Source: Clostridiales bacterium | GTDB taxonomy: Bacteria; Bacillota; Clostridia; Lachnospirales; WQUN01 | Assembly: GCA_031269465.1 (NCBI GenBank) | Contig: JAISZB010000335.1 | Location: forward strand, 1 to 64,000 | Length of the DNA: 64,000 bases | Direction: 5' to 3' | In this document: positions 1 through 64,000 of the stretch, piece after piece | How the letters are laid out: each line of letters starts with the position of its first letter | Numbering within the stretch: the first letter of the stretch is position 1 | The notes under the pieces: generated by a model | What the model was told of the DNA's origin: nothing | Database searches by the model: none | Seen by the model: the letters and a program-made list of their open reading frames with translations, nothing else | Position numbers and translations under genes: made by a program

Positions 1-120
1 TTAGTACGAAAATACATTTTATGGACAATTGTACATGCCTCAAACACACAAATGGCTTAATATTTTCATCCTTAGTGGTGAAGCGAAGCTTCATAGGGGT
101 TTATATGAAAAGCAGTATAG
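1..120 (+). repeat. Repeat family B, copy 1 (left edge of window)
   Basis: One of four copies of a sequence of about 118 bp; the others lie at 7739-7856 and 9590-9708 in inverted orientation and at 18030-18140 in the same orientation. It runs from TTAGTACGAAAATAC to GAAAAGCAGTATA and holds two small palindromes, one around ATGGACA/TGTACAT and one at TGAAGC-GA-AGCTTCA. The copies differ by scattered substitutions that keep the palindromes. The short frames inside have no ribosome binding site and are not treated as genes. The element is cut by the window edge, so an adjoining family A half may lie outside. Confidence 0.8.
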
Positions 121-222
121 ATGCCGCCTCATAAAGTTGTTTTGGCGTGGCTTTTTGCAACTTGCCGCAACTCATGGTTTATGGGTTGAGGCCCGCCGGA
201 ACGGAGGAGGGCGGGATGCTGG

Positions 223-594
223 TCATGTGGCTTTGCTTTGCCCAAGCGCGGCGTAGTGCTTCATGCGCGCCATATAGGCGAAGTTCATGAAATACGATTC
301 AACTTTATCGGCGTCTTGAAAATCGCCTCCGCAAAACAGCGACAAAAACTGATCACGGGCCAGCAGAACCTCGCGAGCCCTGTAATGATTTTGCATGTTG
401 CCTTTGTCGCGTATGAGCACCTCAACCGTAGCGCTGAATAAATCCAGCGCGCGGTTTATTGCGCCCTCCATGCGATCGGGCATGCTTTCACGCTTTGCCT
501 TAATTGCGCGCCCAACCTCGGAGCCTATATTCCCAAGCTGCTCGACTATCGTGCATTTCGCCCAGCAGTCGCGGTCCATCGGCTTACCCGGCAT
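223..594 (-). CDS. Uncharacterised protein encoded next to DUF5674
   Basis: I do not recognise a named family for this protein of about 123 residues. It appears soluble and largely helical, with no signal peptide or membrane segment. The ATG start is chosen because AGGAGG lies about eight bases upstream; an in-frame TTG two codons earlier is too close to that site. The start overlaps the end of the upstream DUF5674 gene by 11 bases, so the two are very likely translationally coupled and act together. The N-terminal half is rich in Lys, Arg and Glu. Function unknown. Confidence 0.7.
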   Translation of the reverse strand: MPGKPMDRDCWAKCTIVEQLGNIGSEVGRAIKAKRESMPDRMEGAINRALDLFSATVEVLIRDKGNMQNHYRAREVLLARDQFLSLFCGGDFQDADKVESYFMNFAYMARMKHYAALGQSKAT

Positions 595-988
595 ATACAA
601 CGCCTCCTACAATCTCCTGTATCCTCCGCCTGACACTCTCATCCTCAACGCCTCTCGATCGGTTATTTTGAAAAGGCCGCATGTTTATCAGCGCGTCAAA
701 CTCTATAAACCCGCAGCCGCCATAGAGCTCCGGCCATAGGTTTATACCCCACAGATCCTCCTTCGCAGAGCCGTTCTCAAGCAAAAACAGCTCTTCATCA
801 ACGTGCAGGTCGGCGTCAACAACGACTATCTTTCGCCGCACGTCAACAACGGCCTTGACAAGCGGGTCGAGTAATTTCTTAGACATCTTCCTCAATTCCT
901 CAACGCTGATCCTGTCGATCTGCTGCATATACTCTACCATTCCCTTCGTTGCGATTTCCAGCGGCTTTTTGTCATACTGCTTTTTCAT
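584..988 (-). CDS. DUF5674 family protein
   Basis: The product resembles the DUF5674 family: a short leader, an ISVEEL segment, a VKAVVDV strand, DLHVDEE, an EDLWGINLWPE block, and FIEFDALINMRP followed by NRSRGVED near the C-terminus. The role of the family is not known; the acidic EDLWGIN and arginine-rich NRSRGVE blocks are its clearest conserved patches. The start is uncertain. The first ATG has no good Shine-Dalgarno, and family similarity begins about 20 residues in, so an internal ATG near 928-940 may be the real start. The stop overlaps the start of the next minus-strand gene, forming a two-gene unit. Confidence 0.75.
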   Translation of the reverse strand: MKKQYDKKPLEIATKGMVEYMQQIDRISVEELRKMSKKLLDPLVKAVVDVRRKIVVVDADLHVDEELFLLENGSAKEDLWGINLWPELYGGCGFIEFDALINMRPFQNNRSRGVEDESVRRRIQEIVGGVVYAG

Positions 989-994
989 TGGCAA

Positions 995-1857
995 TTATGG
1001 AAATTTATGCAGGCTATAAGAGATCTTTGCCCTTTGAACCCTAAGCAGGGCGGAAATCACCTTGTCGATTACGGGCAGTACATAGGCGCGATATTCAAGA
1101 TCGATCCGGGATATTCAACCCAAAGTTTATTGAACAGATCTACGGCTGAAGCTGCATTTATGCAGGAGCCGCTGCCTGTTGCGGATATGGCTTTCGCCGC
1201 GAAATTCAATGCTCCGGGCGCATTATGCCGCTTCCTTCCGCTTGCGGTTTCGGTGAAAGCCTCTCTTCCCCGGCCAAACACAGGCCAGGTGGAAGGCATG
1301 GATGAAATGCGGGGCTCCGGCAAAAAGCAAGCGCTCCGCCCCTTTTTTCGCGGCGTCGGCTGGCGGAGCGAGGCTGAATTCAAGTATTCCTTATCCCTCT
1401 GAGGGTTGGACTTAGACGGAAAGCTTCCGGCTTTAAGCCTTTCTGCGGCGTTGGTCTTCAAAAATCCATAAACCGGGGGAATTAAAGCTGTTGCGCCGAA
1501 CTAGGCTTTTATTGCGCAGGCCGCTTCCCTGCGAGTTCTTGGCGGATTCGCGTCTGAATATGCAATCTATTTCGCCCTGATGCCCTCAAGCCTTGGCTTT
1601 CTCGCAGCCTTCCCCTTTTCGAAAACCAAGGAAAAATGAGCGATTTTCTAATATTTTTTCATATTTATTGCAGGTGCACTTGCTAATTCCCAGTAAAGCC
1701 ATGATTTTCTCTTTTTCTACATTTGCAATGATCAATACCGTGATAAATACCGTGATAAATATCCCCTTGCAGGCATTTTTGCCGAAAGGAAGCTAAGGCG
1801 ATATCTCCGAAATAACGCTTAAAACCTATGCTGCGCCGCGCTCCGAATCCAGTTCCT
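995..1857. other. Gene-poor stretch between hemW and the DUF5674 pair
   Basis: No convincing gene is seen. Two overlapping open frames around 1007-1461 lie on opposite strands, have no ribosome binding site and resemble nothing I recognise. The AT-rich part near 1640-1760 holds a perfect 12-base tandem duplication (unit ATACCGTGATAA, twice, about 1735-1758) that could be a protein-binding site, but nothing else supports this. Confidence 0.5.
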
Positions 1858-2988
1858 CTAGTCCAGCAGGAATTCCAAGAAAACAGCATTCGACAAGTCC
1901 CTTCCCTTGTCAGTGAGAAATACCCGGCTTCCACTGTTTTCCATCAAGCCCAGAGCAGCCATCTTATGAATCGCGGAGCCAAAGACGCCTTCCAGCGCCA
2001 GACCGAATTCCGCTTTGAATTTCTCAGCGCTTACACCCTCGTTCAGCCTCAGTCCCAGAAACATCGCCTCCTCCATAGATTCCCTGAGGCCTGGCCTAGC
2101 TAGGCCTTCCTTGCGGCCTTGCCCCGCGCTCCTAACGTACTCATTCAAATCATAGGAGTTTCTCCATCTATCGCCATTCCAAAAAGAATGGGCTCCCAAC
2201 CCGAATCCCAATGTGCCTTCGCGCTTCCAGTACCTGCAGTTGTGGCGGGACTCGCTTCCAGGGACGGCGAAATTTGAAATCTCGTACTGGCGCAATCCTA
2301 TTTTTCCAAGCTCCAGCGATGCTTCCGCAAACATCGCCCGATCCTCTTCTTCACTTGGAAGTTTAAGCTTCCCAGTTCTTTGAAGTTCAAAAAACGCGGT
2401 TCCCTCCTCTACGCTCAGGCTGTAAGCCGAAACGTGGCGGGGCAAGAGCCTGGCGATCTCGCAAAGGGTCTCGCGCCAATCATCCATAGTCTGCCCCGGA
2501 AGGCAGAACATGATATCTACATTCATGTTCTCAAATCCAGCTTTCAACGCCAGCTCCCAGGACGCCAGGAAATCATCCCAGCCGTGAATCCTTCCCAGCG
2601 CTTTCAAAAGCCTGTCCTGCTTCGCCTGCATGCCGATGCTCAGCCTGTTGGCTCCGCATGACCTTAGAACCTCAAGCTTTTCTTTCGTCAAGGTGCCGGG
2701 ATTAGCTTCAACGCTCACCTCAGCCCCGGCTTCCAATCCTCGTTTCGACGCGGCTTCAAGGATTTCTCCGAGAAAACCCGCAGGAAGGGCCGTAGGCGTT
2801 CCGCCCCCGATATAGACGGTCTCGACCGCCGCTTCCGCCAGCTCCTCCGATGCTTCGAGCTCCTTAATCAAAGCGTTTTTATACGCCTCGTAGCGGCCCT
2901 GCCTCCCCGCGAAAGAGGGAAAGTCGCAATACAGGCACTTTTTAATGCAGAATGGAATGTGAATGTATACTCCCATACCCGGTTTCAT
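1858..2988 (-). CDS. hemW: HemW-type radical SAM heme chaperone
   Basis: Cytosolic radical SAM protein of 376 residues, the usual length for HemW. The signature is CIKKCLYC near residue 14 (C-x3-C-x2-C for the [4Fe-4S]-SAM cluster), followed by the GGGTPT strand near residue 62 and the HemN-like C-terminal domain. HemW proteins bind heme and are thought to deliver it to respiratory proteins; they lack coproporphyrinogen dehydrogenase activity. The start is the ATG one base after the lepA stop, with GAGG six bases upstream, so it is coupled to lepA. The lepA-hemW order is common in Bacillota. Confidence 0.93.
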   Translation of the reverse strand: MKPGMGVYIHIPFCIKKCLYCDFPSFAGRQGRYEAYKNALIKELEASEELAEAAVETVYIGGGTPTALPAGFLGEILEAASKRGLEAGAEVSVEANPGTLTKEKLEVLRSCGANRLSIGMQAKQDRLLKALGRIHGWDDFLASWELALKAGFENMNVDIMFCLPGQTMDDWRETLCEIARLLPRHVSAYSLSVEEGTAFFELQRTGKLKLPSEEEDRAMFAEASLELGKIGLRQYEISNFAVPGSESRHNCRYWKREGTLGFGLGAHSFWNGDRWRNSYDLNEYVRSAGQGRKEGLARPGLRESMEEAMFLGLRLNEGVSAEKFKAEFGLALEGVFGSAIHKMAALGLMENSGSRVFLTDKGRDLSNAVFLEFLLD

Positions 2989-2989
2989 T

Positions 2990-4801
2990 TTATTCCTCTT
3001 CCAGCTTCAAAACGCTCATGAACGCTTTCTGGGGAACTTCTACGCTTCCTACCAGCCTCATGCGCTTTTTGCCCTCTTTCTGTTTCTCCAGCAACTTTTT
3101 CTTTCTGGTGATATCCCCGCCATAGCACTTGGCCAAGACGTCCTTGCGCATGGCGCTTACTGTTTCCCTTGCAATAATCTTGCTTCCTATGCATGCCTGT
3201 ATCGGAACTTCGAACAGATGCCTGGGAATCTCTTTTTTTAGCTTCTCAGCGATTTTCCTTCCTCTTTCATACGCGCCCGAGGCGTGCACTACGAATGAAA
3301 GGGCATCCACCAACTCATGATTAACCAAAATATCCAATCTGACAAGATTCGATTCTTTATATCCTATTAGCTCGTAATCAAATGACGCGTATCCTCGGCT
3401 CCTAGACTTCAAAGTGTCGAAGAAATCGTATATTATCTCGTTAAGCGGCAGCTCATAGCGCAGTATCGCCCTTGTCTGTTCCACATACTCCATTGACAGG
3501 TACTCCCCCCGCCTCTGCTGGCACAGCTCCATTATCGCGCCGATATACTCGGACGGGAGTATTATCTCAGCTTTTACAATTGGCTCTTCCATACGGGATA
3601 CGACTGAGGGATCAGGCATGTCCGAAGGATTTGAAAGCTCCATCATGCTTTCATCGTGCTTGTAAATCCTATAGATTACGCTTGGGGCAGTAGTCACCAA
3701 ATCAAGGTTGTACTCCCTTTCAAGCCTCTCCTCTATCACCTCCAGATGCAAAAGCCCCAGAAAGCCGCACCGAAATCCAAATCCCAAAGCGATTGAATTC
3801 TCTGGTTCGAACTGAAGAGAAGCGTCATTTAGCTTCAGCTTGTCCAAGGCGTCTCTGAGATCCTGGTATTTTGCGCCGTCTGCAGGAAATATACCGCAGT
3901 AAACCATAGGATTGACGCTTTTGTAGCCGGCAAGCGGCTTGTCCGCCCTTCTTTCAAACTCCGTAACCGTATCTCCCGGCCTAGTGTCGCCGACGCTCTT
4001 TATGCTTGCGGTCATATAGCCTACATCCCCCGCCATGAGCTCATCGCACGGCACGAATTTCCCAGGTCCGAAAAAACCCACCTCAACCGCCTCATACATT
4101 TTTTCCGTAGCCATGAAGTAGGCTTTAGTGCCCTTTTTCAGCTTCCCATCCATAATTCTCATAAAGACTATGACTCCTTTGTACGAGTCATATACGCTGT
4201 CGAAGATCATGGCTTTTAGGGGCGCGTTCTCATCCCCTTTTGGAGACGGTATTCCCGCAATGATTTTTTCGAAAACCAGATCAATATTTATGTCGTTCTT
4301 TGCTGAAATAAGAGGCGCGTCCGCAGCGGGAATCCCTATGAAATCTTCTATCTCCCTTATAGCTTCCTCAGGGTTGGCGCTTGCCAAATCTATTTTATTT
4401 ACAACCGGAACGATCTCCAGCTCGTGTTCAAGAGCCATGTACACATTTGCAAGCGTCTGGGCCTCCACCCCCTGAGCGGCGTCAACCACGAGGACCGCGC
4501 CTTCGCACGCGGCAAGGCTGCGGGAAACCTCGTAGCTGAAGTCTACATGCCCCGGAGTGTCTATGAGGTTTAAAATGTACTCATCCCCAGAATCCGCCTT
4601 ATGCACAAGCCTCACAGCCTGCGCCTTGATGGTTATCCCCCGCTCCCTCTCCAGATCCATTGTATCTAAAACCTGATCCTGCATTTCCCGCTGAGTCAGC
4701 AGGCCGGACTTCTCAATAAGCCTGTCGGCCAGCGTTGACTTTCCGTGGTCTATGTGAGCGATAATGCAGAAATTCCTTATCTTTGATTGGTCATGCAACA
4801 T
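2990..4801 (-). CDS. lepA: Elongation factor 4 (LepA), ribosome back-translocase GTPase
   Basis: Translational GTPase that acts on stalled or mistranslocated ribosomes. Visible motifs are the P-loop AHIDHGKS near residue 12, DTPGHVDF (G3), NKID (G4), the EF-G-like domains and the LepA-specific C-terminal part. From the chosen ATG the protein has 603 residues, matching the family. That ATG follows GGAGG by seven bases; an in-frame upstream ATG would add twelve unsupported residues. The gene lies between spoIIP and hemW on the minus strand and is followed immediately by hemW. An 18-bp perfect hairpin sits just upstream, separating it from spoIIP. Confidence 0.97.
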
Positions 4802-4830
4802 TCGGCTTCCTCCAAAACGGGATATGATTC

Positions 4831-4869
4831 GATTCAAAGGGCGGAGCCAAAGGCTCCGCCCTTTGAATC
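4831..4869. terminator. Perfect 18-bp inverted repeat between spoIIP and lepA
   Basis: The arms 4831-4848 and 4852-4869 are exactly complementary with a 3-base loop and a core of GGGCGGAGCC. No T-run follows on either strand, so it is either a non-canonical terminator for spoIIP or a processing or stability hairpin that partly insulates lepA. Confidence 0.6.
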
Positions 4870-4923
4870 CGCCTGCCTAAAAGCGGCTGTCTTCTAGAAG
4901 TATATTTTTGAACCGCCGCATTG

Positions 4924-5955
4924 TCAATCCTTTTCCTGAAGAACAGACATCAAAATCTCAGCCAGGGGAGCCATGGCGTTTTTCGCCTCGCGCACAGTGC
5001 TGGTATTCGCCCCGACTTCAACAAGAATAGACTTGGGCTTTAAAGCCAAGCTGTACCTATACGGCTTTATGTATACATTCCTCATCAGCCCCGGGTAGAA
5101 TTCATTGGCAGTCAGTTGAAGCTGAAGGCTGAGAGCCAAGTTCTCCTTTATGTATGGGTTGACCAATTCAGGCATGCTTTTAGGCCTTCCATTGTCGTTA
5201 AGCCTGGTTATGCCGTTGAAAAACATCATGCGGGCCGTGGGAAGCCCATTCACCTCGCGCACGAGGCGAACGCCGTCAGGCACTCCGTCCCTGTGCACGT
5301 CTATGGTCACTTCTATTGAAGGGTATTTGTCCAAAATGTTTTTTACGGCGGGATTCATGCGCTCATAGCTGCCATCCCGCATCTCCCTGCCATTTACCAC
5401 ATCATAGCGCCCTACATCATGGACGACAGGAACATGGTAGTCTCTGGACAGAATATCGGCTAAAGTGGATCCCACTCCAATGACGGTGTCATCATCTTCC
5501 CCCGGCCTTGAATCTATGAAGGCTTCTCTGGAATGCGTGTGGAATATGAGGATTTTAGGTTCAGGCCCCGTGAGGGGCGTCGACAAGTCCGCCTGAAGGT
5601 ATGACTGAATGTCCAGCTCATCCTCATACACATATGCGGTTTCATCTATAGTATAGATATATTTCGTCTTTTCCTCCATTGTTGTGAGGATGGCTGCATT
5701 TTCAAATGTCGGGTAAAACGGCGCGATAAGAGGCTCTAACTCCTCAACCGGCAATGCGCTCTGCTCTTCGCCGGCTGAAAATTCCGAGCCGCGATTGATA
5801 GGAATGAACCAGTATGCCAATACCAGGGCAAAAACCGCAGAGGCGTATATTAAAGCCAGTCGATTTACTTTTAGAGCGCTAATGCTTATGCCTTTTTTCC
5901 TCTTTACGAGGCGGCGAAGACTATTCCCATGCTTCATAGCTTGCATCCCTTTCAT
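4924..5955 (-). CDS. spoIIP: Stage II sporulation protein P (SpoIIP)
   Basis: Peptidoglycan amidase/endopeptidase of the SpoIIDMP engulfment machine, acting on the septal wall from the mother cell. A basic N-terminus and a membrane segment near residues 32-50 anchor it; the catalytic domain carries FHTHSREAF, the GVGSTLADIL helix, IDVHRDG and a late LVEVGANTST motif, which fit the family's metal-binding His and Glu residues. Length is 343 residues. The start may instead be the ATG six codons in, which has AAGGG at better spacing. It is the first gene of the spoIIP-lepA-hemW series and is probably controlled by a sporulation sigma factor, but I cannot identify the promoter. Confidence 0.93.
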   Translation of the reverse strand: MKGMQAMKHGNSLRRLVKRKKGISISALKVNRLALIYASAVFALVLAYWFIPINRGSEFSAGEEQSALPVEELEPLIAPFYPTFENAAILTTMEEKTKYIYTIDETAYVYEDELDIQSYLQADLSTPLTGPEPKILIFHTHSREAFIDSRPGEDDDTVIGVGSTLADILSRDYHVPVVHDVGRYDVVNGREMRDGSYERMNPAVKNILDKYPSIEVTIDVHRDGVPDGVRLVREVNGLPTARMMFFNGITRLNDNGRPKSMPELVNPYIKENLALSLQLQLTANEFYPGLMRNVYIKPYRYSLALKPKSILVEVGANTSTVREAKNAMAPLAEILMSVLQEKD

Positions 5956-5970
5956 AAAACCGCCTGAGAA

Positions 5971-6071
5971 TAAGAGCTTATCCGTAAATAAGGGGAAGGG
6001 TTGTTTGGAGCCATTTGCAATTTCAAAGAATCCTTAATTTGGCGTTAGCCTTATATACGGATAAGCTCTTA
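5971..6071. repeat. Repeat C: inverted-repeat element with 16-bp ends
   Basis: Perfect 16-base inverted ends, TAAGAGCTTATCCGTA (5971-5986) and its complement (6056-6071), bracket 69 bp with no coding potential. The shape is that of a miniature inverted-repeat element. A partial match to one end (TATAAGCTCTTA) is seen near 58147. Confidence 0.6.
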
Positions 6072-6167
6072 GAAGCAGAAAATGCCAATGCATATACTTC
6101 CCAAATATGCCGTTTTGAGCGTCAATGCTCGCAACGCTCATTGCATAGGCCGACAAGGCCGGAGCCT

Positions 6168-6267
6168 CTAGTGCTGTCGCTCTTAATTGCGTAACACGCT
6201 TTTAGCCTATAAAATGCTTAATTATAGCCAAATAGGACTGTAGCGCAATTAAGACTGTCTGCACTAG
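6168..6267 (-). repeat. Repeat D, copy 1
   Basis: A 100-bp element starting and ending with CTAG, with imperfect inverted ends (TGC...TCTTAA). Read on the minus strand it matches 53646-53730 along its whole length, including the interior CAGTCCTATTTGGCT. CTAG at both borders may be a four-base target duplication. Neither copy encodes a protein. Confidence 0.75.
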
Positions 6268-6605
6268 TTTTTCGCCGGGGGGCGAATAGGCGCGCCAATC
6301 CTTGCGGATGATCTCCTTAAGAAATTTATGGCCGGCATTATAGGAATATGTCAATCTTTTTTAATAATTTGGTATAAGATTGGCAAAATTGGAAATGCTC
6401 ATAATAAGATATTGCCAGGCCTATGCGAGCGCGGGCTTGTTTTCCAGCCTCTAAGGGCTCTTAAGCATAGCTGCGATTCAAACCGCAGAGGCGGTTAAGA
6501 AATATTACGATGGCTTAAGCAAGAAAGTATGCGCCTTTGCATCTGTATTCAGCATTTATGCTGTTGCACATGGAATCTCCTATTTTGAAGCCTGACTGCA
6601 TCTTG

Positions 6606-6715
6606 TTCCAAAACAAGTTCCAAAACAAGTCAAATGCACCGGTTTTAAAGCTTGATTATCCACTGGGGCGTTGTATAATCAAGCTCCAAAATCGGAACTT
6701 TCATATGCAAATCAG
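6606..6715. repeat. Degraded family A palindrome
   Basis: The inner arms AAGCTTGATTAT and ATAATCAAGCT and the right end ATGCAAATCAGTA are recognisable; the left half is replaced by a 12-base tandem duplication (TTCCAAAACAAG twice, 6606-6629). The element lies directly upstream of the bofC-like gene. Confidence 0.55.
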
Positions 6716-6772
6716 TAAGGCTATAAATCGGCATAGCGCCCTCAGGCGTCCAAAAAAGGAAGTGAAGCTTCA

Positions 6773-7378
6773 ATGAAGATAAAAAAGTATGTTCTTATAG
6801 TCACATGCGTAGGAATTGCCGTATGCGGCTTGGGCTTGTTCATAGGCTACCAGATGTTCAGCCCCCCGGACAAAGGAGGAGCCTCTCCGAATCCTGCCAC
6901 CCGCTCCGCCGTCCAGACAAGCCCTCCGCCGTCCGAATCAGCCGCCGCCATTGCGCCGACCCCTACCCCCGACCCCATCCGCATTCGCCCTGAAACAAAG
7001 ATAATATACGAATATTATTATCAAGGCGATGAAAAAATAGAAAGCAGCACTGAGAACCCTCCGTACTTTCTTTTGAATATGACGCAGGAGAAGCTGCAGG
7101 AGCAGTTTTTCGACTGGAAAGTCATTGAATTCTCAGAATCCAGAGTAGTTTTGCGCAAGACGATGCCCGGAAGCAGCGCCAAGCGATACATCTTGGGGGT
7201 AAAGGATCAATATGTAGCTGTATACTCAGAATCGGCATCTGGAATTGTCACTTTAAAGGAGATAACCGGCATGCCTGTCGAGTCGCTTTCTCCTGAAGAA
7301 CAGAAGAAGCTCAATGAAGGGATTAAAGTGATCGGAGACGACAAGCTGGCTAAAGTCCTGGAGGATTACGGCAGCTGA
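6773..7378 (+). CDS. BofC-like protein with BofC C-terminal domain
   Basis: Membrane-anchored protein of 201 residues: an N-terminal hydrophobic segment (about residues 5-27), a Pro/Ser/Ala-rich linker to about residue 68, and a BofC C-terminal-type domain with YYYQGDEKIESS, PPYFLLNMT and LKEITGMPV. In Bacillus, BofC sits in the intermembrane space of the forespore and inhibits SpoIVB, delaying pro-sigma-K processing. Here spoIVB lies about 2.7 kb downstream on the same strand, which fits that link. The linker and domain layout differ from B. subtilis BofC, so exact equivalence is inferred. Start follows AAGGAAG. Confidence 0.8.
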   Translation: MKIKKYVLIVTCVGIAVCGLGLFIGYQMFSPPDKGGASPNPATRSAVQTSPPPSESAAAIAPTPTPDPIRIRPETKIIYEYYYQGDEKIESSTENPPYFLLNMTQEKLQEQFFDWKVIEFSESRVVLRKTMPGSSAKRYILGVKDQYVAVYSESASGIVTLKEITGMPVESLSPEEQKKLNEGIKVIGDDKLAKVLEDYGS

Positions 7379-7457
7379 GAGCTTGGGAATAATATTTTTT
7401 CGCCGGGACATACTTAAAGCAGCTCGACTCACAATGAAAGGAGCAGGCTGAAATACT

Positions 7458-7634
7458 ATGACAGGAACCTGCAAGATAAAATCCTGCGTGAATTTCAAGT
7501 CAATTGAAAGGGAACTCCCGGCATCTCTCTCCAACATTCACGAGGTAAACTGCAAGGATTGCGTCTATTTTTCATCAAGAAACTGCGGGATGGACGCTTC
7601 CAGCGTTTTGGAGGAAGCCACTATTCTCTGCTAG
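7458..7634 (+). CDS. Small cysteine-rich protein (58 residues)
   Basis: A short gene directly downstream of the bofC-like gene on the same strand. AAAGGAG lies about 14 bases before the ATG, longer than usual. The product has six cysteines, including C-x4-C near the N-terminus, a central VNCKDCVYF (C-x2-C) followed by NCGMD, and a C-terminal cysteine. The pattern suggests a small metal-binding or redox protein; I do not recognise a named family. A perfect GC-rich hairpin follows 25 bases after the stop, which supports a real transcription unit ending here. Confidence 0.65.
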   Translation: MTGTCKIKSCVNFKSIERELPASLSNIHEVNCKDCVYFSSRNCGMDASSVLEEATILC

Positions 7635-7658
7635 GCCCGCAAACGGCTTAAGCTTGGC

Positions 7659-7687
7659 AAAGGCATGGCGCTTCGCGCCATGCCTTT
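7659..7687 (+). terminator. Hairpin terminator after the small Cys-rich gene
   Basis: The 13-bp arm AAAGGCATGGCGC (7659-7671) and its exact complement (7675-7687) surround a 3-base loop and end in TTT. A short T-run on either strand suits the convergent genes around it. Confidence 0.75.
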
Positions 7688-7738
7688 AATGCAGTTATAC
7701 TGGTTTGCATCATATGACTGCAATCAGTATGCTTAGAT

Positions 7739-7856
7739 ATACTGCTTTTCATATAAACCCCTATGAAGCTTCGCTTCACCACTAAAAATGAAAATATTAA
7801 GCCATTTGTGCGTTTGAGGCATGTACAAATGTCCATAAATGTATTTTCGTACTAAA
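7739..7856 (-). repeat. Repeat family B, copy 2, nested in a family A element
   Basis: Inverted copy of the repeat at 1-120. It begins at TACTGCTTTTCATATAAA, which is also the left end of the full family A element at 15834, and ends at GTACTAAA directly before the A palindrome (7857). This suggests B is inserted near the left end of an A element. Confidence 0.8.
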
Positions 7857-7968
7857 CTGCCTTTTTTGGAGCTTGATATTATGCCGCGAGTGCGAACTGC
7901 CGATATCAATCGCACCACTCAGTGGACAGTCAAGCTCCAAAAAAGGAACATTTGATGAAAAGCGGTAT
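7857..7968. repeat. Family A palindrome, copy next to B
   Basis: The inner arms CTTTTTTGGAGCTTGA and CAAGCTCCAAAAAAGG enclose a second palindromic core (GCCGATATC and GCACCACTCAGTGG), and the element ends in GATGAAAAGCGGTATA. It lies between convergent genes. Confidence 0.8.
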
Positions 7969-7974
7969 ATTTAT

Positions 7975-9282
7975 TTATGCATCAGCCTTCTCCGCCCCAA
8001 AACCAATCCAGTCATCCGCGATCTTCTCAAGGGCGGCCATTTCGCAGGCCACGCAGAAGACCTCCATCGCCTGCTTGAGCTGCTCCAATGCAGGATATGT
8101 CGGAGCAATCCTTATATTTCGATCCCTTGGATCTTTTTTATATGGAAAAGTGGCGCCAGCCTCGGTCAGAATCACTCCGGCTTCACGGCACAGCTCGACC
8201 GTTCTCTTCGCGCATCCATCCAGCGTATCGAGGCTGATGAAATAGCCGCCCTTTGGATTTTGCCATGCCGCAACGCCTTTTCCGCCAAGGTTGCTTTCAA
8301 GTATGGAAAGCGCCGCTTCAAATTTCGGCCTTATGAGTTCAGCCATCTTTTCCATGTGCCTCAATATTCCATCAAAGTCCTTGAAGAAGCGTACGTGCCG
8401 AAGCTGATTCAGCTTATCAGGCCCTATGATTCTCGCGCTTAGCGACTCCCGCATCTGAGCGCAGTTTGCTTGCGAGGCCGCGAATGCCGCAATTGCGGCG
8501 CCGGGAAAGCTGACCTTTGACAAGGATGTGAAAATCAGCGGCATGTCAGGATTTCCGGCTTTTTCGCATTCTCTAAGTATATTCGGGATCTGGGGCCTCG
8601 AACCTGAAAAATTATGGACGCAGTACGCATTGTCCCAATAGAGCCTGAAGTCATCCGCTTTAGGCGAAAGAGCCGCCAGCCTTTTCACCGTCTCTTCGGA
8701 GTAGATGCATCCTGTCGGGTTTGAAAAAACAGGTACGCACCACATGCCTTTGACCATCGCATCGCTTTGAGCCAGCCTGCAAGCGGCGTCCATGTCTGGG
8801 CCGCTTACGCTCATGCCTATCGGCACGAGTTCTATGTCTAAATATTCACACATGTAGAAATGGCGATCATATCCAGGGGAAGGACAGATGAACTTGACTT
8901 TTCCCTGCCTGCTCCATGGAACCCCATTTTTCACTCCGCGCTGCATATAGCCAGATATGCTGTCATGCAGCATGCTAAGGCTGGAATTTCCGCCGACTAT
9001 CACCTCAGATGGGGAGACGCCGAGCATTTGAGCGAAAATCTCTTTCATTTCAGGCAATCCGTCTACTATGCCGTAGTTTCTGCAGTCAATTCCAGCAGCC
9101 GATTTATAGTCATTTCGTGAAAGTATATCCATTAATCCCGCAGATAAGTCTAATTGCTCAGGCGAAGGCTTGCCTCTTGACATGTCAAGCGAAAGCTTCA
9201 AAGCTTTCATTTCCTCATGCCTTCTCCTAGCTTGCTCGCGCCTTGCCGCCAGCGAGTCTATTCGCGTTGGCTCGTCAGTCAT
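7975..9282 (-). CDS. PLP-dependent class I aminotransferase (aspartate-aminotransferase-like)
   Basis: Cytosolic fold-type I aminotransferase of 435 residues. Landmarks are GGNSSLSMLHDS near residue 98 (cofactor phosphate region), the CPSPGYDRHF block, VFSNPTG near residue 186, the WDNAYCVH aspartate strand, and the Schiff-base lysine in TSLSKVSFPGA near residue 256. The arrangement fits the Asp_aminotransf (PF12897-like) group that includes aspartate or 2-aminoadipate-type enzymes; the substrate cannot be read from sequence. Start: ATG after GGAGGAG. The gene stands alone, flanked on both sides by repeat-rich gaps, and is convergent with the bofC-like unit. Confidence 0.85.
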   Translation of the reverse strand: MTDEPTRIDSLAARREQARRRHEEMKALKLSLDMSRGKPSPEQLDLSAGLMDILSRNDYKSAAGIDCRNYGIVDGLPEMKEIFAQMLGVSPSEVIVGGNSSLSMLHDSISGYMQRGVKNGVPWSRQGKVKFICPSPGYDRHFYMCEYLDIELVPIGMSVSGPDMDAACRLAQSDAMVKGMWCVPVFSNPTGCIYSEETVKRLAALSPKADDFRLYWDNAYCVHNFSGSRPQIPNILRECEKAGNPDMPLIFTSLSKVSFPGAAIAAFAASQANCAQMRESLSARIIGPDKLNQLRHVRFFKDFDGILRHMEKMAELIRPKFEAALSILESNLGGKGVAAWQNPKGGYFISLDTLDGCAKRTVELCREAGVILTEAGATFPYKKDPRDRNIRIAPTYPALEQLKQAMEVFCVACEMAALEKIADDWIGFGAEKADA

Positions 9283-9589
9283 TTTTCTCCTCCATCATCC
9301 AAGGCCTTGGCTTTTCTCTTTGAATGCCTTGCGATTTTTATTTTCTCATATGCATATGTCGCAGTCAAGAAAAAAAGAGGGCGGCCTAAATAAGGCGCTA
9401 GCATTAGTAACTCCCTTGTTTAACGGCCTTTTCGCTCTATGCTTATGATTTTCAAGTTTCGTTTTATAATATTAACAGCCAAATTCGTAAATATATGAGC
9501 GTGGACAGCAGTGACTATTTTTAGAGTTCCCATAAGCATAAGTAAAATCGTTCTTTGGAAAACTCATTTTTAAACCATTCACTAAAGTT

Positions 9590-9708
9590 ATACTGCTTTT
9601 CATATAAACCCCCATGAAGCTTCGCTTCACCACTAAGGATGAAAATATTAAGTCATTTGTGTGTTTGAAGCATGGACAAATGTCCATAAAATGTATTTTA
9701 GAACTAAA
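9590..9708 (-). repeat. Repeat family B, copy 3, nested in a family A element
   Basis: Same orientation and same junctions as copy 2: it opens with TACTGCTTTTCATATAAA and ends in GAACTAAA directly before a family A palindrome. The GGACA-AAT-GTCC palindrome is intact here. Confidence 0.8.
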
Positions 9709-9811
9709 TCACCTTATTTGATTATACGGCGAGTGCAAAATGCCGATATCGGTTTTGCACCACTCAATGGATAATCAAGATCAAAAGGAACATTCGATGA
9801 AAAGAGGTTTA
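9709..9811. repeat. Family A palindrome, shortened arms
   Basis: The inner arms are reduced (TTGATTATACGGCGAGTG and CACTCAATGGATAATCAA) but the core GCAAAATGCCGATATCGG-TTTTGC is kept, and the right end is GATGAAAAGAGGT. It completes the composite with B copy 3. Confidence 0.7.
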
Positions 9812-10048
9812 GTTTTGCTTATTATTCTTATAGGCAAACTTTATATATTTCTATACTTTTAAAACGTATATTTTAATATTTAATAAAAATATCCCATGTG
9901 CAATGTATGCCAACCAGTAATAATACAGCGCAGTCAATGGCTTCAAGAGCTTTTTAAAGAGTATAAGAACCACGTAAAAAGGTTAACTTATAGGTGACCG
10001 CAGCGCTTGTTTTCGAGCTGCAATCTCTAAAGGATAGGATGTGAGAAT

Positions 10049-11323
10049 TTGAAGTCTAGGATAAAGACAATCGTTCCTTTTATGGGAATGTTTACTATAA
10101 GCATGATTTTATTTTACTTTGCCTTCAGCATTATTAATTTCCCAAATGAGATAAATTTAACCGAAAAAACTCTGCATAGCCTTGCATTCAAAGGACCGTT
10201 TACGGCTACTATAGAACCTGAAACCATCAGCGCGCTTAATGTCAACAGCAAACCTGTAGAAGGCACAATAAATATAAGCCTTAGCGAAGACTTCACAATT
10301 GAGTCTCAAGAAACAGGCACAGCTCAGATGACGCTCAGCGCATTCGGCATTCCTATTAAAAAAGTAACCTTGGATATACTGCCTGACATAGAAATAGTTC
10401 CCTGCGGGCTTACTGTAGGAGTCCATATAAACACTGACGGCATCCTTGTCCTTGGAACCGACAAAGTCAACGCTGAGGACGGCACATCTTGCGCTCCCAG
10501 CGAAGGCAAGCTGCTCTCAGGAGATATAATTTTGGACGCGAACGGCGAGAGCCTCTCCAATAAAGAGGAGCTTATAGCTGCCGTAATCAACAGCGATTCT
10601 GAGGTCGAGCTTAAAGTTAAGCGAAATGACACTCTTCTGACTACAATCGTGACCCCAGTCAAAAGCGCGAAAGACAACAAGAATAAATTGGGCGTTTGGG
10701 TGAGGGACACAACGCAGGGCATAGGAACCATTACTTATTTCAATCCTTCTACGCGCGTATTTGGCGCGCTGGGGCATGGCATACTGGATGTGGACACGAA
10801 AAAGCTTATGAGCGTAAAAGATGGCATAATTACTGAAGCAAAGATTACAGAGGTCAAAAAGGGAGGCAAGGGCGCTCCTGGAGAGCTTGTGGGAACACCT
10901 CAGAACAAGGCGGTTCTTGGCGAGATAAAAATAAACACCCCATATGGAATATATGGGTTCATGGATATTATTGGCATGAGCAAAGTTGGTCATGAAAAGA
11001 TGAAGATAGGCTTGCAGGATCAAGTTCATGAGGGTCCAGCAACTATTTACTCCAATGTAGACAGTGATATATCAATGTATGACGTTTTTATAGAAAGTGT
11101 AAACAAATTTTCCAATGATGAAACCAAGGGTATGGTAATAAGGATAACAGACCCTTCTTTGCTAAGGAAAACCAACGGAATAGTACAAGGCATGAGCGGA
11201 AGCCCAATCATTCAAGACGACAGGATTATAGGAGCGGTAACACATGTATTTGTAAGAGATCCATCCAAGGGATACGGCATATTCATTGAAAATATGCTGA
11301 AGCAGGAGAAGAATCTTGGATGA
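10049..11323 (+). CDS. spoIVB: SpoIVB serine peptidase (sigma-K checkpoint)
   Basis: Forespore-made, membrane-anchored S55-family protease that signals across the intermembrane space to release pro-sigma-K processing in the mother cell. The N-terminal membrane segment is at about residues 8-30, a PDZ domain at about 120-205, and the peptidase domain at about 225-424. The catalytic set is visible as GALGHGI (His), ITDPS (Asp) and GMSGSPI (Ser). Length 424 is normal. The start appears to be TTG with a modest GGATG upstream. It is followed by spo0A, the standard spoIVB-spo0A order, but with an unusually long repeat-bearing gap of 1.3 kb. Confidence 0.95.
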   Translation: MKSRIKTIVPFMGMFTISMILFYFAFSIINFPNEINLTEKTLHSLAFKGPFTATIEPETISALNVNSKPVEGTINISLSEDFTIESQETGTAQMTLSAFGIPIKKVTLDILPDIEIVPCGLTVGVHINTDGILVLGTDKVNAEDGTSCAPSEGKLLSGDIILDANGESLSNKEELIAAVINSDSEVELKVKRNDTLLTTIVTPVKSAKDNKNKLGVWVRDTTQGIGTITYFNPSTRVFGALGHGILDVDTKKLMSVKDGIITEAKITEVKKGGKGAPGELVGTPQNKAVLGEIKINTPYGIYGFMDIIGMSKVGHEKMKIGLQDQVHEGPATIYSNVDSDISMYDVFIESVNKFSNDETKGMVIRITDPSLLRKTNGIVQGMSGSPIIQDDRIIGAVTHVFVRDPSKGYGIFIENMLKQEKNLG

Positions 11324-11333
11324 GGAATTTTAG

Positions 11334-11356
11334 AGGCTTGAAAAAAAGCCTGATTT
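11334..11356 (+). terminator. Short hairpin after spoIVB
   Basis: AGGCTT (11334-11339) pairs with AAGCCT (11346-11351) and is followed by GATTTT. A weak intrinsic terminator just after the spoIVB stop. Confidence 0.5.
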
Positions 11357-11385
11357 TGCATATATTGATGAACTCACATGTGCCG

Positions 11386-11435
11386 ATTTTGGGGCCTGAT
11401 TATCCAATGAAGATTGGATAATCAGGCCCCAAAAT
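11386..11435. repeat. Family A variant with perfect 23-bp arms
   Basis: Arms 11386-11408 and 11413-11435 are exactly complementary around a 4-base loop. The core GGGGCCTGATTATCC differs from the usual GGAGCTTGATTATCC at two positions, and the opposite arm carries both matching changes. This is the cleanest example of paired change in the family. Confidence 0.85.
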
Positions 11436-12552
11436 TTTAGCTTAAGGTGGAGTCATCCGTTTTCGGCTATGTCTTGAAATATGCCATTTTAGAGCTTTAT
11501 AATCCATAGAGGCACAGCCAGTAATGTTCTGGCGCTTACTTTTAATGCAGAATCAAGAAGTCGCTAATAATAAAACTAATTAGCAATTTCAATGAGGCAT
11601 ACTCCTAACCTCTCAATATATACATAAATAATGTAAATAATTTCTTGTTTTAGTCCGTTTTGTTAAATAGTGATGATTTAGTTTGATATGATTGTATTAT
11701 TCTATGCTTTTAGCAGTATTTATGATATAATTTGTCATCAGGTTGTTTCAACTCAGAATCAAATTGCTAATGTATCGATGTTTACTAAAATCAATATAGT
11801 TATTTTTACTCTCGAAATGCATATTTGCAGTCTAATGGACCTATTTTGCCTACTGAATTTCAAATCACCGTCAGCTTTAAAAAATCAAGCTCCAAAACTG
11901 GATGGCAATTTCAAACGTCAATCATTTGCATCAGAATGCTCTTTGACGTAATGGGCAAAATTCCTGGAACCCATCATATAGAGCCGCCTCACAGCAGAAG
12001 ACGTCGATTTCGGCAGCGCCTGCTATGGCGCTTCGACAACGCCCTCCATTGCGCTTTTCAACGCCCGTCTCAAACAGCATGGGCCGTTTATACTGATTTA
12101 CATATTTGCATTTGAAGCCGCCTGTTTTGAGCTTGACTGCACAGGATAACCAAGCTCAAAATAGGCGCGCTTGACTGCAAATCTTATTCCTTATGCTTCA
12201 AGCTCGGCGTCGCCGCTCTTTCAAAAATCCCTGCTCATTGCTTTTTAAGCCTTTTTTCCAATTCGCGGCGCCAGACGTCTTACTCATTTGTCGATTAGCT
12301 GGGATATCCGACATCTGCATTGCCGCTACAGGGCAGTCGAGAATGCTTGCGATTTTAAGAGTCCACGCCTTGCCGCTGCCTTTTTTCGACTCAATCGCCT
12401 TGCGGATCGATCAAGATTTGCCACTAAGTAAACTGAGCAGTTATGTCGATATTCATTACAGAAGCAAGTCGATTGACGCGTTTTGGGTCGAACCCTGAAA
12501 GCGCCAGCCGATGGCTGGGCTTAACCCCAGGCCAGCCTGCGCTTACTTATAT
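11436..12552. other. Long gap between spoIVB and spo0A
   Basis: AT-rich DNA (11580-11850) followed by GC-richer DNA, with no supportable gene. Open frames at 11688-12115 and 12193-12498 lack ribosome binding sites and recognisable domains. A family A hairpin is at 12121-12165. Just before the spo0A leader, about 12497-12545, an imperfect inverted repeat (AAGCGC...GGCTGG against CCAGCC...GCGCTT) could form a leader hairpin. Confidence 0.5.
12121..12165. repeat. Family A variant, short form
   Basis: CCTGTTTTGAGCTTG (12121-12135) pairs with CAAGCTCAAAATAGG (12151-12165) at 14 of 15 positions. The internal core is missing, leaving a simple hairpin; flanking TGACTGCAAATC matches the usual outer end. 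Confidence 0.7.
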
Positions 12553-12563
12553 AAAGGAGGTGA
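12553..12563 (+). promoter_or_regulatory. Perfect Shine-Dalgarno far upstream of spo0A
   Basis: AAAGGAGGTGA is an unbroken complement to the 16S rRNA tail but lies about 70 bases before the spo0A start, which itself has no good site. No ATG/GTG/TTG start with usable spacing and length follows it; only a CTG at 12571 fits. Confidence 0.6.
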
Positions 12564-12570
12564 AAAACCG

Positions 12571-12657
12571 CTGCGTCAAAATACTAAGTGCGTCGACTGT
12601 GACCTTGACCTCCTAAAGATTTTGCGCATCGGGTGCATATGCACAATCGCAGAATAA
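12571..12657 (+). CDS. Possible leader peptide overlapping the spo0A start (CTG start)
   Basis: If translation begins at CTG ten bases after the perfect Shine-Dalgarno, a 28-residue peptide results that ends 19 bases inside spo0A. It has four cysteines (CVDCD, then GCIC). Such an overlap would let ribosomes reach the weak spo0A start by coupling. The assignment rests only on the orphan Shine-Dalgarno and the open frame; no homologue is recognised. Confidence 0.3.
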   Translation: MRQNTKCVDCDLDLLKILRIGCICTIAE

Positions 12658-13436
12658 AAGTTCTCATTGTAGTTGACAATATCGATTTCTATGTAAGCAT
12701 CAAGGAGACGCTCCTCGAGGATGCTGATTTTGAAGTCATCGGATCCGCTAATGACGGTGTTACCGGCTTGGATATGATCCGCAAGAACCAGGTTGATGTC
12801 GCCCTCATAGACATCCTTCTACCAATTAAAGACGGACTGTTCATACTTGAGGAGCTAAGGAAGGATCCCCTTAGGAAACCGACATGCATCATCCTTTCGG
12901 ATGTGAATCAGAGCAGCATCATCAGGAAAGCCCTTCAGCTCGGCGCCGATTATTTCATTGTCAAGCCTTTTGACTTGAGTCTTCTGATAACCCGGGTAAA
13001 GGAGATCTATGAATTCAAAAATCAATCCAACGGGCGCAGGAGAGGCGTTGATGTAATCCAAAAAATAGACGAGATGGATGCAAGCCCTGATGAGTACATC
13101 GACATCATCCTGACCAGAATCCCCATCCCGTCAAACGTAAAGGGCTTCAGCTATCTTCACTGCGCCATATCTCTCGTCATAAACAACGGCTTGCTCTTAA
13201 AGAGCGTAACTAAGACGCTCTATCCAGAGGTGGCAAGACTGTGCGGCAGCACCCCCACCAGAGTCGAAAGAGCCATCCGCCACGCCTTGAACACCGCTTG
13301 GTCCAAAGGCTCAGGCACCAATTACTTCTATCTCACAGGAGTGCCGAACTCACATTTGATTAAGCCCACCAACAGTGAGTTCATCGGCGCTGTCGCAAAT
13401 CTCTACAACAGAAAAATGGCATTCAGGCCCAATTAA
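12633..13436 (+). CDS. spo0A: Sporulation response regulator Spo0A
   Basis: Master regulator of sporulation entry, a DNA-binding response regulator. The receiver domain covers about residues 5-125, with the phospho-acceptor Asp in ALIDILLP, a Ser in IILSD and the Lys in IVKPFD. The Spo0A-C effector domain carries the hallmark PTRVERAIRHAL recognition helix and a KPTNSEFI tail. Oddity: the acidic pair at the end of strand 1, normally A-D-D-N, reads V-V-D-N, so the first Mg-pocket Asp is Val. The start is GTG (12633) or ATG (12639); the frame closes at 12606 and no strong ribosome binding site precedes either. It follows spoIVB as usual. Confidence 0.95.
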   Translation: MHMHNRRIKVLIVVDNIDFYVSIKETLLEDADFEVIGSANDGVTGLDMIRKNQVDVALIDILLPIKDGLFILEELRKDPLRKPTCIILSDVNQSSIIRKALQLGADYFIVKPFDLSLLITRVKEIYEFKNQSNGRRRGVDVIQKIDEMDASPDEYIDIILTRIPIPSNVKGFSYLHCAISLVINNGLLLKSVTKTLYPEVARLCGSTPTRVERAIRHALNTAWSKGSGTNYFYLTGVPNSHLIKPTNSEFIGAVANLYNRKMAFRPN

Positions 13437-13471
13437 GGGATGAATGGCATCAGTCTTGAGATTTCAGACAA

Positions 13472-13511
13472 CGGAGCATAGAGTCCGCAGCGCAGCGGAC
13501 TCTATGCTCCG
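13472..13511 (+). terminator. Hairpin after spo0A
   Basis: Perfect 17-bp arms CGGAGCATAGAGTCCGC (13472-13488) and complement (13495-13511) around a 6-base loop, 36 bases after the stop. There is no T-run, so termination would be non-canonical. Confidence 0.6.
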
Positions 13512-13548
13512 AGCCTGTCTATGCTTATGCGCATATGAAAACATAAAG

Positions 13549-13640
13549 CTTAGAGCTTGACTGTACAGCGAGCGCGAAATTAAGAAATCGACATTTCGCG
13601 CATTGAAAGGGGACAGACAAGCTAAATTGGCGCATTTGAC
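13549..13640. repeat. Family A palindrome
   Basis: AGAGCTTGACTGTACAGCG opens the element, the core palindrome GCGCGAAAT/ATTTCGCGC is intact, and GACAGACAAGCT closes it. The inner arms pair only in part, so this copy is degraded. Confidence 0.6.
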
Positions 13641-13803
13641 TGCGCATCGCCATATCCGCCTGCGTTTCATCCCCCGCCGGGCATTCGCCCGGCAATGCTG
13701 ACGCGCATTAGTATACTCCGATTTTCATGCTTGGCTGTGAAACGCCGCCATGGGGATAATCAAGCTCAAGGATCGCCGCATGGGATATGTTTATTTACAT
13801 ACC

Positions 13804-14001
13804 CCTAATGTGCATTTTTAGATCTAGCAGAAATATTTTCAATAGTCGATGCTTTTTAAGTATAATGAACTGAATTGCAACTATAATTCAGACTTTGTTG
13901 CTTGGATCGTTATACATTTCTCACAATTAATTTTAAGTCTGATTTCAATAGTCATGTTTATATTGGTAGATATTTTGTGATTTTTCAAAATGCACATTAG
14001 G
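13804..14001. repeat. Repeat F: 198-bp inverted-repeat element with flanking duplication
   Basis: The ends CCTAATGTGCATTTT (13804-13818) and exact complement (13987-14001) bracket AT-rich DNA without a gene. TTACATA occurs just outside both ends (about 13795-13801 and 14004-14010), as expected of a target-site duplication. The form is that of a miniature transposable element. Confidence 0.65.
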
Positions 14002-14049
14002 AGTTACATATAAAATTCCTGTTTAGAAGCTTGGCTGCACAGCGCGCGA

Positions 14050-14091
14050 TATGCTGATTTTCATTCAATGTTCCTTATGAAAATCAGCATA
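14050..14091. repeat. Minimal hairpin made of family A outer ends
   Basis: TATGCTGATTTTCAT (14050-14064) and its exact complement (14077-14091) are the outer terminal sequences of family A brought together with only 12 bases between them. It looks like an A element that lost its whole interior. Confidence 0.65.
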
Positions 14092-14157
14092 GATGGCCAA
14101 AATGCAAAATTAGCGGCTATGGCTGCGAATCGGCATATGAACCCTCTAATGCCTTTA

Positions 14158-14895
14158 TTAGTCCAGCTTCAAATTTCTGGCAAAGTTCTCTACATCTTTT
14201 AAGTAATCTGGCTCTATGACGTAGGCGCAGTGCCCGAAGCCCCTCTTATAGCGAAAGCTCACGCAATCTTCGCAACCTATGGCTTTAAGCGTAGCCATCA
14301 TCAAAAGCGTCTGCTCGTATCTTCCCGGAATGTCGTCATCCGCGCATATAAACAGCATTGGCTGGCAAATCCGGCCTTCGCGAACATGAAAGAGCGGAGC
14401 TCGCTCATCTACGACAACGGCTGTAGGCGGCAGCCCGTCTTCTTTAAGAATGTTAAAATGAAGCGTAGGCTGTCCCGCATCAAAGATGAACCCCGCAAAG
14501 CTTTCAGGATCAATCGCATGCTCTCCGAGCCAGCGCTTTTCAAAGCACAGCATCATTGCAAGGTACGCCCCTGCTGAAATCCCTCCGAGAATTACTTTCC
14601 CGCTTTCGGAAAATTCTTTTCTTCTCTTAACCACCCAAGCAACCGCCGATGCCGCGTCTTCAATGTAATCAGGGTACCTCGCATTCGGATACAGCCGGTA
14701 ATTCGGCAGCGCCAGCGTATATCCCCTTTCCGCAAGCACATTCATGAAGCTGAGATCTTCCTTCGAGCCGCTCTCGAACCCTCCGCCGTAAAAGTAGATG
14801 ATGATCCCTTCAGCCGGTTCATCAGGCGAGTATACATCCAGGCGGTGGCTTGGATCATCAGTATTTCTGTAAGGAATGTCCTTCATAGCTTTCAT
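14158..14895 (-). CDS. Alpha/beta hydrolase (esterase-like)
   Basis: Cytosolic hydrolase of 245 residues with the BD-FAE/esterase-lipase layout: oxyanion-hole motif YFYGGGF near residue 34, nucleophile elbow GGISAGAY near residue 104, a candidate Asp in CADDDIPG and the catalytic His in GFGHCAY near residue 222. The motifs suggest ester hydrolysis of a small acyl or carbohydrate ester; the substrate is not evident. Start: ATG with AGGAGG seven bases upstream. It stands alone, facing spo0A across repeat-rich DNA. Confidence 0.85.
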   Translation of the reverse strand: MKAMKDIPYRNTDDPSHRLDVYSPDEPAEGIIIYFYGGGFESGSKEDLSFMNVLAERGYTLALPNYRLYPNARYPDYIEDAASAVAWVVKRRKEFSESGKVILGGISAGAYLAMMLCFEKRWLGEHAIDPESFAGFIFDAGQPTLHFNILKEDGLPPTAVVVDERAPLFHVREGRICQPMLFICADDDIPGRYEQTLLMMATLKAIGCEDCVSFRYKRGFGHCAYVIEPDYLKDVENFARNLKLD

Positions 14896-15058
14896 CTAAC
14901 AGCCTCCTCGAAACTGCCCAGTTGCGCCCATGGTTGCAGCAGCGATGTCCAGCTTCTATTATATTCGCCATCCATGAACTTATCAATATGCCGATGCGCT
15001 TTAGCTGCGCTGCGCCGCGAAGCTTAAAAAGTAATCTTTATTATAAATGTTTTTTATA

Positions 15059-15087
15059 TTGAAATAAAATCATAAATGGTTTATCAT
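15059..15087 (+). promoter_or_regulatory. Sigma-A-type promoter for a candidate small RNA
   Basis: TTGAAA (15059-15064), a 17-base spacer and TATCAT (15082-15087). Transcription would start near 15094. No gene begins within 340 bases, but a strong terminator lies 150 bases on. Confidence 0.65.
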
Positions 15088-15093
15088 AAAGGT

Positions 15094-15249
15094 ACAGTCA
15101 AAGCATAATCTGCTGAGGCGAGTCCAATCGAAAGGGGTTGGTATTTTTTGTTGGATAAGAGGTGGGGTTTGTCCTGACCCTCGGAGCGGCTTCTTAGGAA
15201 GCCGCCTCACAGGACACTTAAATAGGGAGGCGCCAGCCTCCCTATTTTT
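15094..15249 (+). ncRNA. Candidate structured small RNA of about 155 nt
   Basis: A promoter-terminator pair encloses sequence with several stems and no credible open frame. Stem 1 is CCAATC with GGTTGG (about 15123-15140). Stem 2 is GTCCTG (15171-15176) with CAGGAC (15211-15216), enclosing the hairpin GCGGCTTC-TTAG-GAAGCCGC. Stem 3 is the terminator. An alternative pairing of GGGGTTT with part of the GACCC segment is possible, so the fold could switch. I could not match it to 6S, SRP, tmRNA, RNase P or a known riboswitch. The family A copy and HTH gene downstream come after the terminator, so it is probably independent. Confidence 0.5.
15221..15249 (+). terminator. Intrinsic terminator of the candidate small RNA
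   Basis: AATAGGGAGGC (15221-15231), loop GCCA, complement (15236-15246), then a T-run. Confidence 0.85.
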
Positions 15250-15267
15250 GAATTCATATGCCTATGC

Positions 15268-15407
15268 TACGCTGATTTGCATATGCCTATTTTCATCAAA
15301 TGAACCTTTTTGGAGCTTGACTATCCACTGAGCGGTGCAAAATGCCGATATCAATCGCACGTATAATCATGCTCCGAAAGAGGCGGTTATCTATGAAAGT
15401 CAGTATA
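15268..15407. repeat. Family A element
   Basis: Outer ends CTGATTTGCAT and GAAAGTCAGTATA, left inner arm TTTTTGGAGCTTGACTATCC, core GTGCAAAATGCCGATATC, right inner arm ATAATCATGCTCCGAAAG. The right arm carries mismatches, so this copy is drifting. It lies directly upstream of two small genes. Confidence 0.75.
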
Positions 15408-15440
15408 TGAATCAAGCAAATAATGCAAGGAGGTGAGTAA

Positions 15441-15533
15441 ATGAAAATCTCTGACAGCAATACGGAAAAAGCAATGCAAAAGGAGGTTTTCGTTTTTGAA
15501 GTATGTGAACGCGAGGGATGTATTGCCCCCTGA
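15441..15533 (+). CDS. Possible 30-residue upstream peptide
   Basis: ATG follows AAGGAGGTGAGTAA, a near-perfect ribosome binding site, and reads 30 codons before TGA. The frame overlaps the start of the next gene by 38 bases, and that gene's own AAAGGAGG lies inside it. The peptide is charged with two late cysteines and no recognised motif. It may be a coupling leader or simply a displaced former start region. Confidence 0.4.
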   Translation: MKISDSNTEKAMQKEVFVFEVCEREGCIAP

Positions 15534-15774
15534 TTTATTAAATGAAGTGCAGAACTACATCAGCGGCGATTTGATATATATCCCAAAGCAAGCGGATAAT
15601 AAGGCTGCTTGGGGGCAGATCAGCGGAATTCGAGAAGAAGTGCGCCATCGGAACCAGTACATTTTTGAGCAGTATAAAAGCGGCGTTACGGTTGACGAAT
15701 TGATGGCTGAACACTGCCTCTCTGAAGCCAGCATCAAAAAAATTGTATACCGGAGCAGAAATGCGCTTTGTTGA
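15496..15774 (+). CDS. CD3324-like small helix-turn-helix protein
   Basis: 92-residue protein resembling the CD3324 family common in Clostridia: it starts with KYVNARDVLPPDLL, continues with a YISGDLIYIPK strand, and ends in a helix-turn-helix-like region (TVDELMAEHCLSEASIKKIVYRSR) near residues 66-90. It probably binds DNA; targets are unknown. The TTG start is supported by AGGAGG nine bases upstream and by the family's usual KYVNA N-terminus. Downstream are a family A repeat and a bidirectional terminator shared with rqcH. Confidence 0.75.
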   Translation: MKYVNARDVLPPDLLNEVQNYISGDLIYIPKQADNKAAWGQISGIREEVRHRNQYIFEQYKSGVTVDELMAEHCLSEASIKKIVYRSRNALC

Positions 15775-15833
15775 GCGCTTGCAACTTTTTAAGCAACTTA
15801 CGAGGGCTTGTCTCTTGCCATAGACTCCTTAAC

Positions 15834-15969
15834 TATACTGCTTTTCATATAAAATTACCTTTTTTGGAGCTTGATTATACAGCGAGTGCAAAATGCCGAT
15901 TTCGGCATTTCGCACCATTCAATGGATAATCAAGCTCCAAAAAAGGAGCATTTGATGAAAATCAGTATA
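15834..15969. repeat. Family A element, best full-length copy
   Basis: Outer ends TATACTGCTTTTCAT and ATGAAAATCAGTATA, inner arms TTTTTTGGAGCTTGATTAT with exact complement, and core TGCAAAATGCCGA/TCGGCATTTCGCA. It shows the B-free form of the left end (TTTTCATATAAA directly followed by ATTACC). It lies between convergent genes. Confidence 0.85.
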
Positions 15970-16007
15970 AAAAGACGCCTGAGCCGTCCGGCTTTCGGCG
16001 TCTTTTT
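15969..16007. terminator. Bidirectional terminator between the HTH gene and rqcH
   Basis: AAAAAGACGCC (15969-15979) pairs with GGCGTCTTTTT (15997-16007), giving a T-run on both strands between two convergent genes. Confidence 0.85.
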
Positions 16008-16033
16008 ACGCCTTGCCCCCGCTAAGCATGGGT

Positions 16034-17800
16034 TCAAGGAGCAACCTTCACTTCCTTTACGAATTTTTCATCCGGCGTGATATAGGCGGTTTTATTAGCC
16101 TCATAAATTACGTACCCAGGCTTTGCCCCGTTCGGCTTTTTCACGTTTCTTTTCAAGGTGTAATCCACAGGAACCTGCGTTGAGTTTTTCCCCTTGCTGT
16201 AGTAAGCGGCCAAATGCGCCGCTTCGTAAATAGTTTTTTCAGGAGGCTGTTTGCCGTTTGAGGAAATGATTACATGGGAGCCTGGCATGTCCTTCGCATG
16301 CAGCCACAAGTCCCCGGCTTGAGCGAAGCGCATTGTAAGAAAGTCATTTTGAATATTATTCTTGCCCACGTATATATCAAATCCATCTGATGAAAGAAAG
16401 TGAAGAGGCGAAGATTTTTTGCGGCTTTGCGCTTTAGCGCCTTTTCCAACGCGTTTCTTCTTAATGAATCCGCTCTGTGCAAGCTCCTCTCGTATATCCG
16501 CTATGTCGCTCTCGTCCGCAGCTAATGAAAGCCCCGACAGCACCCCGTCCAGGTAGCTGAGCTCCTCGTCGTTCGCTTTTATCTGATCGCTTAGCGCAGC
16601 CAGAGTCCTCTTCTGCTTGTTGTATTTCTTGTAGTATCTCTGCGCATTTTCGGAGGGGGTCATGAGAGGGTTCAGATCGATATCAATTTCGCACCCATCC
16701 TCTGAATAGTAGTTTTGCGCCTTGAAGCTGGTCATCCCTTTCTTCAGGGAATATATATTGGCTGTGAGAAGCTCGCCCTTTATCTTGTTGATCTCCCTGT
16801 CCTTTATCTCATCCAAGGTCTTCATATAAATATTCGCCTTCTTGGCGCAGCGTTCGATGTTGTTTTGAAGAATCTTCCTCAAATCAGCAGTCTTCTGCGC
16901 AAGCCTGAATGCGCCTGCTTTTTCCTGATAGAATTCTTCAATCATCTCAGAGGGAGATTCAAAGGCTTTCTTTTCCAAGCCTCTATACACGCTAAGAGAA
17001 ACGCTTGAAAAATCTTTCATTTTTCCTTTTTCATCGTAATAAATGCCCATTCTGAAGCTGCCTTGCCGTATAAAGCCTGTCAAGGAGGCAAATGCCTCGC
17101 GCAGCCTGAGTTTCTCCTCCATGGTCAGCATCTGCGCATAATTGTCAGCCATCACGTCGGCTTCCTCGCATATCTCGCTTGCCATGAGAGGGCTTATGCC
17201 ATTGAAGGACTTAAAGATGGCTTCCTGAATCCTAATGCTCCCTGACTCTTCTATGACGGCTGCAAACTCGTCGCTTGAGAAATTCAAAGGATTTGCTTTT
17301 CCGCCTGGAGGCGGAAGGTACTTGACGCCAGGAAGCATCACCCTGACTGAGCTGATATCCGCTGAAATGCGTTTGACGCAGTCAAGCACAGCGCCGTTTT
17401 CGCCCAACAGCATGATGTTGCTGTGCTTTCCCATTAATTCAACCACCAGCCGCTTGATGGAGAGATCCATCATTTCGCTCATTGATTCCACTTGCATAGA
17501 AACGATTCTTTCGAAATCAGGCTGCTCGAATCCAATAATCCTTCCGCCTGTTAAATGCTTCCTAAGCACCATGCAAAACAGCGGAGCTTGCGCCGGGTTG
17601 AGCTTGGCGGCCTTTGTCAGGTGAATCCTGGGAGCTTGGGCTTCCGCAGTCAAAAGAAGCTTGTGGTTGCCTCCCTTGGCGCGTATGGACAAAACTATCT
17701 CATCTCTTTCAGGCTGAAAGATCTTATCAACTCTTCCCCCGGCCAGCTTCTCGTTCAACTCGCGGACAATGCTTGCTACAGAAACGCCGTCCATAGGCAT
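16034..17800 (-). CDS. rqcH: RqcH (NFACT family), ribosome-associated quality control factor
   Basis: Cytosolic protein of 588 residues that binds 50S subunits with obstructed nascent chains and directs Ala tailing; older annotations call it fibronectin-binding protein A. The NFACT-N domain begins MDGVSVASIVREL and contains GGRVDKIFQP; coiled coils lie around 280-430; the C-terminal NFACT-R domain has DIYVGKNNIQND, DLWLHAKDMPGSHV and AAYYSKGK. The family's D-R pair in the N-terminal domain appears as E-R (DFERIV), a conservative change. Start: ATG following GGAGGAG; an upstream in-frame TTG overlaps the ribosome binding site. Single gene. Confidence 0.93.
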   Translation of the reverse strand: MPMDGVSVASIVRELNEKLAGGRVDKIFQPERDEIVLSIRAKGGNHKLLLTAEAQAPRIHLTKAAKLNPAQAPLFCMVLRKHLTGGRIIGFEQPDFERIVSMQVESMSEMMDLSIKRLVVELMGKHSNIMLLGENGAVLDCVKRISADISSVRVMLPGVKYLPPPGGKANPLNFSSDEFAAVIEESGSIRIQEAIFKSFNGISPLMASEICEEADVMADNYAQMLTMEEKLRLREAFASLTGFIRQGSFRMGIYYDEKGKMKDFSSVSLSVYRGLEKKAFESPSEMIEEFYQEKAGAFRLAQKTADLRKILQNNIERCAKKANIYMKTLDEIKDREINKIKGELLTANIYSLKKGMTSFKAQNYYSEDGCEIDIDLNPLMTPSENAQRYYKKYNKQKRTLAALSDQIKANDEELSYLDGVLSGLSLAADESDIADIREELAQSGFIKKKRVGKGAKAQSRKKSSPLHFLSSDGFDIYVGKNNIQNDFLTMRFAQAGDLWLHAKDMPGSHVIISSNGKQPPEKTIYEAAHLAAYYSKGKNSTQVPVDYTLKRNVKKPNGAKPGYVIYEANKTAYITPDEKFVKEVKVAP

Positions 17801-18617
17801 AAAAGCTCCTCCTTCCAATCAGCTTCAAAGCTAGCGCGGCATAGAGCCAAAGCGGCGCAAGCTTTGAAGCATTTACATTCTCTTATACTGATGAGCAGTC
17901 AAATTAAAAGATTTTGAGGCCGGATAGTCCCACTGAAGCATTGCATGCAGACGCGCAGTCAACCGCGGCGATTTTTGAGGTTTAGCATCCACTTTAGCGC
18001 TCCTCGCGCTTTTTTAGCAATACAGCCAGTTTAGTATGAAAATACATTTTATGGACATTTGTCCATGCCTCAAATACACAATTGACTTAATATTTTCACC
18101 CTTGGCGGTGAAGCGCAGCGTCATAGGGGTTCATGCGCAAATGGTCATCGCCAATCTCCAAAATAGGCAGTCTCATACGAAAATCATTATTGATTTGCAT
18201 TTGCCAGAAAACTTCAAACTTAAGCGCAGCGCTAAAGGGGTCATTGCTTTAAGCGCCCCAATCCCTCGGCGTAAACGGCAAATGGGGGCTGCCTTTCATT
18301 TAGGGTGTAGATATGCTGATTTTCAGATTAAGCGCGCTTGCAAGATGCCTGAACTTGCATTATAATGTCCCGGGATGCAAGCGAGCCTTGCTTGGCGCCA
18401 ACTGCAAGTATATCTTTTTTCACGCCAAATGAAAAGCCTTGTCAACTCCGCATGCCCTCGAAACGCCTTAACGGCTAAACTGATTTTAAACCACATGCAC
18501 CGATTTTGCGTGCGAGTCAGCATATCAAGGGCATTTTAAGAGCCGCCGCCGACGCGTCTCCGCCACAGGGACTACATCCCCGCCACAAAGCATGCGCATC
18601 GCCGCAAGGAGGCTCTC
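17801..18617. other. Gap between rqcH and the oxidoreductase operon
   Basis: Divergent promoter region of about 800 bp with a degraded family A remnant (about 17885-17990), repeat B copy 4 (18030-18140) and no supportable gene. I could not identify the operon promoter. Confidence 0.5.
18030..18140 (+). repeat. Repeat family B, copy 4 (diverged)
   Basis: Same orientation as copy 1. The ATGGACATTTGTCCAT palindrome is perfect here; the right end has drifted (GGGGTTCATGCGCAAATGG instead of the usual GGGGTTTATATGAAAAGC). Confidence 0.75.
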
Positions 18618-19286
18618 ATGCATAGGATAACCATATTCGCCGGGCATTATGGAAGCGGAAAGACCAACCTGGCCGTAAACCATGCCTTTCAACTTAGAAA
18701 GAGCCATCCGGACAAAAGAATAGCCGTTTGCGATCTGGACATCGCCAATCCGTACTTTCGCGCGCTCGACAGCAAAAAAGCCCTTGAAATTTCCAATATC
18801 GAAATGATAGCGTCGGGCTTCTCCAACTCCAACTTGGAAGCTCCGTCAATCCCAAGCTCCGTCTCGGCGATATTTGACTGCAAAGATATTTTAGGTATAA
18901 TTGATGTTGGCGGAGATGATCGCGGCGCATACGCTCTTGGAAGGTACTCCGGGCGGATAGCGGAGGAAGGCGCGCAAATCCTGCTGGTCTGCAACTGCTT
19001 CCGACCCCTTTCAAAAAGCCCCCTTCAGATAGAATCCTTCAAAAGGGAGATCGAGGCAGCGGCAAACGTACGCTTCACAGGCATGGTGAACAATTCCAAC
19101 CTCGGCTCTGAGACTACGGCGGAGGATGTGTTGAAATCCATGGATTTCATCGACGCCGCATCGGCCGCCTGCGGCCTGCCCGTAGTTTTCACCGCCGCCA
19201 GGCGGGATCTGCTTCCTTCACTTGAGGGAAAGATGCCCGGCTTAGTTGGGATAGACATTTTCAGAACTGAAAAGTGGAGGATTTAA
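18618..19286 (+). CDS. MinD/ParA-like ATP-binding protein of the oxidoreductase operon
   Basis: Cytosolic P-loop protein of 222 residues in the CobQ/CobB/MinD/ParA superfamily. It has a Walker A-like GHYGSGKTN near residue 9, a switch I-like CDLDIANPYFRA near residue 38 and the switch II strand IIDVGGDDRGAYALGR near residue 95. It opens an operon with ferredoxin and 2-oxoacid:ferredoxin oxidoreductase genes. Related ATPases mature or load metallocofactors, so cluster delivery to the complex is a reasonable but unproven role. Start: ATG with AGGAGG five bases upstream; the ferredoxin gene follows after three bases. Confidence 0.8.
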   Translation: MHRITIFAGHYGSGKTNLAVNHAFQLRKSHPDKRIAVCDLDIANPYFRALDSKKALEISNIEMIASGFSNSNLEAPSIPSSVSAIFDCKDILGIIDVGGDDRGAYALGRYSGRIAEEGAQILLVCNCFRPLSKSPLQIESFKREIEAAANVRFTGMVNNSNLGSETTAEDVLKSMDFIDAASAACGLPVVFTAARRDLLPSLEGKMPGLVGIDIFRTEKWRI

Positions 19287-19289
19287 GCA

Positions 19290-19496
19290 ATGCCCAAGGT
19301 TACATTCAACATCGAACGTTGCAAGGGCTGCAGCCTTTGCGTGGATGCCTGCCCGAAGAAAATTTTGGCTCTCTCCCGCAAAGCGATGAACAGCAAAGGG
19401 TTCCATCCAGCCGAAATTACTGATCAAGCCTCGTGCATAGCATGCGCGTTCTGCGCAATCATGTGTCCCGACGCCGTCATTTCAGTGGAGAAATGA
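19290..19496 (+). CDS. Ferredoxin subunit, 2x[4Fe-4S] (delta/KorD type)
   Basis: 68-residue protein with two complete cluster motifs: CKGCSLCVDACP near residue 11 and CIACAFCAIMCP near residue 49. It resembles the small delta subunit of 2-oxoacid:ferredoxin oxidoreductases, which carries electrons from the catalytic subunits to soluble ferredoxin. GGAGG lies before the ATG. It sits three bases after the ATPase gene and 57 bases before the alpha subunit. Confidence 0.9.
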   Translation: MPKVTFNIERCKGCSLCVDACPKKILALSRKAMNSKGFHPAEITDQASCIACAFCAIMCPDAVISVEK

Positions 19497-19553
19497 CGAA
19501 TCCCCTCGTTTTGGGGCGCGACCGAGAGTAAATTCCAGGCAAAGGAGAATTGT

Positions 19554-20630
19554 ATGGAAAAGGTTTTGATGAAAGGAAATGAAGCTATCGCAGAGGCAGC
19601 CATAATGGCTGGCTGCCGCCACTTCTTCGGATACCCCATAACGCCGCAGACAGAGGTCGCCGCTTACATGTCCAAGCGGCTGCCACAGGTCGGTGGAGTG
19701 TATCTTCAGGCCGAAAGCGAAATTGCTTCTATAAACATGGTGCTTGGGGCCTCCTCCGCCGGTGTTCGCGTCCTGACCTCTTCATCCAGCCCCGGCATAT
19801 CGCTTATGAGCGAAGGATTGTCCTACATCGCGGGATGCGACTTGCCTGCAGTCTTAGTCAACATCCAGCGCGGAGGGCCGGGCCTTGGAGGCATACAGCC
19901 TTCTCAAGCCGACTATTACCAAGCCACAAGGTCTTCCGGGCACGGGGACTTCAGAATTCTGGTGCTGGCGCCAAACAGCGTTCAAGAAATGGCTGATTTG
20001 ACCATGAAGGCCTTCGATCTGGCCGACAAGCACCGAATGCCCGCAATGATTCTGGGAGACGGAATCCTAGGCCAGATGATGGAACCCATAGTCCTATCCG
20101 CACCCGAGGAACAAAAGCCCGCCGAGAAGCCTTGGGCGGCGACTGGCACAGGCGGAACGCGGAAGAAGAACATAATCAATTCCCTCTACCTCCAGCCCGA
20201 CCAGCTGGAAAGGAAGAACTTGGAGCGCTATGAGCGCTACAAAGCGATTTCTGAAAGTGAAGCTATGTACGAGGAGCACCTTATGGATGATGCCGACGTG
20301 GTTCTTGTCGCTTACGGAGCTACGTCCCGAATCTGCAAAAACGCGATATCCATGGCCAGATCAAAGGGCATAAAGGCTGGACTCATAAGGCCTGTCACTT
20401 TATGGCCCTTCCCGGAAAAAGCCCTGGCAAACGCCTCTTGCAGAGCGAAATCCTTTGTCTGCGTCGAAATGAGCATGGGTCAGATGATAGATGATGTAAA
20501 GCTTGCGGTGAAGTGTTCAAAGCCTGTATATTTCTGCGGGAGAACAGGCGGCATGGTTCATTCCCCCGAAGAGATTCTAAAAAAGATTGAAGACGCGAAT
20601 GGAGGCGTTATTAATGAGCATTGTATTTGA
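19554..20630 (+). CDS. vorB: 2-oxoacid:ferredoxin oxidoreductase alpha subunit (KorA/VorB type)
   Basis: 358-residue subunit of the enzyme that oxidatively decarboxylates 2-oxoacids to acyl-CoA with reduction of ferredoxin. It opens KGNEAIAEAA, then HFFGYPITPQTE near residue 22 (domain I, pyrophosphate-side residues) and SSSSPGISLMSEG near residue 85; domain II with a VAYGATSR strand starts near residue 245. The architecture fits KorA/VorB rather than one-chain pyruvate oxidoreductase. Whether 2-oxoglutarate or branched-chain 2-oxoacids are used cannot be told. The end overlaps the beta gene by 17 bases. Confidence 0.9.
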   Translation: MEKVLMKGNEAIAEAAIMAGCRHFFGYPITPQTEVAAYMSKRLPQVGGVYLQAESEIASINMVLGASSAGVRVLTSSSSPGISLMSEGLSYIAGCDLPAVLVNIQRGGPGLGGIQPSQADYYQATRSSGHGDFRILVLAPNSVQEMADLTMKAFDLADKHRMPAMILGDGILGQMMEPIVLSAPEEQKPAEKPWAATGTGGTRKKNIINSLYLQPDQLERKNLERYERYKAISESEAMYEEHLMDDADVVLVAYGATSRICKNAISMARSKGIKAGLIRPVTLWPFPEKALANASCRAKSFVCVEMSMGQMIDDVKLAVKCSKPVYFCGRTGGMVHSPEEILKKIEDANGGVINEHCI

Positions 20631-21369
20631 TCGCCCAAAGGCGCTCTCCGATGTCCCAACGCACTACTGTCCCGGCTGCACGCACGGAATCATACACAGG
20701 CTGGTCGCAGAAGCCATGGATGAGCTTGATATAGCGGGAAGGACGGTAGGGATAGCGCCTGTTGGCTGCGCTGTCATGGCTTATGACTACTTCGAATGCG
20801 ATATGATAGAGGCGGCCCACGGACGGGCTCCTGCAGTAGCCACAGGAGTAAAGCGCGCGAAGCCTGAGAGCATAGTATTCACATACCAAGGCGACGGCGA
20901 CCTCGCGGCCATCGGATGCGCAGAGACAGTGCATGCGGCCGCGCGCGGGGAGAATATAACGATCATATTCGTAAACAACGCCATATACGGCATGACCGGA
21001 GGCCAAATGGCGCCGACGACGCTTCCCGGGCAGATAACCCAAACAACCCCGTATGGCAGGGATGTAGTCTCCGCAGGCTATCCCATTCGCGTATGCGAGC
21101 TTCTCTCAACCTTGGAAGGCGCAAGCTTCATTCAGAGAGTCGCCGCAGACAGCGTCAAAAATGTCAGGGAGGCTAAAAAGGCCATAAAGAAAGCCTTCCA
21201 AGTCCAGTTGGAGTCAAGGGGCTTCTCGCTTGTCGAAGTGCTGTCAAGCTGCCCAACGAATTGGGGCTTGACGCCAAGCCAGGCTCTGGATTGGATACGC
21301 GCGAGCATGATCCCGTATTATCCCTTGGGCGTGTTCAAGGATAAGTCTGCTAAGAGCAAGGGGGAGTGA
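20614..21369 (+). CDS. 2-oxoacid:ferredoxin oxidoreductase beta subunit (TPP-binding)
   Basis: 251-residue thiamine-diphosphate subunit. THYCPGCTHG near residue 14 is the Cys motif of the family; the TPP/Mg site is QGDGDLAAIG near residue 92 with NNAIYGMTGGQ near residue 122. TLPGQITQTTPYGRD follows. Start ATG follows GGAGG by eight bases and overlaps the end of the alpha gene; an in-frame upstream TTG is unsupported. Works with the alpha, gamma and ferredoxin subunits encoded alongside. Confidence 0.9.
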   Translation: MSIVFDRPKALSDVPTHYCPGCTHGIIHRLVAEAMDELDIAGRTVGIAPVGCAVMAYDYFECDMIEAAHGRAPAVATGVKRAKPESIVFTYQGDGDLAAIGCAETVHAAARGENITIIFVNNAIYGMTGGQMAPTTLPGQITQTTPYGRDVVSAGYPIRVCELLSTLEGASFIQRVAADSVKNVREAKKAIKKAFQVQLESRGFSLVEVLSSCPTNWGLTPSQALDWIRASMIPYYPLGVFKDKSAKSKGE

Positions 21370-21371
21370 GA

Positions 21372-21911
21372 ATGAACGCCTTCAACATTCTGATCGCGGG
21401 ATTCGGAGGGCAGGGAGTGCTTTTCGCCGGGAAATTCATAGTCTACGCAGGGCTGATCCAAGGCAGGCAGGTCAGCTGGCTGCCTTCCTACGGTCCGGAG
21501 ATGCGCGGAGGAACCGCCAACTGCAGCGTCATCATTTCAGACGAGCCGATAGGCTCCCCCATAGTAACCAAGCCCAACATACTTATAGCGATGAATCTTC
21601 CGTCCCTTGACCGCTACGAAGACAGCGTCGAGGAGTCCGGGCTTGCCGCCTCAGACAGCTCCTTAATCCCAAGGGGGCTTCATCGAACCGATATTCAAGG
21701 CGTTTTCATACCTGCGTCGAGTCTGGCTGAAGAGAACGGCTTAAAAGGCCTCTCAAACATGATAATGGTTGGAAAAGCCATAAGAGAGGCCGGCATCTGC
21801 ACTCAGGGCGAAATAGCGGAAGCTATGGCAAAAACCGTCCCTGAGCGAAAAAAAAGCCTCTTTGATTCAAACATGCGCGCTGTTTTTCTCGGATACAACT
21901 ACGGAAGGTGA
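21372..21911 (+). CDS. 2-oxoacid:ferredoxin oxidoreductase gamma subunit
   Basis: 179-residue gamma subunit with the glycine-rich [13 protein letters not shown] near residue 9 and the [14 protein letters not shown] block near residue 37, both characteristic of POR/KOR gamma domains. It completes the four-subunit set. ATG starts two bases after the beta stop with GGGGGAG upstream, indicating coupling. Confidence 0.9.
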
Positions 21912-21915
21912 TTAA

Positions 21916-22467
21916 ATGACCGAGCAGCTGAAAGACATCGGCTCAAGGCTAAGGGCTTTGCGGGAGATAATGGAGTTTACGCCCTCCGCCCTCGCCGAAA
22001 AAATGGGCATAACTGAAGAGGAGTATACGAAGTACGAAGAGGGGGAAGTAGACTTCTCCTTCAGCTTCCTGTACACTGCGGCGAACATCCTGGGAGTGGA
22101 CGTTCTGGATCTGATGAGCGGGGAGTCCCCGAAGCTTTCATCTTTCACAATTGTCCGCGCTGGAGACGGATACGACATTTCCCGGCGCAAAGCATACAAC
22201 TACAAGCATCTGGCTTACACATTCCGCAATAAAAAAGCCGAGCCCTTCCTGGTTTCAGTCGAGCCCAACTCCGAGGAGCTCGTCAAGCTGCATTCTCATG
22301 AAGGCCAGGAATTCGACTACATGCTTACCGGCAGCATGCTTTTTTACCTGAATGACATGGTGACTACTCTGAACCCCGGAGACAGCGTCTATTACGACTC
22401 ATCCGCGCCCCACGCAATGAAGGCGGCGGAGGGAACCGCGCGCTTTCTGGCGGTTGTGATCAAATAG
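21916..22467 (+). CDS. XRE-family regulator with cupin domain
   Basis: 183-residue protein: an N-terminal XRE helix-turn-helix (about residues 5-62, including SALAEKMGITEEEYTKYE) and a C-terminal cupin_2 domain (about 105-183) with HSHEGQEFDYML and SSAPHAM supplying likely metal or ligand residues. Proteins of this layout usually sense a small carboxylate and control the operon in which they lie. Its place between the oxidoreductase and the acyl-CoA synthetase suggests it responds to the 2-oxoacid, acyl-CoA or free acid. The gene begins four bases after the gamma subunit gene. Confidence 0.85.
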   Translation: MTEQLKDIGSRLRALREIMEFTPSALAEKMGITEEEYTKYEEGEVDFSFSFLYTAANILGVDVLDLMSGESPKLSSFTIVRAGDGYDISRRKAYNYKHLAYTFRNKKAEPFLVSVEPNSEELVKLHSHEGQEFDYMLTGSMLFYLNDMVTTLNPGDSVYYDSSAPHAMKAAEGTARFLAVVIK

Positions 22468-22477
22468 GAGGCCGTAC

Positions 22478-24175
22478 GTGGCGATATACGAACGCTTTAC
22501 GGGCATGCCCAGAGAAAGCTACAAATCATACGAAGATTTAAAGAGAAGGTACAAAGTAACCCATCCTGAGGATTTCAACTTCGCTTACGACGTTTTGGAC
22601 AAACTGGCTCAGGATAAGCCGGACAAGCTATGCATGGCCTGGGTTGGCGCAAGCGGAGAGGAAAAATTCATCACTTTTTCAGAAATGTCCAAAAGATCAA
22701 ACCAAGCGGCGAACTATTTCACCAGCCTAGGAATTGTCAAGGGCGATTTCGTCCTTTTGGTTCTGAAGCGCAGCTATATGTTCTGGTACTGCATGATGGC
22801 CCTCCACAAAATCGGCTCTGTGGCGGTTCAAGCGACAAACCTCCTAACCTCCAAGGACTACATCTACAGATGCAACGCTGCGGGAATAAAAATGGCGGTC
22901 ATAACAGGAGACGGAGACTGCGCCGAGCAGTTCGATCTCGGGCAGCCCTATGAAACGGTAGAGATAAAAGCTGTCACGAAGCACAAGCAAGCGGGTGAAG
23001 GCTGGCTTGACTTTGAGGCGGGAATGTACGCCCAAAGCGATGAATGGGAAAGGCCCTCCGGCGAAAAAGCCACCGTCGCGACAGACACGATGCTTGTCAG
23101 CTTCTCCTCCGGCACGACCGGATACCCTAAAATGGTCTCCCATGATTTCACCTACGCCCTCGGGCACTTGATGACAGGGGTATTCTGGCACCGAGTGATT
23201 GACGGAGGCCTTCACTTCACCATCTCCGACACGGGATGGCTCAAATCCCTCTGGGGCAAAATGTACGGCCAATGGCTAGGGGAATCCGCCATATTCACCT
23301 ACGACTTCGACAAGTTCAATGCGGCGGACATTCTAACAAAGCTTGAAAAGTATAAAGTAACAACCTTTTGCGCCCCTCCCACCATGCTTCGCATGATGGT
23401 CAACGAAGACATGGGGTCGTACGACCTGTCCGCCCTGAAGCACTGCTGCACGGCTGGCGAGGCCCTGAACCCGGATTTGTTCTACAAATGGCTCAACTTC
23501 ACAGGACTAAAGATTCATGAGGGCTTCGGGCAAACTGAAACAACCATAACTATCGGAACGCTCTACCCCTTTGTAGAACCCAAGCCAGGTTCCATGGGAC
23601 TGCCTATCCCGAGCTACGGCATGCAAGTTTTAGATGGCTCGTGCAACCCAGTTCCCGCCGGCGTCACTGGCGAGCTTTGCTTTAGCGCGACGGCGGACGC
23701 CGTATATGAAAGCAGGCCTAAGGGGCTTTTCCGGGGCTACTATAGAAACCGCGAAGCTACTGAGACTGCCTTCGCAAACGGCTTCTACCATAGCGGAGAC
23801 ACCGCTTACAAGGATGAGGACGGATATCTCTGGTATGTGGGAAGAAACGACGACATCATAAAATCATCCGGATACCGCATCGGACCGTTTGAGGTTGAAA
23901 GCGTACTCGCAGAGCACCCTGCCGTACTCGAAGCGGCAGTAACCGGAGTACCGGATCCTATTCGCGGCTTCAGCGTCAAGGCGACTGTAGTTCCAGTCAA
24001 GGACTCCATTCCGGGACCTGATCTGGCTAAAGAGCTTCAGAATTATGTAAAGACCCATACAGCGCCTTACAAATATCCGAGAATTATAGAGTTCGTCGAC
24101 GAGCTTCCAAAAACCATAAGCGGAAAAATAAAAAGGGTGGAAATCAGGGAAAAGGACGCCAGCGCCAAAAAATAA
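22478..24175 (+). CDS. AMP-forming acyl-CoA synthetase (ACSM/acetyl-CoA synthetase-like)
   Basis: 565-residue adenylate-forming ligase converting a carboxylic acid, ATP and CoA to acyl-CoA, AMP and PPi. Core motifs: SFSSGTTGYPKMV near residue 208, HEGFGQTETT near residue 347, HSGDTAYKDEDGYLWYVGR near residue 437 and the C-terminal catalytic lysine in KTISGKIKR near residue 551. The N-terminal FNFAYDVLDKLA is typical of medium-chain/ACSM-type enzymes. GTG start after GGAGG. Last gene of the operon. It may run toward acyl-CoA, feeding reductive carboxylation by the oxidoreductase, or salvage the acid; direction is not shown by sequence. Confidence 0.9.
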   Translation: MAIYERFTGMPRESYKSYEDLKRRYKVTHPEDFNFAYDVLDKLAQDKPDKLCMAWVGASGEEKFITFSEMSKRSNQAANYFTSLGIVKGDFVLLVLKRSYMFWYCMMALHKIGSVAVQATNLLTSKDYIYRCNAAGIKMAVITGDGDCAEQFDLGQPYETVEIKAVTKHKQAGEGWLDFEAGMYAQSDEWERPSGEKATVATDTMLVSFSSGTTGYPKMVSHDFTYALGHLMTGVFWHRVIDGGLHFTISDTGWLKSLWGKMYGQWLGESAIFTYDFDKFNAADILTKLEKYKVTTFCAPPTMLRMMVNEDMGSYDLSALKHCCTAGEALNPDLFYKWLNFTGLKIHEGFGQTETTITIGTLYPFVEPKPGSMGLPIPSYGMQVLDGSCNPVPAGVTGELCFSATADAVYESRPKGLFRGYYRNREATETAFANGFYHSGDTAYKDEDGYLWYVGRNDDIIKSSGYRIGPFEVESVLAEHPAVLEAAVTGVPDPIRGFSVKATVVPVKDSIPGPDLAKELQNYVKTHTAPYKYPRIIEFVDELPKTISGKIKRVEIREKDASAKK

Positions 24176-24449
24176 GCTTGCTTTCACGCTTTAAAGCTCC
24201 GTCGCATGCTCTCTTTATGCATAGACAATCCTGTCGAAGGGTACGCTATTATTGAATTTGTCACCGACTCGCGCAAGCCCTCACCCCTTAAGGCGAATAA
24301 AAGGTCGGGCGCTGAGTGCATGCGAACCCCTGTTACGCTGCGCGCCACAGTCAAGATTGAAAGCAGCCGAATACATCAGCAGAATATCGCAGCTTATCGT
24401 CTGGATTTATAGAATGCTAGCGCTTAATGGCTGGTTTTATATCGCTTTG

Positions 24450-24563
24450 CAGTCAAATGTTCCGATTTTGATGCCTGAGAGTCCAGTGAAGGGTGCGAAA
24501 TGACTATATCCACATTTCGCACTAATTGTATAACCCGGCATCAAAATCTGAACTATCCAATGC
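24450..24563. repeat. Family A variant with altered, paired arms
   Basis: GATTTTGATGCC (24464-24475) and GGCATCAAAATC (24537-24548) are exact complements although they differ from the usual GATTTTGGAGCT arm. The inner core GTGCGAAATG/CATTTCGCAC is also perfect. Confidence 0.8.
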
Positions 24564-24605
24564 AAAGCAATATGCCAAGCCCTGCGGGCATTTTCGTTCT
24601 AAGTT

Positions 24606-24745
24606 CCTATCTTGGGAGCTTGACTGTGCTGCGAGCGCGATTGATATCGTCATTTCGCGCCTTGAAAGCGCTGAATTCATGCATTTAAGAATACCAGAGC
24701 CAGCGGACAGTCAAGCTCAGAAATATACCGATTTTCATCAAATGT
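24606..24745. repeat. Family A element with enlarged interior
   Basis: GGGAGCTTGACTGT opens and ACAGTCAAGCTC closes; the interior is longer than usual (about 85 bases). The outer end GATTTTCATCAAATG is shared with the next copy. Confidence 0.65.
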
Positions 24746-24848
24746 CCCTTTTTTTTGTTGATTATCCATTGAGCGGCGCAAAATGCCGATATCAATCGCA
24801 CTCGCTGTATAATCAAGCTCCGGCCAGTTAGGTGCATCTGACTGCAAA
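24746..24848. repeat. Family A element, half-degraded
   Basis: TTGATTATCCATTGAGCGG, the core GCAAAATGCCGATATC and ATAATCAAGCTCCGG are present; the left arm lost GGAGC. It directly abuts the previous copy. Confidence 0.65.
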
Positions 24849-24919
24849 TCAAACCACCCCAATGAATTTTGGATGGCGGAAATTCCCATTTTCGCCATCC
24901 GCTCAAGCCATGCTCTCAT

Positions 24920-25019
24920 TTATGCTGATTTGCATTTGGAAGTTTCGATATTGGAGCTTGATTATACAGAGCCTCTATGATAATCAAGCTCCAATATCGA
25001 TACATTTGACTGCATGCAG
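24920..25019. repeat. Family A element with perfect 20-bp arms
   Basis: Arms 24946-24965 and 24980-24999 are exact complements (CGATATTGGAGCTTGATTAT). The arm end CGATATT is unusual for the family and is matched on the other side. The usual inner core is missing. Confidence 0.85.
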
Positions 25020-25347
25020 GAGTCCATATTTTTACTTTTAACGCTTCAATGCTCGCTTATTTCTGTTCTGGCAAGTCGTAAGTGTATTGCGGCGGCGGCT
25101 GATGAATGTTAAAATTGAAGAGCTTCTTTAATTAAGGGAGCTTAAAGATAAAAAATATGTTTTTTACGCAGGCTGAATATATTCGGCATTCGCAATGCCG
25201 CGCAGCTTTTTTATCTTTTGCGCTTCCTAATCACTCCGAGCGCGTTAAAAGCGCCGATTTCGAGGCCATCCCCATAATCGGCGGGCTTTTAAGCGCCGGC
25301 ATAGCAAAACCGCTAGAATTTCATATCAAAGAACAGGAGGAATTCCT

Positions 25348-25842
25348 ATGGCGCAAGAAACTGCTGAACAGCGGGCATCATACCCGGAGATCGACAAGTT
25401 CTACGACAGCTTGCCCGACAAGAACGGAGCGCTCATTCCGGTGCTGCATAAAGCTCAGGAAGCCTATGGCTTTCTATCGCAGGACGTTCAGCTCTATGTG
25501 GCGCACAAGCTGGGCATTCCCGCATCCAAGGTATACGGCGTAGCGACGTTCTACTCTCTCTTCAACTTGGAGAAAAAGGGAAGCTACCGCGTCAATGTGT
25601 GCCTGGGCACAGCCTGCTTCGTCAGAGGCTCGGAGAACATCTTGAATGAGTTCGAAAAAGAGCTTGGGGTTGAAAGATCAGCAACAACAAAAGACGGCCT
25701 GTTCACCATCGGCTCCATACGCTGCGTAGGCGCCTGCGGCCTGGCGCCTGTTGTAATGGTCAATGACAAAGTATACGGAAGAGTCGCACCTGAAGACGTC
25801 AAGGGCATCGTCGATGAATATTTGGGCAAAGGAGGCGAGTGA
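25348..25842 (+). CDS. NADH-dependent hydrogenase subunit, NuoE-like (HydC type)
   Basis: 164-residue thioredoxin-like [2Fe-2S] protein. The four ligands are in CLGTACF near residue 87 and CVGACG near residue 128. In multimeric [FeFe] hydrogenases this subunit passes electrons between the NADH-oxidising flavoprotein and the rest of the complex. Start: ATG with AGGAGG upstream. First gene of a four-gene operon; the next gene starts two bases after this stop. Confidence 0.9.
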   Translation: MAQETAEQRASYPEIDKFYDSLPDKNGALIPVLHKAQEAYGFLSQDVQLYVAHKLGIPASKVYGVATFYSLFNLEKKGSYRVNVCLGTACFVRGSENILNEFEKELGVERSATTKDGLFTIGSIRCVGACGLAPVVMVNDKVYGRVAPEDVKGIVDEYLGKGGE

Positions 25843-25843
25843 G

Positions 25844-26230
25844 TTGCCGAAACTCGCATCATGGGACGAACTTAAACAGCATCGTGAAGATTCAAAAAGC
25901 CGGACGAGCCTTCTTTCCCCGGACTCGAATCGCATCGTTCTCGCGGTTGGCGAAGCGACTTGCGGCATTGCCGCAGGCGCCAAGGAAATTGCGGCAGTCC
26001 TGCAAAGCGAAATAGAGAATAAGGGGCTCGAAAATATATCCATCATTGCCACCGGCTGCTATGGCATGTGTTATGCCGAGCCGATGGTTGAAGTGCGCGA
26101 AGCCGGAAAGCCTTCCGTCTATTACGGCTATGTCACGGAGAGCGTAGCCAAGTCCATTGTCGCCAGGCATTTGGTTGCCGGTTCTCCGGTTGAAGAAAAC
26201 GTTCTTCATGTGGAGGTGCAGATACCGTGA
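25844..26230 (+). CDS. Stand-alone [2Fe-2S] ferredoxin-like subunit of the hydrogenase operon
   Basis: 128-residue thioredoxin-like ferredoxin domain protein, with ATCGIAAGA (first Cys) and [12 protein letters not shown] (C-x3-C) as ligand regions. The domain is normally found at the N-terminus of the HydB/NuoF subunit; here it is a separate gene just before that subunit. TTG start is supported by AGGAGG eight bases upstream. The stop overlaps the GTG start of the next gene by four bases. Confidence 0.85.
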
Positions 26231-27693
26231 GCGGAGTAAGCCAAACTCGAATCGCGCTGCGCAACTGCGGCGTAATAGATCCAGAAAGCATAAACGACTA
26301 TATTGCAACCGACGGCTATGATGCTCTCGCAAAGGCCATATTCACGCTCACTCCGGATGATGTAGTAGACATCGTCAAAAAGAGCGGCCTTCGCGGCCGC
26401 GGCGGCGCGGGCTTCCCGACAGGCATCAAATGGGAGACTGCGAAGAAGTCTCAAAGCGATGTAAAATACGTTCTCTGCAACGCTGACGAGGGCGACCCCG
26501 GCGCATTCATGGATCGTTCGGTTCTTGAGGGAGATCCGCACTCCGTGCTTGAAGCCATGGCCCTATGCGGCTATGCCATCGGCGCGAGCCAAGGCATCAT
26601 CTATGTGCGCGCGGAATACCCGCTTGCTGTCAAGCGCCTTCAGATCGCAATCGACCAAGCCACTGATCTCGGCCTTCTCGGAGAGAATATCCTGGGAAGC
26701 AGCTTCTCATTCAGCCTAAGGCTGTACTTCGGCGCAGGGGCGTTTGTCTGCGGCGAGGAGACCTCCCTTATGAATTCCGTTCAGGGCGGTCGCGGCGAGC
26801 CGAGGATCAAGCCTCCGTTCCCTGCTGTCGCAGGCCTGTGGAACAAGCCCACGAACATAAACAACGTCGAGACTTATGCAAACATAGCCCCGATTATAAG
26901 AAACGGCTGGGAATGGTTCCGTAAATTCGGAACCGAGAAGAGTCCCGGCACGAAGGTTTTCGCTTTAGCGGGAAAAGTTAACAATGTCGGACTTGTAGAA
27001 GTGCCGATGGGCACTCCGCTTCGCTCGATAATAGAGGGAATCGGCGGCGGCATCAGAAACGGCAGAAGATACAAGGCAGTCCAGACCGGCGGTCCTTCGG
27101 GAGGCTGCATACCGGCTGAGCATCTCGACACGCCGATAGACTACGAATCGCTCATAAGCCTAGGCTCCATGATGGGATCGGGCGGCATGATAGTCATGGA
27201 TGAAGACGATTGCATGGTCAATATCGCCAAATTCTACCTCACCTTCACCGCAGAGGAAAGCTGCGGCAAGTGCACCCCCTGCCGCATAGGCAATAAGCGC
27301 CTTTTGGAGATCCTAGACCGCATAACCGAAGGCGAAGGCACCGATAATGATCTTGAAGAGCTTGACATCTTAGGAAATATCATTAAAGACACCGCGCTCT
27401 GCGGCCTTGGCCAAAGCTCCCCTAACCCCGCAATTTCCACTTTGAGGTTTTTCAGGGACGAATACACGGCTCATGTCAAGGACAAGAGGTGTCCCGCAGG
27501 CTCCTGCAAGAAGCTCATCGGGTTCAAGATACTTGCGGATAAATGCACAGGGTGCACGGTTTGCGCCCGCAACTGCCCCGCGAACTGCATCTCCGGATCC
27601 ATCAAGAAGGTTCATGTTATCGACCAGGAAAAATGCATCAAATGCGGCGCATGCCTTGAGAAATGTCGCTTCAAGGCTATAGTCAGGGGTTAA
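26227..27693 (+). CDS. NADH-oxidising flavoprotein subunit, NuoF-like (HydB type)
   Basis: 488-residue subunit binding FMN, NADH and Fe-S clusters. Visible are the [18 protein letters not shown] site near residue 57, the GDPGAFMDR region, [11 protein letters not shown] near residue 178, a [4Fe-4S] motif CGKCTPCR near residue 345 and a C-terminal two-cluster ferredoxin domain ([12 protein letters not shown] and [11 protein letters not shown]). The start is GTG overlapping the previous gene. With HydA and HydC-type subunits this forms an NAD-linked, possibly electron-bifurcating, hydrogenase. Confidence 0.92.
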
Positions 27694-27707
27694 GGGAGGC
27701 GGTTTGA

Positions 27708-29450
27708 ATGGTTAATCTGACAATAAACAACATGAAAGCATCTGCGCCTGAAGGCGCTACTATACTTGAAGCCGCCCGGGACCTGGGCGTGCACATCCCC
27801 ACTCTGTGCCATCTTAATCTTCATGACATAAAAATGGTCAACCGCGTCGGCACCTGCCGCGTATGCATGGTTGAGGTGGAAGGAAGGCGCAATCTCCTTC
27901 CCGCATGCTCAACCCTGGCAACTGAAGGCATGGTCATCCGCACCAATACCTCCCGCGCAATCAGAGCCCGCAGGACGATTGTGGAGCTTCTGCTCTCAAA
28001 TCATCCGAAAGAGTGCCTCACCTGCGAAAGAAACCAAAACTGCGAGTTGCAGAGCTTGGCGGCGGAAATGGGCATTCGAGAAATAAAGTACGAAGGCCCC
28101 AGGCTCAAGAGCAAGAAGGACACTTCCAGCTATTCTATAGTCCGAAACTCAGAAAAATGCGTTTTATGCCGCCGCTGCGAGACTATGTGCAACGAAGTTC
28201 AGACAGTCGGCGTATATTCCGCCATCCACCGCGGATTTGAAACGGTGATAGGGCCTGCGTTCGATCTGCCTATGATCGATACCGCCTGCACATTCTGCGG
28301 GCAATGCGTCTCCGTCTGCCCCACCGGCGCTTTGACTGAGACTGATGACTCCGCTGATGTATGGGCTGCAATCTCAAATCCCGACTTGTTTGTCATAGCG
28401 CAGACTGCGCCCGCCGTCCGCGTAGCTTTGGGCGAATCCTTCGGAATGCCCGTAGGTTCTCAAGTGACCGGAAAAATGGCTGCGGCCCTTAGGAAAATGG
28501 GCTTCGATAGAGTGCTTGATACAGATTTCGCCGCTGATCTTACGATAATGGAGGAAGCGAACGAATTCCTTCACCGTGTAACCCATGGAGGGCGCCTTCC
28601 GATACTTACGAGCTGCTGTCCCGCATGGGTGAAATTCTTTGAGCACCAATTCCCGGACTTGTTGGACATACCGTCCACCTGCAAGTCTCCTCACGAAATG
28701 TTCGGCGCCGTCGCGAAGACTTATCTTGCCAAAAAGCTTGGCATCCAGCCAGAAAAGATGGTCATCGTCTCCATCATGCCCTGCCTCGCCAAAAAGTTCG
28801 AGGCTAAAAGGGAAGAGCTTGCAGGCAAGGAGGCCGGCTCCGACGTGGACTATGTGCTTTCCACAAGAGAGCTTGCCCGCATGATCCGCGAAGCTGGAAT
28901 AAACTTCAACGCATTGGCCGATGAAGAATTCGACTCTATTATGGGAGAGTCAACCGGAGCTTCCGTAATCTTCGGAACTACTGGCGGAGTAATCGAAGCC
29001 GTAGTAAGATCCGCCGCTGTATGGCTGGACAAAGACAACCCGAACCCGCCGATAGATTTCAAGCAGCTTCGCGGAATCGAAGGCATTCGGGAAGCCGAGG
29101 TCAAAATAGCTGACAAGACTCTTAGAATCGCCATCGCCCATGGCCTTGGAAACGCCCGCGCTCTTCTGACAGACATCCGAGACGGCAAAGCTCACTATGA
29201 CGCCATTGAGATAATGGCTTGCCCCTCAGGCTGCGTAGGCGGCGGCGGACAGCCGTACCACGGAAACAACATTGAGGTTCTAAAAAAACGCGCGGCGGCA
29301 ATCTACAAAGAGGATGAGGAAAAAACCATCCGCCGCTCGCACGAGAACAAAGAAGTTCAAGCCATCTACGAAGATTTTCTAGGAGAGCCCTACGGCGAAA
29401 TAGCCCATGAGTTGCTTCATACGCATTACAGGAAAAGGGATCTTCTATAA
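27708..29450 (+). CDS. hydA: [FeFe] hydrogenase catalytic subunit HydA
   Basis: 580-residue group A hydrogenase. Domains in order: an N-terminal [2Fe-2S] domain (GTCRVCMVE), a His-ligated cluster motif HPKECLTCERNQNC near residue 103, two [4Fe-4S] motifs (CVLCRRCETMC and CTFCGQCVSVCP), and the H-cluster domain with all three signatures: TSCCPAW near residue 303, MPCLAKKFE near residue 354, and MACPSGCVGGGGQP near residue 504. All active-site cysteines are present. It catalyses H2 evolution or uptake. Start: ATG with GGGAGG upstream; last gene of the operon, followed by an inverted repeat and a terminator. Confidence 0.96.
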   Translation: MVNLTINNMKASAPEGATILEAARDLGVHIPTLCHLNLHDIKMVNRVGTCRVCMVEVEGRRNLLPACSTLATEGMVIRTNTSRAIRARRTIVELLLSNHPKECLTCERNQNCELQSLAAEMGIREIKYEGPRLKSKKDTSSYSIVRNSEKCVLCRRCETMCNEVQTVGVYSAIHRGFETVIGPAFDLPMIDTACTFCGQCVSVCPTGALTETDDSADVWAAISNPDLFVIAQTAPAVRVALGESFGMPVGSQVTGKMAAALRKMGFDRVLDTDFAADLTIMEEANEFLHRVTHGGRLPILTSCCPAWVKFFEHQFPDLLDIPSTCKSPHEMFGAVAKTYLAKKLGIQPEKMVIVSIMPCLAKKFEAKREELAGKEAGSDVDYVLSTRELARMIREAGINFNALADEEFDSIMGESTGASVIFGTTGGVIEAVVRSAAVWLDKDNPNPPIDFKQLRGIEGIREAEVKIADKTLRIAIAHGLGNARALLTDIRDGKAHYDAIEIMACPSGCVGGGGQPYHGNNIEVLKKRAAAIYKEDEEKTIRRSHENKEVQAIYEDFLGEPYGEIAHELLHTHYRKRDLL

Positions 29451-29459
29451 AGAAAAGCC

Positions 29460-29581
29460 GGGTGCAGATATTTATTTTGGGTTTCTTAGCGACACGTCGC
29501 TATATTCTTCATTCACGCGCTTAATATCAGCCCTTCTAAGCCTTGGCTGAAACCCACTACCCAAAATTTATATCTACACCC
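29460..29581. repeat. Repeat E: imperfect inverted-repeat element after hydA
   Basis: GGGTGCAGATATTTATTTTG (from 29460) is matched near 29559-29581 by its complement with a few mismatches (about 19 of 23). An inner AGCGAC/GTCGCT stem lies between. It could be a miniature element or an extended 3' hairpin of the hydrogenase mRNA. Confidence 0.5.
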
Positions 29582-29582
29582 A

Positions 29583-29614
29583 AAAAAGCCTTCGCGCTGG
29601 CGCGAAGGCTTTTT
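29583..29614. terminator. Bidirectional terminator between hydA and alaX
   Basis: AAAAAGCCTTCGCGC pairs with GCGCGAAGGCTTTTT, giving T-runs on both strands for the convergent genes. Confidence 0.9.
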
Positions 29615-30802
29615 CTATACTTCAGCGAATGAACCGAAATATTCTAGCAAATGGCTTCTTAAAGATTCAGGATCCGCATATGCGGCGCCTTGAACCAGCT
29701 CCGGCTTTCCGCCTCCCCTCCCGCCGAAAGCTTTATTCAAATCTTCCGCAAGACTGCGGCAATCCGAAGAAAAGCTTCCAATAGCATACTTCACCCCGTC
29801 TGCAGATACTGAAAATACCGCAGCTATTTCAGCCTTCTTGCACAGGGCGAGGCAGGAAAGCCTAATGTCGAAAGCGCTCGCTCCCTCTTCAAATGAAACG
29901 GCAAGCCGAGCGCCATCGGGGATCATGGCTGCTCTTCGCTCATTATCCTGAGCCTTGAAAGACGAAACAGCTTGCTTTAAGATCGCGTTCTCATCCAGGA
30001 TCCGCTTTATCGCAGCAGGAATTTCATCTTGCTTTGATGAGAGCAGGCTTGATGCGGCGTCTATGCCGCAGGACTTCTCGGAGTAGTCGGCAAAGGCCTT
30101 TAGCCCCGCAAGAAGCGAAAGCCTGGTGCCTCCCTTGTATTTTTGAAAAGATGTGATTTTCACAATCCCCACCTCGCCCGTCCGGCTTGCATGCAAGCCG
30201 CAGCAAGCGCAAACGTCCGCGTCAGGAATGCTTACTATCCGAACTTGTCCCGAAAGCTTTTTCTTTGACCTGTAAGAAAGCCTTTCCAGTTCCTCCTCAG
30301 ACGGGAAGCTGGCGAGCACCTCTTTATTTTCATATATGACCTTGTTGGCTGCAATTTCGACCTCGCTTATCTGACTGTCATTCAAAGCCCCGCTGACATC
30401 TATCGTCACCGATTCACTCCCCATGTGGAATCCAACATTGTCAAGCTTATGAATGCTATGAATGATGCCTGATACAATATGCTCAGCCGTATGGTGCTGC
30501 ATCAGCTCAAAGCGCCAAGGCCAATCAATTCGGCCTGATACGGCTTCCCCCACGCCAACCGGCTTATCGGCGCGGTGAAGAATGATCCCATCCTTCTCAT
30601 AAACATCAAAGATTGAAACCTCTCCCGAAGAGCAAAAAAGCTTTCCCCTGTCGGCAGGCTGCCCTCCGCCTTCAGGATAAAACGCGGTTTTGTCCAGAAT
30701 AATGCCGAATCCTTTCTTGAGCGGTTCGACACCCAGCACTGTCGCATCGAATGATGACAAGCGGCTGTCCTCATAAAACAGCTTTTTTGTTTCAAAAATC
30801 AC
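29615..30802 (-). CDS. Alanyl-tRNA editing protein (AlaX-L type)
   Basis: 395-residue free-standing editing protein that hydrolyses mischarged Ser-tRNA(Ala). It has a short AlaRS-like entry domain with FYPEGGGQPAD near residue 41, the zinc-binding editing core with HHTAEH near residue 103 and CACCGLH near residue 200, and a C-terminal DHHA1-like domain ending in GGRGGGKPELVQG. The GTG start overlaps the argF stop by four bases (GTGA), so it is coupled to argF. A link between the two functions is not obvious. Confidence 0.9.
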   Translation of the reverse strand: MIFETKKLFYEDSRLSSFDATVLGVEPLKKGFGIILDKTAFYPEGGGQPADRGKLFCSSGEVSIFDVYEKDGIILHRADKPVGVGEAVSGRIDWPWRFELMQHHTAEHIVSGIIHSIHKLDNVGFHMGSESVTIDVSGALNDSQISEVEIAANKVIYENKEVLASFPSEEELERLSYRSKKKLSGQVRIVSIPDADVCACCGLHASRTGEVGIVKITSFQKYKGGTRLSLLAGLKAFADYSEKSCGIDAASSLLSSKQDEIPAAIKRILDENAILKQAVSSFKAQDNERRAAMIPDGARLAVSFEEGASAFDIRLSCLALCKKAEIAAVFSVSADGVKYAIGSFSSDCRSLAEDLNKAFGGRGGGKPELVQGAAYADPESLRSHLLEYFGSFAEV

Positions 30803-31785
30803 GCAAGTATCGCCACCAATACCGCCTTTATTGTATGCAGGCGATTTTCCGCCTCATCAAAGACGACAGATCTGGCGCTTCTGAAAACCTCGTCTGTTAC
30901 CTCTCTAATGTCAAAGCCCTGCTCTAAAGCTTTTTTCGCCGTTGCAGTTTCAAAGTCATGGAATGCCGGAAGGCAGTGCATGAATATGCCATTCTCATTC
31001 AGCGCTTTTTGAACCATATCTTTATCAATGCGGTAGGGAGACAGAAGACTTACCCGCTCAGCGAGCTTCGCTTCTTCGCCCATGCTGACCCAAACATCGG
31101 AATATATAGCATCAGCGCCTGAAACATCTGAAATAGAATCCGCGAAGGAAACCGAACCGCCTTCCGCCCGGGCTTTTTTATCGTAAAGCTCCACAGCTTC
31201 CTTATTCGGATGAAGCTCCTTCGGGCCTAGGCCTACATAGTCAAACCCCAATATTGAAGCAGCTATCATCCACGCAAGGGACATGTTGTTGCGGGTGTCT
31301 CCGACAAAAACAACTTTGCACTGTTCCAATGGCTTTTTGAGATGCTCCTCCATAGTCATCAGATCAGCAAGTATCTGAGTAGGGTGATCTGAGTCTGTCA
31401 GCCCATTGAAGACTGGCACTCCCGAAAACTCAGCAAGCGCCTCAACAAATGACTGCTCGTACCCCCGGTATTCAATGCCGTCGTAAAAGCGTCCCAGCAC
31501 GCGAGCGGTGTCTTCCAGCGACTCCTTCTTGTTCATTTGAGAGCCGGCTTGATCCAGATAAGTTACTTGAGCGCCTTCGTCATATGCCGCAACCTCAAAG
31601 GCGCACCTGGTTCTCGTTGAGGTTTTTTCAAAAAGAAGAACTATATTTTTGCCTTCCAGATGCTTTTCCGCTTTCCCGGCTTTTTTAGACTCCTTCAGTC
31701 TATATGCAAGATCGAGCAGGGATCGGATTTCATCTTTTGTATAATCTGCCAGAGTAAGAAAATTTCTGCCTTTTAAATCAGCCAT
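30799..31785 (-). CDS. argF: Ornithine carbamoyltransferase
   Basis: 328-residue enzyme making citrulline from ornithine and carbamoyl phosphate, or the reverse in arginine catabolism. Motifs: carbamoyl-phosphate site STRTRCAFE near residue 56, HPTQILADL near residue 133, GDTRNNM near residue 158 and HCLPAFHD near residue 273 with the catalytic Cys. No carbamate kinase or arginine deiminase gene is adjacent, so the anabolic name argF is preferred over arcB without proof. Start: ATG after GGGAGG. Coupled to alaX downstream. Confidence 0.93.
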   Translation of the reverse strand: MADLKGRNFLTLADYTKDEIRSLLDLAYRLKESKKAGKAEKHLEGKNIVLLFEKTSTRTRCAFEVAAYDEGAQVTYLDQAGSQMNKKESLEDTARVLGRFYDGIEYRGYEQSFVEALAEFSGVPVFNGLTDSDHPTQILADLMTMEEHLKKPLEQCKVVFVGDTRNNMSLAWMIAASILGFDYVGLGPKELHPNKEAVELYDKKARAEGGSVSFADSISDVSGADAIYSDVWVSMGEEAKLAERVSLLSPYRIDKDMVQKALNENGIFMHCLPAFHDFETATAKKALEQGFDIREVTDEVFRSARSVVFDEAENRLHTIKAVLVAILA

Positions 31786-32319
31786 ATAGGCCTCCCTTCA
31801 ATTTTAGGAAATAGGGTATGCATCATTGTACAGCTTTTCCGCTCATTCGTCAAAGTTTTTTTGCCGCGCTTTTATCAGGGCAAATAATGGTTTTTTCAGG
31901 AGAATTGTACTTATTTGCAGTCTAAGATATTGATTTCCATAGAAAACTGCCTTTTTTAGCTTGATTACACAGCGCCTCTATGGAAGTCAAGCTTCAAAAT
32001 CGGTGCACATGACTGCAAATCGGCATAGCGCTTGGTTTCCGGCCTAGGGCTTCATTCCCCATGAAAGAGATTTCTTGGGAGTCTTCCTTTTCAAGCGCAA
32101 AAAGAGCCTGTCCGCCCACTTATATATGGATAGCCAGGCTCTTGCCCTCAAGTATGATGTCATCGCGGCAAATATACCGATTTGAATATGAAAATGCCTA
32201 TTTTTCTGGCTTGACTGAAGCAGGCATCACCTATTTTGGACGGGATCATTTATTAAGGCCACCTAATGCAGCCTCAAATCGCAGCTTTTCCATGTGCGCC
32301 TGCGAGCGCTCGGCGATGC
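31786..32319. other. Gap between argF and the SDR gene with family A repeats
   Basis: Holds the argF promoter region, a family A element at 31911-32026 and a more decayed relative around 32165-32265. No gene is supportable. Confidence 0.5.
31911..32026. repeat. Family A element
   Basis: Outer ends ATTTGCAGTCTAA and GACTGCAAATCGGCAT, inner arms TTTTTTAGCTTGATTACAC and AGTCAAGCTTCAAAAT. The core is shortened to GCGCCTCTATGG. Confidence 0.65.
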
Positions 32320-33087
32320 TTAAATCTCTATTTTTTCGCTGTTTTCAGGCAATCCCGGCAGGGTAAGCCCTCCATCCAGCTTGATGGTATTGCCAGTCAT
32401 ATAGCTTGCCTCGTCCGATGCCACGAATCTGACCAAAAACCCCACTTCTCTAGGGGTGCCAAGCCTTCCCAAAGGTATCCTCGCCGGGAAGGCGCCTCTT
32501 GCCGCATCCGCGGAATCTCCGCGCACGCGGGTGGCGCCAGGCGCCACGCAGTTCACCCTTATGCCGCTGGGCGCCAAATCCAGCGCCATAGTCTGAGCCG
32601 CCCGGTTCAGGGCGGCCTTAAGCCCTCCGTATACGGAATCGTCAGGATGCGCGCTTTCTCCGCGAGTTGAAGTTATGAAGATTATATTTCCGCCGTTCTT
32701 GCGGCTTATCATGTCATTGGCGCAAACCTTTGAGCAGAGCAGGTATGAACGGAAGTTAAGCCCGTATACGAAATCTATGAGCTCTCTTTCAAGCCCCGCC
32801 GTTGTATTGTGCCTAGTCAGCCCTGCGCAGCATACAAGCAGATCCACGCCGCCCAGATCCTGGACGGCCTTTTTGCTGACAGCCTCCGGAACATCCGGCT
32901 CCTCAAGGCTAGCTTGATAGATGAATGATTTAGCTCCGCTTGAAGAGACGATCCTTTGAACTTCCTCTGCCTCATCCCTATGCGAGTGATACGTGAAAGC
33001 CACATCATACCCGCTTTCACCCAAAACAGAAACAATCCCCGCGCCTATTCCCCTGCTTCCACCAGTCACGAAAGCTTTTCTTCTCAT
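32320..33087 (-). CDS. Short-chain dehydrogenase/reductase
   Basis: 255-residue classical SDR. The NAD(P) site TGGSRGIGAG is near residue 8, CCAGL near residue 86, the catalytic Ser in ITSTRG near residue 138 and Y-x3-K as YGGLK near residue 153; the C-terminus has NTIKLDGG. It lies 34 bases downstream of the mannonate-dehydratase-like gene in the same direction, so it may act on a sugar acid (fructuronate- or gluconate-type) in the same pathway. That role is inferred from position. Start ATG follows AAGGGAG. Confidence 0.85.
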   Translation of the reverse strand: MRRKAFVTGGSRGIGAGIVSVLGESGYDVAFTYHSHRDEAEEVQRIVSSSGAKSFIYQASLEEPDVPEAVSKKAVQDLGGVDLLVCCAGLTRHNTTAGLERELIDFVYGLNFRSYLLCSKVCANDMISRKNGGNIIFITSTRGESAHPDDSVYGGLKAALNRAAQTMALDLAPSGIRVNCVAPGATRVRGDSADAARGAFPARIPLGRLGTPREVGFLVRFVASDEASYMTGNTIKLDGGLTLPGLPENSEKIEI

Positions 33088-33121
33088 ATAAGTCTCCCTT
33101 TGCGATAAATGGACGATGCAC

Positions 33122-34321
33122 TCACGGCGTCCACGCCGTGCCGTCAGAAATGCGCGTCTGAGTCCAGCGGGTTATGTCAGTTTTGCATGGGAATTTTGCC
33201 GCAGTCTTTTCATCAATGTCTATTCCCAGGCCAGGATTTGAGTTTGCGTATACAAATCCGTCCTTAAGCTCCGGGCATCCCGGGAACACTTCCATAGCTT
33301 CCGGCTTGAAGCCGCTCCATTCCTGAATGCCGAAATTATGATGATGCAAATCTAAATGTATGTTTGCCGCATGGCCAATAGGAGAGACATCCCCTGGACC
33401 ATGCCAAGCGGTTCTCACTCCAAAGGCCTCGCATAAAATGGCAAGCTTCCTTGCCGGGGTGATTCCTCCGATTTGGCTTATGTGCACGCGTATAAAGTCA
33501 ATGAGCCGATTTGATATCAAATAATCCCATTCCTTTGGGTTGTTGTACAGTTCTCCGTTTGCAATCGGGGTTGCGCACTGCGCTCTAATCATCCTGAACC
33601 ACTCCCCCTGCTCTGGAGAAAGCAGATCTTCAAGGAAGAAGAGCCTGAAAGGTTCAAGCTCCTTGGCTAGCTTTACAGCCTCTATCGGCGCCAGGCGTTC
33701 GTGAACGTCATGCAGAAGCTCAAATCCGTAGCCCAGCTTTTCCCTTATGTATCCGAAAAGCTTCAATGTGTCCCTGGTGTACTGCTCAGGATTGTAATAC
33801 ACTCCGTCAGGCGCGCCGGCAGGCTTGTTGAATGAATCCACCTTGCCGCCGTATCCGCCCCATTGGATGCGCACATGCCTGATGTTCTGATCCAGAAATT
33901 TCTGCACATTTTCCGCGACGTCTTCCAGAGTCTTCCCGTCCGCATGCCTATAGACTGCGACAGCGGGCCTGGACTTCCCACCAAGGAGTTCGTACAGGGG
34001 CATATTCGCAGCCTTTCCCTTTATGTCCCACAGCGCCATATCAACGCCGGAAATGGCGTTTCCGGTTATCGGCCCGTTTCTCCAATAGGCGTTGTGGTTC
34101 ATCAGATGCCAAAGATCCTCCACATCAGCGGGATCTCTTCCGACCAGGAGCGGCTTGAGGTAATTCTCCACCAAGTTTTTAACCGTCTCCTCTCGGTAGC
34201 AGTACGTAGCGCACCCCAGGCCATAGAGTTCAGGCTCGCTGGTTTCAACTTTGACAACAATCAGATTAATGCCTGCAGGAGCGGTAAGGATTACCCGAAT
34301 ATCGCGTATTGACGCAGCCAT
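33122..34321 (-). CDS. ManD/RspA-type sugar-acid dehydratase (enolase superfamily)
   Basis: 399-residue enolase-superfamily protein closest to the mannonate dehydratase group, which forms 2-keto-3-deoxygluconate from D-mannonate. The metal and acid-base residues are visible: LLHDVHERL near residue 200, FFLEDLLSPE near residue 226, NGELYNN near residue 253 and AWHGPGD near residue 304. Length and the RHADG segment fit. Activity of this family ranges from efficient mannonate dehydratases to weak gluconate dehydratases, so the substrate is not certain. ATG follows AGGTGAG. First gene of a two-gene unit with a strong divergent promoter region. Confidence 0.85.
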   Translation of the reverse strand: MAASIRDIRVILTAPAGINLIVVKVETSEPELYGLGCATYCYREETVKNLVENYLKPLLVGRDPADVEDLWHLMNHNAYWRNGPITGNAISGVDMALWDIKGKAANMPLYELLGGKSRPAVAVYRHADGKTLEDVAENVQKFLDQNIRHVRIQWGGYGGKVDSFNKPAGAPDGVYYNPEQYTRDTLKLFGYIREKLGYGFELLHDVHERLAPIEAVKLAKELEPFRLFFLEDLLSPEQGEWFRMIRAQCATPIANGELYNNPKEWDYLISNRLIDFIRVHISQIGGITPARKLAILCEAFGVRTAWHGPGDVSPIGHAANIHLDLHHHNFGIQEWSGFKPEAMEVFPGCPELKDGFVYANSNPGLGIDIDEKTAAKFPCKTDITRWTQTRISDGTAWTP

Positions 34322-34399
34322 ATGCTTCTCACCTTTCAGCGCGGCGGATTTTTAAATGAATGCAGAATCCGGAAGCGCTTATCTAATCAAACATATCAA

Positions 34400-34428
34400 A
34401 GTATATCATGTATGATTTGGCATGTCAA
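34400..34428 (-). promoter_or_regulatory. Promoter of the ManD-SDR operon
   Basis: On the minus strand TTGACA (34428-34423), a 17-base spacer and TATACT (34405-34400). One TCAAACATATC box overlaps the -35 element and the other lies at the expected start site (about 34393), the layout of a repressed promoter. Confidence 0.8.
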
Positions 34429-34553
34429 ACATATCGATTGAAGCATTAAATGGCTTGCTTCGCGGGACTCGAGGGCTTTTTGGCGCAAAAAGCGGTGATT
34501 AGGGAGTATCTGGACTAATATTCTGAAAAATAATGATTACATCGTGCACTTGT

Positions 34554-34582
34554 TTGACATATCAGGCGCAAGCATTTATAAT
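34554..34582 (+). promoter_or_regulatory. Promoter of the GntR-LacI regulator gene
   Basis: TTGACA (34554-34559), a 17-base spacer and TATAAT (34577-34582): a perfect sigma-A consensus. TTTGACATATC over the -35 element resembles the operator boxes of the opposite promoter, which would allow autoregulation. The leader is about 240 bases long. Confidence 0.8.
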
Positions 34583-34826
34583 TCTATGTAGGGGCTTGAA
34601 ATCGCGAGAAAAGTATTTATCTCTTGCGCAGCCAATGCGGGATTTTAGGGTTTTTTATACTGAAGCGCAGTCTAATATACTGATTTGCGAGCAGGATTAT
34701 CCAAGGAAGATTGCAGCGCCCCGACCAAAAATCAGGGTTTTCCAATGCGCATCCGTCCAAACTCTCGCTCATTGCATTTCAAAAAGCATTTAAGCGCATT
34801 GATATAAAAGCAAAGGCAGGCGAAAT

Positions 34827-35927
34827 ATGGCTCAGTTGGATGAATCTCCATTATACCGAATAATTGCCGAGGATCTGATCAGGGAGATAAAAGTTGGCGA
34901 CTATGACGCTAGCAAACCGCTGTGCACAGAGAAAAGCTTGTGCCAGCGCTATAACGTCAGCCGAATAACAGCAAAAAAGGCAATAGAGATGGTCGAAAAA
35001 GAGGGGCTCATTTACCGCATGCGCGGCAGGGGGAGCTTTGTCAAGGAAGGCGCGGTTATCATAAAGGAGCCTGTTGATGTTTATCTTCCAAAGAATGTGG
35101 CTTTAGTCGCGCCTTTTAGCATCACCAAAGGAGGGCTTTTCATCGCTATCGAAGCGGCGGCTCTGGATTTGGCTGAAGCTGACTGCTTTTTTTCCCTTCA
35201 CATGCACAAAAAAGAGGATGAGATGCTGATGGCACTTAGAAAGCTTGATATCTCAGGACTCTTATACTACCCATCCGGAGTGGTGCGCATGGATCTAATG
35301 AAGCCTTTCATCGAGTCCGGAAAGCCGGTTGTGGTGCTTGACAAGCCGCATAACGAACCTTCCTGCAGCAGCATCACCTGCGACAATTACGACGGCGGAA
35401 GGCTTTTGACTAAGCATCTGCTTGTCTACGGCCACCGGAAGACAGCATACTTGTCAAGATTCACAGAAAAGCTCTCAAGCGTCAGGGATCGCTACAAGGG
35501 TTACGTCGATACTCTGAAGGAAAGCGGACGCGGACTGCAACCCCGCTTCATAAAGCTGGATACCCCTCCCAACAGCCCGCCGAGCCATGATCTGCTCCGC
35601 CACATCATAATAACCCTGAGAAATGAAGGCGTCACGGCGCTTCTATGTGAAAACGACGAGGTCGCCTTCTATGTATACTTGTGCTGCATGAGCCTCGGCC
35701 TCAGTGTGCCGCAAAATATAAGCGTCGTAGGCTTTGACAACACAGAGTGGTCAGTTACGAGCGGCCTCCAGATTACAACTATAGACCAAAATTTCGCGCT
35801 CATCGGCCAAGCGATCGCGAAGGTCCTTACAGCTGCTGAATACCGCCCCCAGCACATACGGATACCTGTAAAGCTTATACCCAGGGCCTCTTCAGGATAC
35901 TGCTCCGATGAGCCGGTTGACATCTGA
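34827..35927 (+). CDS. GntR/LacI-hybrid transcription regulator
   Basis: 366-residue regulator with a GntR-type winged helix at about residues 5-75 (LCQRYNVSRITAKKAIEMVEKEGLI and the wing RGRGSFV) and a LacI/periplasmic-binding-like sugar sensor from about 90 to the end (CDNYDGGRLLTKHLL, VVGFDNTEWS). Such AraR-type hybrids repress sugar genes until an effector binds. Divergent placement from the ManD operon and position before an ABC importer make both likely targets. The ribosome binding site is weak (AGGC). A terminator follows. Confidence 0.88.
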   Translation: MAQLDESPLYRIIAEDLIREIKVGDYDASKPLCTEKSLCQRYNVSRITAKKAIEMVEKEGLIYRMRGRGSFVKEGAVIIKEPVDVYLPKNVALVAPFSITKGGLFIAIEAAALDLAEADCFFSLHMHKKEDEMLMALRKLDISGLLYYPSGVVRMDLMKPFIESGKPVVVLDKPHNEPSCSSITCDNYDGGRLLTKHLLVYGHRKTAYLSRFTEKLSSVRDRYKGYVDTLKESGRGLQPRFIKLDTPPNSPPSHDLLRHIIITLRNEGVTALLCENDEVAFYVYLCCMSLGLSVPQNISVVGFDNTEWSVTSGLQITTIDQNFALIGQAIAKVLTAAEYRPQHIRIPVKLIPRASSGYCSDEPVDI

Positions 35928-35994
35928 ATTGCAATGAAAACATTGATATAAAACATTATATCAATGTTTCCTTCAAAATAAACGCTCTGGTAAT

Positions 35995-36038
35995 AGCGCC
36001 AGCACTTTATTTCCTTAAGAGCTGGCGCTTCGTCTTTT
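35995..36038 (+). terminator. Terminator after the GntR-LacI gene
   Basis: AGCGCCAGC (35995-36003) pairs with GCTGGCGCT (36021-36029) followed by TCGTCTTTTT. A second AT-rich hairpin (AAACATTGATAT, 35938-35949 with 35958-35969) lies just before it. Confidence 0.8.
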
Positions 36039-36093
36039 TGTACAATTAATCAATGAGTCAATGATTTTTTTCATATTATTTTTGAATTAGGTA

Positions 36094-36122
36094 TTGACAA
36101 AGATATAGAATGCTAGTATAGT
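36094..36122 (+). promoter_or_regulatory. Promoter of the first ABC-importer operon
   Basis: TTGACA (36094-36099), a 17-base spacer and TATAGT (36117-36122). Transcription would start near 36129. Confidence 0.85.
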
Positions 36123-36140
36123 ATATATCATAAAGACAGA

Positions 36141-36152
36141 TTGTCATGACAA
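36141..36152. promoter_or_regulatory. Palindromic operator candidate TTGTCATGACAA
   Basis: A perfect 12-base palindrome placed about 12 bases downstream of the predicted start site, where a bound repressor would block transcription. The adjacent GntR-type regulator is the likely binder; GntR sites are often short palindromes of this kind. Confidence 0.6.
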
Positions 36153-36178
36153 ATAATATATCAAATGGAGGCGATGCC

Positions 36179-37132
36179 ATGACGGCGGCACGCGTTGCGC
36201 CTAGAAAGAGAAAAAGCAAGCTCAAAGCAGTTGCGCAGAACTGGCAGATGTATCTGATGGCCGCTCCGGCGGCTATGCTGCTGTTTTTATTTTCCTATCT
36301 TCCTATGGCGGGGCTTGTGGTGGCATTTAAAAGGTATTCTTTCGATACCGGCATCTTTGGAAGTCCGTGGGCGGATCCCTGGTATAAAAACTTTGAGATT
36401 CTATTCAAAAACAATCCTGCCGCCTTCACAGCCATGAGAAACACCTTGTTCCTTAACGCCATGTTCATTTTAGCCGGAACAGTGTTTGCGCTGGCGCTGG
36501 CTTTGAGCTTCAACGAGCTTAGAAGCCCTCTTTACAAAAGGATCACGCAGTCTCTAAGCTTTCTGCCCTTTTTCATATCAACAGTAGTAGTAGGAGTTTT
36601 TGTATCGGGCATGCTTGCATATGAGACCGGCTCCTTAAATGGAATGCTTCAATCTCTAGGATTGCGCAGAGTCAACTTTTATATGAAAGCTGAGTACTGG
36701 CCGCTTATTATGCTAATTGTAAACATTTGGAAGGGCGCCGGCTACAACTCCATTGTATATTTGGCGGCTATATCCGGTATCGACACCGCTTTTTACGAAG
36801 CGGCCGAAATAGACGGCGCTTCGAGAATGCAACAGATTTGGAGGATAACTTTGCCGCTTCTAAGGCCCACAGTAATCATACTTACGATCATGGCGGTAGG
36901 CAGAATCATGAACTCTGACTTCGGCTTGTTCTTCAATGTAACCAGAGATATCCCGACTCTGTACCCCACGGTCGACGTCATTGACACTTACATCTATAGA
37001 GCGCTGCGCAAGCTCGGAGATATCGGCATTTCCTCCGCGACAGGATTCTTCCAATCCGTCGTCTCACTTATCCTGGTGCTATCAAGCAATAAGCTTGCTA
37101 ACGGAGTTGAAGAGGGTTCGGCATTGTTCTAG
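36179..37132 (+). CDS. Sugar ABC transporter permease (LplB/YteP type)
   Basis: Inner-membrane permease of about 317 residues in the CUT1 binding-protein-dependent transport family. Six hydrophobic segments are evident, and the EAA loop that contacts the ATPase reads EAAEIDGASRMQQIWRITLP. The ATG at 36179 is preferred because GGAGG lies seven bases upstream; an ATG 33 bases earlier lacks a site. It forms the channel with the LplC-like permease encoded next. No ATPase gene is nearby, as is usual for systems sharing MsmK-type ATPases. Confidence 0.9.
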   Translation: MTAARVAPRKRKSKLKAVAQNWQMYLMAAPAAMLLFLFSYLPMAGLVVAFKRYSFDTGIFGSPWADPWYKNFEILFKNNPAAFTAMRNTLFLNAMFILAGTVFALALALSFNELRSPLYKRITQSLSFLPFFISTVVVGVFVSGMLAYETGSLNGMLQSLGLRRVNFYMKAEYWPLIMLIVNIWKGAGYNSIVYLAAISGIDTAFYEAAEIDGASRMQQIWRITLPLLRPTVIILTIMAVGRIMNSDFGLFFNVTRDIPTLYPTVDVIDTYIYRALRKLGDIGISSATGFFQSVVSLILVLSSNKLANGVEEGSALF

Positions 37133-37231
37133 CTAGCGCGAAGTTGCGTTAATAGCTCGATCCTTCGCTTTCACGTCAGTTCGCTCTAGTTCAGGGGGAA
37201 AAAGGAAGCATCCATCAAAGGAGGGACGTCG

Positions 37232-38119
37232 ATGGCATCACCGCAAAAACTAACCCCAGGCCGCGCGCTTACAATGCTGTTTACCGGCGCTTTCGCGCTG
37301 GCGTGCCTTTATCCCTTCATCATGGTCATAAGCGGATCTCTCACTACAAGGCAAGCTGCGGCTACATACGGCTTCACGCTCGTACCAAGGGAGTTCTCGA
37401 CTGAAGCATACAAGATCCTCTTCAGCAACTCCTGGGCTATCATCAATGGCTACAAGGTTACATTGGCAGTTACTTTCATCGGTACAGCCGCCTCCATCCT
37501 GACAAACTCAATGATGGCCTTTGCCTTGTCCCAGCCAAGCCTCCCAGGAAAAAAGGCGCTCAACATCTATGTCCTCATCACCATGCTTTTCAACGGCGGC
37601 ATGGTTCCCTGGTACATAGTATGCACTAGGTACCTCCACCTGAAAGACAGCCTTTTTGCGCTAATCATACCTATGCTCGCGGGCGCCTGGAACATCTTCC
37701 TTATAAGAAACTATTTCAGGTCCATCCCCTATGATCTTTACGAGTCGGCAAAGATAGACGGTGCGGGAGATTTTTACGCATTCATCCGCATCTACGTCCC
37801 TCTGGCAAAGCCTGTACTTGCAACTGTGCTTCTATTCACCGCTCTCGGATACTGGAACGACTGGTGGCTTGGACTCATGCTCATTGAGAAGCAAGAGCTT
37901 CAGCCCTTGCAGATGCTTCTGAGGGCTATTATCTCAAACATCCAATTCCTCCAAACAATGGACTCCTCGCCCCAAATGCAGCTTATGATGGCAAACATCC
38001 CCGGAGACGGCGTCCGAATGGCTCTTGTCGTAATCACTACAGGCCCCATCATTGCCTTGTATCCGTTCGTCCAGAGATATTTTGTAAAGGGAATTATGAT
38101 CGGATCAGTTAAAGGTTGA
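37232..38119 (+). CDS. Sugar ABC transporter permease (LplC/YtcP type)
   Basis: 295-residue CUT1 permease with six membrane segments; the EAA loop is ESAKIDGAGDFYAFIRIYVPLA near residue 171 and the C-terminus QRYFVKGIMIGSVKG is typical of the LplC branch. Partner of the preceding permease. Start ATG after AAAGGAGGG. It leaves a 99-base gap after the first permease. Confidence 0.92.
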   Translation: MASPQKLTPGRALTMLFTGAFALACLYPFIMVISGSLTTRQAAATYGFTLVPREFSTEAYKILFSNSWAIINGYKVTLAVTFIGTAASILTNSMMAFALSQPSLPGKKALNIYVLITMLFNGGMVPWYIVCTRYLHLKDSLFALIIPMLAGAWNIFLIRNYFRSIPYDLYESAKIDGAGDFYAFIRIYVPLAKPVLATVLLFTALGYWNDWWLGLMLIEKQELQPLQMLLRAIISNIQFLQTMDSSPQMQLMMANIPGDGVRMALVVITTGPIIALYPFVQRYFVKGIMIGSVKG

Positions 38120-38237
38120 ACCGCCTCGCATATGCCGCCTTCACAAAAAGGCGCGCCGTTTTGCGGCTCTGCCGAAAGCGCCGTAACTTTCATCCGCGTT
38201 TCGCATGGCGCCGCGGATATAATAAGGAGGATCAATA

Positions 38238-39764
38238 ATGAAACAGCGTTTGATGTGCCTATGTCTTGGTTTATTCATGATTCTATGCGCGGCTTGCTCC
38301 GGAGGCCAAGCCCCAACCGCCTCGCCTGCCACGCCAGCCCCCGTTTCAAGCTCTTCAGAAGGCGAAAGCTCCGCGTCTGATCCCGGCCTGCCAGAGGTCA
38401 CTCTACACTTCATTTTCTTTGACGGAAAGAAATCCGCCACCGACGAGGTTTGGACCGCAATAGGGGATAAATTCAAAAACGAGTTCAATGCCAAGTTCGA
38501 CGTGCAATTCATAGCCGGCACCGACTACAAGGACAGGATGCTGGTAAAGCAAGGCGCTGGCGACAAGTGGGATCTGAACTTCGAGGGCGAGTGGCTGTCT
38601 TATTTCCAAATGATCAATATGAACGCTTATATGGGCCTTAATGATCTGCTACCCCAATATGCTCCTGATCTCTACAATGTCTACCAGGACTCCGGCGTAC
38701 TCAAGGCCGCAACTTCAAAGGGCCAGATAGTCGCCCTCCCTTGGACCAACGTAATGAGCACGAGGCCGTTTTTCCAGTGGCGCGGAGATCTCGACGACAC
38801 CGATCCCGCGTCAATAAAAACAATCGAAGACATAGAGAAGCTTCTCTACTCCCTGAAAGAAAAATATCCGGATAAATACATAATAGAAAACGCTGGCCTG
38901 GATTTATTCAAGCTCAAGTACGATCAGGTCACGCTTGCTCATAATTTCGTCTTCGACGCACGCGCAAGCAAAGTGGAGATCCACCACGTAACCGAAACCC
39001 CCTCCTACTTGGAAAGGGCCGAGTATGCCTACAAATGGCAGAATGACGGCTTAATATGGGCTGATGTGCTCGTGGATCAGCTTGATCACAACCAGCTTAT
39101 AAACCAAGGCCAGCTGATCACGAAATTTGGAACTTTCGAATACTCCCGTTCCGCCCGCGCATGGGTCGAACCGAGCGCCTTCTGGGCATACAACCATCTC
39201 TATGAAGACAAAATGTGGGCCAACAGAACCCCGTTGGCTAACATAGTGGCCATCCCCAGGACAGCTGAAAACCCTGAACGCACTTTGATGTTCCTGAATC
39301 TTCTTGAAACGAGCCAAGAGCTCTATGATATGGTTCATTACGGAATAGAGGGAAAGACCTATGTCATGCAGGATGATTTCGTCGCTTTCCCTGAAGGCAT
39401 GAACGCGGCTAATTCAAACTATCAGCTCTGGCAGGGCCGCTGGGCATTGTTCAAGCCTCAGTTCATGCGCCCCGACAGCGAGTACGCAAAGGATTTCTGG
39501 AAAGAGGAGAAAGATTTCGCCGAAAGCAATCCCAACAATTTTGTTTCCCCTCTTGAAGGATTCAGTTTCGACACAGAGCCGGTAACGACCGAAATAGCTC
39601 AAATTTCCCAGCTTTACGACGCGGCTGAAAAGATGCTCGATGTCGGGCTGGCAGGCGAGCCTTCCGCTGTCGTCGCTGAGCTTCAAACAGCTTTGAAGAA
39701 TGCGGGCTTGGATAAAGTAAAGGCTGAATTCCAAAGGCAGATTGACGCGTTTTTGGCGCTGTAG
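38238..39764 (+). CDS. Extracellular sugar-binding lipoprotein with DUF3502-like C-terminus
   Basis: 508-residue solute-binding protein. The signal peptide ends in a lipobox LCAAC near residue 20, followed by a Pro/Ser-rich tether. The C-terminal part, with FSFDTEPVTTEIAQISQLY and a final helix, matches the DUF3502 extension usual in binding proteins that work with LplB/LplC permeases. It would capture an oligosaccharide at the cell surface; the adjacent alpha-mannosidase suggests a mannoside. Start ATG after AAGGAGG. A terminator follows before the mannosidase gene. Confidence 0.92.
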   Translation: MKQRLMCLCLGLFMILCAACSGGQAPTASPATPAPVSSSSEGESSASDPGLPEVTLHFIFFDGKKSATDEVWTAIGDKFKNEFNAKFDVQFIAGTDYKDRMLVKQGAGDKWDLNFEGEWLSYFQMINMNAYMGLNDLLPQYAPDLYNVYQDSGVLKAATSKGQIVALPWTNVMSTRPFFQWRGDLDDTDPASIKTIEDIEKLLYSLKEKYPDKYIIENAGLDLFKLKYDQVTLAHNFVFDARASKVEIHHVTETPSYLERAEYAYKWQNDGLIWADVLVDQLDHNQLINQGQLITKFGTFEYSRSARAWVEPSAFWAYNHLYEDKMWANRTPLANIVAIPRTAENPERTLMFLNLLETSQELYDMVHYGIEGKTYVMQDDFVAFPEGMNAANSNYQLWQGRWALFKPQFMRPDSEYAKDFWKEEKDFAESNPNNFVSPLEGFSFDTEPVTTEIAQISQLYDAAEKMLDVGLAGEPSAVVAELQTALKNAGLDKVKAEFQRQIDAFLAL

Positions 39765-39930
39765 ACCCTCGCTGACGGTTGAAAGTTCAAGACAGGCGAT
39801 CAAGTTGCTCAATAGGTCGCCTTGCCGCGGCAAAGCAGCATGGCTGTTGCTTTGCTCGGGCAGGAAAGTGCCGGTTGCGGCCCTCAATCGGCGCGTTTGA
39901 TTGCAATCGGCGTATTCTATGCAAAGTATG

Positions 39931-39979
39931 AAGCCTTCCCGCTTATTGGCTGTAAAACCAACTTGCGGGCGGGCTTTTT
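39931..39979 (+). terminator. Terminator after the binding-protein gene
   Basis: AAGCCTTCCCGC (39931-39942) pairs with GCGGGCGGGCTT (39965-39976), then a T-run. Read-through would connect the ABC genes to the mannosidase gene 36 bases on. Confidence 0.75.
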
Positions 39980-40014
39980 AAGGGAATATCAAAAATGAAG
40001 AAATGAGGACTGCC

Positions 40015-43000
40015 ATGATTAGCGCATCCCAATTAGAGCGCACGATTAAAAAGATGGAGCGATTCGCTTCAACGCTGGAGGATCGCCTGTTTATAAAAGT
40101 CGATGAAGTATCCATGTCAAGGCTTGACGTTTCAGAAAGAAGGCACGCCATGCCGAATCCGGATCAAGCGCAGCCTTTCGCCCCAGGCTGCGCCTGGGGC
40201 GAGGAGCGCGCCTGGCTCTGGCTTTTTGGGGAATACACCCCGCCTGAAACCCTGGCTGGACGCACGCTCTACATTTATCCAAAGACGACTTGCAATGAAG
40301 GCATGCTCTGGGTTGATGGAGAGCCATTTGGAATCTTCACCTCCAAAAAGCCCCGCGACGCAAGCCGAGGCAATCATTACTGCGATCTTCTGTCCATAAA
40401 GGCGGAACCCGGCAAATCGCTCGCCATTGCCCTGGAATACTACGCGGGGCATCCTAATCCCGGAACCATGCCGCTAGTAACTGAGCATCCCAATTACAAA
40501 TACCTGATAGGCCCTACTGACATATGTTTAAAAGACGAGCTGATAAGCGATTTTCTCTTTGACTTGCTCACAGTTTGCGGTTTAATCGACGCTTTGGATG
40601 AAAGAAGCTTCCGCAGGGCTGACGCTATAAACGCCTTGTCTCAAGTCCATTCCATTGTCCTCGTTGATCCTGACAATGCGGACGAGGAAGAATTCAGGCA
40701 ATCCTTAAAAATCGCTCATCCAGCGCTTAAAGAAATCCTTTCGTCAAAGAATTCCGCAAGCGCTCCGTTTGCCGGACTCATCGGCCACAGCCACATGGAT
40801 ACGGCATGGCTTTGGCCGGTTGAGGAAACTATAAAAAAATGCGCTAGAACCTATGCAAACCAGCTGGCTCTCATGGAGCAATACCCTGAGTATCTCTTCA
40901 TCCAAAGCTCCGCTTTCCATAGCGACGCAATGAGGCTGAATTATCCGGGCCTGTTTGAAAGGATTAAAGAAAAGGTTCTCGAAGGCCGCTATGAGCCAAA
41001 CGGCGGCATATGGGTGGAGTGCGACTGCAACCTGGTTTCAGGCGAATCGCTGGCAAGGCAGTTCATCTGGGGGCAGCGGTTCACTCGCAGGCATTTCTCT
41101 TATACCGCAGACGTATTCTGGCTTCCGGATACATTCGGGTACAGCGCCGCCATACCGCAGATAATGAAGCTGGCAGGGGTGAAATATTTCCTTACCACCA
41201 AAATGAGCTGGAACGACACCAATAGATTTCCATACGACACCTTTGTCTGGCAGGGAATTGACTCAACCAAAGTACTTGCGCATCTTAACCAGTCCCATCT
41301 TTGGCCCACCCCGCAAAACCTCCAGGAATACGTTGTAAGCGGCGAGATTTCGGGAAGCTGCGTAAGAGAAAAAACCGTCTCTAGGCAGAGGCTGCTTTCC
41401 TTCGGATACGGCGACGGAGGCGGCGGCCCCCAATTTCAAATGCTCGAAATGGCAAGGCGCCTGGAAGACTTGGATGGGCTTCCAAGAAGCGGGTACCGGA
41501 CAGCCAGCGAATTCATGCAGGAGCTGGAAACGCAGCTTAAAGAGCCTTCTATCTATTTCGGAGAGCTGTACCTTGAGCTTCATAGGGGAACTTTGACTAA
41601 CCAGCACCAGATAAAAAGGAACAACAGGCTCTCGGAAATAGCCCTTCATGACCTGGAATACGCCGCAGTCAGAGATGCCGCCTCTAAAGGCAAGGCATGC
41701 AGCTCCGACAACATCCGCGATTTGACTCAAATCCTTCTTGTAAACCAGTTCCACGACATTTTGCCGGGAACTTGCATTGAGGAAGTCCATGAACTCTCGC
41801 TGAAAGAGACATCAGCGCTTATTATCGAGGCCCGCGAAAGGACAAGGGCATTGCTTGAAGGAGAAAATCACGGACTTAGCCTTACCAATACGCTTTCTTT
41901 CTCAAGATCGGATCCTGTCTATCTTCCGCTTGGAGGCTATAACTTGCCCGAAGGCGCCCTCGCTCAGGAGACGGATACACTTTTCGGCCCCAAGCTGGCA
42001 GTTGGCGGGCTGAAGCTTGAACCGCTCTCAAGCTTGATTATAGGAGAAGGAAATACCGCAATATCTCCGCAAAACCCGTTTAAATATGAAAACAGCGTTC
42101 TAGAGACTCCTTTCGCTACTATAACATTTGATGAGAATGGATTCATTTCCTCATTTCTGGACAAAACTTCATACAACAGGGAGCTTAGGGGAGAAGGATT
42201 CCCGCTCGGAACATACCTCGTCGCTGAGGATGTGCCGCTCATATACGACAACTGGGATATAGACGCCGACATAGAACGAAAGCTTGAGCCTAAAGCCAAG
42301 CTTATAAGCCGCGAAACCGTAAGTTGCGGGGCTGTCGAATTCAGAATCAGAAGTTTGTATCAGCTGACCCCCGAAAGTTCGCTGCAACAGGACTTTATAG
42401 CGTATGCGGACAGCCCTCTAGTGCGCTTTGAACTCATGATTGACTGGCAGAATCACCACAGGCTTCTGAAAGTTGCTTTCGACACTTCAATAAAGGCCCA
42501 AGACGCTCGGTTTGAGATCCAATTCGGACACATAAAAAGAGCTACCCATCGAAATACTGACATAGAAAAAGCCAAGTTTGAAGTATGCAACCACAAGTAC
42601 ACCGATCTGTCAGAATCTCAGTACGGCGCAGCAATCCTTAACGATTGCAAGTACGGCATATCCGTGCGGGACGGACAAATGCGCCTTACGCTTCACAAAG
42701 GAGGCAATCGTCCCGATATAAAAGGCGATTTGGGAAGACATTTCATGAGCTTCGGATTCCTGCCGCATAGCTGCGGCTTCTCATCCGCATCCGTAGTGCA
42801 TGCCGCATATGAGTTTAACTATCCCGTTCTTTGCCATAAGGGCGGATGCGCTTCGCCTCCTCTTGCCGATGCGGGAAACCCCGCCGTGATAATCGAGTCC
42901 GTAAAGCCCCCAGAAGACAGCGCAAATGCCTTTATCCTCAGAATGTATGAATCAGAAGGCTCAACAGCTCATGCCGAAATAAACGTTTTCTGCGCAAAAA

Positions 43001-43113
43001 GAATCACGCCCGTAAATCTTTTGGAGGAGCCTTGCGGCGAATCGATATGCGGCGACATTGCTGTTTTAAATTTCAGGCCCTTTGAGATTAAAACTCTCTT
43101 AGTAGATTATTGA
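40015..43113 (+). CDS. GH38 alpha-mannosidase
   Basis: Cytosolic (no signal peptide) glycoside hydrolase of about 1032 residues. The GH38 N-terminal catalytic domain has GHSHMDTAWLWP near residue 258 with zinc-binding His and Asp, FWLPDTFGYSAAIPQI near residue 370 with the nucleophile Asp, and NQFHDILPGTCI near residue 580 with another zinc His; a GH38 middle domain and beta-sandwich C-terminus follow. It would cleave alpha-mannosides imported by the preceding transporter. Start: ATG at 40015 with GAGGA five bases upstream; an ATG four codons earlier is possible. Confidence 0.93.
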   Translation: MISASQLERTIKKMERFASTLEDRLFIKVDEVSMSRLDVSERRHAMPNPDQAQPFAPGCAWGEERAWLWLFGEYTPPETLAGRTLYIYPKTTCNEGMLWVDGEPFGIFTSKKPRDASRGNHYCDLLSIKAEPGKSLAIALEYYAGHPNPGTMPLVTEHPNYKYLIGPTDICLKDELISDFLFDLLTVCGLIDALDERSFRRADAINALSQVHSIVLVDPDNADEEEFRQSLKIAHPALKEILSSKNSASAPFAGLIGHSHMDTAWLWPVEETIKKCARTYANQLALMEQYPEYLFIQSSAFHSDAMRLNYPGLFERIKEKVLEGRYEPNGGIWVECDCNLVSGESLARQFIWGQRFTRRHFSYTADVFWLPDTFGYSAAIPQIMKLAGVKYFLTTKMSWNDTNRFPYDTFVWQGIDSTKVLAHLNQSHLWPTPQNLQEYVVSGEISGSCVREKTVSRQRLLSFGYGDGGGGPQFQMLEMARRLEDLDGLPRSGYRTASEFMQELETQLKEPSIYFGELYLELHRGTLTNQHQIKRNNRLSEIALHDLEYAAVRDAASKGKACSSDNIRDLTQILLVNQFHDILPGTCIEEVHELSLKETSALIIEARERTRALLEGENHGLSLTNTLSFSRSDPVYLPLGGYNLPEGALAQETDTLFGPKLAVGGLKLEPLSSLIIGEGNTAISPQNPFKYENSVLETPFATITFDENGFISSFLDKTSYNRELRGEGFPLGTYLVAEDVPLIYDNWDIDADIERKLEPKAKLISRETVSCGAVEFRIRSLYQLTPESSLQQDFIAYADSPLVRFELMIDWQNHHRLLKVAFDTSIKAQDARFEIQFGHIKRATHRNTDIEKAKFEVCNHKYTDLSESQYGAAILNDCKYGISVRDGQMRLTLHKGGNRPDIKGDLGRHFMSFGFLPHSCGFSSASVVHAAYEFNYPVLCHKGGCASPPLADAGNPAVIIESVKPPEDSANAFILRMYESEGSTAHAEINVFCAKRITPVNLLEEPCGESICGDIAVLNFRPFEIKTLLVDY

Positions 43114-43513
43114 TATTCTATACTGATTGCAACCAAATGTTTAAATGACCCCGAGAGATCCTGAGCATCCGTCCCGGCCTGAGATGAAGTCCACATGTGG
43201 TGTTACATAAAATGTAGGAATAACTAAAATATGCTGAATATGGCGAAAACGTATAAGCTAAAACAATGTCGCTGATGGCCTTTTAAAGCCTGTGTATTGC
43301 TATAACTGCCTACTATTTTCATATGCGCCCATGCAATCAGTATACTTGACCGGGCCGCATACTTTAAGCTATAATAGTGCAACCGGAGTTTAATTATCCA
43401 CTTTCAAGGTGCGAAATGCCTGTATCAATCGCACTCGCTGTACAGTCAAGCTAAAATAGGAATTTCATATGCAAATCAGTATATAGGATCCGAGGAAGCA
43501 GGTCAGTCAATCA
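43114..43513. other. Gap after the mannosidase gene
   Basis: No gene; holds a family A element (43381-43484) and AT-rich sequence. It ends where the IS200/IS605-type sequences begin. Confidence 0.5.
43381..43484. repeat. Family A element, partly degraded
   Basis: GGAGTTTAATTATCCA opens, GTGCGAAATGCC is the core, ACAGTCAAGCTAAAATAGG and ATGCAAATCAGTATA close. Left and right inner arms pair imperfectly. Confidence 0.65.
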
Positions 43514-43534
43514 CCCCATAGCTAAAGCAAGGGG
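43514..43534. mobile_element. IS200/IS605-type terminal hairpin
   Basis: CCCCATAGCTAAAGCAAGGGG forms a stem (CCCC/GGGG and GCT/AGC) of the kind found at the ends of IS200/IS605-superfamily elements. It is followed by GCTTGC and two imperfect copies of AGTCTTGATTGACTA (43541-43577). It matches in layout the hairpins at 44103 and 47015 and marks an element end. Confidence 0.6.
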
Positions 43535-43619
43535 CTTGCAAAAGTCTTGATTGACTAGCCTAAGTCTTAATTGACTACGCTGTCCGAAAATACATAGGCG
43601 GATCGAGAGAGCAAGGCCG

Positions 43620-43805
43620 CACACATTAGCGGGTGTAAACTCCGTCCAGTTAAGGCACAGCCATGCCGCTGGCAGCGAGCCGCGGCAATGTTCTGGCAGT
43701 GGGGCATCCTAAGCGTCGGCAACTGAGCGCTAGGCCTGAAAGCTGTCAGGTTCCGAAATTATCCGCGGCTGGGCGCCGACGGCAGCGACCAGCCGGAAGG
43801 CAATA
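43620..43805 (+). ncRNA. Candidate omega RNA (HEARO) of an IscB element
   Basis: A GC-rich block with several hairpins directly upstream of an iscB 3' remnant, where omega RNAs lie. Stems seen: TGCCGC with GCGGCA (about 43662-43685), CCTGA-AAGCTG-TCAGG (about 43736-43751) and GGCTGG with CCAGCC near its end. The segments GGCAGTGGGGCAT, CGGCAACTGAGCGC and CAGCGACCAGCCGG look like conserved HEARO patches as I remember them; no alignment was possible. The guide would be at its 5' end, near 43600-43640. As the iscB coding body is deleted, this RNA is probably non-functional in cis. Confidence 0.45.
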
Positions 43806-44137
43806 TGCCGCCGCTGCGCGATTCAATCTATATGCAGAAAGCGGCATGAAGGCGCGGCCATCAACAAAGGCGGAAAGAGGAGGCTGAATCAAGCTCCCAA
43901 TTATGTGCATGGCTATCAGCTGTTTAACAGGGCATGCATTCCGGATGGACGAAAAGGATTCATTTTCGCGAGGCGGCTAAGCGGAAGCTTCGGCGTGCGG
44001 ACGCTGGACGGAACGAAGCTGTCTGAGAGAATCAGCCGCAAAGAACTCAAGCCTTTGGAGAGGCGCAAAACAATATTAACAGAAAGGAGCATGCGGCTTC
44101 CTCCTCCTGCCTATAGGCAGGGGTACCCGCCGCATAA
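43806..44137 (+). pseudogene. IscB remnant 1 (C-terminal end only)
   Basis: Encodes a fragment matching the end of the second IscB remnant: IYMQKAA, INKGGKRRLNQAP, YVHGYQLF, KGFIFARRLSGSFGVRTLDG and a final LTERSMRLPP. Everything upstream (RuvC parts, bridge helix, HNH) is missing, and a deletion with a stop interrupts its beginning. The sequence ends at CCGCCGCATA, the point where the two copies stop matching, so this is the element's right boundary. An open frame runs from here into the next gene only by chance. Confidence 0.7.
44103..44124. mobile_element. Right-end hairpin of IscB element 1
   Basis: CCTGCCTATAGGCAGG (44106-44121) is a perfect palindrome inside the longer CTCC...GGGG stem, corresponding in position to the hairpin of the second copy. 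Confidence 0.65.
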
Positions 44138-44144
44138 CAACCTG

Positions 44145-45767
44145 ATGGGAAGTTATTTGAATCCAGGGGCTGATTGGTTCAAATTGTCACTAGCAAGCGA
44201 GATTTATGTCGATAAAACCAATTTGATATCATATACCAACAAGGTATTCTGTTCTCAGCAGAGATTCATTTGCATAAGCCGCCCTCGACGTTTCGGAAAA
44301 TCCATGGCTGTTGGCATGCTTGCGGCCTATTACAGCCGCGATATAGAGTCAAAAGAATTATTCGAGCCATTTAAAATATCAAAAAGCCCATCGTTTGAAT
44401 CTCATCTGAATGAATGCAATGTCATTTATTTGGATATGCAGGAGTTTTTGACCAAAGCGGGAGTTGCTTTGGCAGACGTGAGCCAATCCTCTAAAATCAA
44501 AGATCCTGCCTTGGTCAAAGCAATGATAAGATTGATAGAAGAGTTGGTTTTGGATGAACTGATTGATGAATATCCAGATTTGAAGTATAAAAACGCCAAA
44601 TCTCTTAATGAAACTCTGAAGGACATCTTCAACTGCACAAGAATTCCGTTTGTATTCCTGGTTGATGAATGGGACTGCATATTCCGGACATCTGACATAG
44701 GCGACGACGGACAGAAGGATTATTTGGACTATCTTCGCCTGCTGTTTAAGGACAGGGCATATGTGGGCTTGGCTTATATGACAGGGATTCTGCCTATCAA
44801 GAAGTATGGCCGGCACTCCGCGCTCAACATGTTCAAGGAGTTCTCCATGACTGCCCCTCTGAATCTGGCGGAATACGTGGGCTTCACCGATTCTGAAGTG
44901 AGGTCTCTGTGCGAAAGGCATGGAATGAGCTTCGAAGAGATCGAGAAATGGTACGACGGATACAGCTTTCCAAGCGCTGAGCATGTCTACAACCCTTTAG
45001 CGGTCGTAAGCGCATTGACGGACAAGTGTCTGATGAATTACTGGAGCGCGACGGAAACCTTTGAAGCTTTGAAAGATTATATAGTGCTAGGCTTCGACGG
45101 CCTAAAAGACACTGTCTGCCGTCTGATGGGCGGAGGATCCGCCAAGATCAGGATCGGAGGCTTTCAGAATGACATGTCCACATTCTCTTCCGCTGACGAT
45201 GTCCTAACCCTTCTGATGCACCTCGGCTATCTCAATTACAATTCTTCAACTAAGGAAGCCTCCATACCGAACGATGAGATCATGTCAGAATTCGTGACAT
45301 CAATCCGAAGCGCTGGATGGAGCGGCGTAATCAAAGCGGTCGAAGCATCGCAGGCGCTTCTGAAGGCTACATGGAGGAAAGATGCTGCGACGGTTGCCAA
45401 CGCTGTCGGCGCAGTCCACGCTGAAACGTCCATCCTGACGTACAATGACGAAAACGCATTGTCCTACGTAGTATCGCTCGCGTACTACGCCGCTCGTGAG
45501 TATTACACCATAACGCGGGAAATGCCTGCCGGCGAAGGGTTTGCAGATCTGGTGCTCATACCATCGCCTGCGCATCAAGACAAGCCGGCGATGATCATTG
45601 AACTCAAATGGAATAAGACCGCGCAGACTGCGATCGAGCGGATAAAGGAAAAAAACTACCCCCAGGCATTGAAGGCGTACGCAGGCAATCTGCTGATTGT
45701 GGGGATCAACTACGATAAGGTTGCAAAAATCCATTCCTGCGTAATTGAGGAATTACAGGCTGAATGA
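44145..45767 (+). CDS. AAA-ATPase-like / PD-(D/E)XK nuclease fusion (DUF1703 type)
   Basis: 540-residue protein of a family widespread in anaerobes and often multi-copy. It starts with the conserved ADWFKLSLASEIYVDKTNLI; the AAA-like domain carries the P-loop variant SRPRRFGKSM near residue 47 and Walker B-like FVFLVDEWD near residue 168; the C-terminal PD-(D/E)XK nuclease domain has GFADLVLIP and MIIELKWNK. Biological role unknown; a mobile or defence-related job is often suspected. The ATG at 44145 is chosen because the sequence before it belongs to an IscB element whose boundary lies eight bases upstream. No good ribosome binding site remains, so expression may be impaired or depend on the element. 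Confidence 0.85.
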   Translation: MGSYLNPGADWFKLSLASEIYVDKTNLISYTNKVFCSQQRFICISRPRRFGKSMAVGMLAAYYSRDIESKELFEPFKISKSPSFESHLNECNVIYLDMQEFLTKAGVALADVSQSSKIKDPALVKAMIRLIEELVLDELIDEYPDLKYKNAKSLNETLKDIFNCTRIPFVFLVDEWDCIFRTSDIGDDGQKDYLDYLRLLFKDRAYVGLAYMTGILPIKKYGRHSALNMFKEFSMTAPLNLAEYVGFTDSEVRSLCERHGMSFEEIEKWYDGYSFPSAEHVYNPLAVVSALTDKCLMNYWSATETFEALKDYIVLGFDGLKDTVCRLMGGGSAKIRIGGFQNDMSTFSSADDVLTLLMHLGYLNYNSSTKEASIPNDEIMSEFVTSIRSAGWSGVIKAVEASQALLKATWRKDAATVANAVGAVHAETSILTYNDENALSYVVSLAYYAAREYYTITREMPAGEGFADLVLIPSPAHQDKPAMIIELKWNKTAQTAIERIKEKNYPQALKAYAGNLLIVGINYDKVAKIHSCVIEELQAE

Positions 45768-45936
45768 ATAAAGCGCCAGCCTGCCGCAGGGATTGATGGC
45801 AATAGAGTATTGCGCGGAAGTTCGATGAAATGACTCTTGGGCAGGTGGTTCCGGTACAGAAGAAGCTTCTTTAGTCTTTGAGCCTTTCCTCTGCGCTGCT
45901 CGGCTTTTCCGCACGCTTTTATCAAAAACGCTGCCT

Positions 45937-47049
45937 TTGCATGAGAAAGAAGAGTTGTACGCCGCTGAGGCAGAGCTGAGGACCGGCATAGCGGACTTGC
46001 TCTCAACGAGAAGAGTTTTCAGGAGCGCAAGGCGCAATAGGAAGACAAGATGCCGCAAACCTCGTTTCAACAATCGCATCCTCTCGAAGCAAAAGGGCTG
46101 GCTTGCCCATCGATTGAAAATAAGATTCAGACCCGCATTAAGACTGTATCCAACGCACATAAAATCTTGCCTATAACTAAAACAATAGTTGAGGTTGCCT
46201 CATTTGACATGCAGAAAATCAAAAATCCTGATATGTCAGAAAAGGACTGTCAAAACGGAGAGCAACTTGGTTTCTGGAATGTTCGGGAATCTGTTTTATT
46301 CCGCGACGGACATGTGTGCCAGGGGAGAAAGAATTGCAAGAATCCCATTCTGAATGTCCATCATATAGAAACCCGCAGAGTAGGATGCGACGCTCCGAAC
46401 AACCTTACAGCTCTGTGCACGGATTGCCACAGCGACTATCGGGATGCCGCTTTCATTGGCATCGGGGCGCCGCTTTCGGCATCACGCAGGAAAGTTGAAG
46501 CTAAATTTGAGGAGATGGCGATCTTTCAGAAACGCCGCGTTCATGGAGATTATGAGGCGGGCGTTCTGCAGCAGGCTGAAGGAAGAATATCCGAATGCGG
46601 GCACGGCATACGGCTATACCGCAATGAACGCGAGAATCAGAAATGGCTTGGAAAAAGATCATGCGGCAGGCGCGAGGCGTATTAGCGGAAACCCAAAATC
46701 AATTCCGCTGGAAGCAATCTATATGCAGAAGGCGGCAAGGAAGCGCAACCGCCAGCTTCATAAGGCGACTATCAACAAAGGTGGAAAGAGGAGGCTGAAC
46801 CAAGCGCTGAAATATGTACATGGCTATCAGCTGTTCGGCAGGGTTCAAATGCCGGACGGGCAAAAGGGATTCATTTTCGGGCGGCGCTCAAGCGGAGGCT
46901 TCGGCGTTCGCACGCTGGACGGAGCAAAGCCGCCTGCGGGAACCGGCTGCAAAAAGCCCGAGCCCTTTAGAAAAGCGCAAGGCAATATTGACGGAAAGGG
47001 GCGTGTGGCTTCCTCCCCATGCCTAAAGGCAGGGGTATCCGCCGCATAG
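45937..47049 (+). pseudogene. IscB remnant 2 (RNA-guided HNH/RuvC nuclease, dead)
   Basis: Reconstructing across frames gives a bridge helix (RNRKTRCRKPRFNNR), KGWLA / PSIENKIQTRIK, VEVASFDMQKIKNPD (RuvC-II, Glu), GEQLGFWNVRESVLFRDGHVC, an HNH core LNVHHIETRR...NLTALCTDCH, then RISGNPKSIP and the tail YVHGYQLFGR. The N-terminal RuvC-I with its Asp is absent; frameshifts lie near 46107 and near 46440-46500; and the RuvC-III H-x-x-D-A site reads DHAAGA, with Gly for the catalytic Asp. It cannot make an active nuclease. No omega RNA is recognisable just upstream. Confidence 0.8.
47015..47035. mobile_element. Right-end hairpin of IscB element 2
   Basis: CCCCATGCCTAAAGGCAGGGG is an IS200/IS605-style hairpin (CCCC/GGGG and GCCT/AGGC). 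Similarity with copy 1 stops just after CCGCCGCATA at about 47047. Confidence 0.7.
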
Positions 47050-47135
47050 TAACTTTGATAATGGATCTCTTATAATGGATCTCTTTATAAATTTACTTAT
47101 AGCAACAGATATTTTGAATAAATTTAAAAAACTGC

Positions 47136-47164
47136 TTGCAAACAATCTCGTTCCATGCTATAAT
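47136..47164 (+). promoter_or_regulatory. Promoter of the tRNA-Arg unit
   Basis: TTGCAA (47136-47141), a 17-base spacer and TATAAT (47159-47164), about 140 bases before the tRNA. Confidence 0.65.
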
Positions 47165-47235
47165 TTTTGAGGTTGAAAAATCCAATGTAAAGACTTCATT
47201 GTACTCCTTTATGAGCTGGTTCCTATATGTTTCAT

Positions 47236-47305
47236 ACGCTTGCAGCTCAGCTGGATAGAACTTCCGATTGCGGAACAAGCACACCATCAAATTCAATTCC
47301 ACCAT
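47236..47305 (+). pseudogene. Decayed tRNA-like sequence
   Basis: GCAGCTCAGCTGGATAGAAC copies a tRNA D-arm region, and the stretch ends in CCACCA directly before tRNA-Arg. The anticodon stem (TTCCG/CGGAA) has only a four-base loop and the T-arm is unrecognisable, so it is not a working tRNA. Confidence 0.4.
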
Positions 47306-47379
47306 GTACCCGTAGCTCAGCTGGATAGAGCGTCTGGCTACGGACCAGAAGGTCGCGTGTTCGAATCATGTCGGGTACA
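47306..47379 (+). tRNA. tRNA-Arg (anticodon ACG)
   Basis: Full cloverleaf: acceptor GTACCCG/CGGGTAC, D-stem GCTC/GAGC, anticodon stem TCTGG/CCAGA with loop CTACGGA (ACG), T-stem GCGTG/CATGT with loop TTCGAAT, discriminator A. No CCA is encoded. It is the only intact tRNA in the window and sits among mobile-element debris. Confidence 0.95.
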
Positions 47380-47492
47380 TTGAAGCCCTGGAAATAAGCA
47401 GTTTTTAGGGACAAGCTCTAACAATTTTTAAGTCAGAAAAATTAATTGGAAACAAATTTGCAGTCAAAATGTAGTCAGCCAGTACAGCGAAA

Positions 47493-47526
47493 AAGAGCGG
47501 ACAATCCAATGGGATTGCCCGCTCTT
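47493..47526 (-). terminator. Terminator for minus-strand transcription
   Basis: AAGAGCGG-A-CAATCC pairs with GGATTG-C-CCGCTCTT. On the minus strand the hairpin is followed by TTTTTCGC, so it would end transcripts of the istA remnant. Confidence 0.75.
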
Positions 47527-47642
47527 GTCCATGTTGCAGAAAGATAATATGGGTGTGTTTTCTCCAGCTAAAATCCAAGGTCGATTCTATAGCGCCAGTA
47601 TGTTCAGGCGTAAATGCTTAAGAGGAATTCCAAGGTCGTTTC

Positions 47643-49013
47643 CTAGGCTTCTATGCATTCTTCCGCTGCATCATACCCGGCAGAGCCCTGGAGATTCTCG
47701 GGCGCATTATCCCTCGCGGCTTCCTCTGCATCTCTTGCTCTGCACAGGCGAACGTATAAAAAGCCAACCTCCTTTTTTCTCTGCTTTCTTGCAGCTGCCG
47801 AAGGCTCTGAAAAATTACGCAGCTCTTGCTTGACGCGCTTTATCATAAAGCTGAAATTTCCTCTGTCAAGTGTGGACAAATGCCGCTTCCAGTCGAGCGC
47901 TGGTTCATTCGCGCCATAGCGGCGGGTGCAGGTTTTCAACAGCTGGCGTTCATAAAAAAAATCTATTTTGTCGAAGTGGATTTTAGCCTGCACGCGCTTT
48001 CCTTTAAACATCGGCGACAGTCAATATTTTTTCTTGTCCAGCGTGGCAAATCCGGTCTTGCCTGCCGAAAGCGGTTCATAGCGAAACGCCTCGCACTCAT
48101 GCTCCGGCAGAGTCAGCAGGTATTTTTTCTCCTGCTCCCATAGATTTTCAATCGCATCGCCACGGAGATAATGCTCCCGATCATGATCAGCATCTCATAG
48201 CGCAAACATTTCTTTGTTAAAAGCTGTAAAAACATCTATTGTTGGCACTGGTACAAGCATATTTCGTCTAGAATGGCCAACTTTGCTTTCAATGCTTCCT
48301 TTTTCATTTCCGCTGTTGGGATTGCAAATTTCAGCGAGAAAGCGATGATGCGGCATGAATCGGCAGAATCCATCTGAGGCTGTGCGCTCGGCGCCCTAGC
48401 ATCCGCACTATTGCGGCGCTCATATTGTCGCAGCTTACGCGAATGGGGACGCCGCCCATATGATAGAGAATATGTTTCAATCCTTCAAGCAGGCACTCCT
48501 GGCTCTCTGAGGGAAAAACTGCATCCAACCGCTGTTCGAGTATGGAAGGGACGCAATGAGCGCATGTCCTTCATGCGAAACTCCTCCGGCATCATAATGC
48601 TTGAAATCCCCAAAGCTTACTTGTGCATTTGCCATTGGCCGCGCCAACGGCAAAAATCCTTCATTCCGCCTGCCCGGCATGAGCTTCTTTTTTGCTGCAT
48701 GCCGCTTAACAGTGGCGCAGCTGCCTGCAAATTCGCATTCGTTCTTTAGCCGACGGTAGATTTTTGCGGTTGCATGCCGTTGCTTGCGCGGCTCTTTTAT
48801 ATCCTGCTCCAGCCACTCGCCTATCTTTTCAATGTACGGTCCCATTACAGGGCGGCTCTCTGCTTTTATGCCTGGCAGTACCTCTGGCCGCCAATCCTCC
48901 GGATAGGCGTATTTCTTCACCGTTCGAAAGTCCATCCCTGTTATCTTTGCAATCTCTCGCAACGATTTGCCTTCGTTTTCGTAGAGATCTTTGACATACT
49001 GTTTCTGAGCCAT
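47643..49013 (-). pseudogene. IS21-family transposase IstA, inactivated
   Basis: The N-terminal part is clear: MAQKQYVKDLYENEGKSL, an HTH (REIAKITGMDFRTVKKY), and a piece of the integrase core (NAQVSFGDFKHYD). Later blocks VPIRVSCDNMSAA, NSGNEKGSIESKVGHSRRN, AFRYEPLS and YGANEPALDWKRHL occur in other frames or beyond in-frame stops (near 48195 and 48015). The partner istB is absent. The start follows GGAAGGTG. A dead IS21 remnant. Confidence 0.8.
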
Positions 49014-49281
49014 GCGCATCACCTTCCTTTGCCTCCTTATTTGTGGTTTGAGACTCCACCTCAAGGATGGCATATTGTTTCGGTGTTGGCATTGGCTCTC
49101 TTTTATCCCGCCTTAAGCGCTGTATTTTTCGTGCGCCTTTGCTGTACTTTTAGTTTATCAAAAACAAACAAGCGTAGCGAAGAAGAATTGCTCTTTTCTA
49201 TTTGTAAGGAGCGTGGAAATATAGCGGCAACCTGCGCAAAATGGTATATATCAGATCCTGCCAGAGAAACTAATATGCCAA

Positions 49282-50430
49282 TTGAGCGGGGGCTGCACTA
49301 ATTCTATTATAGTCGATATTTCTTGGATTGCCGAATGCCTGGAAGAGCCGAAATCAGCATCTGATTTTTCCGATTCCCAAATCCGCCGCATCGCCGCGAT
49401 TGCGGCGTCTATGCTTGAAAAAGGCTCCACAGGCAAGATTTCCGGCGCCGCAGAGCGGGCCGATTGCCGCCGCACAGCCTTGGGCCGCTTCATTTCAATT
49501 GGAAAATGGGATGAAGGGGCAATCTGGGACTGCATAAAAAACGCAGCGCATGAATGCATGCTCAAGCATTCCCTAGAAATTGAAAAGCCGACTCTCTTCA
49601 GCTTCGACGCTGCCGCGGATGCGGAGGCCAAGCCTTCGAGGCAGGCGAGGCGCCCCGTTCAAGGGGCGGCGCATGTTTTCTTCCGCCTCGAAGGGAAGGC
49701 CGCCCGGGGGCGCCAAGCTGCGGCGGGGGCGGCAGGCTGCGGAGGCGTCGCGCTTGACCGCGCAATCCAAAGGCGCGGCAAGGAGCTTGGCAAGGCGGCT
49801 CCAAAATAAAATGCGCCTCGGACACGGCCCTGCCGCTGCCGGAACCTGCGGGGAAAGCCTGTTTCATGGCCGACAGCCGCGGAACCGTAGATTCCCGCCT
49901 GAAAAACGGCTGGCGCCGCATAGGCGCGCTCAGGGCGGACAGGGCTGCATTTCAAGGCGGCTTGAAGATTTCGCGAAAAAATCAGAATGCCGCGCCTATA
50001 GATATGAAGGCAAGCTGAACGGAATCGAAAGCGCCGCGGCATCATTGCCGCATCCGAAGGATTCCTTCGGCAAGCCCGCCGCTTTGAGGGCCTTCATTTG
50101 TGCGGACGCCAGCCTGGGCATCGAGGCAATGCTTTATTATTATGGAGACAGGCGGCGCATCGAGACGCTTTTTTTGCAGGCGAAAGGCGGCCTTGGATTC
50201 GGAAAGAGTCAAATCCGCTCAATCAAAGGGATGGAGCGCCTCTGAGCCGGCGTCCCTTTGCCATTCAGTCTGCCGCGCGGCTGCGGACTCCCAAACGCCC
50301 TTTAGCGCGGGGCTTCGGAAGCTGAGGAATGAAAATGCGGAAAATCGCGCGGAATCCATATATGAAAGGGGGCGCAGCGGAGAAAGCCTCGAAGCGGCTC
50401 TTTCGGATTTCTGCGGCGGGCCTAGTGCTT
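49282..50430 (+). pseudogene. DDE transposase (IS4/IS701-like), frameshifted remnant 1
   Basis: Recognisable transposase blocks spread over two or three frames: RRTALGRFISIGKWDE, FSFDAAADAEAKPSRQARRP (the catalytic Asp region, DD degraded to DA), then after a frameshift near 49800 YRYEGKLNGIESAA, GKPAALRAFICADASL, YYGDRRRIETLFLQAKGGLG and QIRSIKG, with the tail (GLRKLRNENAE) in another frame near 50320. The very GC-rich segment 49620-49800 is part of the gene and has drifted strongly. No intact terminal repeats were identified. Confidence 0.75.
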
Positions 50431-50571
50431 GCGAAAGTAACCGCTATAAACAAAAAATACGCGCTTATCAATCAAAAGACACGCGGTGCGGGCTGAAGAA
50501 ATATACAGCGCGCTCAATGTCAAAGTGAAGTCGGTGTTAAGAAATCTAAGCAAGCTGAATGGGGAAAATTT

Positions 50572-50988
50572 ATGAAAACCTACCGTCAAGAACTGACTTT
50601 CCACACCAAGACCCACCGCGCGTATGTCAATATCACACCGCAAGTCGAAACCGCGCTCGCCGAGAGCGGAATACGCGAGGGCTTGTGCCTTGTGAACGCT
50701 AAGAATATTACCGCGAGCGTGTTTATTAACGATAACGAAAGCGGACTGCATCGCGATTTTGAACGGTGGCTCGAAAAGCTCGCGCCGGAAAAGCCTTATG
50801 ACCAGTACGACCATAACGGTTACGAGGACAACGCCGACGCGCACTTGAAGCGCACGGTTATGGGGCGCGAGGTGGTAGTTGCCGTCACGGACGGTAAGCT
50901 TGACTTCGGGACTTGGGAGCAGATTTTCTATGGCGAGTTCGACGGTATGCGCGACAAGCGCGTACTGGTGAAGATTATAGGGGAATGA
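50572..50988 (+). CDS. yjbQ: YjbQ family protein (secondary thiamine-phosphate synthase)
   Basis: 138-residue UPF0047/YjbQ protein. Typical features are the opening [20 protein letters not shown], the [23 protein letters not shown] strand-loop, the acidic YDQYDHN, and the C-terminal [13 protein letters not shown] followed by [12 protein letters not shown]. coli YjbQ has weak thiamine-phosphate synthase activity; the physiological role is unclear. The frame is intact and complete although the gene is surrounded by dead transposases. The ribosome binding site is weak (GGGGAA). Confidence 0.9.
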
Positions 50989-51116
50989 AGCGCAGCCACA
51001 TAATGCTGACCGAAACGCCGACCATCGGGAAAAAGCGTTCATAAATACTTATGCCGCGCAGCGTAACAAGTTAGGAAAACTCGCTCATATGACGATTGAA
51101 GCGCATAATAACGAGA

Positions 51117-51401
51117 TTACAAGCGGTATCGCAGAATGACAATGACGGCCGCAATAGCGAACAACGCACCATTTAACACGGATTTCCGCATACCATTATT
51201 CCAGTTTTTGAAGGTTTCCGCTTCCTTTAGGTTACGCTCCGTAGCATCAATGGGAAGCGTGTCGTCCATCGCTTTTAATTCGGCCTTGCAACCATCACAC
51301 CCCATAAGGTGTTTTTCAACCAGCGTTTTGCTCTCGTTACTGCAAACCGCGTCATGATACAGCGAAAGCAAATCCCTTATAACCGCAAATGATGTTTTCA
51401 A
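51117..51401 (-). CDS. Anti-sigma-factor-like zinc-finger membrane protein
   Basis: 94-residue protein. TTG start with AGGAGG six bases upstream gives the family-typical opening KTSFAVIRDLLSLYHDAVC; a zf-HC2 motif H-x3-C-x2-C (EKHLMGCDGCKAE) lies near residue 32 and a C-terminal membrane helix (LNGALFAIAAVIVIL) near residues 75-90. Such proteins hold an ECF sigma factor at the membrane. The sigma gene that should precede it is missing; upstream DNA is unrelated, so it is an orphan, probably left by a rearrangement. Confidence 0.75.
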   Translation of the reverse strand: MKTSFAVIRDLLSLYHDAVCSNESKTLVEKHLMGCDGCKAELKAMDDTLPIDATERNLKEAETFKNWNNGMRKSVLNGALFAIAAVIVILRYRL

Positions 51402-51719
51402 TTCAAACCCTCCTGTAATTGTTTTTTGGCTCTGTAAAAAGTGCGCGATCACTAAGGGCGAACTTGCCATGCAGACTGGAACAGGCGTTTCTTCCGTGGA
51501 GGATATTGCGAGCCAGTACTCCGAATGCATGAAAAGCGATATTGTTTCGGGAAAATACGCGCGCCTCTCTATGGACTGGCTGTACATATCAAAAAACATT
51601 GGATATTATTGGGTTCTCAGCGACATAAGCCATCCCGATGGCGCGAGAAATTTAATGATGGAAATAGGCGGAAAAAAAGAACTCATTTAGAGCTATTAAT
51701 TACCAATGAAAAGTAGTAT

Positions 51720-52102
51720 ATGAAGGAAGCTTGAACGGCATAAAAAATGCAGCGGCAACCGCAACTTGGACTGAAGGCGAGTTTCAAGAGCAGGCGCCCA
51801 AGGCGTCCGTCTGCGCCGACAAATCAATCGAATCAAAAAGAATTTTAGAGATCTGCGGATGGAGATGGCGGATTGGAACTTTTTTTCAAAGCATGAAAGC
51901 GGTTGAATTCGACTCATATCAAGTGCGGGACATGCAGACGATTGCGAACTATTGGAGCCTGTTCGGCATTTTCCACGTTGCTTGCCGCATCGGACTCGGA
52001 GCGGAGACGAAATTCAGCGAAGGAATCGAAATGATGCGCACGCAAAGCCTAAGGGAGTATGCAGAAAACACCGTCAACGACACAAGAAGGGGAAAAACAT
52101 AG
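51720..52102 (+). pseudogene. DDE transposase (IS4/IS701-like), remnant 2 (C-terminal part)
   Basis: YEGSLNGIKNAAA, PKASVCADKSIESKRILEI, WRWRIGTFFQSMKAVEFDSYQVRDMQTI and YWSLFGIFHVACR correspond block by block to remnant 1 and to the C-terminal half of the same transposase type. The N-terminal half is missing. A second, separate insertion that decayed. Confidence 0.7.
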
Positions 52103-52918
52103 AGGATGAAGAGATTTAAAGCTGTACGCAACCTGAACGCCCGCCGCATAGGCCATTTGCGGAAGGCGGCGGGCTTGGCGGAAATGCACATTTGGAATAG
52201 GTTTTAAAACACAGCATTATTACATTTTGTCAAATAACCAATACGCTACAAAACGCTTTGCTCATCGGCCTCCAGTAAAGAATCCTAGAGAGTGATCTGA
52301 GCTTCCTGCTCATCTGAGATCCTCGGCTTCTTTTCCGATCTGGAGCTGTCGGACAGACACGGGGGCGATTAGCATGCGTTAATGAAACTGACTGACTCTG
52401 TATTGCAGACCCGCTTGAGGATGGTGTATACTGTGAGTGGCCTGTGGAAATCCGAACCGCTTAGCTTCCTTTGCTTTGCCAATAACCCACCGCCTAATAT
52501 CTCAAAGTTAAAGCCTTTTGTTATTTGAGGCGGCGGCTTGCAGCTGCAAGTCCTGATCGGCCAGCCTAAGCTTCCGCTGGGAAGCTGCGCCGCCCAAGAA
52601 TATACAGGCGCTCCGGGGCGCCTGCCCCGGCTCCGAGCCCTGCGGCTCGCGGCTGGACAGCCCTGGCGGGCGGGGACGGCGCCGCAAGCATGCAAAGCCT
52701 TGGAATGGCGTTGGCGAAGGGCGGCCAGCCGCGGCAACGCGGAATCAGCGGGGCGCATGAGACTTCCGCCTAATGGAATTTGAGGCGGGAGTCTCCTGCG
52801 CCAAATCTGATGAATAATCGTATCATGACTTTTATTAGTTTCACTGTGAATGCATCAACGCATTTGCATTTGAATAGATTACCCAGCGATAGCTTGAAGA
52901 TCCAGAAAGTGCAGGTAT
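52103..52918. other. Gene-poor stretch downstream of the transposase remnants
   Basis: Nothing convincing is encoded. 52540-52790 is strongly GC-rich and resembles the drifted mobile DNA to its left. No family A element is seen here. Confidence 0.5.
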
Positions 52919-53326
52919 ATGATGAAAAGCAAGCTCATTAAGATCAATATAAAATATCTATGCGCTTTTATCATCTCACTTGCCATTGAAGCAATAATTG
53001 CCGCTTTCGTACATGATCAATTCATTCGTCCATATGTAGGCGACATGATCGTTGTGATCCTTATGTACTTTAGCATCAAAATCTTTTTATGGAAAGAAAT
53101 AAAGCTCCTGCCCTTGTATATTTTCTTTTTCTCCGTTTTTATAGAAGCTCTGCAACTTTTTCGTTTGCCTGAACACCTGGGGTTTAGCGGCAACAGAATT
53201 GCAATGATAATTTTAGGCTCGGTATTCGACATAAAGGATATAGCATGCTATTTTGCAGGGTGCCTGGGGATTTTTATTTTTGAGATTTTGAGGGATCGCG
53301 CGATGGATTCGACTCCTCAGAGCTAA
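52919..53326 (+). CDS. DUF2809 family membrane protein
   Basis: 135-residue integral membrane protein with four hydrophobic segments (about residues 12-30, 40-60, 66-80, 105-123). The family pattern is visible: FVHDQFIRPYVGDMIVVIL near residue 30, FIEALQLF near residue 75 and FDIKDIACYFAGC near residue 107. Function unknown. Start ATG, with a second ATG directly after; AGGT upstream is weak. It stands alone. Confidence 0.85.
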   Translation: MMKSKLIKINIKYLCAFIISLAIEAIIAAFVHDQFIRPYVGDMIVVILMYFSIKIFLWKEIKLLPLYIFFFSVFIEALQLFRLPEHLGFSGNRIAMIILGSVFDIKDIACYFAGCLGIFIFEILRDRAMDSTPQS

Positions 53327-53726
53327 ACCACTCTGTCTGCGGAGATTGAGAAATTTTTCTTGCTTCCCAGGCTGTGAACCTCGGCCTCGCCAGACGGTTG
53401 ACTATGTCGGAGGCGTTCGCTTGCTTGCGCTCTTTAGCCAAGCTACGCGAACAATCTTGACGGCTTCGTTGAATCAGACATCAGATCGGGCTGGCAGAAA
53501 TCGGCGTGCATGCATGTCATCCTGTGAATTAAAAAGCTGCGAATTCGGGGCTGGATTATACCGCGCTTCAGTAAATAATCCGGCCCTAATCCCCACCTTG
53601 CCTCAAAATCGCCTCATTTAACCGCATCTTTATCTACTTCGCCCCCTAGTGCAGACAGTCTTAAATGCGATGCAGTCCTATTTGGCTGTAAATAAGCATT
53701 ATATGGCGCAGTTAAGAGCGACAGCA
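53327..53726. other. Gap with a family A hairpin and repeat D
   Basis: Between convergent genes. It holds an A-type hairpin at 53546-53586 and most of repeat D copy 2; the remainder shows no gene. Confidence 0.5.
53546..53592. repeat. Family A variant hairpin
   Basis: GGGGCTGGATTAT (53547-53559) pairs with ATAATCCGGCCC (53575-53586); the single mismatch is T opposite G, a G-U pair in a plus-strand transcript. Arm bases differ from the usual GGAGCTTGATTAT but stay paired. Confidence 0.7.
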
Positions 53727-53730
53727 CTAG
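53646..53730 (+). repeat. Repeat D, copy 2
   Basis: Begins CTAGTGCAGACAGTCTTAA, contains CAGTCCTATTTGGCT, and ends AGAGCGACAGCACTAG. Compared with copy 1 it has lost about 15 bases of interior. Its terminal CTAG supplies the stop codon of the minus-strand gene at 53727. Confidence 0.75.
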
Positions 53731-54185
53731 GAGCAGCCTTCTATCTCCTCCGCAAGTACGATTCGCTTCGGCTCCATGCGCGCAGACGCAATCACGCAGA
53801 TTACTTCAAGCTCATTTTCAGCGACAGGAGCAAAGCTGGCTTTATAAGCGGGAACAACAAATTTAGAGCCCCTCTTTGCTCGAATCAGCTGAACTGACTC
53901 CATATCGACAACTCCATCTTTGACATCAGCGAATGGGAAGATTCCGCAACCCATCACTACAAATACCAGCCTCTTGTCGGGGTAGAACTCCAAATCCGTA
54001 AAAACCGGAGCGTGCTTCCATCCCTTGAGCACGCCGCCGCTTACCGCGCATGTCTGAAATTGCGCTTCTATAGCTACCGGCACCCATTCGTACCATTTTT
54101 CCCTTACAGGAACGCCTGAGCCGGGGATATGCATGTCAAGCCCGTCTACAACGCCCGGAACCAAATCCTGCACTTTCACCTTCAC
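53727..54185 (-). CDS. Cupin-like small protein (ureidoglycolate-lyase-like), uncertain
   Basis: 152-residue protein without signal or membrane segments; beta-rich, with WYEWVPVAIEAQFQTC and an FVVMGCGIFPFADV stretch suggesting a cupin-type barrel such as the AllA/ureidoglycolate lyase group. I am not sure of the family. The GTG start is supported by GGGAGGAGG seven bases upstream. It follows the 2-hydroxyacid dehydrogenase by 29 bases and likely shares its operon. The stop codon lies in the end of a repeat D insertion, so the last residues may not be ancestral. Confidence 0.6.
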   Translation of the reverse strand: MKVKVQDLVPGVVDGLDMHIPGSGVPVREKWYEWVPVAIEAQFQTCAVSGGVLKGWKHAPVFTDLEFYPDKRLVFVVMGCGIFPFADVKDGVVDMESVQLIRAKRGSKFVVPAYKASFAPVAENELEVICVIASARMEPKRIVLAEEIEGCS

Positions 54186-54214
54186 GCTATGCCTCCTCCC
54201 TTTGTTTTCAGCAA

Positions 54215-55237
54215 TCACGCCTTCGTGTAGACATCACGATCAGTCAGCCGGTTTTTCATAGGCTCGCCTCTGCGGTAATGCTCTATGTTCTCCAGCAGTA
54301 TTTGCAGCGCGCTGAACTGGATGTCAGCCACACGCGGCGTAGCGTGCGGCGTAATCATCATGTTTGGCAGCCTCCACAACGGACTCTCCTTTGGAAGGGG
54401 CTCAGTCTCAAATACATCGCTTGCGGCTCTGGCGATGACATTATTCTCTAAAGCGGCAAGCAGGGCTTCCTCGTCGACCACCGCGCCGCGCGAAATGTTT
54501 ATAAGGCAGGCTGTCGGCTTCATCACGCTAAATTCTTCAGTTCCTATCATATGATAGGTTTCATCAGTCAATCCGCATGATAAAACAATAAAGTCGCTTT
54601 CCTTAAGCAGGCGCTCGAAACCGTCTCCGCGCTGCTTGCAGTAGAATTCATCAATGCCCTCAGGAATCGGATTCAAATCGCTTCTGTTGTATCCCAAGGC
54701 GCGCATTTGAAAGGCTTTTGCGCGTGTTGCTACAGCGCGTCCTGTATTTCCGAGGCCTATAATTCCCATTGTCTTTGAAGAAAGGCCTTTAGAAGCAGCG
54801 AACTGCTTGGCGAATCGGCTCCAGTCTCCTTCTTTCTGCGCCTCATGCAACCTAGGGGCGTCATATACATGGCTCAGCGCGAAAAAGAACACGTGCTCCG
54901 AAAGAGATGGAGCGGATCGCCCGGCTGCTCCAGTTAGTATTATGCCTCTGATGAATACCTCCGGCCTTGCGGATTTTGCAAGCCCGGCATGATTGCAGTG
55001 AATCCATTTGAGTCCTGGCGCCTGAAGAATCAGGTCATTTAAATCAGAATCCAGCACCGCAACATCCACTTTGTCCAACACCGCCTGGATTCCTTTAGAG
55101 TCTCTAGGCGAAAAATGAAAAACCGGCGCGGGCGCGAAAGCGTCAATCATTGTTTTCAAGTGCTTTGGCTCATACTGAACCGTTGCCAATACAGCTTTTA
55201 TATCCTTTAGGTTCCCAGGCATCCAAAACATCCCCAA
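54215..55237 (-). CDS. D-2-hydroxyacid dehydrogenase
   Basis: 340-residue NAD(P)-dependent oxidoreductase of the phosphoglycerate/glyoxylate reductase superfamily. The nucleotide fold motif GLGNTGRAVA is near residue 162; catalytic residues are the Arg in NISRGAVVDEEA, the Glu in FETEPLP and the His in ITPHAT. The substrate is not determined; in a glycan locus it may reduce or oxidise a sugar-derived 2-oxoacid. It starts at TTG directly after the AraC stop with AAGGAAG at usable spacing; an ATG two codons later is possible. Confidence 0.85.
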   Translation of the reverse strand: MGMFWMPGNLKDIKAVLATVQYEPKHLKTMIDAFAPAPVFHFSPRDSKGIQAVLDKVDVAVLDSDLNDLILQAPGLKWIHCNHAGLAKSARPEVFIRGIILTGAAGRSAPSLSEHVFFFALSHVYDAPRLHEAQKEGDWSRFAKQFAASKGLSSKTMGIIGLGNTGRAVATRAKAFQMRALGYNRSDLNPIPEGIDEFYCKQRGDGFERLLKESDFIVLSCGLTDETYHMIGTEEFSVMKPTACLINISRGAVVDEEALLAALENNVIARAASDVFETEPLPKESPLWRLPNMMITPHATPRVADIQFSALQILLENIEHYRRGEPMKNRLTDRDVYTKA

Positions 55238-57640
55238 TCATTTTTCTTCCTTTGACGCAACTAAACTTCTAAACATTCCAGGAGTAACTCCTTCATAGCG
55301 CTTGAAAACCCTATCCATATTCCTAACCGTCCCGAATCCGACCATTTCGGAAATCTCTGAAATGGGTCGCATCGGTTCCGCAAGAAGCTCCTTTACCTTT
55401 TCAACCCTCCTCCAATTGATGTAATCGACCATATTCTTGCCAAGCGCTTGCCTGAATAATTTGGAAAGATATTGGGGCGTTATGCTGAAATGCTCGGCAA
55501 TGGCGGTTTGACACAATTCAGAGTTGCAGAAATTCTCCTCTATATAGTTTATTATCTGATTCTTGTGGCTCTGCAGGCAATTCTCTTGACTTTTTCTGAA
55601 ATGCCTGCAAGTCGCGCTGAAAAGAAACATAATGGCGTCGAAGATTTCTTCAACGCTCTCGCTCTCCAGCAGAATATCAAGCGGATCTTTATCCATTTCA
55701 GGCATGTCTGAATAACGTATTCCGGATTCATCCAATATCTTTAAAGCTATGCATATCTGATTGAAGAAAAGGCACTTGGCGTACTTGATATCATTGCGCC
55801 AGCTTTTATGCTCTTCCAATATAGACGTCAATAATTGCCTGCACTTTTCGATATCACCTGATTTTACATAATTTAAAAGCTTCATCTCCACGCCTGCCGG
55901 CACCAGTATATTTCTAGCCGATGCATCCTCTTTGGATTTTATGCCGGCTATTTCATCAAAGGCTATAACTTGGCCCCTGCCTCGGACTATGCGGTAATCC
56001 AGGGCTATGAACGCCTCTTTGCAAGAAGCCTCAATCCCAGCCAAACCGTCATGAATTCCCCCGATCCCGACTGTCATGGATATTTTCCTGAAATTGCTGA
56101 TTGCCTGCTGAACCTTGGAAGCTACGTCCTGCAAGTCAGAAATCATGCTTCTGCCTTCGGGATACGGATCTTTCGTCCTGTTAATAAGCACTCCGATTAC
56201 CCCTTCGTCCATCTCGGCCGCATTGGCCGTTGCAAGCGGACAAAGGCGCTCTTCCAGAAAGGAGATGATAAAGAACCTCAAGCTGCCGTCATTCCTGGAA
56301 AAATCTCCGCTCTTTTGATCTTCGCTGAAAAGGAGCGAAATAAAAATCTCAGATGTAAAGCTTATTTGATGGAAGAGGCATAAGCTCTCAAATGAGTCTT
56401 GGCTCTTGACTCTGCCTCTTAGCAAGTCGCTTATGAAGCTGTTCTTCAGCGAATTCATGTTCCTAGCGAAACTTTCCATCAACTCGCTGTTCTTTTTGCT
56501 CATATCCTCGAATGTAGAGGCAAGCATGTCATTTTCTTCATAAACATCCGCAATCGAATGCTTTATAAAATCTAGTTCATTGCCGTATGGCAGTTCCGGC
56601 TTTGGACGAGAGTCTCTCTTCTGATTTCTCAGAAGCTCTAGAATCTGCTGAATCGGGCTGTAGCTTCGCCTGGCGAAAAAGACAGCCATGAGAACGCCAA
56701 TCATTAGTGATGCAACCAGCACCCCAATGGCTGTAAATTGAATCGCGTACGCGTCTTTTACGAAAGTCGATTCGGGTATGGCGGAAATATACCTCCAGCT
56801 ATTATGCGCTGAATCGGCGCTGGATACGAGAAACCTTCCCGAGCTTCCGGATAGGCTTATTACGCTTGATGATGATTGCTCGACCTGCGACAAGACGCTT
56901 TCCATTAGCATGAAGTTTCCAAAGCTGAACACCAAGCCTTCCTTCTCATCAACGATGAAAATGGCGCCGTCCTCCGGAACGCCTTCCACCATCCCCCTCA
57001 GCTTCTCCTCGGAAATCAGCATGAAAATGACGGCCGAGGGTGAATAGCTTTCTGTAATGGGTATCCTTTGCATCAGCGTCATGAGGCGCTCGCTTCTTCC
57101 AGTTATGCGGACATCCTGTAACGGCAAGTAGCTTCCGGATTGGTTGATGAGCGCTTCGCCTCTCCATGTTTCATAATCCATGCCAGCGTATGAAAAGATA
57201 TAATTGTAAAACTGGCTTGGCTGAGTCATGCTGTTCGTATTAATAACGACATCGCTGTTGACGAAGTAGACGAACATGTCTTCAATAAAGTTATTTCCGT
57301 TTCTGTGAGACCTAAGGGCCTTTATGACGTTGAAAGCCATAAATCGCTGGCTTTCAGTCATATTCGCCCTCACAGCGAGAAAATTTTGTATATCCTGATT
57401 CATCGCCGCGCTCTTTGCCATTGTATAAAGCTCGGAAAAGCGCGCGTCGATATTGGAGGCAATCTGCTTGATTCTGATAGACTCTGCATGATGCTCCTGC
57501 TCGCGTATTATCAGTGAAGCGTTGATGTAAACAATGCTTCCTGTAATCAGAGTGGCCGCCAAAATGAACATGTAGGACAAGAGAAGACCTATAAATGTCT
57601 TATTTGAATGCTCCGCTTTCCTTTCAGGCAAAATCCTCAT
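55238..57640 (-). CDS. Membrane-bound AraC-type regulator with extracellular sensor
   Basis: About 800 residues. An N-terminal membrane helix (GLLLSYMFILAATLITGSIV), a large extracytoplasmic region of dCache-like shape, a second helix (IGVLVASLMIGVLMAVFFA, near residue 305), a cytoplasmic linker region, and a C-terminal AraC DNA-binding domain (AIAEHFSITPQYLSKLFRQ and EISEMVGFGTVRNMDRVFKR). Such one-component regulators sense sugars outside and activate adjacent ABC and hydrolase genes. ATG at 57640 has GAGGTGG upstream; an ATG at 57676 is an alternative. Last base adjoins the dehydrogenase start. Confidence 0.88.
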   Translation of the reverse strand: MRILPERKAEHSNKTFIGLLLSYMFILAATLITGSIVYINASLIIREQEHHAESIRIKQIASNIDARFSELYTMAKSAAMNQDIQNFLAVRANMTESQRFMAFNVIKALRSHRNGNNFIEDMFVYFVNSDVVINTNSMTQPSQFYNYIFSYAGMDYETWRGEALINQSGSYLPLQDVRITGRSERLMTLMQRIPITESYSPSAVIFMLISEEKLRGMVEGVPEDGAIFIVDEKEGLVFSFGNFMLMESVLSQVEQSSSSVISLSGSSGRFLVSSADSAHNSWRYISAIPESTFVKDAYAIQFTAIGVLVASLMIGVLMAVFFARRSYSPIQQILELLRNQKRDSRPKPELPYGNELDFIKHSIADVYEENDMLASTFEDMSKKNSELMESFARNMNSLKNSFISDLLRGRVKSQDSFESLCLFHQISFTSEIFISLLFSEDQKSGDFSRNDGSLRFFIISFLEERLCPLATANAAEMDEGVIGVLINRTKDPYPEGRSMISDLQDVASKVQQAISNFRKISMTVGIGGIHDGLAGIEASCKEAFIALDYRIVRGRGQVIAFDEIAGIKSKEDASARNILVPAGVEMKLLNYVKSGDIEKCRQLLTSILEEHKSWRNDIKYAKCLFFNQICIALKILDESGIRYSDMPEMDKDPLDILLESESVEEIFDAIMFLFSATCRHFRKSQENCLQSHKNQIINYIEENFCNSELCQTAIAEHFSITPQYLSKLFRQALGKNMVDYINWRRVEKVKELLAEPMRPISEISEMVGFGTVRNMDRVFKRYEGVTPGMFRSLVASKEEK

Positions 57641-58221
57641 GCCGCCACCTCGCGTCGCGCTTTCCCGCCACTGCATGTGTTCGGCTGAGCTTCAGCAGCG
57701 TTGCAGCCGGGCGCTTTAAAAAGCTCAGATTTTCAATGCGTCGAGCTTTACCGCAAACATGCTGATAAGCCAATTCTCCGATTTCAGGCTTTAATTATCC
57801 GCTTTCTCATAGAGTAATGCAACCTGAAATCTAAACTATGCCTACTAGCAGTCAAATGCTCTTAAATTAAGCAAGGCCCCATTTACACCCTTCAAAATCA
57901 AGCTCAAAGAGATGCGGCTTCATATGCAAATCGGCATATTCCGCACCTCGTCCTCATTTGCGCAAATCCTCGCTTGAAATATCAAAGATTCCTAAATTCC
58001 AAGCTATTCGCTTTATTTATGCTGATTTTCATTTAAAATTACCTCTTTTGTCTCTTGATTATACAGCGAGTGGATTGATATCGGCATTTCGCACCGCTCA
58101 ATCGAGTCAAGGGACAAAAAAGGAGCTTTGATGAAAATCGGCATGCGTATAAGCTCTTAATGGCTCCGTTCCGTTGATGCTCCGGCCTCAAAAACGCTGC
58201 ATATGCGCATTCAATATTATA
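57641..58221. other. Gap upstream of the AraC regulator with family A elements
   Basis: Contains a weak A-type hairpin (GATTTCAGG at 57780 with CCTGAAATC at 57823), further A fragments to about 57945 and a good copy at 58019-58145. No gene. Confidence 0.5.
58019..58145. repeat. Family A element with altered, paired arms
   Basis: TTTTGTCTCTTGATTATAC opens and TCAAGGGACAAAA closes: GGAGC is replaced by GTCTC, matched by GGGAC opposite, with one T/G position that would be a G-U pair in RNA. Outer ends GCTGATTTTCAT and ATGAAAATCGGCAT are intact. Confidence 0.8.
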
Positions 58222-59904
58222 CTACCTCGCGTTATATCTGTCCAAGGCGTTTTGGGCTGTCTGAAGAGCCTCTTCTATCTTCATGCTTCTAAGGTTTGCG
58301 CGGAAAGCCTCAAAATCATCTACCCCGCTTTGCCCTAGTATATATCTTACAAACATCTCATCTACATAAGTGTTGACTTCATTCATTATGGCGGCTAAAG
58401 CCTGGCTTTCTTCAGAAGTATAGGTAATTGGAGGCATATTTAGCGAGAAGTCGCCGTTTCCCCAGATTTGAAGCGCTTCTTTCTGCTGTGGGAGAAATAG
58501 CATCTGGGTATAATATCCGGATGCGTAGACGCTGGTTTCCTCAGGCGTCGTTGTATGGCTCGCGACCATAATGTCGGGAGATCTGCCGTCTGGATCATTA
58601 AATATCGCATCCGAATATACAGGCTCTCCATCCACCATGTTGTATGTGACGCCTTCTATTCCAAAATTCATGAGAAGCTGGCCTTCTTTGCTGTACATGT
58701 AGTCGAACAGCCTTGCTGTTTCTTCAACATGCTTATTAGCCGTTGTAATTACGGAGCCTGTTCCGGGAATGCTGTTGACCGTGTCTGGATGCGTGTTATA
58801 GTTTATCCCAGCTTTGCCTGCAGGATACTGCACGGCCGTCAAGTTGAATTCAGGCTGAATAGGCTGGATGGAATTCAAAAACTTGCCAAGGCCTCCAGAC
58901 GCCCCGCCCCAGAACACTCCAGCCTTATTGTCGCTTATCAACGCGTTCTGCCTGGTGCCGTCAGTCGCCGCAAAATCCGGATCAATCAAGCCTTCCGAGT
59001 ACCACTGCCTCATTACGGCCATATACTCTTCATAGTCCTCTTCAAGCGGCGCAAAGTGAACTTCATCTCCCACACGGTAAAACGGATTCGTGCTTTGCGT
59101 ATCCATGCGTATTTTCATTCCCCATGCGCCTGCAAACCATTTCACGCTGTCAAGCTTAATGGAAGAAAACGGTATTTCATCAGACTCGCCGTTGCCATTG
59201 GGATCTTGCTCCTTGAAAGCCTTAAGCATTACATACCAGTCGTCCATAGTGACGGGCAAATCGATATTTAGCTTGTCAAGCCAATCCTTCCTGGCAATCG
59301 GGCCATTGTATGTACGGATTGAAGGATCAGGCTTCACGAAAGGAAACATGAAAAGAGTGCCGTCATCAAGCCGCGCCTGCGTGTTAACCTGCGGATACTC
59401 ATCAAAGACAGCCTGCAGGTTCGGGGCGTATTGGCTTATGATGTCATTGAGCCTAAGCGTCAGGCCGTCGTCAATGTATTTGGATGGCCCGCCAGGCGCA
59501 TTCATCCAGTCAAAATATATCATGTCAGGAATATCTCCAGAAGCGATCATCAGGTTGAACTGCTCCTTCTCCTGGCCAATGGGAGGATGCAGCCACTCAA
59601 TGTCGATTCCTGTGCGCTTCTCGAGCTCAACATAAGCGGTGACCTCACCCAAGTTCTTTCTGGTCTCCGCATTCTTGGATGGGAAAATGCTCCAATAAGT
59701 AAGCTTCAACGGCTCAGTTACAATGGGAAGTTTCCCGGCATCCTCTTTTTCCGTTGCAGGGGATTGCGCATCTTCCGCTTTCTGGACAGTTTCAACAGTC
59801 GGCTGCTCTGAAGCCGAACCCAGACTCTGTCCGGAGCTGCAGGCTGCCGCAATCAATAGGCATAGAGGAAAAGAAACCGCTGAAATGAAACCTTTATTTC
59901 TCAT
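58222..59904 (-). CDS. Extracellular carbohydrate-binding lipoprotein
   Basis: 560-residue solute-binding protein of the type paired with LplB/LplC permeases. The signal peptide ends in a lipobox (LIAAAC, Cys near residue 21) followed by a Ser/Glu-rich tether. The mature part has the family's LTYWSIFP opening, DIPDMIYFDW, and a DPNGNGESDEIPF segment (calcium-loop-like). Start: ATG with AAGGAGG upstream; ten upstream in-frame residues are excluded. It is encoded after, not before, the permeases and hydrolase of its locus. Confidence 0.92.
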   Translation of the reverse strand: MRNKGFISAVSFPLCLLIAAACSSGQSLGSASEQPTVETVQKAEDAQSPATEKEDAGKLPIVTEPLKLTYWSIFPSKNAETRKNLGEVTAYVELEKRTGIDIEWLHPPIGQEKEQFNLMIASGDIPDMIYFDWMNAPGGPSKYIDDGLTLRLNDIISQYAPNLQAVFDEYPQVNTQARLDDGTLFMFPFVKPDPSIRTYNGPIARKDWLDKLNIDLPVTMDDWYVMLKAFKEQDPNGNGESDEIPFSSIKLDSVKWFAGAWGMKIRMDTQSTNPFYRVGDEVHFAPLEEDYEEYMAVMRQWYSEGLIDPDFAATDGTRQNALISDNKAGVFWGGASGGLGKFLNSIQPIQPEFNLTAVQYPAGKAGINYNTHPDTVNSIPGTGSVITTANKHVEETARLFDYMYSKEGQLLMNFGIEGVTYNMVDGEPVYSDAIFNDPDGRSPDIMVASHTTTPEETSVYASGYYTQMLFLPQQKEALQIWGNGDFSLNMPPITYTSEESQALAAIMNEVNTYVDEMFVRYILGQSGVDDFEAFRANLRSMKIEEALQTAQNALDRYNAR

Positions 59905-59948
59905 GATCTGCCTCCTTGTAATTAATAAGTCCAAACCGCATTCAAGGT

Positions 59949-61958
59949 TCAGCCCATGACTATGCAGGCGTATGCTCCGAGCGGCTTGAGTTCGAAGACG
60001 GCATTTCGGCCGTTAGCCTTAAAAGGCGCCGGCTGCCCGCTTTCCAGCTCTTTCGCCCAAGTCAAACCGTCAAGCCCTGAAATTTCCACTTTAAGTCCAT
60101 GTATCTCATTGGGCGGAAAAAAAGCCATTCCATTGTAGCCGGAGAGATTAATGACATGAAGTATATATCTTTGCTTCTCTCCCATCTCATACGGCTCAAT
60201 CACTCCGAAAGACAATTCAACGTTCGCGGGGGCGTTCGTTTTCAATATCCAGTCGTCTCCAACCAGATGCTCCAGAACATCAATAAAGAGCCTCTTATGA
60301 GCTTCATACCCGTATCTTTGATACATCCATCCCGGCTGCCAAGGAAGATGGGCGACAGGCGCGCCGCATTCTTTTCCAATAGCCACTGCAAACCTATCTG
60401 TTTTTTCGTTTCCTCCGCAGCGTTCAGGAGGCCCGAATCGACCAGCTGAAATCAGCCTGGCGCTTAAATGCGTCTCCTGCGCGTATTCAACGAGTGGGAA
60501 ATTTCCGTCTATGAATATCCAATCCCGCTTCGGGTAGCTTTTGTATATTCCGCGATTCTCCGAAACGTCCAGGTAAGCCCATCTCGCATTCCAATCCTTT
60601 GCAACCGGCTTTGCGCCAAACATTGCCTTGAGGAAGGCTTCATCTTCCTTGGAGCCCATAAAGCTCTTTCCCGTAGCGACGATGCTGACGCCATTTTCGC
60701 GCGCGAGCCTCAGCGCGTCCCTCTGGCCCTTTGAAAAGGAAGGAGTGTCTGGCAGGATAATCGCCTTATAGCCATTCCTAGCGCGAATTGCCGCCTCAAG
60801 ATTTGAAAGGCCTGCGGCGTCGAACTGCAAGTGCTCCTCCTTGAGCATTTTGTAGATGCCAAAATATTCCTCCGTGCCATGCGGGCTTGGCTTTACAAGC
60901 ATGACATCGGCTTTGGCCCGCTGCTTCCCGAAATGCTCTTCATTGTCTCTGTGGAAATGATAGATTTTTTTTACGGCTTCGAAGTTCTCAGCGTCAGGAT
61001 AGCCTTCGAAAATGCCGATGATGCAGAAGTCAAGGCCTGAACCCGCCGCGATGTTTTGATAAAGCCGCACCTTTGTATCAGCTTCTGAGACCCCCATGAA
61101 GCGATAATCCAAACCGACGGCGTTTATTGATATGTTGCTCGCGATTTTGTCGTCCCAGGTAGACTCAATAGACTGGCAATTCTCAGAAGCCGAATACTGC
61201 CACAGCGGATACGGCCTGTGAATCTCGGTGTTTGACTCCCTTCTCATTATGTCCACGCAGTAATCCGTATAGTTTGATATGGCGATTTCCCTTCCCTTGC
61301 CATCCACAAGCCTGCGGATATTCTCAAGCGTCTTTCGCACCACGGCGGACTTAAACTCCTGATATTTCTCATGCGCCGGATCAGATGGATCCTCTTCTTG
61401 AGGGAGTTCCATATCGAACATATCCTTAAAAGCCACCTTGCAGCTTTCGCATTGGCAGATGCCAATGTACCTGTTGGAATAGTCCTTCGTCACAAATCCG
61501 AACATATTGAAGAAAATGCCGTCTACGGGATACCTGTCCAATACTTCTTCAATAATCTTAAGAGAATGGCTTTGCTGGTATTCTCCGCATATGCAGGTGT
61601 GAACCATGCCGTTGTAATTGCAGGTTTCGCCTGCGGGAGAAACATAGAACCACTCGGGCTTTTCAGGGTAAATGCTCTCATGGACTTTGCTAAAGTCAAA
61701 GCGGGCGAAGAATTTTACGCCTTTTTCATGGCACTTCTTAACAGCCTCTCCAATCAAGTCTCCCGTCAGATAAGGACTCTTGTAATGATGCTCAAGCTCT
61801 GTCGGATAAAAGGCCGCGACCCCTCCAGTATTAAGCATCAGTGCGTTCGCTCCAAAATCTACTATGCGCTGGACCAGCAAATCTATGTCGCAAGACGCAT
61901 CCGTCTCCCTCAAGTTGTTCTGTATCAATCTTAGGTTGTTCCTCATCCACCATTTCAT
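59949..61958 (-). CDS. Putative glycoside hydrolase (GHL6-like, beta-galactosidase-type trimerisation domain)
   Basis: About 669 residues, no signal peptide, so cytosolic. The N-terminal TIM-barrel part (about 1-330) has ANALMLNTGGVAAFYP, GVKFFARFDFSKV and VDGIFFNMFGF blocks of the hypothetical GHL6 group; a cysteine pair C-x2-C (CQCESC) near residue 180 may bind metal. A flavodoxin-like domain resembling the beta-galactosidase trimerisation domain follows (AAIRARNGYKAIILPDTPS). The substrate is unknown; the catalytic acids were not assigned. Start: ATG at 61958 after AAAGGGAG. Confidence 0.75.
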   Translation of the reverse strand: MKWWMRNNLRLIQNNLRETDASCDIDLLVQRIVDFGANALMLNTGGVAAFYPTELEHHYKSPYLTGDLIGEAVKKCHEKGVKFFARFDFSKVHESIYPEKPEWFYVSPAGETCNYNGMVHTCICGEYQQSHSLKIIEEVLDRYPVDGIFFNMFGFVTKDYSNRYIGICQCESCKVAFKDMFDMELPQEEDPSDPAHEKYQEFKSAVVRKTLENIRRLVDGKGREIAISNYTDYCVDIMRRESNTEIHRPYPLWQYSASENCQSIESTWDDKIASNISINAVGLDYRFMGVSEADTKVRLYQNIAAGSGLDFCIIGIFEGYPDAENFEAVKKIYHFHRDNEEHFGKQRAKADVMLVKPSPHGTEEYFGIYKMLKEEHLQFDAAGLSNLEAAIRARNGYKAIILPDTPSFSKGQRDALRLARENGVSIVATGKSFMGSKEDEAFLKAMFGAKPVAKDWNARWAYLDVSENRGIYKSYPKRDWIFIDGNFPLVEYAQETHLSARLISAGRFGPPERCGGNEKTDRFAVAIGKECGAPVAHLPWQPGWMYQRYGYEAHKRLFIDVLEHLVGDDWILKTNAPANVELSFGVIEPYEMGEKQRYILHVINLSGYNGMAFFPPNEIHGLKVEISGLDGLTWAKELESGQPAPFKANGRNAVFELKPLGAYACIVMG

Positions 61959-62041
61959 GCTTAAGCTCCCTTTCATTTTTAAGTTTCCCGCTAAATATGC
62001 CCTCGCGCAGTCTAATGCAGGCGCTTTGCAGCTCATTGCAC

Positions 62042-62151
62042 TGATTTGCGCATGAAACCGCCTAGGCGCATCCGGCTGTAAATCGGCGCATTCGCTATCA
62101 AGGCGCGAAATGCCGATATCAATCGCGCGCGCTGGACTGCGAATCGGTATA
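62042..62151. repeat. Family A element, degraded
   Basis: TGATTTGCGCATGAAAC and GCGAATCGGTATA form the outer ends; the core CGCGAAATGCCGATATC is intact but the inner GGAGC arms are lost. It separates the permease and hydrolase genes. Confidence 0.6.
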
Positions 62152-62154
62152 TCC

Positions 62155-63036
62155 TCAGCCTTTGATAGCGCCCACCATGACCCCCTTCACGAAATATTTT
62201 TGGAGAAAAGGATAAACGCACAAGATAGGCGCAGTAGCTACGACAATTGTAGCGTAACGTATGGTCTCTCCTATATTAGCTTTGGCATCGCCGCCAGTTA
62301 CGTTTGTAGTCATATCTGACGTGCTGATCAGGAGAATCTCGCGGAGCACCAGCTGCAGCGGGTACAATTCGCGCTTCCTGATGTAGAGGAGCGCGGAGAA
62401 CCAAGAATTCCAATGCCCCACCCCATAGAACAATATCATGACAGCCATGACGGGAAGGCAAAGCGGCACGTAGATCTTGAACAGGATTATAAAGTCGTTG
62501 GCTCCGTCAAGCTTTGCGGATTCCTCCATGCTGGCGGGGACAGCTTCGAATGAAGTGCGCATGATTATTAGATTCCAGGCGCTTATGGCGTTTGGAATGA
62601 TAAGGGCCAAACGGCTGTTTACCATATGCAGATCACGAACCAGAAGATATGACGGAATCATGCCTCCGCTGAAAAGCATTGTAAAGGCTATGGCAAACAT
62701 GAAATACTTTCCCAGAAGAAGTCCCTTGCGCGACAAGGCGTAGGCTCCCAGCGTCGTCAAAAGCACATTCACCGCAGTCCCCGCAACCAGATAGAATAGT
62801 GTGTTTGAATATCCAACCGGTATCATGGGATTGTTGAAAACAGCCTTAAACGCTGACAGGTCAAATCCCAGAGGGTGAAGTATAAGCCCCCTGTGCTGCT
62901 GCACAAGAGTCGGATTGCTAATGGACGCAAAGAGCACATGCACCATCGGATAGAGGGCGGCAGCCATAAGAAGAAGCATTGCCGCCGTATTGGCGGCGCT
63001 GAAAGCCGCAGCGCCCGCTGATTTTTTTATTTTCAT
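62155..63036 (-). CDS. Sugar ABC transporter permease (LplC/YtcP type)
   Basis: 293-residue CUT1 permease with six membrane segments, EAA loop EESAKLDGANDFIILFKIYVP near residue 169 and C-terminus QKYFVKGVMVGAIKG. It pairs with the permease encoded 24 bases upstream. ATG start after a GGCGGAGAATA site. Confidence 0.92.
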   Translation of the reverse strand: MKIKKSAGAAAFSAANTAAMLLLMAAALYPMVHVLFASISNPTLVQQHRGLILHPLGFDLSAFKAVFNNPMIPVGYSNTLFYLVAGTAVNVLLTTLGAYALSRKGLLLGKYFMFAIAFTMLFSGGMIPSYLLVRDLHMVNSRLALIIPNAISAWNLIIMRTSFEAVPASMEESAKLDGANDFIILFKIYVPLCLPVMAVMILFYGVGHWNSWFSALLYIRKRELYPLQLVLREILLISTSDMTTNVTGGDAKANIGETIRYATIVVATAPILCVYPFLQKYFVKGVMVGAIKG

Positions 63037-63060
63037 TATTCTCCGCCTTTCGCCAAAGAT

Positions 63061-64000
63061 TCACCACAGGCTGGACTGCGTCAATTTGTTGCAGAGCTTA
63101 TTCACTGAGGCTACCATGGCAAAGCTGATTATCGAGTTGAATAGCCCGACGGCCGCTGTAAAGCTGAAACTCGCCTCCAGAACGCCTTTTCTGTAGACGA
63201 AGGACGAAATGACATCCGCAGTCTCATATATCGAAGGATTGTAAAGGAGTATGATCTTCTCAGCCCCGACAGTCATAATCTTCCCTACGCGCATAATGAG
63301 CATTATCACGATAGTGGGGATGAGGCAGGGAATCGTGATGCTCCATATCTCACGCATTTTTCCCGCTCCGTCTATGCGAGCCGCCTCATACAGCTCAGAC
63401 GGTATGCTGACAAGCGCCGCCAAGTATACAATCGAATTCCAGCCCATTGACTGCCAAATCTCGGATCCAACGTAAATTGTCCTGAAAGCTTCTGGATTCA
63501 TTAGAAAGGAAGTCGGCTTTCCCCCAAAAAACTCAATGGCGTTATTTATGACTCCGTCGCTTGCAAGAAAATCAGTCAGCAGGCCGCACACAACAACAAG
63601 TGAAATAAAGTGAGGGAGATAGGTAATGGTCTGGACTGTCCTCTTAAACAGCGGATGCCCAATCTCATTTATGAGAATTGCCATGATAATGGGCGCTGGA
63701 AATCCAAAGATGATGTCGTAGAGGTTTATAAGAACAGTATTGCGCAACAGGCGATAAAAATAATAGCTGGAAAAGAAATCTGAAAAGTGCTTGAAACCCA
63801 CCCACGCGCTCCCCCATATCCCTTTAAGCGGAGAAAAATCCCTGAAGGCAATCTGAGCTCCGTACATTGGGTAGTAGTGAAAAACCAAATAATAAAGAGC
63901 AATCGGAATCAGCATCATGTAGATGAATTTATTCTTTCTAAGATCCCGAAGAAGCCTGCCGCCCCCTCGTCCGCCCGCATGCTTGGAAACCGATGGGACA
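63061..64000 (-). CDS. Sugar ABC transporter permease (LplB/YteP type), cut by window edge
   Basis: At least 313 residues; the frame stays open to the right edge, so the N-terminus lies outside the window. Residues visible at the edge (SKHAGGRGGG, LLRDLRKNKFIYMM) are the usual basic cytoplasmic start of LplB-like permeases. EAA loop EAARIDGAGKMREIWSITIP and C-terminal NKLTQSSLW are typical. First visible gene of the second glycan locus. Confidence 0.9.
   Translation of the reverse strand, partial: VPSVSKHAGGRGGGRLLRDLRKNKFIYMMLIPIALYYLVFHYYPMYGAQIAFRDFSPLKGIWGSAWVGFKHFSDFFSSYYFYRLLRNTVLINLYDIIFGFPAPIIMAILINEIGHPLFKRTVQTITYLPHFISLVVVCGLLTDFLASDGVINNAIEFFGGKPTSFLMNPEAFRTIYVGSEIWQSMGWNSIVYLAALVSIPSELYEAARIDGAGKMREIWSITIPCLIPTIVIMLIMRVGKIMTVGAEKIILLYNPSIYETADVISSFVYRKGVLEASFSFTAAVGLFNSIISFAMVASVNKLCNKLTQSSLW

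Follow-up and report, generated by a model that had tools for sequence, protein, structure and literature searches.

A decayed IscB element whose omega-RNA gene was probably invaded by a group II intron

Results

Anatomy of the locus

The window analysed here is the whole 64,000-nt stretch of DNA (G000:C230:1-64000), taken from a genome of 7.7 Mb in 391 contigs. At the locus under study the first part of a HEARO/omega-RNA gene runs directly into the 5' part of a group II intron, which is joined in turn to the C-terminal end of an iscB gene (Table 1). An Rfam scan of positions 43000-47500 gives a match to RF02033 (HEARO) at 43506-43617, with 57.2 bits against a cut-off of 83, and a match to RF02005 (group-II-D1D4-6) at 43637-43829, with 51.9 bits against a cut-off of 49. 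The HEARO match lacks 112 inner model positions and is thus neither full-length nor above the cut-off. The intron block, on the other hand, is recognised by the domain I-IV covariance model, for which sister copies reach 121 bits.

Table 1. Features of the locus, in window coordinates
Feature	Position	Strand	Basis or remark
Former guide position (presumed)	43490..43505	+	16 nt directly 5' of omega-RNA start
5' exon, first ~95 nt of HEARO/omega-RNA gene	43506..43600	+	RF02033 match; aligns with intron-free omega-RNA genes elsewhere in the genome
Group II intron 5' part, domain I and following	43601..43811	+	RF02005 match; similarity to sister copies
EBS1 position, apical loop of domain I hairpin	43786..43789	+	Alignment column test; fold of sister copies
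Deletion junction, intron joined to iscB	43812..43819	.	Comparison with intron copies L031, L032 and IscB copies L002, L056
iscB C-terminal remnant	43820..44118	+	BLAST to iscB 3' ends in the same genome, 70-83% identity; compare intact C244 protein
Right end of element (..GTACCCGCCGCATAACAACCTG)	44119..44144	+	Right-end alignment, ~28 copies; abuts an ATG
Flanking host gene, AAA-ATPase_like + PDDEXK_9 protein, outside element	44145..45767	+	Pfam PF09820 6e-21, PF08011 4e-9

The original prediction had described a structured RNA lying directly against the tail of an IscB whose nuclease body is deleted, and this much holds: a structured RNA block lies at about 43620-43830, the adjoining sequence matches the C-terminal part of many genomic IscB copies by BLAST, and only that C-terminal end is left in the window iscB copy, where no RuvC or HNH nuclease domain is found. 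The RNA itself proves to be something else. Both segments that had been read as HEARO-like (GGCAGTGGGGCAT and CGGCAACTGAGCGC) fall within the RF02005 match rather than in HEARO, and the supposed omega RNA is sequence of group II intron domain I. The HEARO model does find a match, as anticipated, but upstream of the interval where it had been sought, so that the guide, expected at the 5' end of the block at 43620, would instead precede 43506. Similarly, the right end of the element is retained, but only the 5' half of the omega RNA remains of the guide-RNA part.

The sequence before GTCAATCACC differs in all listed copies of the element, and the 16 nt at this position in the window we take, from known IscB biology, to be the guide. 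The 5' exon ends in ATAGGCG, with GGCG at 43597-43600 as IBS1. The intron fragment comprises the 5' ~210 nt, begins with GATCG where other copies have GAGCG, is 72-75% identical to intron copies in contigs C198, C388, C261 and others, and breaks off at ~43811; neither domains V and VI with a defined 3' end nor an intron-encoded RT/maturase is present in this truncated copy. Missing at the junction are the 3' half of the intron, the 3' half of the omega RNA and most of iscB, the remnant of which carries an in-frame stop at 43847-43849, followed by a frameshift. In the window the element has collapsed to a relic, in which the omega-RNA 5' half, the intron 5' part and the iscB tail have been fused by deletion.

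Could such a relic still provide a solo omega RNA, one that survived deletion of its nuclease and is used in trans by an IscB encoded elsewhere? Full-length IscB proteins with RuvC and HNH motifs are encoded in at least contigs C244 and C353, beside intact omega RNAs, and these proteins, in line with the original prediction, could act in trans; a HEARO match is also present, upstream of the block first named. That block, however, is intron, the window keeps no more than the first ~95 of the ~220 nt of omega RNA, and the missing 3' half includes the partner strand of the pseudoknot (CATTGGCG). The intron cannot be spliced out, since its 3' half, with domains V and VI, is lost. With the omega-RNA 3' half and pseudoknot partner gone and the intron unspliceable, this locus gives no support for a usable solo omega RNA, which we regard as very improbable.

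The natural start of the flanking AAA-ATPase/PD-(D/E)XK gene is probably the ATG at 44145. Its open reading frame (43905-45767) is open upstream through the iscB tail, and automatic annotation may add 80 residues of IscB origin to the protein. A second iscB relic, at 45943-47049, consists of RRXRR and HNH parts, frameshifted, and then a C-terminal tail and right end; no HEARO match was found beside it. A dispersed repeat of ~90 nt (..GCGAAATGCC..GTACAGTCAAGC..CAAATCAGTATA), often in inverted pairs, lies at 43394-43483 and in about 10 further places in the window (for example 15834-15938, 24601-24668, 58018-58095 and 7890-7970). It may be very abundant in the genome, where a search gave 48 matches listed and 1903 first-look candidates.

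IscB elements in the genome

The genome contains 115 HEARO matches (61 over the cut-off), 157 IscB-profile matches, mostly fragments, 24 group-II-D1D4-6 matches, 23 domain V matches and nine Y1 transposase matches, the copy counts resting on individual stretches taken from the genome. Genomes of the same family are mostly 2-3.5 Mb in size and almost all are without HEARO, in contrast to the 115 matches in this one of 7.7 Mb. ATGA or GTGA follows the insertion point of HEARO elements, whose guide is drawn from the upstream sequence. This rule agrees with an alignment of the right ends of ~28 element copies in the genome, nearly all of which are followed by (G)ATGA/ATGG.

A single insertion nucleotide in the omega-RNA gene

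About 20 omega-RNA genes in the genome are interrupted by an intron at one and the same nucleotide, ATATAGG[TA/CA/CG]^CTCCGG. The junction of HEARO 5' part and intron occurs ~20 times, always after ATAGG plus two nucleotides. Intron-free and interrupted genes align identically up to ATATATAGG, beyond which the former read [TA/CA/CG]CTCCGGAGCG and the latter [TA/CA/CG]GAGCGACCGAGC; whether or not an intron is present, the site is preceded by TA, CA or CG. Carriers of the intron occur among three exon alleles and in two omega-RNA types that have diverged from each other. Relatives of the intron elsewhere in the phylum begin at the same point, with GTGCG, GAGCG or AAGCG, and lie outside HEARO, which confirms the 5' boundary.

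At the 3' side, the junctions in contigs C207, C351 and C125 read CTCGAC^CTCCGG and are followed by the 3' half of the omega RNA and then iscB. Domain V matches lie beside them, with 46.3 bits in both C207 and C351 and a weak 31.4 bits in C125. The last of these contigs holds a whole unit, comprising 5' exon, an 1881-nt intron with an RT open reading frame, 3' exon and iscB; the intron encodes an open 433-residue RT/maturase frame (TIGR04416, E 8e-44), and the intron RT/maturase of C198 matches the same profile with E 3e-58. When the two C125 exons are joined and compared with an intron-free omega RNA (L009), 201 of the 219 aligned positions match, with no insertion or deletion at the junction; judged by this alignment, the joined exons would make an ordinary omega RNA. 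We considered whether RF02005 might be a mis-named omega-RNA family, and rejected this, since RT open reading frames, domain V and true intron ends accompany it.

In C125 the branch-point A is changed to G (CCTGCTCGAC, compared with CCTACTCGAC in C207 and C351) and the RT motif reads CAGD in place of YADD; the RT of C198 likewise has altered catalytic motifs, DAG and CADD. From its sequence, the C125 unit, the only fully assembled one that bears the intron, looks dead. The intron begins with GAGCG, compared with the usual GUGYG. Many intron copies run off contig ends, and younger, more similar copies may therefore have been lost in assembly. Adenine-directed mutagenesis as the source of the RT motif changes was dropped as an idea, the changes being both A>G and T>C.

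Site recognition by EBS1-IBS1 pairing

A second group of introns in the genome occupies other sites, with exon ends CTCT. Among 502 windows of the intron alignment, complementarity to the final four bases of the exon is seen in both groups at a single window of 4 nt. In the omega-RNA-site introns 11 of the 12 copies pair (UGCC or CGCC with GGCA, GGUA or GGCG), as do all three of the other-site introns (GGAG or AGAG with CUCU); when the exon ends were relabelled at random 600 times, no such pairing column arose. This EBS1 window lies in the apical loop of a hairpin when sister copies are folded. The pairing spans 4 nt; full pairing of 5 and 6 nt across both intron groups was not found. The single copy that fails to pair, in a family that otherwise does, is that of the window, with CGAC where its sisters have CGCC or UGCC, a failure in keeping with its decay.

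These data bear on the idea that an ordinary group II intron lands beside stem-loops without sequence recognition, the omega-RNA site being just one such structure. Related introns that occupy the other motif (..CTCT^GAGCG) in this genome, where the surroundings differ and one copy has an inverted repeat on its flanks, would fit such behaviour. The 4-nt EBS1 loop, however, differs between the two groups in step with the exon end, which points to sequence recognition, and makes landing on structure alone quite unlikely in our judgement.

The CTCT-site introns L038, L041 and L046 have a common upstream sequence of ~110 nt (TTGATTTAAGC...GAGAACTTTTAACTCT), which suggests that a repeated element may be the homing target of these introns, too.

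Repeated insertion

The 13 intron-bearing members of a tree of 69 5' exons require 10 state changes, at least seven of which are forced by supported branches, although the exons are short (about 100 columns) and many forks are unresolved. The AU test rejects a single clade of intron-bearing exons (p=2.5e-5), and within one set of identical 5' exons an intron-bearing and an intron-free copy occur together. Exon and intron similarities are also at odds: L037 and L042 have introns that are 96.9% identical and exons that are 84.2% identical, whereas for L033 and L042 the exons are 94.1% identical and the introns 81.7%.

An alternative is that the whole is a composite transposon, in which one ancestral insertion was copied by transposition of the IscB element and the fixed site reflects inheritance, not repeated retrohoming. 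In its favour, a single insertion nucleotide is common to all copies, and some exon pairs are nearly identical (99% for L031/L033). Against it stand the scatter of intron-bearing exons among intron-free ones, the occurrence of the intron with three alleles of the exon and in both diverged types of omega RNA, the discordance between exon and intron similarities, and the variation of EBS1 with exon allele; we therefore consider a composite transposon unlikely. The exon tree and the discordance fit repeated homing to one site, as far as can be judged from the sequences. Gene conversion among 100 or more repeats could have contributed, and could mimic some of the independent insertions.

Discussion

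What, then, is the origin of the locus? We think it highly probable that it is a decayed IscB (OMEGA) element whose omega-RNA gene was invaded by a group II intron. The intact order would have been guide, omega-RNA 5' half, group II intron with its RT/maturase gene, omega-RNA 3' half, iscB and right end. Through EBS1-IBS1 pairing the intron RNA would recognise an exon ending in ATAGG(CG/CA/TA) and retrohome into omega-RNA genes at one nucleotide; splicing would rejoin the two halves to give an ordinary omega RNA, and the intron could thereby hide in a high-copy target without destroying it. In the window copy a later deletion would have joined the 5' part of the intron to the tail of iscB, and what remains is a relic without function. 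The sequences themselves show the anatomy, the exact site, the repeated insertion, the match of EBS1 with IBS1 and the seamless junction of the exons; retrohoming, splicing in the past and use of the spliced RNA by IscB are steps that we infer from these comparisons.

More tentatively, the intron may represent a group II lineage specialised on omega-RNA genes, in which splicing, helped by the maturase, would decide whether a functional guide RNA for IscB is made; it could then act as an intron-controlled switch or simply be a hidden parasite. If the intron splices, production of the guide RNA would depend on intron activity. Two RNA-guided mobile systems are nested in this one genome, an intron that locates DNA through RNA pairing lying within the guide-RNA gene of a Cas9-like nuclease. 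A genome with 115 HEARO matches also offers a natural laboratory for the multiplication and death of IscB elements. For annotation, a caution follows: a stretch next to the tail of an iscB gene may look like omega RNA and yet be intron.

Comparison with known systems

The combination of HEARO and intron was found in this genome only; family-wide and phylum-sample DNA searches did not find it in other genomes, and our literature search found no paper that describes an IscB omega RNA containing a group II intron. Scans of genome contigs and viral contigs with the junction pattern gave 6 matches, none of them HEARO or group II by Rfam, which we attribute to chance. Group-II-D1D4-6 introns of the same phylum (L241, L245, L248 and others) belong to the same class, with 65-167 bits and a similar 5' sequence, but occupy other sites, none of the seven examined being in HEARO.

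The host element has the features of HEARO/omega RNA with IscB (OMEGA), namely an omega RNA 5' of iscB, a variable upstream guide and insertion before ATGA; compared with intact OMEGA elements, the window copy keeps only the RNA 5' half and the protein tail. The nearest precedents for the composite are RmInt1 in ISRm2011-2 and the IStrons (PMC4238363, PMC4227781). RmInt1 of Sinorhizobium meliloti is likewise a group II intron that resides in a mobile element, the insertion sequence ISRm2011-2, and its splicing efficiency has been proposed to limit the spread of the host element (PMC4238363). Here, in contrast, the intron targets a gene for the guide RNA of an RNA-guided nuclease element, and ~20 of roughly 115 such genes are occupied in one genome. 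IStrons also combine a self-splicing intron with an element of the IS200/IS605 world: they consist of a group I intron with IS200/IS605 or IS607, and splicing renders insertion of the whole IS harmless to the host gene (PMC4227781). The present case is a group II intron within the omega-RNA gene, not a group I intron fused to an IS; it interrupts the guide RNA, which its splicing would restore.
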